A stretch of DNA of 35,486 nt, taken from NCBI GenBank assembly GCA_013203665.1, contig JABMPU010000097.1, positions 1 through 35,486 on the forward strand, written 5' to 3'. How positions within the stretch are numbered: position 1 is the stretch's first letter; every line of letters starts with the position of its first letter. Shown here piece by piece: positions 1-35,486 of the stretch. The notes under the pieces were generated by a model. That model was not told the DNA's origin. It was given only the letters and a program-made list of their open reading frames with translations, and made no database searches. The position numbers and the translations under genes are program-made. This DNA is from Armatimonadota bacterium (GTDB lineage: Bacteria > Cloacimonadota > Cloacimonadia > Cloacimonadales > TCS61).

Positions 1-73
1 GATTTCCTCAGAAAGACAGTCTTTTTTCATTTCGCAGAACCCTTTAATAGTTTGGGAAAGGAGAATACTTCAA

Positions 74-490
74 ATGAAAAAGAAATCCAAAAAATCTAAA
101 CAGAAGATTTCATCCCTCGAGCATGATCCGTATTTAATGCGAATTAATGAAGGTGAAAAACTTTATAAATTATTTTTTTTCCGACCCATTGCAGGCAGGC
201 AAAATCATTTCGAATACAGGATGATGACAAAAGAGAAAACCAATGGCATGCTGGAAATGGTGAGTTACAATTTCAAGATTGTGGATGGCGTTCCTCAAAA
301 AAGCTCGATAATGCGTGCTCCTGAAATTCCCAAAGAAAGTTTGGATGAGATTGTTCAGGGAATGGTGCGAACCACTAATACTTCTCCGGAAGAGTTTGAA
401 GAATTAGACCTTTCTCAGTTTGAAACTTTAGAAGAACAGGTAGAATTTCTGAAGAAGAAAAATAAAGTTGATACAATGTATATTTCGTGA
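74..490 (+). CDS. Hypothetical 138-aa protein
   Basis: I do not recognise this protein. It begins with a Lys-rich stretch (MKKKSKKSKQK), has a mixed central part, and has an acidic C-terminal half containing EEFEELDLSQFETLEEQVEF, which reads as helix or coiled coil. No signal peptide, membrane segment or metal motif is visible, so it is probably cytoplasmic. The ATG start is supported by a GGAG ribosome site about 11 bases upstream. Codon use and amino-acid composition look like a genuine gene. It stands alone, converging on the minus-strand propeller gene, with hairpins in the gap between them. No function can be assigned. Confidence 0.7.
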   Translation: MKKKSKKSKQKISSLEHDPYLMRINEGEKLYKLFFFRPIAGRQNHFEYRMMTKEKTNGMLEMVSYNFKIVDGVPQKSSIMRAPEIPKESLDEIVQGMVRTTNTSPEEFEELDLSQFETLEEQVEFLKKKNKVDTMYIS

Positions 491-640
491 GAGAAGGAAA
501 AAATAGTAGAAAAGTATCTGTTGTTTAAACTTTCGAAGTTTTTAAAACTTTGTTTCGGGAACCCGACTCGGGTTGATACAAAAGTGTCTGTACTGGTTAT
601 TTCATCATTAAGTTAATGATGGTCTTTTAGGAGAGACCAA
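491..640. other. Convergent intergenic spacer with hairpins
   Basis: The spacer between two convergent genes holds a perfect palindrome CATCATTAA-G-TTAATGATG at 603-621. It is followed directly by GGTCT...AGACC (621-637). A further CGGG/CCCG-rich hairpin lies near 556-575. No strong T-run follows, so this may be a bidirectional terminator region or repeat debris. Confidence 0.4.
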
Positions 641-805
641 CTAATCGTTTTCTGATTTGATTCTGATTATTATCGGTTCCGAAACCAAAGTATATTTATC
701 ATTCACTTCAAAATAACCAACAATTTCATAATATCCATTTTCAGAAAAGTCATAATGTCCAATTGAGTATTTATAAAATGCATGGGCAACCTTTCGAGTA
801 ATATC
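641..805 (-). other. In-frame C-terminal continuation beyond a TGA stop
   Basis: Reading the minus strand past the TGA at 806-808 in the same frame gives 54 further sense codons before a TAG at 641-643. The peptide contains YSIGHYDFSENGYYEIVGYF and ends VSEPIIIRIKSEND. That is the alternating hydrophobic/aromatic pattern of a closing beta-sandwich (Ig-like) domain, and it matches the style of the residues just before the stop. The real gene therefore probably once ended at 641. The TGA is a nonsense mutation, a sequencing error, or a recoded codon. Other genes here use TGA as a normal stop, which argues against a genome-wide code change. Confidence 0.75.
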
Positions 806-3034
806 TCATTTTTCAAAATACTTTTCAGCAGATTCTACAGTTATTTCAATTCCGTTTCCCTCTATTTCATTAATCCTAACATCTTCAATAAAAGCGAGTT
901 TGTTTTTGAAGTATTTAGGAGTTTTATATGTTGTATGCTTGATAACTACTCCAAAATTTGGCAATGTGTAATTGCTCCATATCAATAATTTTCGCTCATA
1001 TTCCAGGATATTTTCCAGTGAAAAAGTGATATAAATATTTTCACCAGGAGCACATGAGTTTAAATCGGAACTGATCTGGAAATCCCAACTCAAAAGATCT
1101 AATGAGGTTTCAATTTTATTTAACAACTCTTTCATATCATCATAGAACTCATAGCTTTCAGGAATACTTTCTGCCACAGATTTCGCATGAGCTAAATATC
1201 CAAGATCTTCAGGATGAATATTCACTTCTTCCCACGATTCAGCGAGGTAGAAATACAAATTGGAAATACGATGTAATACTTTAAAGTTCAATTCACTATC
1301 CGGATATTTTTCAATGAATTTTTTATATTCATCAATTAAACTCAAATTATGGGAATTATCACCACCTTCATGTGATGTGAAATCATTATATTGTAGCATT
1401 TCAAACTCTGCATTATCAGCCCATTCGCTGGTTGGGTGCTCAGCAATTACTTGTTTATAGAAACTGAAAGGAAAATCGGTATTGATGCCAACTTCACAAT
1501 AATTCCAACTTAAAATAGACATTTCATAATAAATCTTACCAAGATGATAAAGTCTTGCTGGCTCACTCAGAGAAACGACACTCAAAGAATCTATCTGATG
1601 TTTTCCAATATTTAATCTAGCCAAATCTCTATCTGAGATAAATTCAAGAAACAAGCTTTCTTTATTTTGCTTTTTCAATTGTTCATAATTTAATAAAGCA
1701 CTTTCCGGATCTCCATTTAATGAATAACCACAAATGAGACCATAATAAACTGCCTCTCTCATTTTGAGGTCGGTTTCATTTGCCAGAATTTTCTCAAATC
1801 TTTCTATCTGTTCTTGCTCGCGAATCACAAAAATATGTTTCAGTCTCCTGGCTAAATGACCGATAATTTTGTGGGAAGTTGTAAGGTTTTGCATTTCAAA
1901 AAAGCCATTCACAAATTTGATAGGATCTTTTTCTTTTTTCAGTTTTTTTCTTTTTGTATCAATCGTTTGCTCGATATGTGCAATCTGCTCTCTCGGTATC
2001 ATTACAGAATCCAAATACTTTTTACTGATTTGAATTACACCATTATTTATTCCGATCCAAATGTTTTTTTCATTTGCATAAAAGCTTCGAACGATGGGAA
2101 AGGAAATATCGGATTTGAAGACTTTGTGATCTTTTTTATTTATCTTGCCCAAACCAAATTCGTCAAAAAACCAGAGGCATTCATCATCATTAAAAAGGTT
2201 ATGGATATTTCCAACTTTGATCAATTCCTCACTTTGATCGTTCAAGTTCAACTTTTTTAACAATCCTCCCTTAGACGGAAACCAGATTGTATTCTCATCG
2301 ATAACCATATTCCAATAGGGAATTCTCGAATTTATGATATATGGTTTATTATCTTTGCCAATGAAAACTGATTTTCTATCATCGAGAAAGAACATGACGT
2401 CACCATATTCTTGGAATTCTGAGACTCGATCAAATTTATATCCCCTTAAATCACGAATTTCTGTGGTTGTTTCCAGTAATGGATCGTATTCAAATTGATT
2501 ATTAATAATGATATTTTCATTTTCCAATCTTATACTATGAATCCAAATTTCTTTCTGAAAAGGAGTTTTTATTATTTCAGAATTCGATCTTTCAAAATAA
2601 TAAAGACTTTTCGTTGTGCCGATCCAAACCCGATTTCTGTCCGGTTTAATGATTGATATGGATTCATCGTTAAAGTATTTTTGTTTAGAAAAGATTACGA
2701 AATTATTAACCGATTTGTCAAAACAGAATACACCTTTCTTAAAATTCCCCAGCCATACCAAATTAGGATCATACTCATCGGTGATGTTCATTTTATTTAA
2801 TCCGACTGCAAAATCTCCAATTGTTTCTGCTAAGTTTCGCAATTCACCTTTACTAATATCGAATTCATAAGAGGATTTGTTTTGATCAATTAGCCATAAG
2901 TTTTCATTTATTGGGGATTTGATGATTTTCTGGGTATGATAATTCTGGATTGTGAATTCTTTAATGTTTTCATCTGCTGGTAAAATTCTGACAATAAGCA
3001 TCAAAGCAACTATTGAAAATATTAAGTTTTTCAT
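806..3034 (-). CDS. Secreted propeller/helical-repeat protein, interrupted by TGA
   Basis: This 742-aa protein starts with a signal peptide (MKNLIFSIVALMLIVRILPA). Residues about 25-345 contain recurring blade motifs such as NLVWLGNFKKGVFCFD, NRVWIGTTKSLYYF and NIWIGINNGVIQI. These resemble the beta-propeller repeats of periplasmic two-component sensor domains. Residues about 390-650 are helical and TPR-like (for example PARLYHLGKIYYEMSIL). The end is a beta-rich domain cut off by a TGA, after which the frame continues to 641. There is no kinase or DNA-binding domain, so it is a secreted or periplasmic protein of unknown role. The start is supported by AAGGAGC upstream. It is divergent from the DUF134 gene. 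Confidence 0.75.
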   Translation of the reverse strand: MKNLIFSIVALMLIVRILPADENIKEFTIQNYHTQKIIKSPINENLWLIDQNKSSYEFDISKGELRNLAETIGDFAVGLNKMNITDEYDPNLVWLGNFKKGVFCFDKSVNNFVIFSKQKYFNDESISIIKPDRNRVWIGTTKSLYYFERSNSEIIKTPFQKEIWIHSIRLENENIIINNQFEYDPLLETTTEIRDLRGYKFDRVSEFQEYGDVMFFLDDRKSVFIGKDNKPYIINSRIPYWNMVIDENTIWFPSKGGLLKKLNLNDQSEELIKVGNIHNLFNDDECLWFFDEFGLGKINKKDHKVFKSDISFPIVRSFYANEKNIWIGINNGVIQISKKYLDSVMIPREQIAHIEQTIDTKRKKLKKEKDPIKFVNGFFEMQNLTTSHKIIGHLARRLKHIFVIREQEQIERFEKILANETDLKMREAVYYGLICGYSLNGDPESALLNYEQLKKQNKESLFLEFISDRDLARLNIGKHQIDSLSVVSLSEPARLYHLGKIYYEMSILSWNYCEVGINTDFPFSFYKQVIAEHPTSEWADNAEFEMLQYNDFTSHEGGDNSHNLSLIDEYKKFIEKYPDSELNFKVLHRISNLYFYLAESWEEVNIHPEDLGYLAHAKSVAESIPESYEFYDDMKELLNKIETSLDLLSWDFQISSDLNSCAPGENIYITFSLENILEYERKLLIWSNYTLPNFGVVIKHTTYKTPKYFKNKLAFIEDVRINEIEGNGIEITVESAEKYFEK

Positions 3035-3156
3035 AATTCTATGCTCCTTGAAAATTATTGAGAAACTAATCCAAAAGAAATCGAGTTCTCAAGTTTGTCA
3101 ATAATCTTTTTATTCATAAAGAGTTATGTTTCTTATTGTTTTGTTTGACTCAGGAA

Positions 3157-3172
3157 AGCGAAAAATTTCGCT
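3157..3172. promoter_or_regulatory. Upstream palindrome AGCGAAA-aa-TTTCGCT
   Basis: This is a perfect 7-bp inverted repeat with a 2-base centre, abutting the -35 element of the DUF134-locus promoter. It lies in the divergent gap shared with the propeller gene, so it could be an operator for either direction. Its function is inferred from position only. Confidence 0.45.
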
Positions 3173-3200
3173 TGACTTTTGCACATATGTGCATTATATT
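3172..3200 (+). promoter_or_regulatory. Sigma70-type promoter with operator palindrome in the spacer
   Basis: A -35 box TTGACT (3172-3177) and a -10 box TATATT (3195-3200) are separated by exactly 17 bases. The spacer contains a perfect 14-bp palindrome TGCACATATGTGCA (3180-3193), well placed for a repressor to block RNA polymerase. The DUF134 start codon follows 30 bases after the -10 box. The obvious candidate ligand is the DUF134 helix-turn-helix protein encoded immediately downstream, acting as an autoregulator. Confidence 0.75.
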
Positions 3201-3229
3201 GTCTTTGTAAATTAATTAGGAGAATAAAT

Positions 3230-3682
3230 ATGTCGCGTCCTAAGAAAGAGAGAATAGTTCATAATCCACCTGTTTTTGTTAATTTCAAGCCAGTGGGAGT
3301 TAGAGCTTCTTCATTAGCTCAGATTTTTTTAACTTTAGATGAATACGAAGCAATCAGGTTGGCTGATTATCTGGGAATGGAGCATTCTGAGGCTGCTGAA
3401 GAAATGGAGATTTCACGCTCTACGTTTACTCGTTTAGTAGAAAAAGCCAGGAAAAAAGTAGCGGAATTTATGGTTGAAGGAAAGGAATTAATAATCGAAG
3501 GTGGGAATATACATTTTCGAGGCAATCTTATCAGATGTCTTGATTGTGGTCATATGTTCAAAACAAGTTTTGAAGATGAGATGACCAAGTGTCCTGTTTG
3601 CGGATCAGCAAATTTACTTGATCTCGCAGGAGGATTCGGTCATGGAAATTGTTGCAGAGGACGACATAGAGGAAGGAGGTAA
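3230..3682 (+). CDS. DUF134 (UPF0251) family DNA-binding regulator
   Basis: This 150-aa protein has the family's opening MSRPKKERIVHNPP. A helix-turn-helix region follows at about residues 38-85 (LTLDEYEAIRLADYLGMEHS, then EEMEISRSTFTRLVEKARKK). After that comes a zinc ribbon (CLDCG...CPVCG) and a basic Gly/Cys tail GFGHGNCCRGRHRGRR. The family is predicted to bind DNA and is commonly next to NifX-like and MinD/ferredoxin genes in anaerobes. I chose ATG 3230, not the ORF-track TTG at 3179, because AGGAGA sits six bases upstream and the TTG lies inside the promoter. It is first in the locus and probably regulates it. Confidence 0.9.
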   Translation: MSRPKKERIVHNPPVFVNFKPVGVRASSLAQIFLTLDEYEAIRLADYLGMEHSEAAEEMEISRSTFTRLVEKARKKVAEFMVEGKELIIEGGNIHFRGNLIRCLDCGHMFKTSFEDEMTKCPVCGSANLLDLAGGFGHGNCCRGRHRGRR

Positions 3683-3684
3683 TT

Positions 3685-4026
3685 ATGCCAAGAGGTGACA
3701 GAACAGGTCCTGACGGAATGGGACAAATGACAGGACGCGGACTGGGTTATTGTGCAGGTTATGATAGCCCGGGATTTTACAGAGGTATTCCGCGTGGTGG
3801 TGCTGGTTATGGAAGAAGAATGGGACGAGGACAACGTTTGGGTAGAGGATTCAGGGGTGGAGTTGAATCTAATTTTGGATATAATCAAAGACCTTATTAT
3901 TCCCCACCAGAATATTATCCACAAGTATCTGAGAAAACTCTTATAGAAAATGAAATCAAAATCATTGGAGAGCAATTAAAGACTCTCGAAACCAGGCTCG
4001 CAGAACTGTCAAAAGAGGAGAAATAA
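3685..4026 (+). CDS. DUF5320-like Gly/Arg-rich small protein 1
   Basis: This 113-aa protein starts with the signature MPRGDRTGPDGMGQMTGRGL followed by GYC. A Gly/Arg/Tyr-rich low-complexity middle (GRRMGRGQRLGRGFRGG) and a short C-terminal coiled coil (LIENEIKIIGEQLKTLETRL) follow. The pattern matches DUF5320 proteins, which accompany NifX-like genes in anaerobes; their biochemical role is not known to me. It begins two bases after the DUF134 stop with a strong GGAGGT site, so it is co-transcribed. The coiled coil suggests oligomerisation. The conserved N-terminal motif with its Cys could be a docking or metal-contact site, which is inference. A strong terminator follows it. Confidence 0.85.
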   Translation: MPRGDRTGPDGMGQMTGRGLGYCAGYDSPGFYRGIPRGGAGYGRRMGRGQRLGRGFRGGVESNFGYNQRPYYSPPEYYPQVSEKTLIENEIKIIGEQLKTLETRLAELSKEEK

Positions 4027-4033
4027 CTTCTCA

Positions 4034-4068
4034 TATACCAGCGGATATTCCGCTGGTATACTTTTTTT
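4034..4068 (+). terminator. Strong intrinsic terminator inside the locus
   Basis: A perfect 11-bp stem TATACCAGCGG / CCGCTGGTATA with loop ATATT is followed by C and seven T residues. It lies between the first and second DUF5320-like genes. It should split the regulator plus first small protein from the rest, or act as a partial terminator that lowers downstream expression. Confidence 0.9.
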
Positions 4069-4087
4069 AACAAACATGGAGGTTTTT

Positions 4088-4369
4088 ATGCCAAGAGGAG
4101 ACGGAACAGGACCAGACGGACTCGGTCCGATGACAGGAAGAGGTTTAGGACGCTGTTTCGGGAACAGAAAAATATCGAAAGGTTCTATTTGGGGAACTAT
4201 TATTACAGCTATTGCCGGAGCTGTTATTAAAGATTTAAGTGGTCCGAATAGCAAAATTAAAAAACTAACCGGAAATATTTTCAAACCAAAGCAAATAAAA
4301 GAAAAAGATAAACCAAAATTAATTCAACCTGAATTTGAAGTTTTAGAAAGCGAGGGAAAGGATGAATAA
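4088..4369 (+). CDS. DUF5320-like small protein 2
   Basis: This 93-aa protein opens with MPRGDGTGPDGLGPMTGRGL then GRC, nearly the same signature as the gene before it. The rest differs: a small apolar segment (WGTIITAIAGAVI) that could be an amphipathic or weak membrane helix, then a Lys-rich acidic/basic tail. ATG 4088 is chosen over the ORF-track ATG at 4076 because GGAGG (4078-4082) lies five bases before it and the N-terminal signature aligns exactly. Its stop overlaps the start of the next gene. It appears to be a duplicate of the first protein that kept only the N-terminal motif. Confidence 0.8.
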   Translation: MPRGDGTGPDGLGPMTGRGLGRCFGNRKISKGSIWGTIITAIAGAVIKDLSGPNSKIKKLTGNIFKPKQIKEKDKPKLIQPEFEVLESEGKDE

Positions 4370-4628
4370 TAGAAACACAGGAACCGGACGCGGTCTTGGT
4401 AGAGGAATGGGACAAGGTTCCGGTCAGGGTCTCGGTCGTGGCGGAGGTAGAGGTCGAAACAGTGGTGCAGGATACAGCATTGGTGGTTATTGTGTATGTG
4501 CAAAATGCGGAGCTAAAATAGCTCACCAGCAGGGAGTTCCCTGCACAAACCAGAAATGCCCCCAATGTGGAACCACAATGATCCGTGAAGAATTACTGAA
4601 TGATAGTCGTGTCAAGTCAAGTGTATAA
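4362..4628 (+). CDS. Gly/Arg-rich zinc-ribbon small protein
   Basis: This 88-aa protein has an N-terminal Gly/Arg/Gln low-complexity region (TGRGLGRGMGQGSGQGLGRG) that echoes the TGRGLG part of the two preceding proteins. A four-cysteine zinc ribbon follows: CVCAKCG, then CTNQKCPQCG. Its ATG overlaps the previous stop by eight bases, implying translational coupling. The ribbon could bind zinc or a cluster, and the basic N-terminus could bind nucleic acid or an acidic partner. The exact role is unknown. The stop codon lies inside one arm of a long inverted repeat. Confidence 0.8.
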   Translation: MNNRNTGTGRGLGRGMGQGSGQGLGRGGGRGRNSGAGYSIGGYCVCAKCGAKIAHQQGVPCTNQKCPQCGTTMIREELLNDSRVKSSV

Positions 4629-4680
4629 CAAACAATCTTGTTTGTTTCGTTGCATAAGCAGGATTGTTTGTGATACACTT
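4619..4680. repeat. 19-bp imperfect inverted repeat with 24-base loop
   Basis: Arms 4619-4637 and 4662-4680 pair at 18 of 19 positions (AAGTGTATAACAAACAATC is one arm). The left arm contains the stop of the zinc-ribbon gene. No T-run follows, so it is a weak terminator candidate at best. An mRNA-processing hairpin or a small palindromic insert is equally likely. Just after it, CGCGTTCTTAGCGGCTAAC looks like dispersed-repeat sequence. Confidence 0.7.
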
Positions 4681-4724
4681 AGCGTTTCTTCGCGTTCTTA
4701 GCGGCTAACAAAAGAGATAAATAA

Positions 4725-5579
4725 ATGAAGATAGCAATTGCCAGCGGAAAAGGTGGAACCGGAAAAACTACCTTAGCAACGAATTTAGCAAGCTTCTTAT
4801 CAGAAAGTCGTGAAACTGTTCTAGTTGATTTGGATGTGGAAGAACCAAATTCAGGATTATTCATCAAAGGAGAGTTATTCTTTCAAACCGATAAGTTTAA
4901 GATGGTTCCGAAATGGGAGAAAGAAAATTGTATTCTTTGCGGAAATTGCCAGAAAGTATGCAATTTTAATGCTATCATAAAACTGCCGGACCATGTCATG
5001 GTTTTCTCAAAATTATGCCATAGTTGTTATGCTTGCTCGGAATTGTGTTCTACAAAATCATTACCGATGCAACCGGAAAAAATCGGAGCCCTGAAACACT
5101 ATAAAACGAATAGTCTGAATTTTGTGGAAAGCAAACTCGATGTTGGTCAGGAACAGGCAGTTCCGCTCATTTCTCAAACTAAAAAATATGTAGATGAACA
5201 ATTTCAGAAAAAAGTAATTAAAATATTTGATTCTCCACCAGGAACTTCCTGTCCGGTAATAGAAGCAACAAAAAATGCTGATTTCGTAATTCTAGTAACC
5301 GAACCCACACCTTTTGGTTTGTATGATCTGAAGCTGGCAGTAGAGACAATGCGGGAACTCGGCAATAAAACCGGTGTTGTCATAAATCGTTATGGGATTG
5401 GAAATGATGATGTGATAGATTATTGCAGGAAAGAAAAAATCGATATTTTAGCAAGAATCAGTAATGACAGGAAAATCGCTGAACTTTATTCTCAAGGAAA
5501 ACTCATTTATAAAGATAATTCTGAATTTAGATTTCAATTAGAAAAAATTTCTGATTACCTGTTTTTGAGGGAAGCCTAA
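4725..5579 (+). CDS. MinD-superfamily ATPase with inserted 2[4Fe-4S] ferredoxin domain (A)
   Basis: This 284-aa protein has a deviant Walker A, SGKGGTGKTT (residues 7-16), and VDLDVEEPN as the switch region. A ferredoxin insert follows with C69-x2-C72-x2-C75-x3-C79 and C98-x2-C101-x2-C104-x3-C108, the spacing for two [4Fe-4S] clusters. The ATPase core then resumes (IFDSPPGTSCPVI). Such proteins occur in tandem pairs in anaerobes, including the orange-protein operons of Desulfovibrio. They are thought to couple ATP-driven conformational change to electron or cluster transfer during metal-cofactor assembly; that role is inferred here. It ends one base before its paralogue. Confidence 0.93.
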   Translation: MKIAIASGKGGTGKTTLATNLASFLSESRETVLVDLDVEEPNSGLFIKGELFFQTDKFKMVPKWEKENCILCGNCQKVCNFNAIIKLPDHVMVFSKLCHSCYACSELCSTKSLPMQPEKIGALKHYKTNSLNFVESKLDVGQEQAVPLISQTKKYVDEQFQKKVIKIFDSPPGTSCPVIEATKNADFVILVTEPTPFGLYDLKLAVETMRELGNKTGVVINRYGIGNDDVIDYCRKEKIDILARISNDRKIAELYSQGKLIYKDNSEFRFQLEKISDYLFLREA

Positions 5580-5580
5580 T

Positions 5581-6459
5581 ATGAAGGAAATAGTCGTAAT
5601 CTCAGGTAAAGGCGGAACAGGCAAAACCAGCATTACTGCTTCGTTTGCATTTCTTGCTAATGAAGATATTGTAGTTGCAGATTGTGATGTTGATGCAGCA
5701 GATATGCATCTTCTTCTCCAGCCGGATTATGAAAAGTCAGAAGATTTTCACAGTGGAGTTCTGGCTGAAATCGATCAGGACAAATGTGTAAAGTGTGGAA
5801 AATGTGCGGAAGTATGTCGTTTTGATGCTATCCCAAAAACAAATTCGCAATACATTGTTAATCCTCTCGATTGCGAAGGATGCGGATACTGCTGTCATAT
5901 TTGTCCTACAGATGCAATTCTTATGAAAGAACAAAATGTGGGGAAATGCTATATTTCCAATACCAGAATGAATAACAAAATGGTTCATGCAAGGTTGAAT
6001 ATTGGAGCTGAAAACTCTGGAAAGCTCGTTGCAAAAGTGAAGAACGAAGCTAAGAAATTAGCTGAGAAATATCAGAAAGAATTTGTTTTAGTGGATGGTT
6101 CACCCGGAATTGGTTGTCCGGTGATTTCTTCGCTTTCCGGTGCGGATTTAGTGGTATTTGTAACAGAACCCACGATTTCTGCGTTCCACGATTTAAGACG
6201 TGTTTATGAGCTTGTAGATCAGTTTAAAATTCAAACTGTTTGCATCTTAAATAAATCTGATTTGAATGAAAACATTTCACAAGAAATTCAGGATTTTATG
6301 AGGACAAACAAAATAAGTTTACTTTCCTCACTTCCGTATGATGACAGTTTTACTAAAGCTATGATTGAAGGAAAAACCATTACTGAATTTAATGATGACA
6401 TAAAGATGCTGTTAGAAATAAGTTGGAATCAAATTAAGCAGATTATTTCCAAAAAATGA
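5581..6459 (+). CDS. MinD-superfamily ATPase with inserted 2[4Fe-4S] ferredoxin domain (B)
   Basis: This 292-aa paralogue of the preceding gene has Walker A SGKGGTGKTS (residues 8-17) and switch VADCDVDAADMHLLL. Its ferredoxin insert reads CVKCGKCAEVC and CEGCGYCCHIC, with an extra Cys in the second motif. The core motif is GSPGIGCPVISSLSGAD. The tight spacing and the A/B pairing suggest a heterodimer. The proposed role is as for copy A, an electron- or cluster-handling ATPase for the NifX-like proteins downstream. The differences in the switch loop suggest the two subunits are not interchangeable. A REP-like element separates it from the next gene. Confidence 0.93.
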   Translation: MKEIVVISGKGGTGKTSITASFAFLANEDIVVADCDVDAADMHLLLQPDYEKSEDFHSGVLAEIDQDKCVKCGKCAEVCRFDAIPKTNSQYIVNPLDCEGCGYCCHICPTDAILMKEQNVGKCYISNTRMNNKMVHARLNIGAENSGKLVAKVKNEAKKLAEKYQKEFVLVDGSPGIGCPVISSLSGADLVVFVTEPTISAFHDLRRVYELVDQFKIQTVCILNKSDLNENISQEIQDFMRTNKISLLSSLPYDDSFTKAMIEGKTITEFNDDIKMLLEISWNQIKQIISKK

Positions 6460-6521
6460 GTTCTGTAAAATATAGAAAAATTTACCTGACCTTTGGCTAT
6501 GGCTTGTTTCACCAAGACGAG

Positions 6522-6593
6522 TGTCATTCCCGTGCAAACGGGAATCCAGCAGAAATAAATGATTATAGATTCCCAATCAAGTTGGGAATGACA
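6522..6593. repeat. REP-like double hairpin with TGTCATTCCC ends
   Basis: The element is bounded by TGTCATTCCC and GGGAATGACA. Inside are two hairpins, ATTCCCG/CGGGAAT (6526-6545) and ATTCCCAA/TTGGGAAT (6569-6589). It is a common palindromic type in bacterial genomes. The minus-strand ORF 6429-6620 (containing WIPVCTGMT) is only a shadow of it. It lies between co-directional genes of the cofactor locus and may affect read-through or mRNA stability. Confidence 0.85.
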
Positions 6594-6640
6594 AGTGAAT
6601 AGTGTTTTTGCAGAATTCATTAAAAAAAAAGGAGTAAAAA

Positions 6641-6979
6641 ATGAAAATTATTTTTACAACAACAGGATTGGACTGGGATTCAAAAATGGATCCTCGTTTT
6701 GGAAGAACAGAGTATTTCATTATTTTCGATGAAGACAAAGATGAATTAACATCATACGATAACACAGCAATTGCAGATGTAGCTCATGGTGCAGGTCCGC
6801 AAACCGCACAGAAGATGTTTGAATTTAAGCCGGATATCCTCATTACCGGAAATGGTCCCGGAGGGAATGCAGCAAGAGTATTACAGAATTCTAATATTAC
6901 AATTTACATTGGCGCTGGGAATATGACTGTGAAAGAAGCTTATGATGCTTTTAAAAATGGAAAATTAAGAATTTATTAA
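6641..6979 (+). CDS. NifX/NifB C-terminal-like (dinitrogenase Fe-Mo cofactor family) protein 1
   Basis: This 112-aa single-domain protein matches the NifX/NafY/ORP fold family. It has an N-terminal strand MKIIFTTTG, the family's MDPRFGRTEYFIIFD, the central GAGPQTAQKMFEFKPDILIT and the glycine-rich GNGPGGNAARVL. It ends in a short helix and strand. Proteins of this family bind or ferry Fe-Mo-S or Mo-Cu-S clusters. No Cys or His ligand cluster stands out, as is usual for the ORP type. No nitrogenase genes are in the window, so nitrogen fixation is not implied. The ribosome site AAAAGGAG precedes the ATG. Confidence 0.92.
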   Translation: MKIIFTTTGLDWDSKMDPRFGRTEYFIIFDEDKDELTSYDNTAIADVAHGAGPQTAQKMFEFKPDILITGNGPGGNAARVLQNSNITIYIGAGNMTVKEAYDAFKNGKLRIY

Positions 6980-7003
6980 TTTTTCATTTTGAGGAAATAC
7001 TTA

Positions 7004-7852
7004 ATGAAAACATATCTTGATTGTCTTCCTTGCTTCTTAAATCAAGCACTGCGAGCAGGACGAATGGTAACCAATAACGAGATGAAGCTCAAGAGAATAT
7101 TGGATGAAGTAGGAATGATGGTTAAGGACATCCCTTTGGAAAACACTCCACCGGAAACAGGTGATATCATTTACCGGAAAATTAGAGAAATCAGCGGTGA
7201 ATTCAATCCTTATCAAAAAATAAAACAAAAGAATATCAAAGAAGCGCTTTCATTGTATCCATCCTTAAAAGAAAAAATAGAGGAGTCGAACGACAGACTG
7301 CTCACAGCCATAAGATTTGCAATTGCAGGTAATGTTATAGATTTTGGGGTAAATAAAAAATTTGATATTAACAAAGAAATTAATGAAATTCTTAGAAAAA
7401 AATTTGCCATATTTAACTACAAAAAATTTAAGGAACTTCTGGCTCATTCAAAAAAGATTTTATATATTGGTGATAATGCAGGAGAAGCTGTTTTTGACAG
7501 GATTTTGATAGAAGAAATGAAAAGACCTGTTACATATGTGGTAAGAAGTGTACCGGTAATTAATGATGTCACTTATGAAGATGCTGTTCAGGCAGGGATT
7601 GATAAAGTTGCAAACATAGTTTCTTCCAAAACGAGTGCTCCCGGACTGATTCTGAAAACATGCAATCATGAAATTAAAAATCTGTTTGAGAAAGCAGAAT
7701 TCATAATTAGCAAGGGTCAAGGGAATTATGAGGGTCTTTCAAATGAAAAGTATCCGATATTTTTCTTATTAAAAACAAAATGCTGGTTTATTGCTAATGA
7801 TTTAGGCGTTGATGATGGAGATATTATTTTAAAAGGAAATTTTAAGAATTAA
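7004..7852 (+). CDS. DUF89 / ARMT1-like metal-dependent protein
   Basis: This 282-aa protein has the family N-terminus MKTYLDCLPCFLNQALRAGR with C7-x2-C10. It also has the metal-site motifs GDNAGE (156-161) and KGQGNYEGL (from K237). DUF89 members include metal-dependent damage-control phosphatases; the small bacterial and archaeal type with the N-terminal CxxC is less studied. ATG 7004 is chosen because GAGGA (6991-6995) lies eight bases upstream; the ORF-track TTG at 6989 overlaps that ribosome site. It sits 24 bases after the NifX-like gene and 16 before mrp. Within a cofactor locus it may clean up a damaged phosphorylated intermediate, which is speculative. Confidence 0.9.
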   Translation: MKTYLDCLPCFLNQALRAGRMVTNNEMKLKRILDEVGMMVKDIPLENTPPETGDIIYRKIREISGEFNPYQKIKQKNIKEALSLYPSLKEKIEESNDRLLTAIRFAIAGNVIDFGVNKKFDINKEINEILRKKFAIFNYKKFKELLAHSKKILYIGDNAGEAVFDRILIEEMKRPVTYVVRSVPVINDVTYEDAVQAGIDKVANIVSSKTSAPGLILKTCNHEIKNLFEKAEFIISKGQGNYEGLSNEKYPIFFLLKTKCWFIANDLGVDDGDIILKGNFKN

Positions 7853-7868
7853 AAGGAGAGATAAAAAA

Positions 7869-8696
7869 ATGAATGAAAATGAAACAATCAAGAAAGAAGC
7901 CGAAAAGATGCTCGCAGAAAATTTGGGAAGAATCAAACACAAGATTGTGATCATAAGCGGAAAAGGTGGTGTTGGCAAAAGCACTGTAGCAGTTAATCTT
8001 GCTTATGGATTAGCCCTTCAAGGTAAAAAAGTGGGAATATTAGATATTGATATTCATGGACCTTCCATCGCCAAAATGTTAGGAATTGAGGGAAAGGGAT
8101 TAAGTGTTTCAAACAAACGTGCTGCACCAATAAAAGTTTATGATAACTTGTACGCTTTAACAATCGCATCTCTGATTCCAGATTCAGACGATCCTGTTAT
8201 CTGGAGAGGACCCATGAAAATGAATGTTATAAAACAATTCCTGCAGGATATTGAGTGGCCCGAACTTGATTATATGATTGTTGACAGTCCTCCCGGAACC
8301 GGAGATGAGCCGTTATCAGTAATTCAAATTATTAAGGATGTAGATGGTTCGATTATTGTTTCCACTCCTCAGGATGTGGCATTTCTGGATGCTCGCAAAA
8401 CCATAAAATTTTCTCGAAAGCTTTCAGTTCCTGTTTTGGGTATTATTGAAAATATGAGTGGATTTCCATGTCCTCATTGCGGGAAAAAAATTGAGCTTTT
8501 CCAGGGAAAAGGAGCACAAAAAGCAGCTGTAGATTTTGGTATTGATATCTTAGGAAAAATTCCCTTTGATACTAATATTGTAAAAACTTCTGATATTGGA
8601 AGACCTTATATTTATGATTACAACCAGGCAGAAGCAGCAAAAGAGATGAAACAGATTGCAGAAAAAATTATTAATAAAGTAGAGGTGAAAAAATGA
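7869..8696 (+). CDS. mrp: Mrp/NBP35-family Fe-S cluster carrier ATPase
   Basis: This 275-aa protein has a classic Mrp core: SGKGGVGKST (residues 30-39), LDIDIHGPSIAKMLG, VIWRGPMKMN, DYMIVDSPPGTGDEPLSV and FLDARKTIKF. It also has the cluster-binding C201-x2-C204 (FPCPHCGKK). Mrp/ApbC proteins bind a bridging [4Fe-4S] cluster as a dimer and deliver it to target enzymes. The N-terminal DUF59 domain found in some bacterial homologues is absent. Ribosome site AAAGGAG. Its TGA overlaps the next ATG (ATGA), indicating coupled translation with the second NifX-like protein, its likely client. Confidence 0.95.
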   Translation: MNENETIKKEAEKMLAENLGRIKHKIVIISGKGGVGKSTVAVNLAYGLALQGKKVGILDIDIHGPSIAKMLGIEGKGLSVSNKRAAPIKVYDNLYALTIASLIPDSDDPVIWRGPMKMNVIKQFLQDIEWPELDYMIVDSPPGTGDEPLSVIQIIKDVDGSIIVSTPQDVAFLDARKTIKFSRKLSVPVLGIIENMSGFPCPHCGKKIELFQGKGAQKAAVDFGIDILGKIPFDTNIVKTSDIGRPYIYDYNQAEAAKEMKQIAEKIINKVEVKK

Positions 8697-9031
8697 AAAA
8701 AATATTCGCAATACCAACAGCAAATGGAGAACTCTGTGCACATTTTGGACATTGCCGGAAATTTGCTATTGTCGAAGTAGAAGATAATAAAATCGTAAAA
8801 GAAGATTATCTTGATCCACCCGGACATGAACCCGGCTCTTTCCCCAGATTTTTAAGCAGTCACGGTGTTGATATTATCATTGCCGGCGGAATGGGAATGA
8901 GAGCTCAATCACTTTTCATACAGAATAATATTGAAGTCTGTGTTGGAGTTCAAGCAGATTCACCAAAAGAACTTGTCCAAAAATATTTGGATAAAGAACT
9001 GAGAACAGGTGAAAATTTGTGTGATCATTAA
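8693..9031 (+). CDS. NifX-like (dinitrogenase Fe-Mo cofactor family) protein 2
   Basis: This is a second 112-aa NifX/ORP-type domain. It has FAIPTANGELCAHFGHCRKF (Cys-His rich, unlike the first copy), PPGHEPGSFPRFLSSHGVDI, GGMGMRAQSLF and a C-terminal GENLCDH tail. Several His and Cys residues could serve as metal or cluster ligands. Translation is coupled to mrp by a 4-base overlap. It is the last gene of the locus and is followed by a clear terminator. The two copies differ enough to suggest separate jobs, such as carrier versus storage, but that is inference. Confidence 0.93.
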   Translation: MKKIFAIPTANGELCAHFGHCRKFAIVEVEDNKIVKEDYLDPPGHEPGSFPRFLSSHGVDIIIAGGMGMRAQSLFIQNNIEVCVGVQADSPKELVQKYLDKELRTGENLCDH

Positions 9032-9047
9032 AAAGATTGAAACATAC

Positions 9048-9075
9048 AAAAGGACGGGGAAACTCGTCCTTTTTT
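9048..9075 (+). terminator. Intrinsic terminator of the cofactor locus
   Basis: The stem AAAAGGACG / CGTCCTTTT with an 8-base loop runs into a T-tract (9070-9075). It lies 17 bases after the last NifX-like stop. Confidence 0.88.
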
Positions 9076-9197
9076 CGTTTAACTTCAACAAGAAAACGAC
9101 ATTATAGAACAGCAAAATAAATAAAAATCTTTACAAAAATTATTTCAAAAAGTTTTTTACACTATCAATTTTTTTCAAAATCAAAAAAGGAGGGTTT

Positions 9198-10493
9198 ATG
9201 AAGAAAATTCTATTATTGACTTGTTTACTTTCTGTTGTTTTCGTAGCCAATGCTTTTGCGAACGGACTGAGTTTAAATAGTATCGGAGCAAAAGCTTTGG
9301 GCATGGGTGGCGCCTTTGTAGGATTAGCTGATGATGGTTCTGCTATTTACTGGAATCCCGCCGGTTTGGCAGGACAGAGCAACAGCATCATGTTTGCCGG
9401 CACAGACATCATTCCACTTGGTTCTTATGAACTGGATGCTTATGGTATTGAAGCTGAAACAGAAATGAATCATTATCCAAGTCCAAATCTTTTTATTAAT
9501 TACAATCTTGGTAAAATTGGGTTAGGATTCGGAGTTTATGTTCCGGCAGGACTCGGTACAGAATGGGATGGAGCGGATTTAGTTGCTTTCTCCGGTCCGG
9601 ATTCTGTTGATTTGGGAGCATTCAAGGTTAACAATCCTTATTATGGAAAAACTTACGAATGGATGAGTAAGATCGGAGTAATAAACATTAGCCCGGCAAT
9701 TTCTTATCAACTTTCTGAAAATCTTTCTATTGGTGTTGCAGCAAATGTTTATTATGGAATGTTGGAATTAAAACGCGGTGAAGACAAGATCAATATTCTA
9801 GAAGCATATGGTGTTCCGAAAGACGGCATGCTGGATACACAAACCGCATTTGATATTGCAGGATTGGGTTATGGCGCATCGGTTGGATTGATGTATAAAA
9901 TGAGCGATATTGTTACTTTTGGGCTTACTTACAGAAGTCCTGTAAATGTAGAATTTGAAGGTGATGCAGATATTGATTTGCCAGGTCTTGATGTTGTTGA
10001 TGGTTCGATTGATATCGAATGGCCCATGTGGCTCGGTGCAGGTTTCGCTGTTAAAGCAAATGAAAAATTAACTCTTACGTTTGATGCTCAATATAGCCAA
10101 TGGTCCACCTTAGAAGAATTGGATGCTGAAATTAAATTACCTGCAGCATATGGTGGAACAACAATCCAAAAAATGCATTTGGAATGGATAGATGCAACTC
10201 AAATTCGTTTGGGACTTGCATACGAATTGAATGAGAAATTAACTATTCTTCATGGTTGGTATTGGGATCCTGCCCCAGCACCGGATGAAACGCTGACCAT
10301 CTTATTTCCGTCACAAACTTATTCGGCTGTAACGGGTGGATTCTGTTACAAAATCAATAATTTTGATGTAGATTTTGGAGCTGAATATCTATTCGGATCA
10401 GATAGAAATATCAAAGCATCGGGACATAATATGCCTGGTGTGCACAAGATGGATATTCTTGCTGTTAGTTTAGGTTTGGGATACGGTTTCTAA
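9198..10493 (+). CDS. OmpP1/FadL-type outer-membrane beta-barrel protein
   Basis: This 431-aa protein has a signal peptide (MKKILLLTCLLSVVFVANAFA). The FadL-family N-terminus follows (NGLSLNSIGAKALGMGGAFV, then GLADDGSAIYWNPAGLAGQ). Alternating beta strands fill the rest, and it ends LGLGYGF with a terminal aromatic typical of barrel proteins. FadL-type channels pass hydrophobic compounds across the outer membrane; the substrate here is unknown. It shows that the cell has an outer membrane. Ribosome site AGGAGG. It is a single-gene unit bounded by terminators. Confidence 0.92.
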   Translation: MKKILLLTCLLSVVFVANAFANGLSLNSIGAKALGMGGAFVGLADDGSAIYWNPAGLAGQSNSIMFAGTDIIPLGSYELDAYGIEAETEMNHYPSPNLFINYNLGKIGLGFGVYVPAGLGTEWDGADLVAFSGPDSVDLGAFKVNNPYYGKTYEWMSKIGVINISPAISYQLSENLSIGVAANVYYGMLELKRGEDKINILEAYGVPKDGMLDTQTAFDIAGLGYGASVGLMYKMSDIVTFGLTYRSPVNVEFEGDADIDLPGLDVVDGSIDIEWPMWLGAGFAVKANEKLTLTFDAQYSQWSTLEELDAEIKLPAAYGGTTIQKMHLEWIDATQIRLGLAYELNEKLTILHGWYWDPAPAPDETLTILFPSQTYSAVTGGFCYKINNFDVDFGAEYLFGSDRNIKASGHNMPGVHKMDILAVSLGLGYGF

Positions 10494-10512
10494 TAACCTG
10501 AAAAAGATTTTG

Positions 10513-10549
10513 ATTAAGCCTTTCGAATTTTCGGAAGGCTTAATTTTTT
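10513..10549 (+). terminator. Intrinsic terminator after the OmpP1-like gene
   Basis: Arms ATTAAGCCTT and AAGGCTTAAT with an inner CGAA/TTCG pairing are followed by five T residues. It is 19 bases after the stop codon. Confidence 0.9.
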
Positions 10550-10642
10550 GTAAATAACGAAATTAGTTTAATCATCGATTCATTCAGTTTTTCTTGACAT
10601 CTCCAAGAGCTTTTAAAATCCTAAAATTTGACAAGGAGAAAT

Positions 10643-11338
10643 ATGAAACCATATATCGTAGCAATAATCACAGCAGGTGGAAAAGGAAAACGCCTGAAAA
10701 CTGAAATAAAAAAACAATTCCTGTGCATTAAGAAAAGACCACTCTTGTTTTGGACAATTGATAATTTTGCGAAACATTCCCAAATAGATGAAATTATCAT
10801 TGTCTTGCCAAGAGAGGACATCAAGATTTATCAAGATCAAATTTATTCCGAATTTTCTTTTTCGAATGTTTCTGTTGTACCAGGAGGACCCGAGCGACAG
10901 GACTCGGTTTGCAATGCTATTCATGCCTGCCATCCTAAAACAAATATTGTCTTAATTCATGATGGTGTTCGTCCTTTTGTTTCGGAAAAAGAAATTTCAG
11001 ATTTAATAAAAATAGCCTTATATTCCAAAGCTGTAATTCCGATTTCAAAAATAAAAAATACTATAAAAGAAATTAAGAATGAGCACATTATTAAAACTGT
11101 TAATAGAGAAAATCTGGCAAATGCGCTCACACCTCAAGTGTTTGATTATAAACTAATAAAGACTTTGCACGAAAAAGCAAAAATCGAAGAATTATATTTT
11201 ACGGATGATGCTGCAATATTAGAGCATTATGGTCATCTTGTTTCTGTCTATGAAAGCGAAGCGTTTAATTTGAAGATAACTACTAAAATTGATTTTGAAA
11301 TTGCAAAAAATATTATTGAAAATAATTTGTTTGAGTAG
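10643..11338 (+). CDS. ispD: 2-C-methyl-D-erythritol 4-phosphate cytidylyltransferase
   Basis: This 231-aa enzyme converts MEP plus CTP to CDP-methylerythritol in the non-mevalonate isoprenoid pathway. Visible motifs are the nucleotide-binding loop ITAGGKGKRL, VPGGPERQDSV, LIHDGVRPFV, ALTPQVFDY and the C-terminal FTDDAAILEHYG...NLKITT. ATG 10643 is chosen because AAGGAG lies just upstream; the ORF-track start at 10628 is a TTG before the ribosome site. ispF follows after a 212-base spacer that contains repeats. Confidence 0.95.
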   Translation: MKPYIVAIITAGGKGKRLKTEIKKQFLCIKKRPLLFWTIDNFAKHSQIDEIIIVLPREDIKIYQDQIYSEFSFSNVSVVPGGPERQDSVCNAIHACHPKTNIVLIHDGVRPFVSEKEISDLIKIALYSKAVIPISKIKNTIKEIKNEHIIKTVNRENLANALTPQVFDYKLIKTLHEKAKIEELYFTDDAAILEHYGHLVSVYESEAFNLKITTKIDFEIAKNIIENNLFE

Positions 11339-11357
11339 TTGAATTGGAGAAAAACCT

Positions 11358-11406
11358 TGCGAATGGTTGTTGGATTCCTTGCTTTTCTTGACCTTCGCAA
11401 TGGTTG
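11358..11406. repeat. Dispersed ~50-bp repeat, copy 1
   Basis: Begins TGCGAATGGTT and ends ACCTTCGCAATGGTTG, with an unconserved ~22-base centre. An inverted second copy lies at 31046-31096 with the same spacing of the two conserved blocks. Confidence 0.65.
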
Positions 11407-11410
11407 GATA

Positions 11411-11446
11411 CTGAATTGGTTGAACTGGTTGAATTAGTTGAACTGG
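11411..11446. repeat. 9-bp tandem repeat, four units
   Basis: The units CTGAATTGG, TTGAACTGG, TTGAATTAG and TTGAACTGG follow one another without gaps in the ispD-ispF spacer. The run is likely to vary in copy number. Downstream, TTCGCGTATTTAG and GGCGTATTTAGCGG are further repeat-like remnants. Confidence 0.85.
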
Positions 11447-11550
11447 GTAAAAGAGAAATAATAAATTTCGCGTATTTAGTAGATTATAACAGATAAAAAA
11501 TATTTCGTGTTGTTTGGCGTATTTAGCGGGTAATAAAAAAGGGAGTAATC

Positions 11551-12024
11551 ATGAGAATTGGATATGGTTATGATGTGCATAAATTAGTAAAGAACAGAAA
11601 ATTAATCTTAGGTGGAGTTAACATCCCATTTGAAAAAGGATTAATCGGTCATTCCGACGCAGATGTGCTGATTCATGCAATTATAGACGCTATTTTGGGA
11701 GCTTTGGCAGCAGGCGACATTGGTCAGCATTTCCCGGATTCGGATGAAAAATATAAAGATATTGATAGCAGAGTTCTTCTCAGAGAAACCTACAAAAAGC
11801 TTGATAAAGCTGGATTTGAAATTGGAAACCTTGATGCAACTATTTGTGCACAGAAGCCAAAACTTCAAAAATACATCCTCCAAATGAGAAATAATATTTC
11901 TGAGGACCTGCATACAGAACTTGCAAATATTTCCATCAAAGCAACAACTGAAGAAGGATTGGGTATCAGCGGGAATGAAAAAGGAATTACAGCTACTGCG
12001 GTTGTTTTGCTAAAGACTTTGTAA
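11551..12024 (+). CDS. ispF: 2-C-methyl-D-erythritol 2,4-cyclodiphosphate synthase
   Basis: This 157-aa enzyme makes the cyclodiphosphate intermediate of the MEP isoprenoid pathway. Signatures are GYDVH (Asp and His zinc ligands), GHSDADVLIHAIIDAILGAL (third zinc ligand His), GDIGQHFPDSD and KATTEEGLGISG. Length is normal. Ribosome site GGGAG before the ATG. It follows ispD on the same strand, as in many bacteria, and is one base from the next gene. Confidence 0.96.
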   Translation: MRIGYGYDVHKLVKNRKLILGGVNIPFEKGLIGHSDADVLIHAIIDAILGALAAGDIGQHFPDSDEKYKDIDSRVLLRETYKKLDKAGFEIGNLDATICAQKPKLQKYILQMRNNISEDLHTELANISIKATTEEGLGISGNEKGITATAVVLLKTL

Positions 12025-12025
12025 A

Positions 12026-14077
12026 ATGAAACCAGAACTTCTTCTCCCTGTCGGTACTACAGAATCATTTTATGCCGCTATAGAAGGCGGAGCAGAAGCT
12101 GTTTACCTGGGTTTGAGAAAATTTAATGCACGAGGAAGAGCAGCAAATTTCACCATCAATCAATTACAATCTATTTTGAAAGAATCAGAAAAAAAGAAGA
12201 TAAAGGTTTTTTTTACACTCAATACTCTTATCAAAAATTCTGAACTTCCCGAATTACTTGATACTCTCTTTATACTATCCCAAACAACAATTTCAGCAAT
12301 CATAATTCAAGATTGGGGAGTTTTTTATTTGATCAAAAAATACTTTCCAAAACTCAAAATTCATGCCAGCACCCAGATGAAAACACATAATTCTATTTGT
12401 GCAGATTATCTTTATGAAAAAGAATTTGAACGAATTATTATGGCTCGGGAACTGACTTTTTCTGAACTAAAAAAAATAAGCAGAAAAACAGGAATTGAGC
12501 TGGAAATCTTCGCTCATGGAGCTTTATGTTATTCCTTTTCAGGAGTGTGTCTTTTCAGTAGTTTTCTGGGAGGGATGAGTGCTAATCGTGGTTTGTGCAG
12601 ACAGCCGTGTCGTAGAATCTATCACTCTTCAGAAAAATCCGGTTATTTTTTCAGCCTGAAGGATTTGCAATTAATTGAGATTCTACCTGAAATTATGAAG
12701 CTAAATATCAAAGCAATAAAAATTGAAGGCAGGATGAGGTCTGCAGAATATGTTTATCAGGTGGCGAGAGCTTATAGAATGGTTATTGATGATCCGAACA
12801 GAATTGAGGAAGCAAAAGAAATCCTCAAATTTGATTTTGGAAGAGAAAAGACTTCATATTTTTTCGGGAATAATATTTCCAAAGCAATTGCTGAAAATCC
12901 TTATACTGGAATTTTTATTGGAGAAATAATCAATAGTTCTGATGATAAATTTTCTTTTAAAACTCTTCACCCCCTGCAAATTAGAAATAGAATTAGAATC
13001 CTTCCGAAAAGTGGGGCTGATTCAAAAATTATTAAAATAAAGGGATTTTTATTGGAGAAAGAGGAAGGAAAAAAAGAGAAATTAGATATTGGAGAAAGAG
13101 TTACAATCAAGACTGAAAACAATTTTCAAAGAGGTGATAAGGTTTTTCTTATCGGACTTGCTGAGAAGAGATTCAAGAACCGATTTACTTTAGAAGGGAA
13201 AAGAGTGAAGTTGCACTTCCCTGAACAAAAAAGGGAAAATATTTTAGGAAAAATCGGTTCAAAACAAATCTTAAATTATGAGCAGTTATTCGTTCGCATT
13301 AATTCTCTGAGATGGCTCAGAAAGATTTTCTTTGATAAAATTGATTTTCTCATTCTAAACCTGACAAAACAGGAATGCCAGGAAATTGACTTGAGAAATC
13401 CATTCTTAAAAAGAAATATTCATAAATTGATAATAGAACTGCCAAAATTCATTTCAGAAGATGATATTGAATTTTATCAAAAAATGTGTAAAAGCTTTTA
13501 TAGAATTGGGATTACAAACTTTATGCTCAGTCATATTTCCCAGAAAAAGATTATTTCATTTTTCAAAAAAGCAAAAATTTATACAAATGAAAATGTTTAT
13601 ATTTTCAATGATTCCTCAATCCAGTTTTTAAAGGAAGAAAAAATCTGGTCTTATGTTTATCCTTTGGAAAACGATTTTCAGAACTTAACTTTTGGCAAAG
13701 ACAGGAAAGGAATTGTTCCTTTGTTTTTTGTTCCCGAACTTTTTTATTCGCGAATGCCTGTTTTTCTTAACCACCAAGACACCCCGATACGGTCATACTT
13801 TCCTACGGGGCAGGCAACAGCTCAAAGTTTTAAAGATAGAGATTTTAATTATCAAAAAATTGTGCGTGATGGAATTACGGTAATTGTTCCTGAGATTCCT
13901 GTTTCGGTTTTACAGCATAAGAATAAACTTTTCAAAGCTGGTTTTAGAAGGTTTCTCATCGATTTTTCTCATCTGAATCCATCGCAGAAAACGTTTAATA
14001 GAATCCTGAAAAAATACCAGACTTCCAGCCCTGAATATCCAGGCACAATTTTCAATTTTAAAGATGGATTAAGATAA
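12026..14077 (+). CDS. U32-family protein (peptidase U32 / tRNA-rRNA hydroxylation type)
   Basis: This 683-aa protein starts with the family motif ELLLPVGTTESFYAAIEGGA followed by EAVYLG. It has the Cys cluster ALCYSFSGVC...GLCRQPCR (about residues 165-195) that binds a [4Fe-4S] cluster in related RlhA/TrhP proteins, and IKIEGRMRSAEYV. U32 proteins are annotated as peptidases, but the studied bacterial ones act in prephenate-dependent RNA hydroxylation. The specific target here cannot be told. The start is one base after ispF. Around residues 586-602 the sequence (HQDTPIRSYFPTGQATA) looks foreign: the DNA there is a palindromic repeat also found in the VCBS gene. Confidence 0.88.
   Translation: MKPELLLPVGTTESFYAAIEGGAEAVYLGLRKFNARGRAANFTINQLQSILKESEKKKIKVFFTLNTLIKNSELPELLDTLFILSQTTISAIIIQDWGVFYLIKKYFPKLKIHASTQMKTHNSICADYLYEKEFERIIMARELTFSELKKISRKTGIELEIFAHGALCYSFSGVCLFSSFLGGMSANRGLCRQPCRRIYHSSEKSGYFFSLKDLQLIEILPEIMKLNIKAIKIEGRMRSAEYVYQVARAYRMVIDDPNRIEEAKEILKFDFGREKTSYFFGNNISKAIAENPYTGIFIGEIINSSDDKFSFKTLHPLQIRNRIRILPKSGADSKIIKIKGFLLEKEEGKKEKLDIGERVTIKTENNFQRGDKVFLIGLAEKRFKNRFTLEGKRVKLHFPEQKRENILGKIGSKQILNYEQLFVRINSLRWLRKIFFDKIDFLILNLTKQECQEIDLRNPFLKRNIHKLIIELPKFISEDDIEFYQKMCKSFYRIGITNFMLSHISQKKIISFFKKAKIYTNENVYIFNDSSIQFLKEEKIWSYVYPLENDFQNLTFGKDRKGIVPLFFVPELFYSRMPVFLNHQDTPIRSYFPTGQATAQSFKDRDFNYQKIVRDGITVIVPEIPVSVLQHKNKLFKAGFRRFLIDFSHLNPSQKTFNRILKKYQTSSPEYPGTIFNFKDGLR
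13782..13817. repeat. CCCCGA-17-ACGGGGCAGGCAA repeat inside the U32 gene
   Basis: CCCCGA (13782-13787), 17 bases, then ACGGGGCAGGCAA (13805-13817). The same arrangement with the same 17-base spacing occurs in the opposite orientation at 33597-33632 within the VCBS-repeat gene. It is preceded by CCACCAAGACAC, another commonly dispersed motif. Confidence 0.8.
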
Positions 14078-14385
14078 TGAAATCATCGAAAAAAACAAAT
14101 TTATACGACCGAATTTTCGAAATTGTAAACTTGATTCCAGCCGGCAGTGTGGCAACTTACGGACAAATCGCTCATCTTGTTGGATGCTCCCCGCGAGTTG
14201 TGGGTTATGCAATGCACTCGGTTTCTGCAGAAGATGATGTCCCCTGGCAGCGAGTGATTAATAGCAAAGGTAAGATTAGTTTTCCGGAAGGTTATGATGA
14301 ACAGAAAGCAATCCTGGAAGCTGAAGGAGTTGTTTTTGATAAGATGGGGAAGATAGATTTGAAGAAGTTTGGGTGGGCAGGATAA
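14077..14385 (+). CDS. Alkyltransferase-like (ATL) protein, MGMT family
   Basis: This 102-aa protein is the DNA-binding domain of the O6-alkylguanine transferase family (IPAGSVATYGQIAHLVGCSP, then RVVGYAMHS). The active-site PCHR motif reads PWQRVINSKG: Trp replaces the catalytic Cys. ATL proteins therefore cannot transfer the alkyl group. They bind alkylated guanine and recruit nucleotide excision repair. Its ATG overlaps the U32 stop (TAATG), so the two are translationally coupled. Confidence 0.93.
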   Translation: MKSSKKTNLYDRIFEIVNLIPAGSVATYGQIAHLVGCSPRVVGYAMHSVSAEDDVPWQRVINSKGKISFPEGYDEQKAILEAEGVVFDKMGKIDLKKFGWAG

Positions 14386-14705
14386 GATTATTTTGCTCAC
14401 GGATTTTCACGGATAAATTGTAAAATAAATATGAGTTCTGCAGAATTGGTTAAAATTTCAGAAACCATTAAAATGGTTGAAATTTTCATTTGTAGGTTTG
14501 TTTATTTCCCACAACTAACCCAGAGAAATATCCTTCGGATTTCACGGGTTAAAAAGTTGTGGGTTAATTCAATATCTGGCAAATCATTAACCCACAGTTT
14601 CAACTGTGGGAATAAATGTAATACAATCCCGTGCTTAACCACTTTAGTGGTTTAATGTTAATTATGCAGAACCCTTTAAAATAAAAAATAAAGGAGTATT
14701 AAAAC
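14386..14705. repeat. 320-base palindrome-rich spacer
   Basis: No gene is credible here; the 74-aa ORF is a shadow. Hairpins in order: AAAATTTCA...TGAAATTTT with inner ACCATT/AATGGT (14452-14486); CCCACAACT...AGTTGTGGG with inner AACCC/GGGTT and ATCC/GGAT (14508-14563); CCCACAGTT-tc-AACTGTGGG (14591-14610); AACCACT-tt-AGTGGTT (14637-14652). The spacer opens with GCTCACGGATTTTCACGGAT, a dispersed-repeat type. GCAGAACCCTTTAA near its end also occurs at 35-48 of the window. Confidence 0.75.
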
Positions 14706-15281
14706 ATGAAATTTAAAAAAGAAATTTTTCAAATTAAAATTACTTTAAATGATTCCAAACCACCAATCTGGAGAAGATTTTTAGTGGAATCAAATGTTAA
14801 ATTACCTGATTTACATAAAATTATCCAGACAGTGATGGGCTGGACGAATTCACATTTACATCAATTTGATAAAAACGGACAGTATTTTTGTGAACCTGCA
14901 GAACAAGAGTATTATGAAACGATTGATTACACTGATATTCAGCTTAAAGAATTTTTGTTTGAAGAAAGAGATACTTGTTATTACGAATATGATTTTGGCG
15001 ATAGCTGGAGACATAAAATTGTTCTGGAGAAAATCTTACCTTTTGATAAAAATCAGAATTATCCTGTTTGTACTGCCGGAAAGAAAAATTGTCCACCTGA
15101 AGATTGCGGTGGAATTTGGGGATATTATAATTTACTGGAAATAATCAAAAATCCCAAACACCCGGATTACGAATCTATGATGGATTGGCTTGAAGAAGAT
15201 TTTGATCCGGAATATTTAGATTTAGAAGAAATTAATGAATTGCTACAAAAGAAAGATTTTGGCTGTTTTTCGATGTTTTGA
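14706..15281 (+). CDS. pRiA4b ORF-3-like family protein
   Basis: This 191-aa protein has the family's features: an N-terminal FQIKITLNDSKPPIWRRFLV, LHKIIQTVMGWTNSHLHQF, YEYDFGDSWRHKIVLEKIL, and the C-rich CTAGKKNCPPEDCGGIWGYY followed by acidic helices. The family was named from a plasmid gene of Rhizobium and is often found near mobile elements. Its function is unknown. Length is typical of the single-domain form. Ribosome site AAAGGAG. It is a single gene flanked by repeat-rich spacers, consistent with acquisition by transfer. Confidence 0.9.
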   Translation: MKFKKEIFQIKITLNDSKPPIWRRFLVESNVKLPDLHKIIQTVMGWTNSHLHQFDKNGQYFCEPAEQEYYETIDYTDIQLKEFLFEERDTCYYEYDFGDSWRHKIVLEKILPFDKNQNYPVCTAGKKNCPPEDCGGIWGYYNLLEIIKNPKHPDYESMMDWLEEDFDPEYLDLEEINELLQKKDFGCFSMF

Positions 15282-15320
15282 TTAGTTTTCACCTCGATAG
15301 CTTTCCGAAAATTTAAGTTC

Positions 15321-15426
15321 TTTGTGACAGAAAATACATAATTTACCCTGACTTTGTGACAAGCTTTGTAAATATTACCCTTACTTTGTGATAATGTAAT
15401 AAAATTTTACCCTGACTTTGTGACAA
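15321..15426. repeat. Four direct repeats with exact 32-bp period
   Basis: TTTGTGA begins at 15321, 15353, 15385 and 15417. Three units carry the longer consensus TTACCCTGACTTTGTGACAA (TTACCC at 15343, 15375, 15407), with about 12 variable bases between them. The period equals about three helical turns, so a protein could bind all units on one face. The array lies in the spacer before the hsdM relic and TrlF-like gene. The repeats are too short and the gaps too small for CRISPR. Confidence 0.85.
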
Positions 15427-15527
15427 ACTGAGTAATTATTTTTAATAAATTTAATTGAAATAAAGTTTTTTGTTTGACAACAAAAGTGTAAAAAACCAAA
15501 TTCAGCAAGGATTTAAATATAAGTTAA

Positions 15528-15641
15528 TTTCGGATTATTGAAATAAAAAAAGAAAAAGAATTGGTAAATGCTAATAAAGAGTTAATTGAAATATTTGAGC
15601 AGAAGATAAAAGACAGAATTGCGAGAGTTTGGGGAGCATAA
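15528..15641 (+). pseudogene. C-terminal remnant of a type I methyltransferase subunit (HsdM)
   Basis: Directly before the TrlF-like ATG, a 37-codon frame ends ELVNANKELIEIFEQKIKDR then IARVWGA-stop. This closely resembles the extreme C-terminus of HsdM N6-adenine methyltransferases. Upstream it runs into a stop (TAA 15525-15527) and has no start codon, so only the tail remains. The TrlF-like gene starts one base after it and takes its ribosome site (GGGGAG) from the relic. This suggests the two were once an operon within a type I restriction-modification island. The identification rests on a short match from memory. Confidence 0.7.
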
Positions 15642-15642
15642 T

Positions 15643-18600
15643 ATGCAGAAATATCCAAAAGGTTCAGAATGGAGAAAATGGGATTTGCAAGTCCAAACAA
15701 TTACTGATGACAATTATAAATCAATAAATACATATTATGAAGAATTAAAAAAAACTTATCCAACAAAATGGGAAGAATTATGTAAAAAAGTTGGTTCAGA
15801 AGATTTAGTAATTAAGTATGATTCGAAATATTATTTTTTTTCGGACACTGTTGATAACGAAAAAAAAAGAGCAAAAAATTATGCAAATATATTTTTAACT
15901 TTTTTAGATATTTTTAATTCAGATACAGGAGCAGTTTGTATTACAGACCATAATTATGAACACCCATATTTAATAGATTCACTTTTAAAAGAATCTGTGA
16001 ATACTAAAACAAAAATTATCCCTGGAGTTGAAATAAACGTTCAAGGTATTCATTTTATTGTTTTGTTTGGAGAAATCCCTTATGAAAAAAGCTCTTATTC
16101 AGAAGGTATTAAAACTTTTTTATCAAAAATTAATATTGATAACAAAAAAACAAATAGTAAATTAACAGTAAGTGATAAAAGCTATACAGATGTAATTGAT
16201 GAAATAAACACTATTGGTGCTATATTTATTTATCCACATTGTAATTCGACTAAAGGTCTTTTTCAAGAAAGAGGAAAGACTGATAGAACTCACCTTGCAG
16301 ATCAATTTAATTATGTGGATTTTAATATTTTACAATCTAAAAATAATTCCTCAGTAACAAAAACAGAAGAATATATTTTAGGAAATGATCAATTGAAATC
16401 AAATTTTGCATTTACTCTTGGTAGTGACGCGAGATCATTAATAGATACTTTCAAACCTGACAAATCAGGAAATTTCTGTTGGATAAAAGTCGATCCTACA
16501 TTTGAGGGTTTAAAGCAAATAATTTATGAACCGGAAGATAGAGTATTTATTGGTAAGAAACCTGAATTACTTGTAAGAGTAATTTCAAATAGAACAAGAT
16601 TTATCAAAAGTATTGAAGTAATACACGAAGAAGGATATGATGAAAGTAAAGGGATTTGGTTTAAAAATATTAAAGTCCCAATCAATTATGGGATGGTCGC
16701 TATAATTGGAAATAAAGGTAGTGGTAAAAGTGCGTTGACTGATATAATTGGATTATGTGGAAATTCACATCATTATAATGATTTTTCTTTTTTAAATAAA
16801 AAACGTTTTTTAAAAAATAATTTAGCAAGACATTTCAAAGCAAATTTAGAATGGGCAAGTGGAGAAATTACACCTAAAAATTTACTTTCTGATGTAGATT
16901 ATAATGCACCAGAGAGAATTCGCTATTTACCTCAAAATTTCTTTGAAAGACTAACAAATAATCTTGATAATTACGATTTCCAAAAAACACTTGAAGATAT
17001 TGTATTTTCATATTTACCAGAAGTAGAAAAATTAGGCAAAAACTCTTTTGAAGAATTAATAAGATATAAAAAGGAAGGCATCAATAAAGATGTTGAATTA
17101 ATAATTGATGAAATAGATAAGATTAATGAAGAATTAATAGAACTTGAAAATAAAATGCATCCTGCCTATAAGGACAAACTTGTCAAAGAATTAGCGATTA
17201 AGAAAAAGGAATTAGAAGAACATTTAAAAAATAAGCCACCCGAAGTAAAAAACCCTGAACTTGATAAAGACACGCAAGAATATAATAAGGAAATATCAGA
17301 CCAAATCAACGACAAAAATAAGATAATTGAAGAATTAATTTCAAATATTTCACAAAAAAAAGATAGAGTAGTTATATTAAAACAAGAAATTGAAGAATTA
17401 GACGTTTTTAATCGTGATTTTGTACGTTTTGAAAATGAAATTAAAACATTTCTATCTACAAAAAAAGAAGCATTAAAAAAATACAATTTAAATGTAAACA
17501 AGCTTTTAAAATATGAGATAGATTTATCAGAACTAAATAAAGTTATTGAGAAAAAGAAAAAAGAATTTAAGGATACATCAAAGGTAGTATTATCCGCAAA
17601 TGAAATTGAAACTAAATACTCGTTAGAGGAACGAACTCAACTAATTTTAAATAGTTTAATCGTAAAATTAGATGTATTAGAAAAAGATATAGCGAAACTA
17701 AAAGGGAAATTATCCGAACCTTATAAGAAATATCAAGATTATTTGGAAAATCTAAAAAAATGGGAAAATAATAAACTGTCTATTGAAGGGAAAGAAGATT
17801 TACCTCAAACTATAAATTGGTATAAAAATGAAATAAAATACATTGATAATGAGCTACTTATATTAATTAACAAAAAAAGAGAATTACATATAGAAAAAGC
17901 AATAGATATTCTTAACAAGAAATTAGAACTTCTTGATATTTACAACAAATTAAAAACATCTGTAGATGGTGAAATCAACGATTATAAACAAATACTTGGA
18001 GACTACGATATCAATATTGATGTTGCATTAAAATTGATGACTAATTTTATTAAAGAGTTTTTATCTTATATTAACCAAAACAAAAAAGGGTCATTTTTTC
18101 AAATAGATGATGGTAGAAAAAGAATTGAAGAATTAATAACAAGTTATAATATTCAGTCAAAAGAAGGAATTACAGAATTTTTAAAAGCTATTATAAATAA
18201 TTTAGAGAATGACAAAAGAACAAAATTTAATAATGAATCTCGTTATATAAGCGAACAAATAAATGATAACAAACTACCTTCTTTTTACAATTATTTATTC
18301 TCAATTAGTTATTTAGAACCTTCTTACGAATTAAAATTAGGAGATAAACAATTAACAGAACTTTCACCCGGTGAAAAAGGAGCAATGCTAATTGTTTTCT
18401 ATTTAATGTTATACAAGGATAACATTCCTTTAATAATTGATCAGCCAGAAGAAAATTTAGATAATGAAAGCATTTACAAAATTCTTGTTCATTTTATTAG
18501 AGAGACAAAGAAAAGACGACAAGTTATTATAATAACGCATAATCCTAATTTGGCAATTGTAGGAGATGCTGAACAAATTATTTATGTAACAATTGATAAG

Positions 18601-18729
18601 AAAAATAAAAATAAATTTAGTTATAATTCTGGTTCAATTGAAAATCCAGTAATAAACAAACATGCTTCTGATATATTAGAAGGAACTTTAAAGGCTTTTG
18701 ATATTAGAAGATTAAAATATTATAGGTAA
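15643..18729 (+). CDS. TrlF-like PHP-domain / SMC-type ABC ATPase
   Basis: This is a 1028-aa protein. Residues about 8-290 form a PHP-type domain (WRKWDLQVQT, CITDHNYEHP, IIPGVEIN, GSDARS). Walker A GNKGSGKS is at 356-363, and a long coiled-coil region spans about 480-870. The ABC signature LSPGEKGA starts at 907, Walker B IPLIIDQPEENLD at 928-940, and the H-loop is ITH966. This is the architecture of TrlF-family AAA-like ATPases, often linked to restriction or defence loci. The usual metal-binding HxH of the first PHP motif reads QVQ, and the last motif reads DAR where DAH is common. ATG 15643 is preferred over the ORF-track TTG 15619. The gene is markedly more AT-rich and Lys/Asn-rich than its neighbours, suggesting transfer. 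Its cellular target is unknown. Confidence 0.85.
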   Translation: MQKYPKGSEWRKWDLQVQTITDDNYKSINTYYEELKKTYPTKWEELCKKVGSEDLVIKYDSKYYFFSDTVDNEKKRAKNYANIFLTFLDIFNSDTGAVCITDHNYEHPYLIDSLLKESVNTKTKIIPGVEINVQGIHFIVLFGEIPYEKSSYSEGIKTFLSKINIDNKKTNSKLTVSDKSYTDVIDEINTIGAIFIYPHCNSTKGLFQERGKTDRTHLADQFNYVDFNILQSKNNSSVTKTEEYILGNDQLKSNFAFTLGSDARSLIDTFKPDKSGNFCWIKVDPTFEGLKQIIYEPEDRVFIGKKPELLVRVISNRTRFIKSIEVIHEEGYDESKGIWFKNIKVPINYGMVAIIGNKGSGKSALTDIIGLCGNSHHYNDFSFLNKKRFLKNNLARHFKANLEWASGEITPKNLLSDVDYNAPERIRYLPQNFFERLTNNLDNYDFQKTLEDIVFSYLPEVEKLGKNSFEELIRYKKEGINKDVELIIDEIDKINEELIELENKMHPAYKDKLVKELAIKKKELEEHLKNKPPEVKNPELDKDTQEYNKEISDQINDKNKIIEELISNISQKKDRVVILKQEIEELDVFNRDFVRFENEIKTFLSTKKEALKKYNLNVNKLLKYEIDLSELNKVIEKKKKEFKDTSKVVLSANEIETKYSLEERTQLILNSLIVKLDVLEKDIAKLKGKLSEPYKKYQDYLENLKKWENNKLSIEGKEDLPQTINWYKNEIKYIDNELLILINKKRELHIEKAIDILNKKLELLDIYNKLKTSVDGEINDYKQILGDYDINIDVALKLMTNFIKEFLSYINQNKKGSFFQIDDGRKRIEELITSYNIQSKEGITEFLKAIINNLENDKRTKFNNESRYISEQINDNKLPSFYNYLFSISYLEPSYELKLGDKQLTELSPGEKGAMLIVFYLMLYKDNIPLIIDQPEENLDNESIYKILVHFIRETKKRRQVIIITHNPNLAIVGDAEQIIYVTIDKKNKNKFSYNSGSIENPVINKHASDILEGTLKAFDIRRLKYYR

Positions 18730-18735
18730 GTTGTT

Positions 18736-18858
18736 ATGATTTCACGAAAGATTGAAATCTGTCTTGAATATGTTATCTCTGAACTTTCAAAAGAAAGTAA
18801 CTTTGAAAATATAAAAGTTTTGTATGAATTGTTTGTAGATGGGTATTCCGAAGAATGA
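18736..18858 (+). CDS. Possible small 40-aa protein
   Basis: ATG 18736 opens a 40-codon frame (MISRKIEICLEYVISELSKE...) six bases after the TrlF-like stop, with AGGTAAG upstream. The sequence is predicted helical with natural-looking composition. It could be a small partner of the ATPase or the truncated 5' part of a lost gene. The attC-like sequence after it makes a minimal integron cassette another possibility. It is too short for the ORF track. Confidence 0.45.
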   Translation: MISRKIEICLEYVISELSKESNFENIKVLYELFVDGYSEE

Positions 18859-18864
18859 GAATTC

Positions 18865-18946
18865 GGATAACAATTTGTTCGCAAATTCGCTTCTTTATAT
18901 GCTTCGCTACACCAGGATAAGTCACTCGTGGCATACAAGGCGTTAC
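18865..18946 (+). other. attC-like sequence (weak)
   Basis: GGATAACAATTTGTTCGC at the left and CATACAAGGCGTTAC at the right give imperfect terminal pairing (TAAC/GTTA, TTGT/ACAA) over about 82 bases, starting just after a small ORF. This recalls integron attC sites, but the right-hand core GTTACAA does not fit the GTTRRRY consensus. It may instead be another dispersed repeat. Confidence 0.3.
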
Positions 18947-18975
18947 AACTTATAAGTAAAACCCAACACTAAAAA

Positions 18976-21009
18976 CTACTTCTCCAACCCTTCTTTCACA
19001 ACTCTTTTTATCAGTTCTTCTTCCGGTACGAACGGCAAAGTAATATGATCTGTTTCAGAGAATTTTTGATTAAATTCAATCGCAGTCTCAATGGAATTCG
19101 GGTTTCTTGCCCAGGCACGTCTGGCAACTCCGCACATTACATCCCATGGAAATGCTCTTTCTAAAATAAAATCAACTCTTTCACTGCCATCGAGCACCAT
19201 TCCGAATCCGCTGTTGGAAACTTTCCCGATGCCGACTCCGCCGCCATTGTGAAGCGTAACCATACTCATTCCACGAGCAGCATTTCCGGCATAACATTCT
19301 GTGCTCATTTCAGCCATTATATTTGAGCCGTCTTTGATATTGGAAGTTTCCCGGAATGGAGAATCAGTTCCGCCAGTATCGTGATGATCACGACCGAGCA
19401 TGATGGGACCAACTTCGCCATTTTTAACCATCTCGTTGAACTTGAGAGCAATAGCAAGTCTGCCGGGAGCATCCTGGTAAAGTATGCGAGCTTGAGTTCC
19501 TACAACAAGTTTATTTTTCATCGCATCGCGCACCCAGATGTAATTATCTTTATCTTGATATCTTAATTCTTCACGACAGTTTTTGATGATTTCAGCAGCA
19601 GCATTATCGGTTTTAAGCAAATCTTCTTCTTTTCTGGAAAGACAAACCCAACGAAAAGGTCCGTAACCATAATCGAAAAGTTCAGGTCCCAGAATATCTT
19701 CCACATAACTTGGAAAAATGAAACCTTCGTAAGTGTCTTTTCCGTTTTTGGAAATTTCTGTTACTCCGGCATCAAACACAGCTTTCATAAAACTGTTTCC
19801 ATAATCGAAGAAATATGTTCCTCGATCAGCGAGAATTTTTACCAATTCAAAATGCTTTTGCAGGGATTTATCAACGAGTTTGATGAATTGAGGACGATCT
19901 TCTGCCAGCATTTCAGTTCTTTCTTCAAAGGTTAATCCCTGCGGACAATAACCTCCTTCATAAGCTGCATGACAGGAAGTCTGGTCAGATAAAAGGTCGA
20001 TGTGAACATTTTCTTTTACAGCATATTCCAGAAGATCAACTATGTTACCGTGATAGGCGATGGATATACTTTCTTTCCTGTTTATGTAATCTGAAGCCAG
20101 CTTAAAAGCTTCCTCCGGTGAATTCACGATTTTCCCAACCCATCCCTGTTCATGTCTTGTTTGGATGCGCGAATAATCTACTTCCGCAAAAATGCCGACT
20201 CCATTTGCAATTTCAACAGCTTTTGGCTGTGCTCCGCTCATTCCTCCCAAACCTGATGACACAAATAATTTTCCTCTTAAATCTCCATCTGCGACAACAC
20301 CGAGTTTCATCCTGCCTGCAATAAGGAGCGTGTTATAAGTTCCATGCACGATTCCTTGCGGACCGATATACATCCAGCCACCTGCAGTCATCTGTCCATA
20401 ATTGGCAACTCCGAGAGCATTTGCCCGATTAAAATCTTCCTGATTATCGAATTCTCCAATCATCAAACCATTCGTATTGATAACTCGAGGAGATGAAGGA
20501 GAAGACCTGAAAAGTCCAAGCGGATGACCGCTCATACATACGAGTGTATTTTCATGAGTGAGATTTTCCAGATATTTTTTGATCAAGCAATACTGCATCC
20601 AGTTCTGGCACACAGCACCGGTTTCTCCGTAAGTTACGAGTTCATAAGGATATAAAGCAGTAGCGAAATCCAGGTTGTTGTCTATCATCACCTGGAATGC
20701 TTTTCCTTCCAAACATTTTCCCTTGTATTCATTTACCGGTTTTCCAAAAATTTTTTCAGCGGGACGAAAACGATAACCATAAATATGTCCGTGAGTCAGA
20801 AGTTCATCCAGAAATTCGGAAGCGAGTTTTTCGTGTAATTCTTGCGGGATGTAACGGAGAGCATTTTTCAAAGCAAGAGCGATTTCCTTTTTATTCAGGT
20901 TCATTTCTCTTTTGGGAGCTCTGCGGATTCCTTTTACAAATTTCGGATATTCTGGAAGTTTATTATCTAATTTTATTGTCATTGCTTTTGAAATATCCAG
21001 ATTATTCAT
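18976..21009 (-). CDS. hutU: Urocanate hydratase, long form
   Basis: This 677-aa enzyme hydrates urocanate to 4-imidazolone-5-propionate in histidine breakdown, using tightly bound NAD+. Recognisable segments include GETGAVCQNWMQYCLIKKYL, ANYGQMTAGGWMYIGPQGIV, SSGLGGMSGAQPKA, DQTSCHAAYEGGYCPQG, LGRDHHDTGGTDSPFRET and HNGGGVGIGKVSNSGFG. It is about 120 residues longer than the common ~555-aa bacterial enzyme. It resembles the longer type seen in animals and some spirochaetes. No hutH, hutI or formiminotransferase gene lies nearby. Ribosome site GGAG. It starts 11 bases after an unknown gene and is probably co-transcribed with it. Confidence 0.96.
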   Translation of the reverse strand: MNNLDISKAMTIKLDNKLPEYPKFVKGIRRAPKREMNLNKKEIALALKNALRYIPQELHEKLASEFLDELLTHGHIYGYRFRPAEKIFGKPVNEYKGKCLEGKAFQVMIDNNLDFATALYPYELVTYGETGAVCQNWMQYCLIKKYLENLTHENTLVCMSGHPLGLFRSSPSSPRVINTNGLMIGEFDNQEDFNRANALGVANYGQMTAGGWMYIGPQGIVHGTYNTLLIAGRMKLGVVADGDLRGKLFVSSGLGGMSGAQPKAVEIANGVGIFAEVDYSRIQTRHEQGWVGKIVNSPEEAFKLASDYINRKESISIAYHGNIVDLLEYAVKENVHIDLLSDQTSCHAAYEGGYCPQGLTFEERTEMLAEDRPQFIKLVDKSLQKHFELVKILADRGTYFFDYGNSFMKAVFDAGVTEISKNGKDTYEGFIFPSYVEDILGPELFDYGYGPFRWVCLSRKEEDLLKTDNAAAEIIKNCREELRYQDKDNYIWVRDAMKNKLVVGTQARILYQDAPGRLAIALKFNEMVKNGEVGPIMLGRDHHDTGGTDSPFRETSNIKDGSNIMAEMSTECYAGNAARGMSMVTLHNGGGVGIGKVSNSGFGMVLDGSERVDFILERAFPWDVMCGVARRAWARNPNSIETAIEFNQKFSETDHITLPFVPEEELIKRVVKEGLEK

Positions 21010-21020
21010 ATTTTCTCCAT

Positions 21021-21836
21021 CTATTTGATAACTCCGGAAATTTTAAATTCTTCGTTTTTTTCTTCTTTTTCGAAGATATATTTTACTATTTTCTTTTCCA
21101 ATGCATCGACCACTTCTGTAGAAATCTCATTAATTCCAAAAGATTGAAATTTCTTGGAAAGGATGAAAATCATATCAATAGGTGAAGCTTTCAGGGTTGG
21201 CACAAAATCTTCAGCAAGCGTTTCTGTGACTATAATCGATCTTGTTTTTTCGAATGTAGTTTTTGCAGTTCTTGAAATATATTCTGTTTTTGTAAAATCG
21301 TCTTCTGTAAGATTCTTAAAAGAATAAAAAACAATTAAAGGAAGTGTAATTTGATGTTTATTGAAATTTCTGGTTCCGAGTATTCTAAACTGAAAATCCA
21401 ATTTTTGACATAATTGCAACACTTTCACGGAATCATCCTGTTCATATGTTGGATATTTTTCCATGGTATTAAAATTTGGGGGATTGAATCTGAGATTTGC
21501 ACTGAATGCTCCATAATCCCAGCAAATACCCTTGTTTTCCGCAACACCTGTCCGTTTAATAAAAACCGAAATCATATCATTTAAATAAATTGCAGAGAAC
21601 AACTGGGAGTCCGCTTTAAACCCGTTTTTTGTGACAGGATTGTATTTGAATTTTTTATTGGAAAGAGCTTTCAGGAAGAGATTAAGAGCTTGCACCATTT
21701 GTTCGTTGGAAGTATCTTCTTCTGTGATAGCTTTGATGAAATTTTTCCATTGGATATTTATTTCATGCAGATACATTCTGTTCACAGGATTGGATTTCAC
21801 TTCTAACATTTCTGTTATTACATCATTATAAAACAT
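21021..21836 (-). CDS. Hypothetical 271-aa protein upstream of hutU
   Basis: I do not recognise this family. The protein is soluble-looking, with no signal peptide or membrane segment. An N-terminal helical half (IQWKNFIKAITEEDTSNEQM) is followed by a region with aromatic and Asn-rich stretches (ICWDYGAFSANLRFNPPNFN) and strands such as HQITLPLIVFYSF. The C-terminus is helical and Lys/Glu-rich (VDALEKKIVKYIFEKEEKNE). The start is supported by GAGGTG four bases before the ATG. It ends 11 bases before hutU, so the two probably form an operon. A link to histidine or urocanate metabolism is possible but not shown by the sequence. Confidence 0.7.
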   Translation of the reverse strand: MFYNDVITEMLEVKSNPVNRMYLHEINIQWKNFIKAITEEDTSNEQMVQALNLFLKALSNKKFKYNPVTKNGFKADSQLFSAIYLNDMISVFIKRTGVAENKGICWDYGAFSANLRFNPPNFNTMEKYPTYEQDDSVKVLQLCQKLDFQFRILGTRNFNKHQITLPLIVFYSFKNLTEDDFTKTEYISRTAKTTFEKTRSIIVTETLAEDFVPTLKASPIDMIFILSKKFQSFGINEISTEVVDALEKKIVKYIFEKEEKNEEFKISGVIK

Positions 21837-21988
21837 AATTCACCTCGTTTTTTTTAGATAAGATTCTTAAGAAAAGGGGATTTGCTGAATCCGGAGAATA
21901 TTAATAAAACAAGAATTTTTTGTAAGTTCTTTTTGTCAAACTTCTTAAGCCACAAATTTCTTTTTCGAATAAAAAAGATAAATTCCAG

Positions 21989-23011
21989 CTACCAACTGGT
22001 GAAGTATCCCAAAATTCCAACTGACAATCCTACCGTAAGATTTATCAGTTTGACGGAGACAAATCCTCTTTTGGATTCTGCTAAAAGCGGTAACATACCA
22101 TGCCCGTCTTGAACAATCGAACTGGCAAGAAGAATGCTGAAAGGAATCGTTCCCTGGAAAAACAGGATCACAAAGATCATATGAGGACCGGATTCGGGAA
22201 TTAATCCGATCAAACAAGCTATTATCAGAACCGTTATTTGATTGTCTGAAATCCAGCTTTCAAAATGAAGATGTTTTAAAATAATATTGATAACAAGGAT
22301 TGCACCAAAAGTCCAAAAGAAGATTTTTGGCAGATGAATTTTTACAATATGATTCCAGAGATGCTCTTCCAAAAAATGTTCGGGAACAGTAGTGGCGATA
22401 AATAACGAAACAAATACAGCCAAAAGAATTGTGATCTTTATCCAATTCCAGCTTTGAGGTCCGAACTCACCGGAAGCGAATCCAAAAAAAAGGAAAAGCA
22501 ATCCTCCAATTAATAGAACTCTCTGGAATGAACAGTGTTTTAGCTGATTGATAATTTCACTTTTGATAAAACAATTACATCTTTCTTCTTCATGAATTGG
22601 AAATTTATTCAAAGAAATCTTTTTGAAAAGAAAACCCTCTGGTAAAATCTTATCTGTAAAATATCCCACAAATATACTGATAACGAAGAGAATTAATGTA
22701 AGGAATAGTGCCTTTAGAGGGAACATCGAAAACATTATAAAAGCTTCATCTCCGCTGGTTGCTATCATTGCTGTTACCAGGGCGCCAAACGAAAGAACTC
22801 TATGGGAATACAGTGCTACCACAGAGAAAGCACCCAAGCATCCGGGAATAATTCCTAAGATGGCAGAAAGAAAATACTGCCGCAATTTGTTTGTTTTTAG
22901 AGAGTTGTGCCAGGCTCCACTGGTTTGAACGTTTACGTATTCTATTACCAACATCATCAGAAAGACGAAACTGGTGATGGTGAGTGCTTCTTTAAAAGCT
23001 TCGATGAACAT
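21989..23011 (-). CDS. 10TM heavy-metal/manganese exporter family protein (ArsP_2-like)
   Basis: This 340-aa integral membrane protein has about ten hydrophobic segments. The two halves carry related motifs, LGIIPGCLGAFSVVALYSHR and IGLIPESGPHMIFVILFFQG. It also has MIATSGDEAFIMF and SSIVQDGHGMLPLLAESKRG, and a Cys-containing loop (EERCNCFIKSE). This fits the putative 10TM heavy-metal exporter family formerly called arsenic efflux and now often annotated as a putative manganese transporter. Substrate is not determinable here. An AAGGAA ribosome site precedes the ATG. The upstream region is repeat debris; I looked for a manganese riboswitch and did not find a convincing one. Confidence 0.82.
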   Translation of the reverse strand: MFIEAFKEALTITSFVFLMMLVIEYVNVQTSGAWHNSLKTNKLRQYFLSAILGIIPGCLGAFSVVALYSHRVLSFGALVTAMIATSGDEAFIMFSMFPLKALFLTLILFVISIFVGYFTDKILPEGFLFKKISLNKFPIHEEERCNCFIKSEIINQLKHCSFQRVLLIGGLLFLFFGFASGEFGPQSWNWIKITILLAVFVSLFIATTVPEHFLEEHLWNHIVKIHLPKIFFWTFGAILVINIILKHLHFESWISDNQITVLIIACLIGLIPESGPHMIFVILFFQGTIPFSILLASSIVQDGHGMLPLLAESKRGFVSVKLINLTVGLSVGILGYFTSW

Positions 23012-23070
23012 TATATTTTTTGGTTCCTTCTAATATTTAGTGGTTCGATATACTAAACATAAAAAATCTG

Positions 23071-23670
23071 AATATCCAACACGGAATATCCAATATCCAT
23101 TTATCACGGCGTAACGCAGCGAAGACGGAAGTATTTTTGTCGCTATCGCTTTTTTTCTTTTTCGTCGTATCAATGCTCCCCTAAAGTATTGAGATCTTTC
23201 CGAAGCTTCCGAAAAAGAATTCTTCCTGTCAAGATTCGGAAAGTTTCTCTCATTCTGAATGATTCGAAGATAGTTCAATCATCCCAACCCTGAATACTGA
23301 ACCCTGAAAGAGACTTTTTCAGGATTTTCAGGTTTTTCAATTTATGAATAAAATCAGCCTTAGATTCAGCACTTTGAGCCTCTCCGTAATATGCAGCGGA
23401 TGTTCAAGCAATCAGTTGTATTTTGGCTATGCAAAATACGAACTGCTTATATGGCTGTACCGTTTCTCAGCATTTGAAAAGAGATATGTTTGCATGCTTT
23501 TGTTTCAGGTAGTTGTTCTGAAACATTAATAATTCTAACTGCATAATCAATAAGACGATCCTGTAAATCAAACTTCTTTTCTTTTTCACTTATTTTAATT
23601 TTTCCTTCATCATCTGTCCCGTGAAATTTTTTTTTATTTCACAGGGATTGGATATTCCGTGTTGGATATT
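23071..23670. repeat. 24-bp perfect inverted repeats bracketing a 600-bp segment
   Basis: The left arm (23071-23094) begins AATATCCAACACGGAATATC. Its exact reverse complement lies at 23647-23670. Between them are a broken four-helix-bundle gene, a GTGAAAT/ATTTCAC hairpin (23621-23642), a tgaaccctgaa-type repeat (near 23288-23306) and CTTTCCGAAGCTTCCGAAA. The arms look like a dispersed repeat family in opposite orientation. Whether they define a unit is unknown. This covers most of the 713-base gap between the exporter and the next gene. Confidence 0.8.
23311..23606 (-). pseudogene. Broken four-helix-bundle (IVP-type) protein gene
   Basis: The minus strand encodes FDLQDRLIDYAVRIINVSEQ then LPETKACKHISFQMLRNGTA, the N-terminal half of the four-helix-bundle family once called 23S rRNA intervening-sequence proteins. 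A stop-containing interposed stretch of about 45-60 bases (23392-23452) follows. Then the family resumes as YYGEAQSAESKADFIHKLKN before running into repeat sequence. The interposed stretch can fold as CAGTTGTATTTTG / CAAAATACGAACTG. No start codon is evident. The gene is dead, apparently broken by a small hairpin insertion and truncated at its 3' end. Confidence 0.78.
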
Positions 23671-23724
23671 GGATATTATTTTTAACTTACCCACTCAATA
23701 CTTAAAAGAGCCCATTATATTTTA

Positions 23725-24285
23725 TTATAAACCCTTTAGTTCTTTCTCGTCTTGTATCCTGAGGATCTCATCCACAAAATTGTTATCCATATATAGGATT
23801 CTAATTTCCATTTTGAAATCCGTGCTGTCCAGAGTTAGTGCTAAAAATGATTTTTCCAGTCTCCATTTGCACTGTAAAGATTTCTCTCCTTTTGCAATTG
23901 CCTTGCCGATTTTGTTATCAAGGTCTTCTTCTAACATATATTCCGAAACATCCGTGTCGTCGAGAGGTTCATCATATTTTCGAATCAGCAGTTCTCTTAA
24001 AGTAAAAAAATCGCAAATATAATCATTGAAAAGCAAATGTTCCGGTTCAATTAAATAAATGCCTTCTACCAGGGAGTCATCGATAAAATAGTAGATGACA
24101 GTTGCTTCGAAAGTGGCAACACTGTCTCGATAAACCAGGAATTCTTCAGTTTCCGCAAAAAATTCCGCTTTCTCGGTCTGTCTTACTTTTCTCATTGAAA
24201 ATCCCCAGTTGCAATCTCGAAAATCTATGGCAGATAAGATTTGCAGGATAATTAATAAAAATATTATCAGGATGATTTTTTTCAT
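23725..24285 (-). CDS. Secreted hypothetical 186-aa protein
   Basis: This protein begins with a signal peptide (MKKIILIIFLLIILQILSA) followed by IDFRDCNWGFSMRKVRQTEK. It continues with mixed strands and an acidic DEPLDDTDVSEYMLEEDLDN region. The opening DCNWG-SM--V resembles small periplasmic proteins that start with a [D/R]-x-W-G-x-S motif, but no function can be given. I start it at ATG 24285 (GAGTGAG upstream), not at 24318, because the longer version would overlap ruvB and hide the signal peptide. It begins 13 bases after the ruvB stop, so it is probably in that operon. Confidence 0.75.
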   Translation of the reverse strand: MKKIILIIFLLIILQILSAIDFRDCNWGFSMRKVRQTEKAEFFAETEEFLVYRDSVATFEATVIYYFIDDSLVEGIYLIEPEHLLFNDYICDFFTLRELLIRKYDEPLDDTDVSEYMLEEDLDNKIGKAIAKGEKSLQCKWRLEKSFLALTLDSTDFKMEIRILYMDNNFVDEILRIQDEKELKGL

Positions 24286-24298
24286 GCTCACTCCATTA

Positions 24299-25330
24299 TC
24301 ATTCTTCCACATTCTCAAAAATTGTAATCTGTTCTTGAGAAGGTGTGATCTTAAAATGTTTATAGGATTTTATTGTTGCCTTTCTTCCCTGAGGAGTTCT
24401 ATCCAGAAATCCTTGTTGGATAAGATATGGTTCATAAATTTCTTCCACAGTTCCAGCATCTTCTCCCACAGCAACAGAAAGAGTTTTCAGTCCCACCGGA
24501 CCTCCTCCGTAATTTTCCATAATGGTCAGCAAAAGGCGTTTATCCATTTCATCCAGACCGAGATGATCCACATTCAGCATTTTGAGGGCTTTGATAGTAA
24601 TATCTTTGGTAATCGTACCATCACCTCTGATTTGAGCATAATCCCGAACACGCCGCAGGAGCCGATTTGCTACTCGAGGTGTGCCCCTGCTTCTGCGAGC
24701 AATTTCATCTACACCTTCCGGTTCCACAGGAACATCCATCAAACCTGCAGAACGAACAATAATTTTTTTGATGCTTTTCACATCATAATAATCCAACCTG
24801 AGAACAAGACCGAACCTGGCTCGCAAAGGGGAAGTGAGAAGACCGGCGCGGGTTGTAGCTCCGATCAAAGTAAAGGGTTCAATGTCAATTTTCAGGGAAC
24901 GTGCACTCGGTCCGCTGTCAATGATTATTTCCATGTTGAAATCTTCAATGGCAGGATACATATACTCTTCTACCACGTGGTTCAGGCGGTGAATTTCATC
25001 GATGAAGAAAACATCGTATTTTTGCAGATTTGTAAGAATTCCTGCCAGGTCCGGAGCTTTTTCCAGAACAGGACCGGAACTTACTTTAAGGTTTACATTC
25101 AGCTCATTGGAAATGATATGAGCGAGGGTAGTTTTGCCCAATCCCGGAGGACCGTATAGCAAAACATGGTCTAAAGGTTCTTTCCGCAATTTTGTAGCCT
25201 GTATGGAAATATCAAGAATTTCTTTGATTTGTTCCTGCCCCACAAATTCAGCTAAGAATTTGGGACGGAGTGTCCTATCGAACTCTTTTTCATCCGGTAG
25301 TTCCACCGGATCAGTGATTCTTTCTAACAT
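24299..25330 (-). CDS. ruvB: Holliday junction branch-migration ATPase RuvB
   Basis: This 343-aa protein is the AAA+ motor that, with RuvA, drives Holliday-junction branch migration in recombination repair. It shows [19 protein letters not shown], Walker [10 protein letters not shown], Walker [10 protein letters not shown], the sensor [19 protein letters not shown] (with the arginine finger), [15 protein letters not shown] and a C-terminal winged helix ([19 protein letters not shown]). Length is normal. Its ATG immediately follows the stop of the small membrane protein gene. ruvA and ruvC are not in the window. Confidence 0.97.
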
Positions 25331-25528
25331 TTATTCCTCTTTTACCTCTGTTAGTTTTTGAATGATCAATCCAATAAGATATACTACAGTTCCAATTCCG
25401 AGAATTATGAATGAAGATAAATAGTGTGCACCATAAGAGTATCCCAGAAATCCTATGATAAGTTTAAATATACCAGCCAGAAAAGCTACTAATCCGATTA
25501 ATTTGATGTATTCGTATGTTTGCACCAT
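25331..25528 (-). CDS. Small membrane protein (65 aa)
   Basis: This protein has two predicted transmembrane helices (LIGLVAFLAGIFKLIIGFLG and SSFIILGIGTVVYLIGLII) joined by a Tyr-rich turn, and ends in a charged tail KLTEVKEE. The start at ATG 25528 is favoured by GGAG six bases upstream; the ORF-track TTG at 25540 overlaps that site. Its stop is directly adjacent to the ruvB ATG, so ruvB probably uses a ribosome site inside this gene. Function unknown. Confidence 0.75.
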   Translation of the reverse strand: MVQTYEYIKLIGLVAFLAGIFKLIIGFLGYSYGAHYLSSFIILGIGTVVYLIGLIIQKLTEVKEE

Positions 25529-25597
25529 ATAAATCTCCAATAATATCTCTAATTACCTTTAGCGAATAATGGTAATTTATTGCAAGATATTTTTCAT

Positions 25598-26284
25598 TTA
25601 GGATGAATAATTGCACATTTTACGAGGAGCGAGTTGCTGGTTGCGAGATGCGAGGTGGGATTTTATCGCTATTGTGGCAGGACTTTTTCTACCTATGATG
25701 GGACCGTCCATTACAATGAACCCAGCAGCTTTCATATTTTCCCGAACCATTTTTGCACAACTATAAGTGCTCAATTTAGCTCCGGGTTTCATCAGAGCAA
25801 ACACTTTTTTGAATACTTCTTTGCTCCACATTTCAGGTTGTTTTTTAGGAGAGAATGGATCAAAAAAAACACGGTTAAAAAAAACTTCTGGAAGTTGGTC
25901 TATTGTATGAATAGCATCACCCAGAATCAGTTTTATGGTGTTATTGTTCTCATCTGTTATTTCAGGTTTTTCTGTCAAATTTCTGAAAGCTGAAAATTCC
26001 TTCTCTATTTCTTTGGGAACAGTCAGGTTTTTTATTGCTTTGATAATTTCAAGGTCATTCTCCAATCCAAGAATATTCAAGTTTTTGTGTCCTTTTGTTG
26101 CAGCAATCGAATTGTAGCCCAAGCCAAAACAGAAATCCAGGATGTGGGACTCATCTTCCACACCGATTGCATTAACGTGTTTTTCGAATGCTTCTTCCAA
26201 AGCACCCGAAAGTGTGTGATAGTGTTCTTTGTATCTTTCGTTATAAACAGTGAAAGAGCTATCTTTGGTTTTTATAAATTGCAT
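25598..26284 (-). CDS. mnmD: tRNA U34 (mnm5s2U) methyltransferase, MnmD-type
   Basis: This 228-aa protein matches the methyltransferase half of MnmC. It has the SAM-binding ILDFCFGLGYNSIAA, GLENDLEI, LILGDAIHTI and the signature FFDPFSPKKQPEMWSKEVF. The last family-like residues are GRKSPATIAIKS. It lacks the FAD oxidase half, hence MnmD, which completes the wobble-uridine side chain of certain tRNAs. The final ~18 residues (HLASRNQQLAPRK...) are encoded by a short dispersed repeat (GCGAGTTGCTGGTTGCGAGA on the + strand, 25629-25648). The native C-terminus was therefore probably extended by repeat insertion. Confidence 0.9.
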   Translation of the reverse strand: MQFIKTKDSSFTVYNERYKEHYHTLSGALEEAFEKHVNAIGVEDESHILDFCFGLGYNSIAATKGHKNLNILGLENDLEIIKAIKNLTVPKEIEKEFSAFRNLTEKPEITDENNNTIKLILGDAIHTIDQLPEVFFNRVFFDPFSPKKQPEMWSKEVFKKVFALMKPGAKLSTYSCAKMVRENMKAAGFIVMDGPIIGRKSPATIAIKSHLASRNQQLAPRKMCNYSS

Positions 26285-26327
26285 AGATTATTTTATGTTT
26301 CAACCGTGAAGGCTGAAGCAATATCCT

Positions 26328-26837
26328 TCAAAACACTTCATTCATTACTTTCAAATATGTTTTGTAAACATGGTCATTGAAGCAGACAAATGTAATTTTT
26401 TCAACGATAAATTTTATACTCAGGAATTTTTTGATCTCCAGAAGTGCAATTCTGGTTGCTCTTTCAATTGGGAAGCGGTAAACTCCTGTGCTTATTGCAG
26501 GAAAAGCGATTGTGTGAATTCCATGAATTTCAGCAAGTTCAAGACTGTTTCTGTAGCAATTTGCCAGCAGTTCGTCTTCTCGGTTTTGTCCTCCATGCCA
26601 AACAGGACCCACTGTATGAATTACAAATTTTGCAGGCAATTTGTAACCTTTAGTGATTTTCGCTTCTCCTGTTTTACAGCCATTTAGAGTGCGGCATTCT
26701 TCCAATAATTCCGGTCCGGCTGCTCTGTGAATGGCACCATCCACACCACCACCACCGAGCAGGGAAGTATTGGCAGCATTTACAATTGCATCTATTTCTA
26801 ATTTGGTGATATCACCTTGATAAATTTGAACCGACAA
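26328..26837 (-). CDS. Macrodomain protein (O-acetyl-ADP-ribose deacetylase type)
   Basis: This 169-aa stand-alone macrodomain shows [20 protein letters not shown], then [27 protein letters not shown] and [12 protein letters not shown]. These are the ADP-ribose-binding loops of the YmdB/MacroD class, which removes ADP-ribose or hydrolyses O-acetyl-ADP-ribose. The start is a TTG (26835-26837), an uncommon choice supported by a perfect AGGAGG four bases before it and by the family N-terminus. A TTTCAACCGT repeat lies just downstream. Confidence 0.94.
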
Positions 26838-26853
26838 GTATCCTCCTAAACTG

Positions 26854-27030
26854 TTTCAACTGTCATTCCCGAGAAATCATTTGTTGTTTCAACCGTCTCA
26901 CTCCACTGTTGTTTCAACCGTCCCGGTTGAAACACAACGTTATCCATCAACACCGTTTCGGTGTTGCATAATACTCCGACAGGTACAGTCATCGCAAACT
27001 TTTCCTTCAACCAGGACGGTTTGAAGGAAC
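26854..27030. repeat. REP-type repeat cluster A (downstream of the transposase)
   Basis: TTTCAACCGT occurs at 26887 and 26912, with a variant at 26854. The region also has CATTCCCGAGAAATC and CACCG-tttCGGTG. A diverged copy of the longer element ends CCTTCAACC...GGTTTGAAGG (27004-27027). It lies between the macrodomain gene and the transposase stop. Confidence 0.8.
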
Positions 27031-27044
27031 ATCGATTTATTCGC

Positions 27045-27533
27045 TCACAATTCATACAAATCGAGCATTCTGATTTTACCTGCTGACGAATATTTCCAGT
27101 CTTCTGTGTAATTAACATAACCTTTTCTAACAGGATTCTCAATAATATAATTAGCCTTTTGCAGGAAGAAATTTTCTGATTCGATTATTTCAGGAAAATT
27201 CTTGGGCTGCCAAATATGAAAGCCGTCTTCTGTTTTGAATAGTTTCAAAAGATTAGGTTCGGTTTCACGAATATTTTCAATTAACTGATGGGCTGTATAA
27301 CTTTTAAAAGAATTAACAAATTTTATTGCGTCAGGTGATTGAAAAATAAGGTGAATATGGTTGAGCATGAAAACCCATGTTATAATTTTCAGATCATTAT
27401 TTTGCTGGTAATATTTTAATGCGTTTAAAAGAATATCCCAACGTTCATGCCGATCGAAGACGTAATACCATTTTTCAATAGTAAATGTCACAAAATATAT
27501 TTGATCGATTCCCGTTCTATGAATTCGTGGCAT
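27045..27533 (-). CDS. REP-associated Y1 (HUH) transposase, RAYT type
   Basis: This 162-aa protein belongs to the IS200-like single-strand transposase superfamily. It has IYFVTFTIEKWYYVFD, the HUH motif in MLNHIHLIF (His 59 and 61) and IWQPKNFPEIIESENFFLQK. It ends with NYIIENPVRKGYVNYTEDWK then YSSA, the RAYT subgroup style. RAYTs mobilise or maintain REP palindromes rather than a full insertion sequence. The catalytic Tyr is uncertain: the usual place near WQ reads NF, and Tyr 79 (SFKSYTAHQ) is a candidate. ATG 27533 with AGGAAG upstream is preferred over the TTG at 27557, which falls inside a repeat. Palindromic repeats flank it on both sides. Confidence 0.88.
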   Translation of the reverse strand: MPRIHRTGIDQIYFVTFTIEKWYYVFDRHERWDILLNALKYYQQNNDLKIITWVFMLNHIHLIFQSPDAIKFVNSFKSYTAHQLIENIRETEPNLLKLFKTEDGFHIWQPKNFPEIIESENFFLQKANYIIENPVRKGYVNYTEDWKYSSAGKIRMLDLYEL

Positions 27534-27550
27534 TGTTATCTTCCTTCGTT

Positions 27551-27683
27551 GTTTCAACCATTCTCACTTAGCTGCTGTTTCAACCGTCCGTCTCTCTGTT
27601 GTTTCAACCGTCTCGGTATTGCATAATTCTCCGACCGGGACGGTCGTCTCCAACCTTTCCTTCAACCGGAACAGTTGAAGGAA
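27551..27683. repeat. REP-type repeat cluster B (upstream of the transposase)
   Basis: TTTCAACCGT at 27578 and 27602, and TTTCAACCAT at 27552. CGACCG-gga-CGGTCG follows, then CCTTCAAC...GTTGAAGG. Bases 27630-27669 match 30717-30756 at 39 of 40 positions. Confidence 0.88.
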
Positions 27684-27696
27684 CCAATAGAATAAA

Positions 27697-28734
27697 TTAT
27701 TTCAATCTCTTTTTCAATAATTTCACGAAATCAAAAATATCTTCTTCAATTGTATCATAAGAAGTCATCCATCTGACTTCGGATTTATTCTCGTCCCAGA
27801 TGTAAAAGAAAAACTCATTTTGCAGAGGCTCAATACACTTTTTAGGAATAATAGCGAAGATACCGTTTGTTTCAACTTTCTGGGTTATTTTTATTTGAGG
27901 AATTTTAGCAACTTCATCTGCCAGCAGTTTTGCCATTTTATTGGCGTGACAGGCATTTTCCAGCCAGAGTTCATTTTGTAACATTGCAATAAATTGAACC
28001 GCAATAAAGCGCATTTTGGAAGCCAGTTGCATTCCCTGTTTACGGATGTATTTAAAGTTTTCAGAAAGTTTTTTATCAAAAAAGATAATTGCTTCTCCAA
28101 ACATCATTCCGTTTTTAGTTCCACCAAAAGATAGAATATCGATGCCAACATCTGTAGTAATCTCTTTCAAACTCAGATTCAAACTGGCAGCAGCATTGCA
28201 GATTCTAGCACCATCCACATGAACAAACATATCATATTTATGAGCATAATCTGTTATTGCTTTAATCTCATCCGGAGTATAAACTGTTCCCAGCTCTGTT
28301 GCCTGGGTGATGGAGATTACTTTTGGCTGCGAATGATGTTCAAAATCGAAACCGTGCATATGATATTTGATTTTTTCAATCGTCAATTTACCATTACTTG
28401 TTGGAACTGAAAGCAGTTTACAACCGGTAAATCTTTCCGGAGCTCCGCACTCGTCAACATTGATGTGAGCAGTTTCAGCACAGATTATCGAGTTAAAAGA
28501 ATTTGTTAGAGCTTTCAAACCGAGTACGTTTGCAGCAGTTCCATTAAAAACGAAATAGACAGCGATATTTTCTCCAAAATGTTCTTCGATCTTTCTTATT
28601 GCTTGATGAGTGTAAATATCATCACCATAAGCAATTGTATGCCCGTGGCTGGCATCGATTATTGCTTGCAGGATTTTCGGGTGAACTGCCGGATTATTAT
28701 CACTGGCAAAACCTCTTTTGTTTTTCTGTTTCAT
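27697..28734 (-). CDS. ltaE: Low-specificity threonine aldolase / beta-eliminating lyase family
   Basis: This 345-aa PLP enzyme of the aspartate-aminotransferase fold cleaves L-threonine or allo-threonine to glycine and acetaldehyde. It shows GFASDNNPAVHPKILQAI, FNGTAANVLGLKAL, the PLP-stacking AETAHINVDECGAPE, VHVDGARICNAAASL and the Schiff-base lysine K207 in SFGGTKNGMMFGE. The related beta-eliminating lyases share this fold, so the exact substrate is inferred. AAGGAT precedes the ATG. The 28735-28957 spacer upstream is repeat material. Confidence 0.92.
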   Translation of the reverse strand: MKQKNKRGFASDNNPAVHPKILQAIIDASHGHTIAYGDDIYTHQAIRKIEEHFGENIAVYFVFNGTAANVLGLKALTNSFNSIICAETAHINVDECGAPERFTGCKLLSVPTSNGKLTIEKIKYHMHGFDFEHHSQPKVISITQATELGTVYTPDEIKAITDYAHKYDMFVHVDGARICNAAASLNLSLKEITTDVGIDILSFGGTKNGMMFGEAIIFFDKKLSENFKYIRKQGMQLASKMRFIAVQFIAMLQNELWLENACHANKMAKLLADEVAKIPQIKITQKVETNGIFAIIPKKCIEPLQNEFFFYIWDENKSEVRWMTSYDTIEEDIFDFVKLLKKRLK

Positions 28735-28837
28735 TTTGAATCCTTAATTTTATTATCTTGTTTTGAATTTGTTTTTATGAAATTCTTTGTCAAACCAAAA
28801 AAATCCTGGGTCGAGCTTTTTAAACTTTTCTTCCGTT

Positions 28838-28952
28838 GTTTCGTCTGTCATTCCCGAGAAATCGGGAATCTCGTTGTTTCAACCGTCTCGGGTTTTAACG
28901 TAGCTCAGACACTCTTGTCTGAGGGAAAAATCCTCGTTCAAGAGTGAACGAG
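28838..28952. repeat. Composite of palindromic repeats after the kelch gene
   Basis: ATTCCCGA-gaaa-TCGGGAAT (the 6522 element type) is followed by GTTGTTTCAACCGTC (28877 type). Two perfect hairpins come next: CTCAGACA-ctct-TGTCTGAG (28904-28923) and CTCGTTCA-agag-TGAACGAG (28933-28952). The last one sits 5 bases beyond the kelch stop and may act as its 3' hairpin. Confidence 0.8.
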
Positions 28953-28957
28953 TTACA

Positions 28958-30451
28958 TCATTTTATCAAAAGCATCTTTTTAAGATAAATCTTTTTCATA
29001 GTTTTTAGTTCATATAGATAAATTCCTGATGAAATATTTTTTCCGAATTCATCTTTACCATCCCAAGGAGTGATAACCAATTCATCTTTTGTTATAGGTC
29101 TGTTTTTAAATAGGAACTTGATCTTCTGTCCTTTAAGGTTATAAATTGATAAATTACCAATACAATTTTCATTCAGCATAAAACTGATTTCCGTACTTGG
29201 ATTGAATGGATTTGGATAGTTTTGATGAAGTCCATAAGGTTTCGGAATTTCCGGAGAATTTGGATTTGGCCATTCATATTCCGGAATGGATAAGGAAATC
29301 GGACCATAAATTTCTGTTTCTCCAGAATAATCCACACTTTCCAACCAATAGAAATATGTGTTTCCAGCATAAACAGGAAAGAAATCTTCAAAGCTGTATT
29401 CTGTTGGTTCGGATGTTGTGCCTGCTCCGGGAATTAAACCTAATGATAAATTAAGCAGATATGTTTCTTCATTGGAAAGTGCTTCCTCGCTTTCTCCACG
29501 ATAAATATTCCAACCTGCATTACTTGTTTCAGATTGGGTCACCCAGCATAATATCGGAGCGTTGTCTATAAATTGGACGGTGAAGGAAGAGAGGGTGACC
29601 GGGAGAGAATAATCCCCACCGCCGAAAGTCCAGGTATCATCCAAACGATCAGAACCATCAAAACCACCAAATAATACAAGGTAACTCGATCCATCCATGC
29701 TTGTTTCAGACAGGGGACTGCCTTCTCTAGCCGAAGGCTGGCTATCATTCAAATCTAGGGTCCAATTGTCAGCGCTGAGATCATAGACCCAGGTTTCGTC
29801 ATCCTTACCACTAGCATCACTACCACCAAATAACAGTACCTGATCGTCCCCTATGTAAGCTATAGAATGTTGCTGTCTTGCCGATGGTTTAGATGAAGGA
29901 CTTTTTATTGTCCAGGTGTCTTCGCTGAGATCATAAATCCAGGTATCCTGAACTTTATTATTGCCAGAAATTATCCCTCCAAATAGCAATACTTGATCAT
30001 CACCAATGTATGCTATAGAATGGTAGTATCGCGCAGATAGAGTTCCTCCTGTCACTGTAGGGGTCTTTTCTGTCCAGGTGTTCTCACTGAGATCATAGAT
30101 CCAGGTCTCCCCGTCATAGCCACCATCCCATCCACCAAATAACAGCACATAGTCACCGCTGATGTAAGCCAAACCATGACCGGTTCTAGCAGATGGTTTT
30201 GGTGAAGGGCTTTTCTTCGTCCAGGTGTTCTCGCTGAGTTTATAAACCCAGGTCTCGTCTGTACTATTAGAAATATAACCTCCAAACATAATAGTCTGAT
30301 CCCCGCCGATATAAGTCATAAGACCACCAGAACGCCCTGACAGAGTACCTCCTGTCACTGTAGGGCTTTTCTGAGTCCAATCGTCAGCAGCATAAATTAC
30401 ACTAAATAAGATTAAAAAAAACAAACACAAAACACATAAATTTCTTTTCAT
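28958..30451 (-). CDS. Secreted kelch-repeat protein with C-terminal sorting domain
   Basis: This 497-aa protein has a signal peptide (MKRNLCVLCLFFLILFSVIYA). Five or six kelch blades follow at residues about 24-280, each with a GG-dipeptide strand and W (VLLFGGWDGGYDGETWIYDL, YIGDDQVLLFGG...DTWIYDL). A linker has a fibronectin-like strand pattern (SLPVTLSSFTVQFIDNAPIL). A FlgD-like sorting domain comes last (NYPNPFNPSTEISF, IYNLKGQKIKFL, GIYLYELKT). Such domains direct proteins through a type IX-like secretion route in FCB bacteria. The blades are nearly identical at DNA level, suggesting recent internal duplication. Ribosome site AAAGGAG. A 30-bp phased repeat lies upstream. Confidence 0.88.
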   Translation of the reverse strand: MKRNLCVLCLFFLILFSVIYAADDWTQKSPTVTGGTLSGRSGGLMTYIGGDQTIMFGGYISNSTDETWVYKLSENTWTKKSPSPKPSARTGHGLAYISGDYVLLFGGWDGGYDGETWIYDLSENTWTEKTPTVTGGTLSARYYHSIAYIGDDQVLLFGGIISGNNKVQDTWIYDLSEDTWTIKSPSSKPSARQQHSIAYIGDDQVLLFGGSDASGKDDETWVYDLSADNWTLDLNDSQPSAREGSPLSETSMDGSSYLVLFGGFDGSDRLDDTWTFGGGDYSLPVTLSSFTVQFIDNAPILCWVTQSETSNAGWNIYRGESEEALSNEETYLLNLSLGLIPGAGTTSEPTEYSFEDFFPVYAGNTYFYWLESVDYSGETEIYGPISLSIPEYEWPNPNSPEIPKPYGLHQNYPNPFNPSTEISFMLNENCIGNLSIYNLKGQKIKFLFKNRPITKDELVITPWDGKDEFGKNISSGIYLYELKTMKKIYLKKMLLIK

Positions 30452-30504
30452 TGTTTTCTCCTTTTAAAGTTAATAATTTGTTATTAATTGTTTGCGAATC
30501 TGAT

Positions 30505-30576
30505 ATTTACGATGTTAACAGTTCAGAAGTCCAAATTTGCGACATTAATAATTCAAAAGTCCTAATTTACGACATT
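30505..30576. repeat. Direct repeat array with exact 30-bp period, upstream of the kelch gene
   Basis: ATTTRCGAYRTT occurs at 30505, 30535 and 30565. The last two units agree over 25 bases with few changes (TTCARAAGTCCWAATTTRCG). The array is 54-125 bases upstream of the kelch start codon, where an operator would be expected. Confidence 0.75.
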
Positions 30577-30663
30577 TATTTTACAAATTTAATTACTATT
30601 TAATTTTCTTTTTTATTTGGTTTTCCTGTCAATAAAAAAAACGAGCTGAATTTTAAAAAACTT

Positions 30664-30850
30664 CGTTGTTTCAACCGTCCCGGTGTTGCAGAGTATTCAA
30701 AACGAATTTATCATATTCCGACCGGGACGGTCGTCCCCAACCTTTCCTTCAACCGGCATCCGTCAAAAGCCGGAGTAAACGCTGCCGGTTGAAGGGGCGA
30801 TAATGGGTGGGATGTTTAAAGGGACGATACTGAGTGGGACGGTTGAAGGG
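30664..30850. repeat. REP-type repeat cluster C
   Basis: GTTGTTTCAACCGTCCCGG, then CGACCG-gga-CGGTCG (30719-30733), then a perfect 13-bp stem CCTTCAACCGGCA / TGCCGGTTGAAGG around 30746-30795. The 30717-30756 block nearly equals 27630-27669. This is the most complete copy seen. With the neighbouring array and hairpins it fills the 715-base gap between the kelch and 720-aa genes. Confidence 0.85.
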
Positions 30851-30875
30851 TCTAATTAAACTTTTTCAAGGAGCA

Positions 30876-30912
30876 TAAAAAAACTTCCGAAGTTTTGGAA
30901 ACTTCGGAAGTT
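30876..30912 (-). terminator. Intrinsic terminator, minus strand
   Basis: A perfect 14-bp stem AACTTCCGAAGTTT / AAACTTCGGAAGTT with a 3-base loop runs into a T-run on the minus strand (A-run 30877-30883 on the + strand). It lies about 255 bases beyond the stop of the 720-aa gene and could end its transcript. Confidence 0.75.
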
Positions 30913-31045
30913 ATATCTTAAATGTTCTCGACTCACACTCGTAAACTCACTGCGAGTCAAGTCCATTCTTATGAACCTTGAAAAGGTTTATGAGATTTTT
31001 CTTCTTGCTAAACCTTTTAAATGGTTTCTTACAATTACCGGATTT

Positions 31046-31096
31046 CAACCATTGCGAAGGTTAAATGAATGTCGAAAACTCCAGAAACCATTCGCA
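31046..31096. repeat. Dispersed ~50-bp repeat, copy 2 (inverted)
   Basis: CAACCATTGCGAAGGT (31046-31061) and AACCATTCGCA (31086-31096) are the reverse complements of the two conserved blocks at 11391-11406 and 11358-11368. Confidence 0.65.
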
Positions 31097-31166
31097 CTTG
31101 TCAGGTCGTAGTCCCAACAAATCTGGACGAAGACTGAAGGTTTATTTCATCAGGATTTATCCGCCA

Positions 31167-33329
31167 TTATTTTAGGAGGATCATTTTCTTGGTTGCAGAA
31201 TAATTCCCTGTATCCATCCTGTAGAAATAGATTCCGCTGGAAACCTTTTCATTGTTATCATTTATTCCATTCCAAACGATGGAATGTTGACCTGCTGAAA
31301 GTCTTTCATTTACCAGAGTTCTTACTTTCTGTCCTTTCAAATTGTAGATAATTATCTCTGTGTTCTCCGTGCTCTCTGTGGTGAAGAAAGAAATAGTTGT
31401 GCTCGGATTAAACGGATTGGGATAATTCTGGGCAAGGAAACCAAGTACAGGAATTTCATTATTTTCATTAGATTGCTGCGGATTCCACTCTCCTCCGAAA
31501 TCAATGTTCAAAGCTGCATACTGAAGTGTTCCACCATTATTTTGGCCATTTCCCTGAACAGTGGAACCAAAGTCATTATCATCCAGATAAAAGAGGTGAA
31601 GTTTTCCCCGATAATTATCAGGTTCATTGCTGATGATTTCTATCAAATCTCCAGGATAAGGATAAGTAGGAATTTGACTGTCAAGCTCCGGAGTTTCATT
31701 TGCATTCAGGAAGATTGGTTCTGACCAGGTTTCACCATTATCTGCAGAAATAACAATTGCAATTTCCGGTGTTGCTTCCCAGGCAGCAAATGAAGCATCG
31801 CCATCATAAAATCTTTTTGCCTTGGTTCCATCAGACCAAACTCCTGCAAGCCAGTTTTCGTTTTTAACAATTCTGAACACATTTTCGTGAAAAGCGACAT
31901 CACCAACAGGCCAGTAAATAGGCCAATTATACACCCATTCAGGATAACCATCAGGATCATATGAATCCACCACACCATCTTCATCCAGATCCCAGGGAAC
32001 CATTGGGATATTATCGTCCGGATCTGCTCCTTCGATGTAAAGGTCTTTGAAGCTGAATTCAAGAGTATTCAAATCAAACACGAATTCCTTGGGATAAACC
32101 TGACACCAGGCGGGATAATAATAGCCCGGGCCATTTCCATCAAGAGCGTCAAAAGTGATTCCCAAAGCACCGGTCCATGATATTTTTGTGTTATCATCTT
32201 TGAAAATTGCGTTCATATGACCGCAATGAATAAAATTCTGCGATACGATGTAAGGAGTCATAGGAATGTTTGGATCAGAATAAAGATATTCAGTTCCCGT
32301 TTCGTTAAGAGGATTCCATTGATCAAAAATAAAGTCTGAAGAATAGTATTCAAATGGACCCTCTCCATAATTTTCATTAATAAGAACAAAAGCATTAGAA
32401 ACAGTACCACCTTCATTAGTAACATATCCTGCAAATGCAACGACATTATCATGAACTACCATCCCTTTGAAAGGTCTCATCCATTCAGGATCTTCAGCAT
32501 TCCAGGCATCCATCTGCTCGATTGTTCGGTATGACCACGATAGTGAAGATTGAGCATCCAGATCGGAAGTATCAAAATCTGCATATCCAATCAGAACATT
32601 CTCACTTGGGAGACTTGATGTACCATGAGAATTTGTGTAGTTGTTTGCATAAACATAAACTCGACGATAATCTCCGCCTAAAGGTGAAGAGTCGATGAAT
32701 GTGTAGGGCCAGAAAAAGAGATCATCAGCGTATGGATAGATACCCTGAGCAGAAAGAGTAGCGTTATTAATGACCTCGAAAGGGTCGATCCATAATCCGG
32801 GAGCTCCCATCATATGATATAAATCGTATGACATATAGACCATTCCATCCGGACTTCCAAATGCTGTGTGCCAGGCTACCATCGGGTCTGCAGAAACAGG
32901 ATCGATATCGACTCCGGCATATCCTTCCCATTCATCGCTGGTGGAAATCGGGTCTGTAGCTGATACAACTCCGTTTTCATTAACATAGCTGAAATAAAGT
33001 CTGCGAGTAGCACCTGCTGTTTCTATGATGTGATATGTCATGTATGTGCCACCTGCAGGCAAACCAAAAGGTGTTGAGATTTCAGGTTGTACTCTTACTG
33101 GGATGCTGTTGTAACTTCCGGGCATATAATCATAAAAAGTGGAAACCAGGCTGGCTGGATTCACGATGAATTCAAAGTCCGGAGCATCTCTGAATCCGGT
33201 GTAAAGTTTACCTTTTCCTTTCTGGACATTATTTAATTCCTTGCCCAAATTTGTTGGCTGCATGATATCTTCCGCAACCAAAACGATAATAAAAATCATA
33301 AGTAACATAATGAAAAATGTTTTTTTCAT
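31167..33329 (-). CDS. Secreted 720-aa protein with C-terminal sorting domain
   Basis: A signal peptide (MKKTFFIMLLMIFIIVLVAED) is followed by about 600 residues rich in Tyr, Trp, Asp and Gly. Sialidase/BNR-like phrases occur (AIVISADNGETWSEPIFL, MVAWHTAFGSPDGMVYMSYD), suggesting a beta-propeller that reads like an extracellular binding protein or hydrolase. An Asp-rich DLDEDGVVDSYDPDG segment resembles a calcium-binding loop. The last ~85 residues are the FlgD-like sorting domain (NYPNPFNPSTTISFFTTEST, IYNLKGQKVRTL, GIYFYRMDTG). Within it, TTESTENTEI is encoded by a dispersed repeat. No catalytic residues can be assigned. A strong GGAGGAAAG site precedes the ATG. Confidence 0.85.
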   Translation of the reverse strand: MKKTFFIMLLMIFIIVLVAEDIMQPTNLGKELNNVQKGKGKLYTGFRDAPDFEFIVNPASLVSTFYDYMPGSYNSIPVRVQPEISTPFGLPAGGTYMTYHIIETAGATRRLYFSYVNENGVVSATDPISTSDEWEGYAGVDIDPVSADPMVAWHTAFGSPDGMVYMSYDLYHMMGAPGLWIDPFEVINNATLSAQGIYPYADDLFFWPYTFIDSSPLGGDYRRVYVYANNYTNSHGTSSLPSENVLIGYADFDTSDLDAQSSLSWSYRTIEQMDAWNAEDPEWMRPFKGMVVHDNVVAFAGYVTNEGGTVSNAFVLINENYGEGPFEYYSSDFIFDQWNPLNETGTEYLYSDPNIPMTPYIVSQNFIHCGHMNAIFKDDNTKISWTGALGITFDALDGNGPGYYYPAWCQVYPKEFVFDLNTLEFSFKDLYIEGADPDDNIPMVPWDLDEDGVVDSYDPDGYPEWVYNWPIYWPVGDVAFHENVFRIVKNENWLAGVWSDGTKAKRFYDGDASFAAWEATPEIAIVISADNGETWSEPIFLNANETPELDSQIPTYPYPGDLIEIISNEPDNYRGKLHLFYLDDNDFGSTVQGNGQNNGGTLQYAALNIDFGGEWNPQQSNENNEIPVLGFLAQNYPNPFNPSTTISFFTTESTENTEIIIYNLKGQKVRTLVNERLSAGQHSIVWNGINDNNEKVSSGIYFYRMDTGNYSATKKMILLK

Positions 33330-33363
33330 CTTTCCTCCTTCGTTTATTTTTCTTAATTATATC

Positions 33364-33440
33364 CACCTCATCCCAGCCTTCTCCTATCGAGGAGAAGGAG
33401 TACAAAGTGCTTCCTCTCCTCTCAGGAGAGGATTGAGGTG
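33364..33440. repeat. Small MITE/REP-like element between two sorting-domain genes
   Basis: The ends CACCTCATCC and GGATTGAGGTG are imperfect terminal inverted repeats. Inside are two perfect hairpins: CCTTCTCCT-atcg-AGGAGAAGG (33377-33398) and CCTCTCCT-ctc-AGGAGAGG (33413-33431). It occupies most of the 139-base spacer. Confidence 0.85.
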
Positions 33441-33468
33441 AGGTACAAAACACTCTATTTTGCAGGAC

Positions 33469-35486
33469 TCATTTTAGCAGAGTCATTTTCCCGGAAGATG
33501 AATATTTTCCTGATTTTAATTTGTAAAGATAAATTCCTCCTGAAACGAAATTTTTCTTCTCATCTCTTCCATCCCAAGTAATAGAAGATTGATTATTGCC
33601 TGCCCCGTAAAGAGCTTGCGACTGTTCGGGGAATATTGAATATTGTCTGATTTTCTGACCTTTAATATTATAAATTGTTATCTCTGTGTTCTTTGCGTCT
33701 TTGCGAGAGATTGTAAAAGAGATAGTTGTAGTTGGGTTAAAGGGATTAGGATAATTTCGGCAGAATATTTGAGGACTTGAAACTAGATAATTATCACTAT
33801 CAGTAATGCCAAAAGTATGAATATAGAGATAAACACCTCCGTCAAAAGCACCGACCAGGAGATCATCGAGACCATCATTATTTATATCGGCAAATGAAGG
33901 TTTGGAAGCTTCGATAACTTCGATTTCATTAAAATTGTTTGAAATCAATTCAAAATTATCGAAATTAATTTCAGATTGTTCATAATGATGTAAGCTGCCA
34001 TTTGTTTCTCCGATCAGCAGGTCTAATTTATCATTATCATCCAGATCGGTAAAAGCTGGAGCAGAACGGAAACCGACATCGATATTACAAAAATTATTTG
34101 AAATCAAAATAAATTCATTGGTTTGATCTTGTTCATAATGAAAAATCTTTCCCAAAGATTCACCGATAAGAAGGTCGAGAAAACCATCATTATCAATATC
34201 TTCAAAGATTGGAACCGCAAAAAGTCCGACATCGATATCAGCGAAATTTTCTTCCACAAGTTCAAAATCTTCGGATAAAAGATTCTCTTGTTCAAAATGA
34301 CAGATATTTCCGTCTTCATAGCCGACAAACAGATCTAATAAACCATTATTATCAAAATCTAATATTGTGGGAGCAGAATAATCACCCAATGTTCCGCTAA
34401 TCGATAAATAATCGATATAATTAAATTTTAGAGAATTCTCCGAATTCTGTTCATAATGAATTATCGAACCCATTCGTCTGCCAACCAATAAATCCAGAAG
34501 TCCATCATTATCCAAATCACAAATAGCAGGTTTGGAAGCCAGACCAATATCTATCCAACCAAGAAACTGTGTTACTCTCGGAAACAAATGATAATTATCT
34601 TCATCATATTCATAAAGCGTCAGGTTGCCGTATTCCTCACCGATAAGCAGATCTAATAATCCGTCATCATCGATATCATGGAAAACAGGAGCAGCTTGAT
34701 AGCCAACTCCATAAAAATCAATATCAGCCCATTCAAATTCATAGGAACCCGGAGAAACCTGTTCGTAACTTCTCAAATCTCCATTATATCTCCCAACTAT
34801 CAAATCGAGCAAATGATCATTATCTATATTTGTAAATGTTGGATATGTATTCCCATATTGCATGTATGGAAGAAAATCTTCTGTAATGAACTCAAAAGTA
34901 TAACTTCCTTGTTCCATCTGTTCATAATGACTCAGATTATAAAGACCTTGATTATCAAAAGGACCTTGTCCTATTATCAAATCTAATAAATTATCATCAT
35001 CGATATCAATAAAAAATGGAACTGAATTCATACCAACATCGATATTATTGAAATTTTCTGTTATCAAACTGAATTCATCAGAAAATAAAGCTGTTTGTTC
35101 AAAATGATTTATATTTCCATTTATCTCTCCCACAAATAAATCTATCAGACCATCGCTGTCTATATCATAAAAGAAGGGTGCAGAATATGGTCCGGGATTA
35201 ATATTATTGAAATTTGGAGTAACCAGGTTGAAACTGTATGTTCCCAGAGTATCCTGTTCAAAATGATTGATATTCCCGGCTTTTTCTCCCACGAACAAGT
35301 CGAGATATCCATCATTGTCAATATCAGAGAAAACGGGTTTACTGTTCATCATTCCGCTTCCCCATCCCTGTTCGGAAATCTCCAGAAAGGTCTGGCAATT
35401 TCCCGAAGAAAAGAGCAATCCGCCTACGCAAAGAAAAGCAAGAAGAATATTGCTTCCGCCTTTACATGCTTTCGGCGTGACAAGAC
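33469..35486 (-). CDS. Secreted VCBS/FG-GAP repeat protein with sorting domain (5' end outside the window)
   Basis: About ten repeats of roughly 56 residues each carry a Ca-binding-like core such as DIDNDGYLDLFVGEKAGNIN, followed by H-[YF]-EQ. This is the FG-GAP/VCBS propeller pattern of surface and adhesion-type proteins. The C-terminus is a sorting domain (NYPNPFNPTTTISF, IYNIKGQKI, GGIYLYKLKSGKYSSSGKMT). The ORF track starts at a TTG (35418), but the same frame stays open to the window edge and encodes a hydrophobic stretch (NILLAFLCVGGLLFSSGNC), probably the signal peptide. The true start is therefore probably outside. Two segments, SRKDAKNTEI and FPEQSQALYGAGNN, are encoded by dispersed repeats inserted in the sorting domain. 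Confidence 0.87.
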   Translation of the reverse strand, partial: LVTPKACKGGSNILLAFLCVGGLLFSSGNCQTFLEISEQGWGSGMMNSKPVFSDIDNDGYLDLFVGEKAGNINHFEQDTLGTYSFNLVTPNFNNINPGPYSAPFFYDIDSDGLIDLFVGEINGNINHFEQTALFSDEFSLITENFNNIDVGMNSVPFFIDIDDDNLLDLIIGQGPFDNQGLYNLSHYEQMEQGSYTFEFITEDFLPYMQYGNTYPTFTNIDNDHLLDLIVGRYNGDLRSYEQVSPGSYEFEWADIDFYGVGYQAAPVFHDIDDDGLLDLLIGEEYGNLTLYEYDEDNYHLFPRVTQFLGWIDIGLASKPAICDLDNDGLLDLLVGRRMGSIIHYEQNSENSLKFNYIDYLSISGTLGDYSAPTILDFDNNGLLDLFVGYEDGNICHFEQENLLSEDFELVEENFADIDVGLFAVPIFEDIDNDGFLDLLIGESLGKIFHYEQDQTNEFILISNNFCNIDVGFRSAPAFTDLDDNDKLDLLIGETNGSLHHYEQSEINFDNFELISNNFNEIEVIEASKPSFADINNDGLDDLLVGAFDGGVYLYIHTFGITDSDNYLVSSPQIFCRNYPNPFNPTTTISFTISRKDAKNTEITIYNIKGQKIRQYSIFPEQSQALYGAGNNQSSITWDGRDEKKNFVSGGIYLYKLKSGKYSSSGKMTLLK

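Follow-up and report, generated by a model that had tools for sequence, protein, structure and literature searches.

Among described systems, those closest to the element reported here are the Rickettsia palindromic elements (RPEs; RPE-1, RPE-4 and RPE-6), small repeats that occur both between genes and in frame within unrelated functional genes, to which they add peptides (PMC10969869; PMC3733652), with a size of about 150 bp (PMC10969869), and the REPs, for which GTAG- and CGTC-tagged superfamilies have been distinguished (Di Nocera et al. 2013) and intragenic copies have been published (PMC3733652). For the CGTC REPs, a dedicated transposase has also been reported missing (PMC3733652). MITEs, at 70-300 bp (PMC3733652), are larger.

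Like RPEs, the 33-bp element described below lies both in intergenic DNA and in frame within unrelated genes; judged against the published description of RPEs, however, it is 33 bp long, lies nested in other repeats, lacks the GTAG or CGTC tag, and occurs in Cloacimonadota as well as in further phyla. It resembles REPs in size (20-40 bp), in having putative hairpin arms beside a short unpaired constant end tag, and in its many dispersed copies, some of them intragenic, but it is tagged with CAGGC (GCCTG on the opposite strand) rather than GTAG or CGTC, its copies are mostly single, the Cloacimonadota variants fold weakly, and none of the 47 Y1 loci examined has the element beside its transposase gene. 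With the RAYT/Y1 (IS200-like) systems it shares an absence of target duplication and what seems to be a preference for a short target. Its genome also has several Y1 genes, one of which is a RAYT in the stretch analysed here, although that RAYT is flanked by a different repeat (GTTGTTTCAACCGTCCCGG), whereas classical RAYT loci are flanked by their own REP. As with MITEs, the element is non-autonomous, dispersed and able to fuse in frame to genes, yet it is shorter and has neither long terminal inverted repeats nor a target-site duplication. In-frame palindromic insertion is already known from the Rickettsia RPEs and intragenic REPs; the present element departs from these in its tag, size, nesting and hosts.

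Results

The whole stretch of 35,486 nucleotides (the window) carries one motif in two unrelated genes, as an initial annotation of its sequence had claimed: CCCCGA, 17 nucleotides and ACGGGGCAGGCAA are found at 13782-13817 (+) and 33596-33631 (-), the second being one base off the position first reported (33597-33632). Two exact matches to CCCCG-N18-ACGGGGCAGGCAA were observed in the window, against 0.00 expected from 100 dinucleotide shuffles, and a search allowing up to 3 mismatches returned the same two places and no others, with none in the shuffled windows. The two reading frames are one base apart and the same DNA yields different peptides, again as annotated. The second copy had also been described as inverted, which is true only when the + strand is read; with respect to transcription the two copies point the same way, their host genes lying on opposite strands. 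The features at the two loci are as follows.

12026-14077, + strand: gene for a U32-family protein with the insertion, 683 aa (Pfam PF01136, Peptidase_U32, E = 4.6e-63; homologue in 51/59 relatives)
13768-13782, + strand: left half of the host repeat (TAACCACCAAGACAC, family CCACAAAGACACAAAG), from orthologue comparison and 26 matches to CCACAAAGACACAAAGACAC
13783-13815, + strand: U32 copy of the 33-bp element (CCCGATACGGTCATACTTTCCTACGGGGCAGGC), adding PIRSYFPTGQA; exact 33-bp gap in orthologues L062 and L088
13816-13827, + strand: right half of the host repeat (AACAGCTCAAAG; AAAGACACTAAG in relatives), from orthologue comparison
33469-35484, - strand: FG-GAP repeat gene with a T9SS-type (Por_Secre_tail-like) C-terminal domain and the insertion, from domain matches
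33584-33597, - strand: right half of the host repeat (AATAATCAATCTTC); like sequence directly abuts AATATTCAATATTC in the empty paralogues L299-L304
33598-33630, - strand: FG-GAP copy of the 33-bp element (CCCGAACAGTCGCAAGCTCTTTACGGGGCAGGC), adding PEQSQALYGAG; exact 11-codon gap in seven paralogous domains
33631-33645, - strand: left half of the host repeat (CAATATTCAATATTC), from paralogue comparison
33682-33708, - strand: second repeat-like in-frame segment of the same domain (TCTCGCAAAGACGCAAAGAACACAGAG, SRKDAKNTE); a cousin of the element lies in such a repeat in a sister species (L206)

Filled and empty sites

For the U32 gene, we compared 30 orthologues. The insert was present in the window's own genome, G030 and G013; G001, from the window's own genus, and G023, from the genus of G030 and G013, had the host repeat without the insert (reading NHENA-KARSL and NHKDT-KSLSF, respectively), and the remaining 25 of the 30 had neither. 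Filled and empty genes differed by exactly 33 bp, placed after ..CCACAAAGACAC and before AAAG.., and filled and empty species appeared in mixed order in the U32 tree. The inserts of the window's genome and G030, which belong to different genera, were identical at 33/33 positions, with flanks (±40 codons) 66.7% identical and third positions over the gene 43.3% identical (the probability of 33 consecutive matches at 70% identity is about 8e-6). Because the inserts are identical while their flanks have diverged, one old insertion inherited by both is unlikely; the comparison indicates instead that the insert was gained recently, probably repeatedly at one position, and repeated same-position insertion, or conversion from an active family, fits these data better. 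A second site of insertion was observed in the U32 gene of G023 (KEKG[NPDTIILPYGAG]RKKEKG), in another frame and a different host sequence, where the sister genome G013 reads KEKGE-RKKENG. No sequence match to the U32 protein was found in the PDB, and none to the U32 segment in phage records. A second contig of G001 with the U32 C-terminus (L362, G001:C475) ends just past the insertion site; short-read assemblies often end at repeats, and this contig end may hide a filled allele in the population.

The C-terminal domain of the FG-GAP protein is present in at least 150 copies in its own genome. Four of these domains contain the element (reading YSIF[PEQSQALYGAG]NNQSSITWDG or much the same), and seven paralogues are empty (KGQKIKQYSIF-NNQSSIVWDG or close variants), with exactly 11 residues fewer; in the empty DNA, CAATATTCAATATTC runs straight into AATAATCAATCTTC. 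No orthologue covering the C-terminus of the window's FG-GAP gene was found in close relatives, so the empty site is defined here by paralogues. Elsewhere, an orthologous pair of such domains (L206 in G001 and L295 in the window's genome; support 99/98) differed at two element sites, with L206 carrying a 33-bp element and a 30-bp cousin, ending GGCAGGC, inside GAGAACAC|GGAGGAC, where L295 is empty. In a tree of insert-removed domains from several genomes, filled and empty copies were intermixed (8 changes, against a mean of 7.1 for shuffled labels), and the filled copies are therefore not one duplicated lineage. The homologue comparison that the initial annotation had proposed thus yielded both U32 orthologues free of the DNA and C-terminal paralogues, each missing exactly 11 residues, and the finding it had named as contrary, a homologue with the peptide segment in other DNA, was not encountered among the homologues compared.

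In other paralogues, this C-terminal loop is occupied by palindromes unrelated to the element, among them CATCCTGAGCGAAGTCGAAGGAT (CHPERSRR), for which 4 of 12 genomic copies lie within C-terminal domains that make up about 1.1% of the genome. Differing repeat-like or palindromic sequences (CATCCTGAGCGAAGTCGAAGGAT, TCCCGATTTATCGGGA and GACGAGTCCCTCGTC) fill this loop in L296, L290, L309, L305 and L312, marking it as a hotspot.

Insertion extends to further genes and to the third frame. A complete ABC exporter in G120 carries the composite VATK[TPRYGHSSLQGR]QRHKEE in that frame; exporter residues 331-373 have no P-glycoprotein counterpart, and P-glycoprotein residues 401 and 402 align on either side. 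A truncated tyrosine recombinase gene in G030 (L238, G030:C14, ORF 828-1187, - strand), which is probably decaying, has the element in frame (KT[PKQAYRLTGQA]TEIY) and apparently a second repeat insertion after the TEIY motif. As for RPEs, then, in-frame insertion was found in unrelated genes that have segment-free homologues: at two sites in U32, in the C-terminal domains and in the ABC exporter.

Anatomy, copies and nesting of the element

The dispersed repeat is 33 bp long (CCCGA-N16-TACGGGGCAGGC), with constant ends (CCCCGA and TACGGGGCAGGC), a variable middle, and a G+C content of 61%, compared with 33% in its flanks. It had been called a palindrome, and its CCCCG/CGGGG arms, present in most of 104 copies, do pair well; otherwise it is barely palindromic. 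The arms span just 5 bp, they are broken in 22 of the 104 copies and compensated in just 3, and the DNA of the Cloacimonadota variants folds no better than shuffles (z -0.06 to -1.3), for which reasons 'palindrome' describes the element poorly and its CAGGC end characterizes it better. A cousin from Patescibacteria folds well (z -3.7). In the sense orientation (CCCGA..GGGGCAGGC), all three + frames were open in 60 of 70 distinct variants; because the element is 33 bp long and usually free of stops in all three, it adds 11 residues and leaves the gene unbroken.

In the 3.4-Mb genome of the window, CGGGGCAGGCAA occurred 6 times, against 0 for a reversed control pattern, and a sequence-profile search recovered 7 strong and about 8 weaker copies, for a total of ~15, including 4 in C-terminal domains and 1 in U32. 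Matches were found in 36 of the 196 genomes of relatives searched, mainly in the window's own family (f1) and another of the same class (f12), with at least 30 copies in the same-genus genome G001. The count of copies and frames, also proposed in the initial annotation, placed the element both inside and outside genes, in three reading frames; its high copy number and mainly extragenic location are those of a REP. A pattern scan of named genomes found the element or its cousins in records of Cloacimonadota, Neomarinimicrobiota, Bacteroidota and Patescibacteria among the matches listed, which include chance ones in high-GC genomes. Two matches in long ORFs (L049 and L058) were set aside as probably due to chance at up to 4 mismatches. 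Two IMG/VR contigs (3300028193_000001 and 3300028276_000002; L404-L406) hold two genuine copies each, within CCACGAAA-type host repeats, and such viral-labelled contigs are a possible vehicle between species. A literature search returned nothing relevant for the motif string in published work or for earlier reports of such an element in Cloacimonadota, and no Rfam family matched the window.

The initial annotation requires a further correction, in that the element is nested in older repeats. The usual insertion junction is C^A or C^G, inside short-period A-rich repeats, some of which themselves lie within genes, and the left and right flanks shared a word of at least 6 bases in 45% of 84 distinct copies, compared with 22% after re-pairing the flanks, as expected if the element sits within an older repeat. 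Several different host repeats carry the same 33 bp, the composite CCACAAAGACAC[element]AAAGACAC was found at unrelated loci, and host repeats also occur free of the element (CCACAAAGACACAAAGACAC has 26 genomic matches at up to 3 mismatches, against 2 for its reversed control). In the window, intergenic host repeats without the element (AATATCCAACACGGAATATCCAAT) lie at 23053-23096 and 23640-23700; repeats of this kind carry it in G115 (L264) and G001 (L211). In L023 and L028 (G000:C62 and C161), a second palindrome, of TTTACCCCGTTGGATTTTTTTATCCAACTGGGGT type, is nested inside the loop of the 33-bp element. Target duplication was absent, filled and empty sites differing by the element alone. 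The element is thus gained or lost as a precise unit without target duplication, and has been recently active.

Discussion

Two similar stretches of DNA are insufficient on their own as the 'direct evidence' of mobility that they were first taken to be, but the reading of mobile in-frame insertion is supported by the tests above. With a probability of about 0.82, the two window segments arose independently, each by in-frame insertion of a single 33-bp mobile repeat.

Some of the same evidence could be read as the copying around of a larger composite, host repeat plus palindrome, with later precise deletion of the palindrome in some lineages, given that many copies lie within host repeats, that flanks share words above the re-paired level (45% versus 22%) and that CCACAAAGACAC[element]AAAGACAC recurs at unrelated loci. 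We regard this as improbable: bare host repeats are found as well (one family has 26 matches in the window's genome), the same element is carried by several different ones, and the G023 U32 element sits in a different host sequence, while slippage between flanking AAAGACAC words would remove 41 bp, whereas the observed gap is exactly 33 bp. Slightly less probable again is a spread without transposition, in which copies of the C-terminal domain, or the U32 alleles of different species, exchanged the segments by gene conversion or homologous recombination. The flanks of the C-terminal copies are indeed alike, the U32 inserts of the window's genome and G030 are identical, and the U32 genes of the window's genome and G001 are 88.9% identical near the site compared with 73.4% overall; yet the flanks in U32 bear no relation to those in the C-terminal domain, the reading frames are different, the identity of the two identical U32 inserts stops at the 33-bp boundary (flanks just 66.7% identical), and the domain tree does not group the filled copies together. 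That the similarity reflects chance, or a convergent coding constraint on two unrelated proteins, is scarcely credible, as shuffles predict no match, the reversed control scored 0 genome-wide where the motif scored 6, intergenic copies exist and a single stretch of DNA is translated in each of three frames; nothing was found in favour of this reading, which is refuted by the empty sites and by the copies elsewhere in the genome.

The preferred reading, insertion of a mobile repeat, suggests a REP-like mini-element that is possibly moved in trans by a Y1/RAYT transposase. It would move as a single-stranded, non-autonomous unit, with the constant CAGGC beside the CCCCG/CGGGG arms (on the other strand, GCCTG followed by the hairpin) as a putative recognition foot, and cutting and joining would be performed in trans by a RAYT-type Y1/HUH transposase. 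RAYTs are thought to act likewise on GTAG REPs, and we give trans action of a Y1/HUH transposase on the hairpin with its GCCTG foot somewhat less than even odds. Of 128 relatives, 102 have Y1 transposases, and the window's genome itself has 7 matches. None of 47 Y1 loci (20 top loci, 20 from element-rich genomes and the 7 from the window's genome, with flanks usually of about 1.5 kb) carried the element nearby, which counts against such an enzyme as the mover. The RAYT of the window (27045-27557, - strand; NCBIfam NF047646) has its own repeat family on both sides (GTTGTTTCAACCGTCCCGG.., ..CCGACCGGGACGGTCGTC; 26871-27676), of which a further copy, without a transposase, lies at 30653-30756. Tandem 32-bp repeats (CTTTGTGACA..) are present at 15320-15440, upstream of an ORF at 15619-18729. 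In-gene copies are kept in frame, at loops of variable length, with lengthened proteins predicted; purifying selection after insertion would retain within genes only such in-frame, loop-located copies.

A bolder reading, to which we give somewhat less than even odds, is that of a third, CAGGC/GCCTG-tagged, REP-like superfamily across several phyla, which may target mobile short-period repeats and repeatedly enter, and perhaps precisely leave, the same position in conserved genes. Such a two-tier system could add 10-12 residues to protein loops, whichever of the three frames is used, and several unrelated palindromes would share the secretion-type C-terminal domain (at least 150 copies per genome) as their hotspot. 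For these 33 bp, filled and empty versions of identical sites are available, in three frames, in several genes and at two places in U32; they offer a tractable natural setting in which to ask how frequently short mobile DNA makes new protein sequence and which enzyme moves such small elements.

Follow-up and report, generated by a model that had tools for sequence, protein, structure and literature searches.

A 32-bp phased repeat array that is probably the relic of a PDC-S01-type ATPase operator

The stretch analysed here (35,486 nucleotides, contig JABMPU010000097.1 of assembly GCA_013203665.1; hereafter the window) carries an array of direct repeats which is probably the promoter-proximal operator of a PDC-S01-type ATPase that is missing here, and which at intact loci would be bound by this ATPase and serve its autoregulation. 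PDC-S01, in which an ATPase is joined to a domain of PD-(D/E)XK type, is a phage-defence system known as a candidate only and is reported to be the fourth commonest defence across prokaryotes (PMC12988326). The gene that usually neighbours the array belongs to this family; in the window the gene itself is absent. More useful than the window relic is the general rule that the promoters of PDC-S01 genes are usually accompanied by phased repeats whose sequence is specific to the lineage. For a family without known ligand, the lineage-matched array is a candidate DNA ligand, such arrays would predict which PDC-S01 protein binds which sequence, and orphan phased repeats like those of the window can be explained as scars of lost genes. 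No description of arrays at PDC-S01 genes was found in the literature, of which few subscription papers or preprints were covered.

The window array and its missing gene

As the first-pass annotation had reported, TTTGTGA occurs four times at steps of exactly 32 bp, the boxes starting at 15321, 15353, 15385 and 15417; by these boxes the array extends over 15321-15426, and by its 20-mer units over 15311-15426 (Table 1). The same annotation had counted three copies of a 20-base consensus: two are exact and the third is a near copy. The window array is well above chance: TRF gave it a period of 32, 3.1 copies and a score of 112, the highest in the window, and the phased score over three copies was 18/20, where 200 windows shuffled by a first-order Markov model gave 12-14. 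When up to three mismatches were allowed, the 20-mer had neither a second site nor an inverted copy in its own 3.4-Mb assembly; this single site rules out a dispersed repeat, and in place of widespread single unphased copies the motif was found to recur in phase. Two more tandem arrays, at 30505-30576 and 30786-30850, repeat every 30 and 27 bp, and an ORF at 27045-27557 on the minus strand resembles, by eye, a REP-associated (Y1-type) transposase.

Table 1. Positions of the repeat units and of neighbouring features in the window
Feature	Position	Strand	Description
pRiA4b ORF-3-like gene	14706..15281	+	PF07929; 92% amino acid identity to L024; upstream of the array
Unit 1	15311..15330	+	Degenerate; left half lost, right half CTTTGTGACA retained
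Unit 2	15343..15362	+	20-mer TTACCCTGACTTTGTGACAA, exact
Unit 3	15375..15394	+	TTACCCTTACTTTGTGATAA; 2 mismatches to the 20-mer TTACCCTGACTTTGTGACAA
Unit 4	15407..15426	+	20-mer TTACCCTGACTTTGTGACAA, exact; L024 homology stops at 15426
Post-ATPase sequence	15462..15532	+	82% identity to L026 3137-3206
Probable hsdM-like N-6 DNA methylase C-terminal remnant	15528..15641	+	37 aa
TrlF-family ATPase gene	15643..18729	+	NF045780, 542 bits (cut-off 350); not the original partner of the array

The gene order at the sister locus L024 is pRiA4b gene, array, ATPase gene and urocanase-like gene. The window matches L024 at 86% as far as 15426, where the array ends, and the match resumes at 18958. Shortly downstream of the array, the window carries a segment whose counterpart at L026 follows the ATPase stop codon (position 3084), and at L027 a C-terminal ATPase remnant is present after the array. 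Because homology to L024 ends where the array ends and is followed by post-ATPase sequence, and in view of the L027 remnant, a loss of the ATPase is the most likely history and, for the window locus, is strongly supported by these alignments. HMM searches of the window matched no hidden ATPase remnant, and the genome encodes no close PDC-S01 protein elsewhere (best identity 35%, in an assembly 93% complete). The array has thus kept its 32-bp period with no cognate ATPase downstream; since this ATPase is present at the L024 site and is gone here, with a TrlF gene in its place, the window array is probably a relic rather than an intact module.

The genes that now stand beside the array had suggested other partners. 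The first-pass annotation had placed it with the TrlF ATPase, but the array was found at none of the nine other over-cut-off TrlF genes in relatives (0/9, some contigs holding little upstream DNA), and a TrlF operator was rejected. The window TrlF protein reads WDLQVQT in the region encoded by 15643-15720 where the TrlF proteins of L215, L217 and L219 read WDLHVHT or similar, and the first histidine pair of the PHP-type site therefore appears to have been lost. Of the lost hsd genes that had also been proposed, a lost hsdM has weak support: the 37-aa remnant aligns at 53% with an annotated N-6 DNA methylase (34 aa, E 2e-3) and matches no family HMM. However, an hsd-linked site was rejected, as there is one methylase remnant here and hsd genes are not general neighbours of the array.

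Phased, lineage-specific arrays at PDC-S01 genes

A search for the 20-mer and its period in 99 relatives recovered phased arrays of the same 20-mer in 8 further genomes; in 5 of these (L023, L024, L026, L029 and L030), the next gene encodes an ATPase of ~450 aa. A two-unit pattern scan in which each species was represented by a single genome yielded 82 stretches, most of them from Bacteroidota and others from Cloacimonadota, Neomarinimicrobiota, Ignavibacteriales, Calditrichia, Aminicenantes and one Thiotrichaceae MAG. The motif is present in 2-7 copies spaced by 32 or 33 bp, about three helical turns. A full AAA_14-DUF4143 ATPase is encoded directly downstream on the same strand at 47 of the 76 nonredundant loci, in several phyla; among the remaining 29 are contig ends, broken ATPases (L060, L064, L088, L092 and L099) and ~18 solo arrays. 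The representative ATPase P0001 (L041) scores above the cut-offs for Pfam AAA_14 and DUF4143 and matches the PADLOC PDC-S01 model with an E value of 4e-193. These data strongly support a link between the array and PDC-S01.

Homologues retrieved by protein similarity only have other repeat sequences at the same spacing, such as TTGCCCTTAGTTTGACC, TTGCCCCGACTTTTTACGACTTTGCC, AACACCCTTGGATTTGGATGACTTTGT and TTAACCCTAATTCTGTGAC. A strong upstream self-match was found for 28 of 35 protein-retrieved nonredundant homologues, always at 32 or 33 bp, against 8/122 random windows from the same loci, none of them (0/122) at 32 or 33 bp; upstream regions of other genes were unsuitable as a control because they contained the same arrays. 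For nine plasmid- or phage-borne homologues (Chlamydiota, Gammaproteobacteria, Bacteroidota and phages), the best shift was 32 or 33 in seven. Among distant DUF4143 genes, some (L189, L190, L203 and L205) have palindromic repeats at 32/33 bp and others have none. The repeats also follow the protein: the more alike two ATPases were, the more alike were their repeats (r 0.41, p 0.0005, n=35), the correlation being weaker (r 0.25) in a protein-retrieved subset of 18, and one Chlorobiota genome encodes four homologues with four different arrays. In the genome of the window, contig C23 (L125) encodes a distant AAA_14 homologue (27% identity) with 33-bp repeats that differ in sequence from the window array, TTCGACCCTTATTACA.

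Promoter register and predicted DNA recognition

In most Cloacimonadota loci with an identified TTGACA -35 box, the box follows the left module of the last unit by 33 bp; in the others the distance is 30-32 bp, apart from a few loci in which degenerate units had been overlooked. In Bacteroidota, a -7-like box (TAnnTTTG) is present in the last spacer of 15/50 loci, compared to 2/76 inner spacers. The Cloacimonadota register and the Bacteroidota enrichment together support an overlap between operators and promoter. At the window relic, TTGACA occurs at 15474, 62 bp after the last unit and within the post-ATPase-like sequence, outside the 30-33 bp register.

The AlphaFold model of the ATPase (pLDDT 91.5) contains an AAA+ domain, and a winged helix is predicted at about residues 227-283, followed by a PD-(D/E)XK-like domain, the placement being based on secondary structure, conserved residues and the published description (PMC12988326). 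The layout is that of the Cdc6/Orc1 initiators on origin DNA, AAA+ plus winged helix, and the top Foldseek match is 2qby (Cdc6/Orc1), at a low TM-score (0.28); in contrast to these initiators, the ATPase has an extra nuclease-like domain and the array sites are gene-proximal and not origins. Once overall identity was accounted for, residues 251-275 of the winged helix predicted best, among 54 sequences, how similar the arrays are (partial r 0.43, familywise p 0.003, shared ancestry being ignored). Helices with SR[E/D] co-occur with TGTNAC-type arrays (13/2 versus 0/18, p 2e-7), two patterns picked after seeing the data and a p value that likewise ignores shared ancestry. For the 33 protein-retrieved sequences, the helix was significant (p 0.003), but residues 351-365 correlated better.

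Intact loci carry 2-7 direct repeats 32-33 bp apart just upstream of the ATPase gene, the last unit overlapping the promoter at the best-resolved loci. On the reading that we favour, the winged helix would bind the repeats of its own lineage cooperatively, the bound ATPase would cover the -35/-33 region and limit its own expression, and infection or a loss of occupancy would relieve this self-limitation. The ATPase is thus the putative binder of the operator, and its repression of the promoter and its role in immunity are likewise proposals. The first-pass suggestion of an operator whose protein binds DNA cooperatively is retained, with the TrlF-type ATPase removed as its owner.

Alternative readings of the array

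Several observations run against the ATPase as reader of its own operator: residues 351-365 outrank the helix in the protein-retrieved set, solo arrays persist in Arenibacter, and phages carry doublets without the ATPase. In five Arenibacter species (L032, L042, L054, L057 and L097), solo arrays with no close ATPase precede genes that look HipB/HipA-like by eye, and their core is conserved despite divergence of the upstream flank. Five phage groups in IMG/VR (L113-L123) have a two-unit array and no ATPase in the available contig DNA; these doublets sit in intergenic gaps or over the start codons of structural-type genes, one of them over that of a likely tape-measure protein, as judged from length and position. 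The solo arrays and the phage doublets would both be expected if the operator were read by a separate regulator, host-encoded or phage-type, and a precedent exists in RptR, a dimeric repressor that acts on direct repeats overlapping the promoter of an EPEC defence island (PMC12255303). The likeness lies in serial direct repeats that overlap a defence promoter. However, RptR is a separate small regulator that uses 9-bp repeats with a TAGCTA core, whereas the arrays described here differ in sequence, repeat every 32/33 bp and have no separate regulator in view; as unit and period differ and TAGCTA is absent from 15311-15426, an RptR operator was rejected. Moreover, no conserved second gene accompanies the array and ATPase module in the loci displayed, and a separate regulator would have to account for repeat sequences that track the ATPase lineage across phyla, down to the four arrays of the four homologues in one genome. 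We therefore regard a separate regulator as unlikely.

The same phage doublets could be given a role within immunity itself. PDC-S01 would then be a sequence-specific DNA-recognising immune ATPase with the array as its resting site, and the motif on an invader would be a target or decoy that triggers attack: phage-borne copies at structural-gene boundaries would shift PDC-S01 from self-repression to attack. We hold this extension to be rather improbable. No phages carrying either of two other array types were found, and DNA searches gave no match among PLSDB plasmids or INPHARED phages, so that a plasmid or named-phage origin of the array was discarded.

An operator pure and simple does not predict that homology should break repeatedly at the array end, as it does between the window and L024 at 15426 and in Algoriphagus (L049/L033), with the ATPase remnant of L060 starting at this same place. 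These three cases could reflect selection for the array, preferential recombination there or mere chance. If the array were a recombination or insertion site for the gain and loss of the ATPase gene or other cargo, such breaks would be expected, as would the variation of post-array cargo between Cloacimonadota genomes and the 91.5% identity of array plus ATPase between two genera whose U32 proteins are 60-68% identical (the window genome serving as proxy for g1). This reading is nevertheless improbable. No recombinase is linked to the array, and of the inverted copies that a Tn7/Tn402-like transposon would carry at its other end, the loci displayed showed none at up to four mismatches and scattered weak ones at five, within the limits of the contigs. 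Remnants at L027 and other loci point to plain decay, and the promoter register and the lineage-specific sequences would be left unexplained. A recombination target and an iteron had both been offered in the first-pass annotation; neither gained positive support. An iteron-like replication or segregation site would fit direct repeats in helical phase and an ATPase whose top Foldseek matches are Cdc6/Orc1 initiators on origin DNA, but it is very improbable given that the contigs are mostly chromosomal, that the loci displayed hold no rep or par partners and that the PLSDB plasmids gave no DNA match. Equally far-fetched is an RNA leader: one array, from Bacteroidota, forms a more stable fold than its shuffles (z -2.7), but for two others this is not so (z -0.7 and +1.3), no Rfam match passes the gathering score, and in Cloacimonadota the array precedes the -35 box; a structured RNA was rejected on the Rfam result and on folding above shuffles in 1/3 arrays.

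The operator reading thus stays the preferred one. As a minor observation on the repeats themselves, GGGT replaces CCCT in some units (L043, L059, L060, L063, L075, L076, L091, L107 and L110), and in L063 and L107 the GGGT units alternate with normal units.
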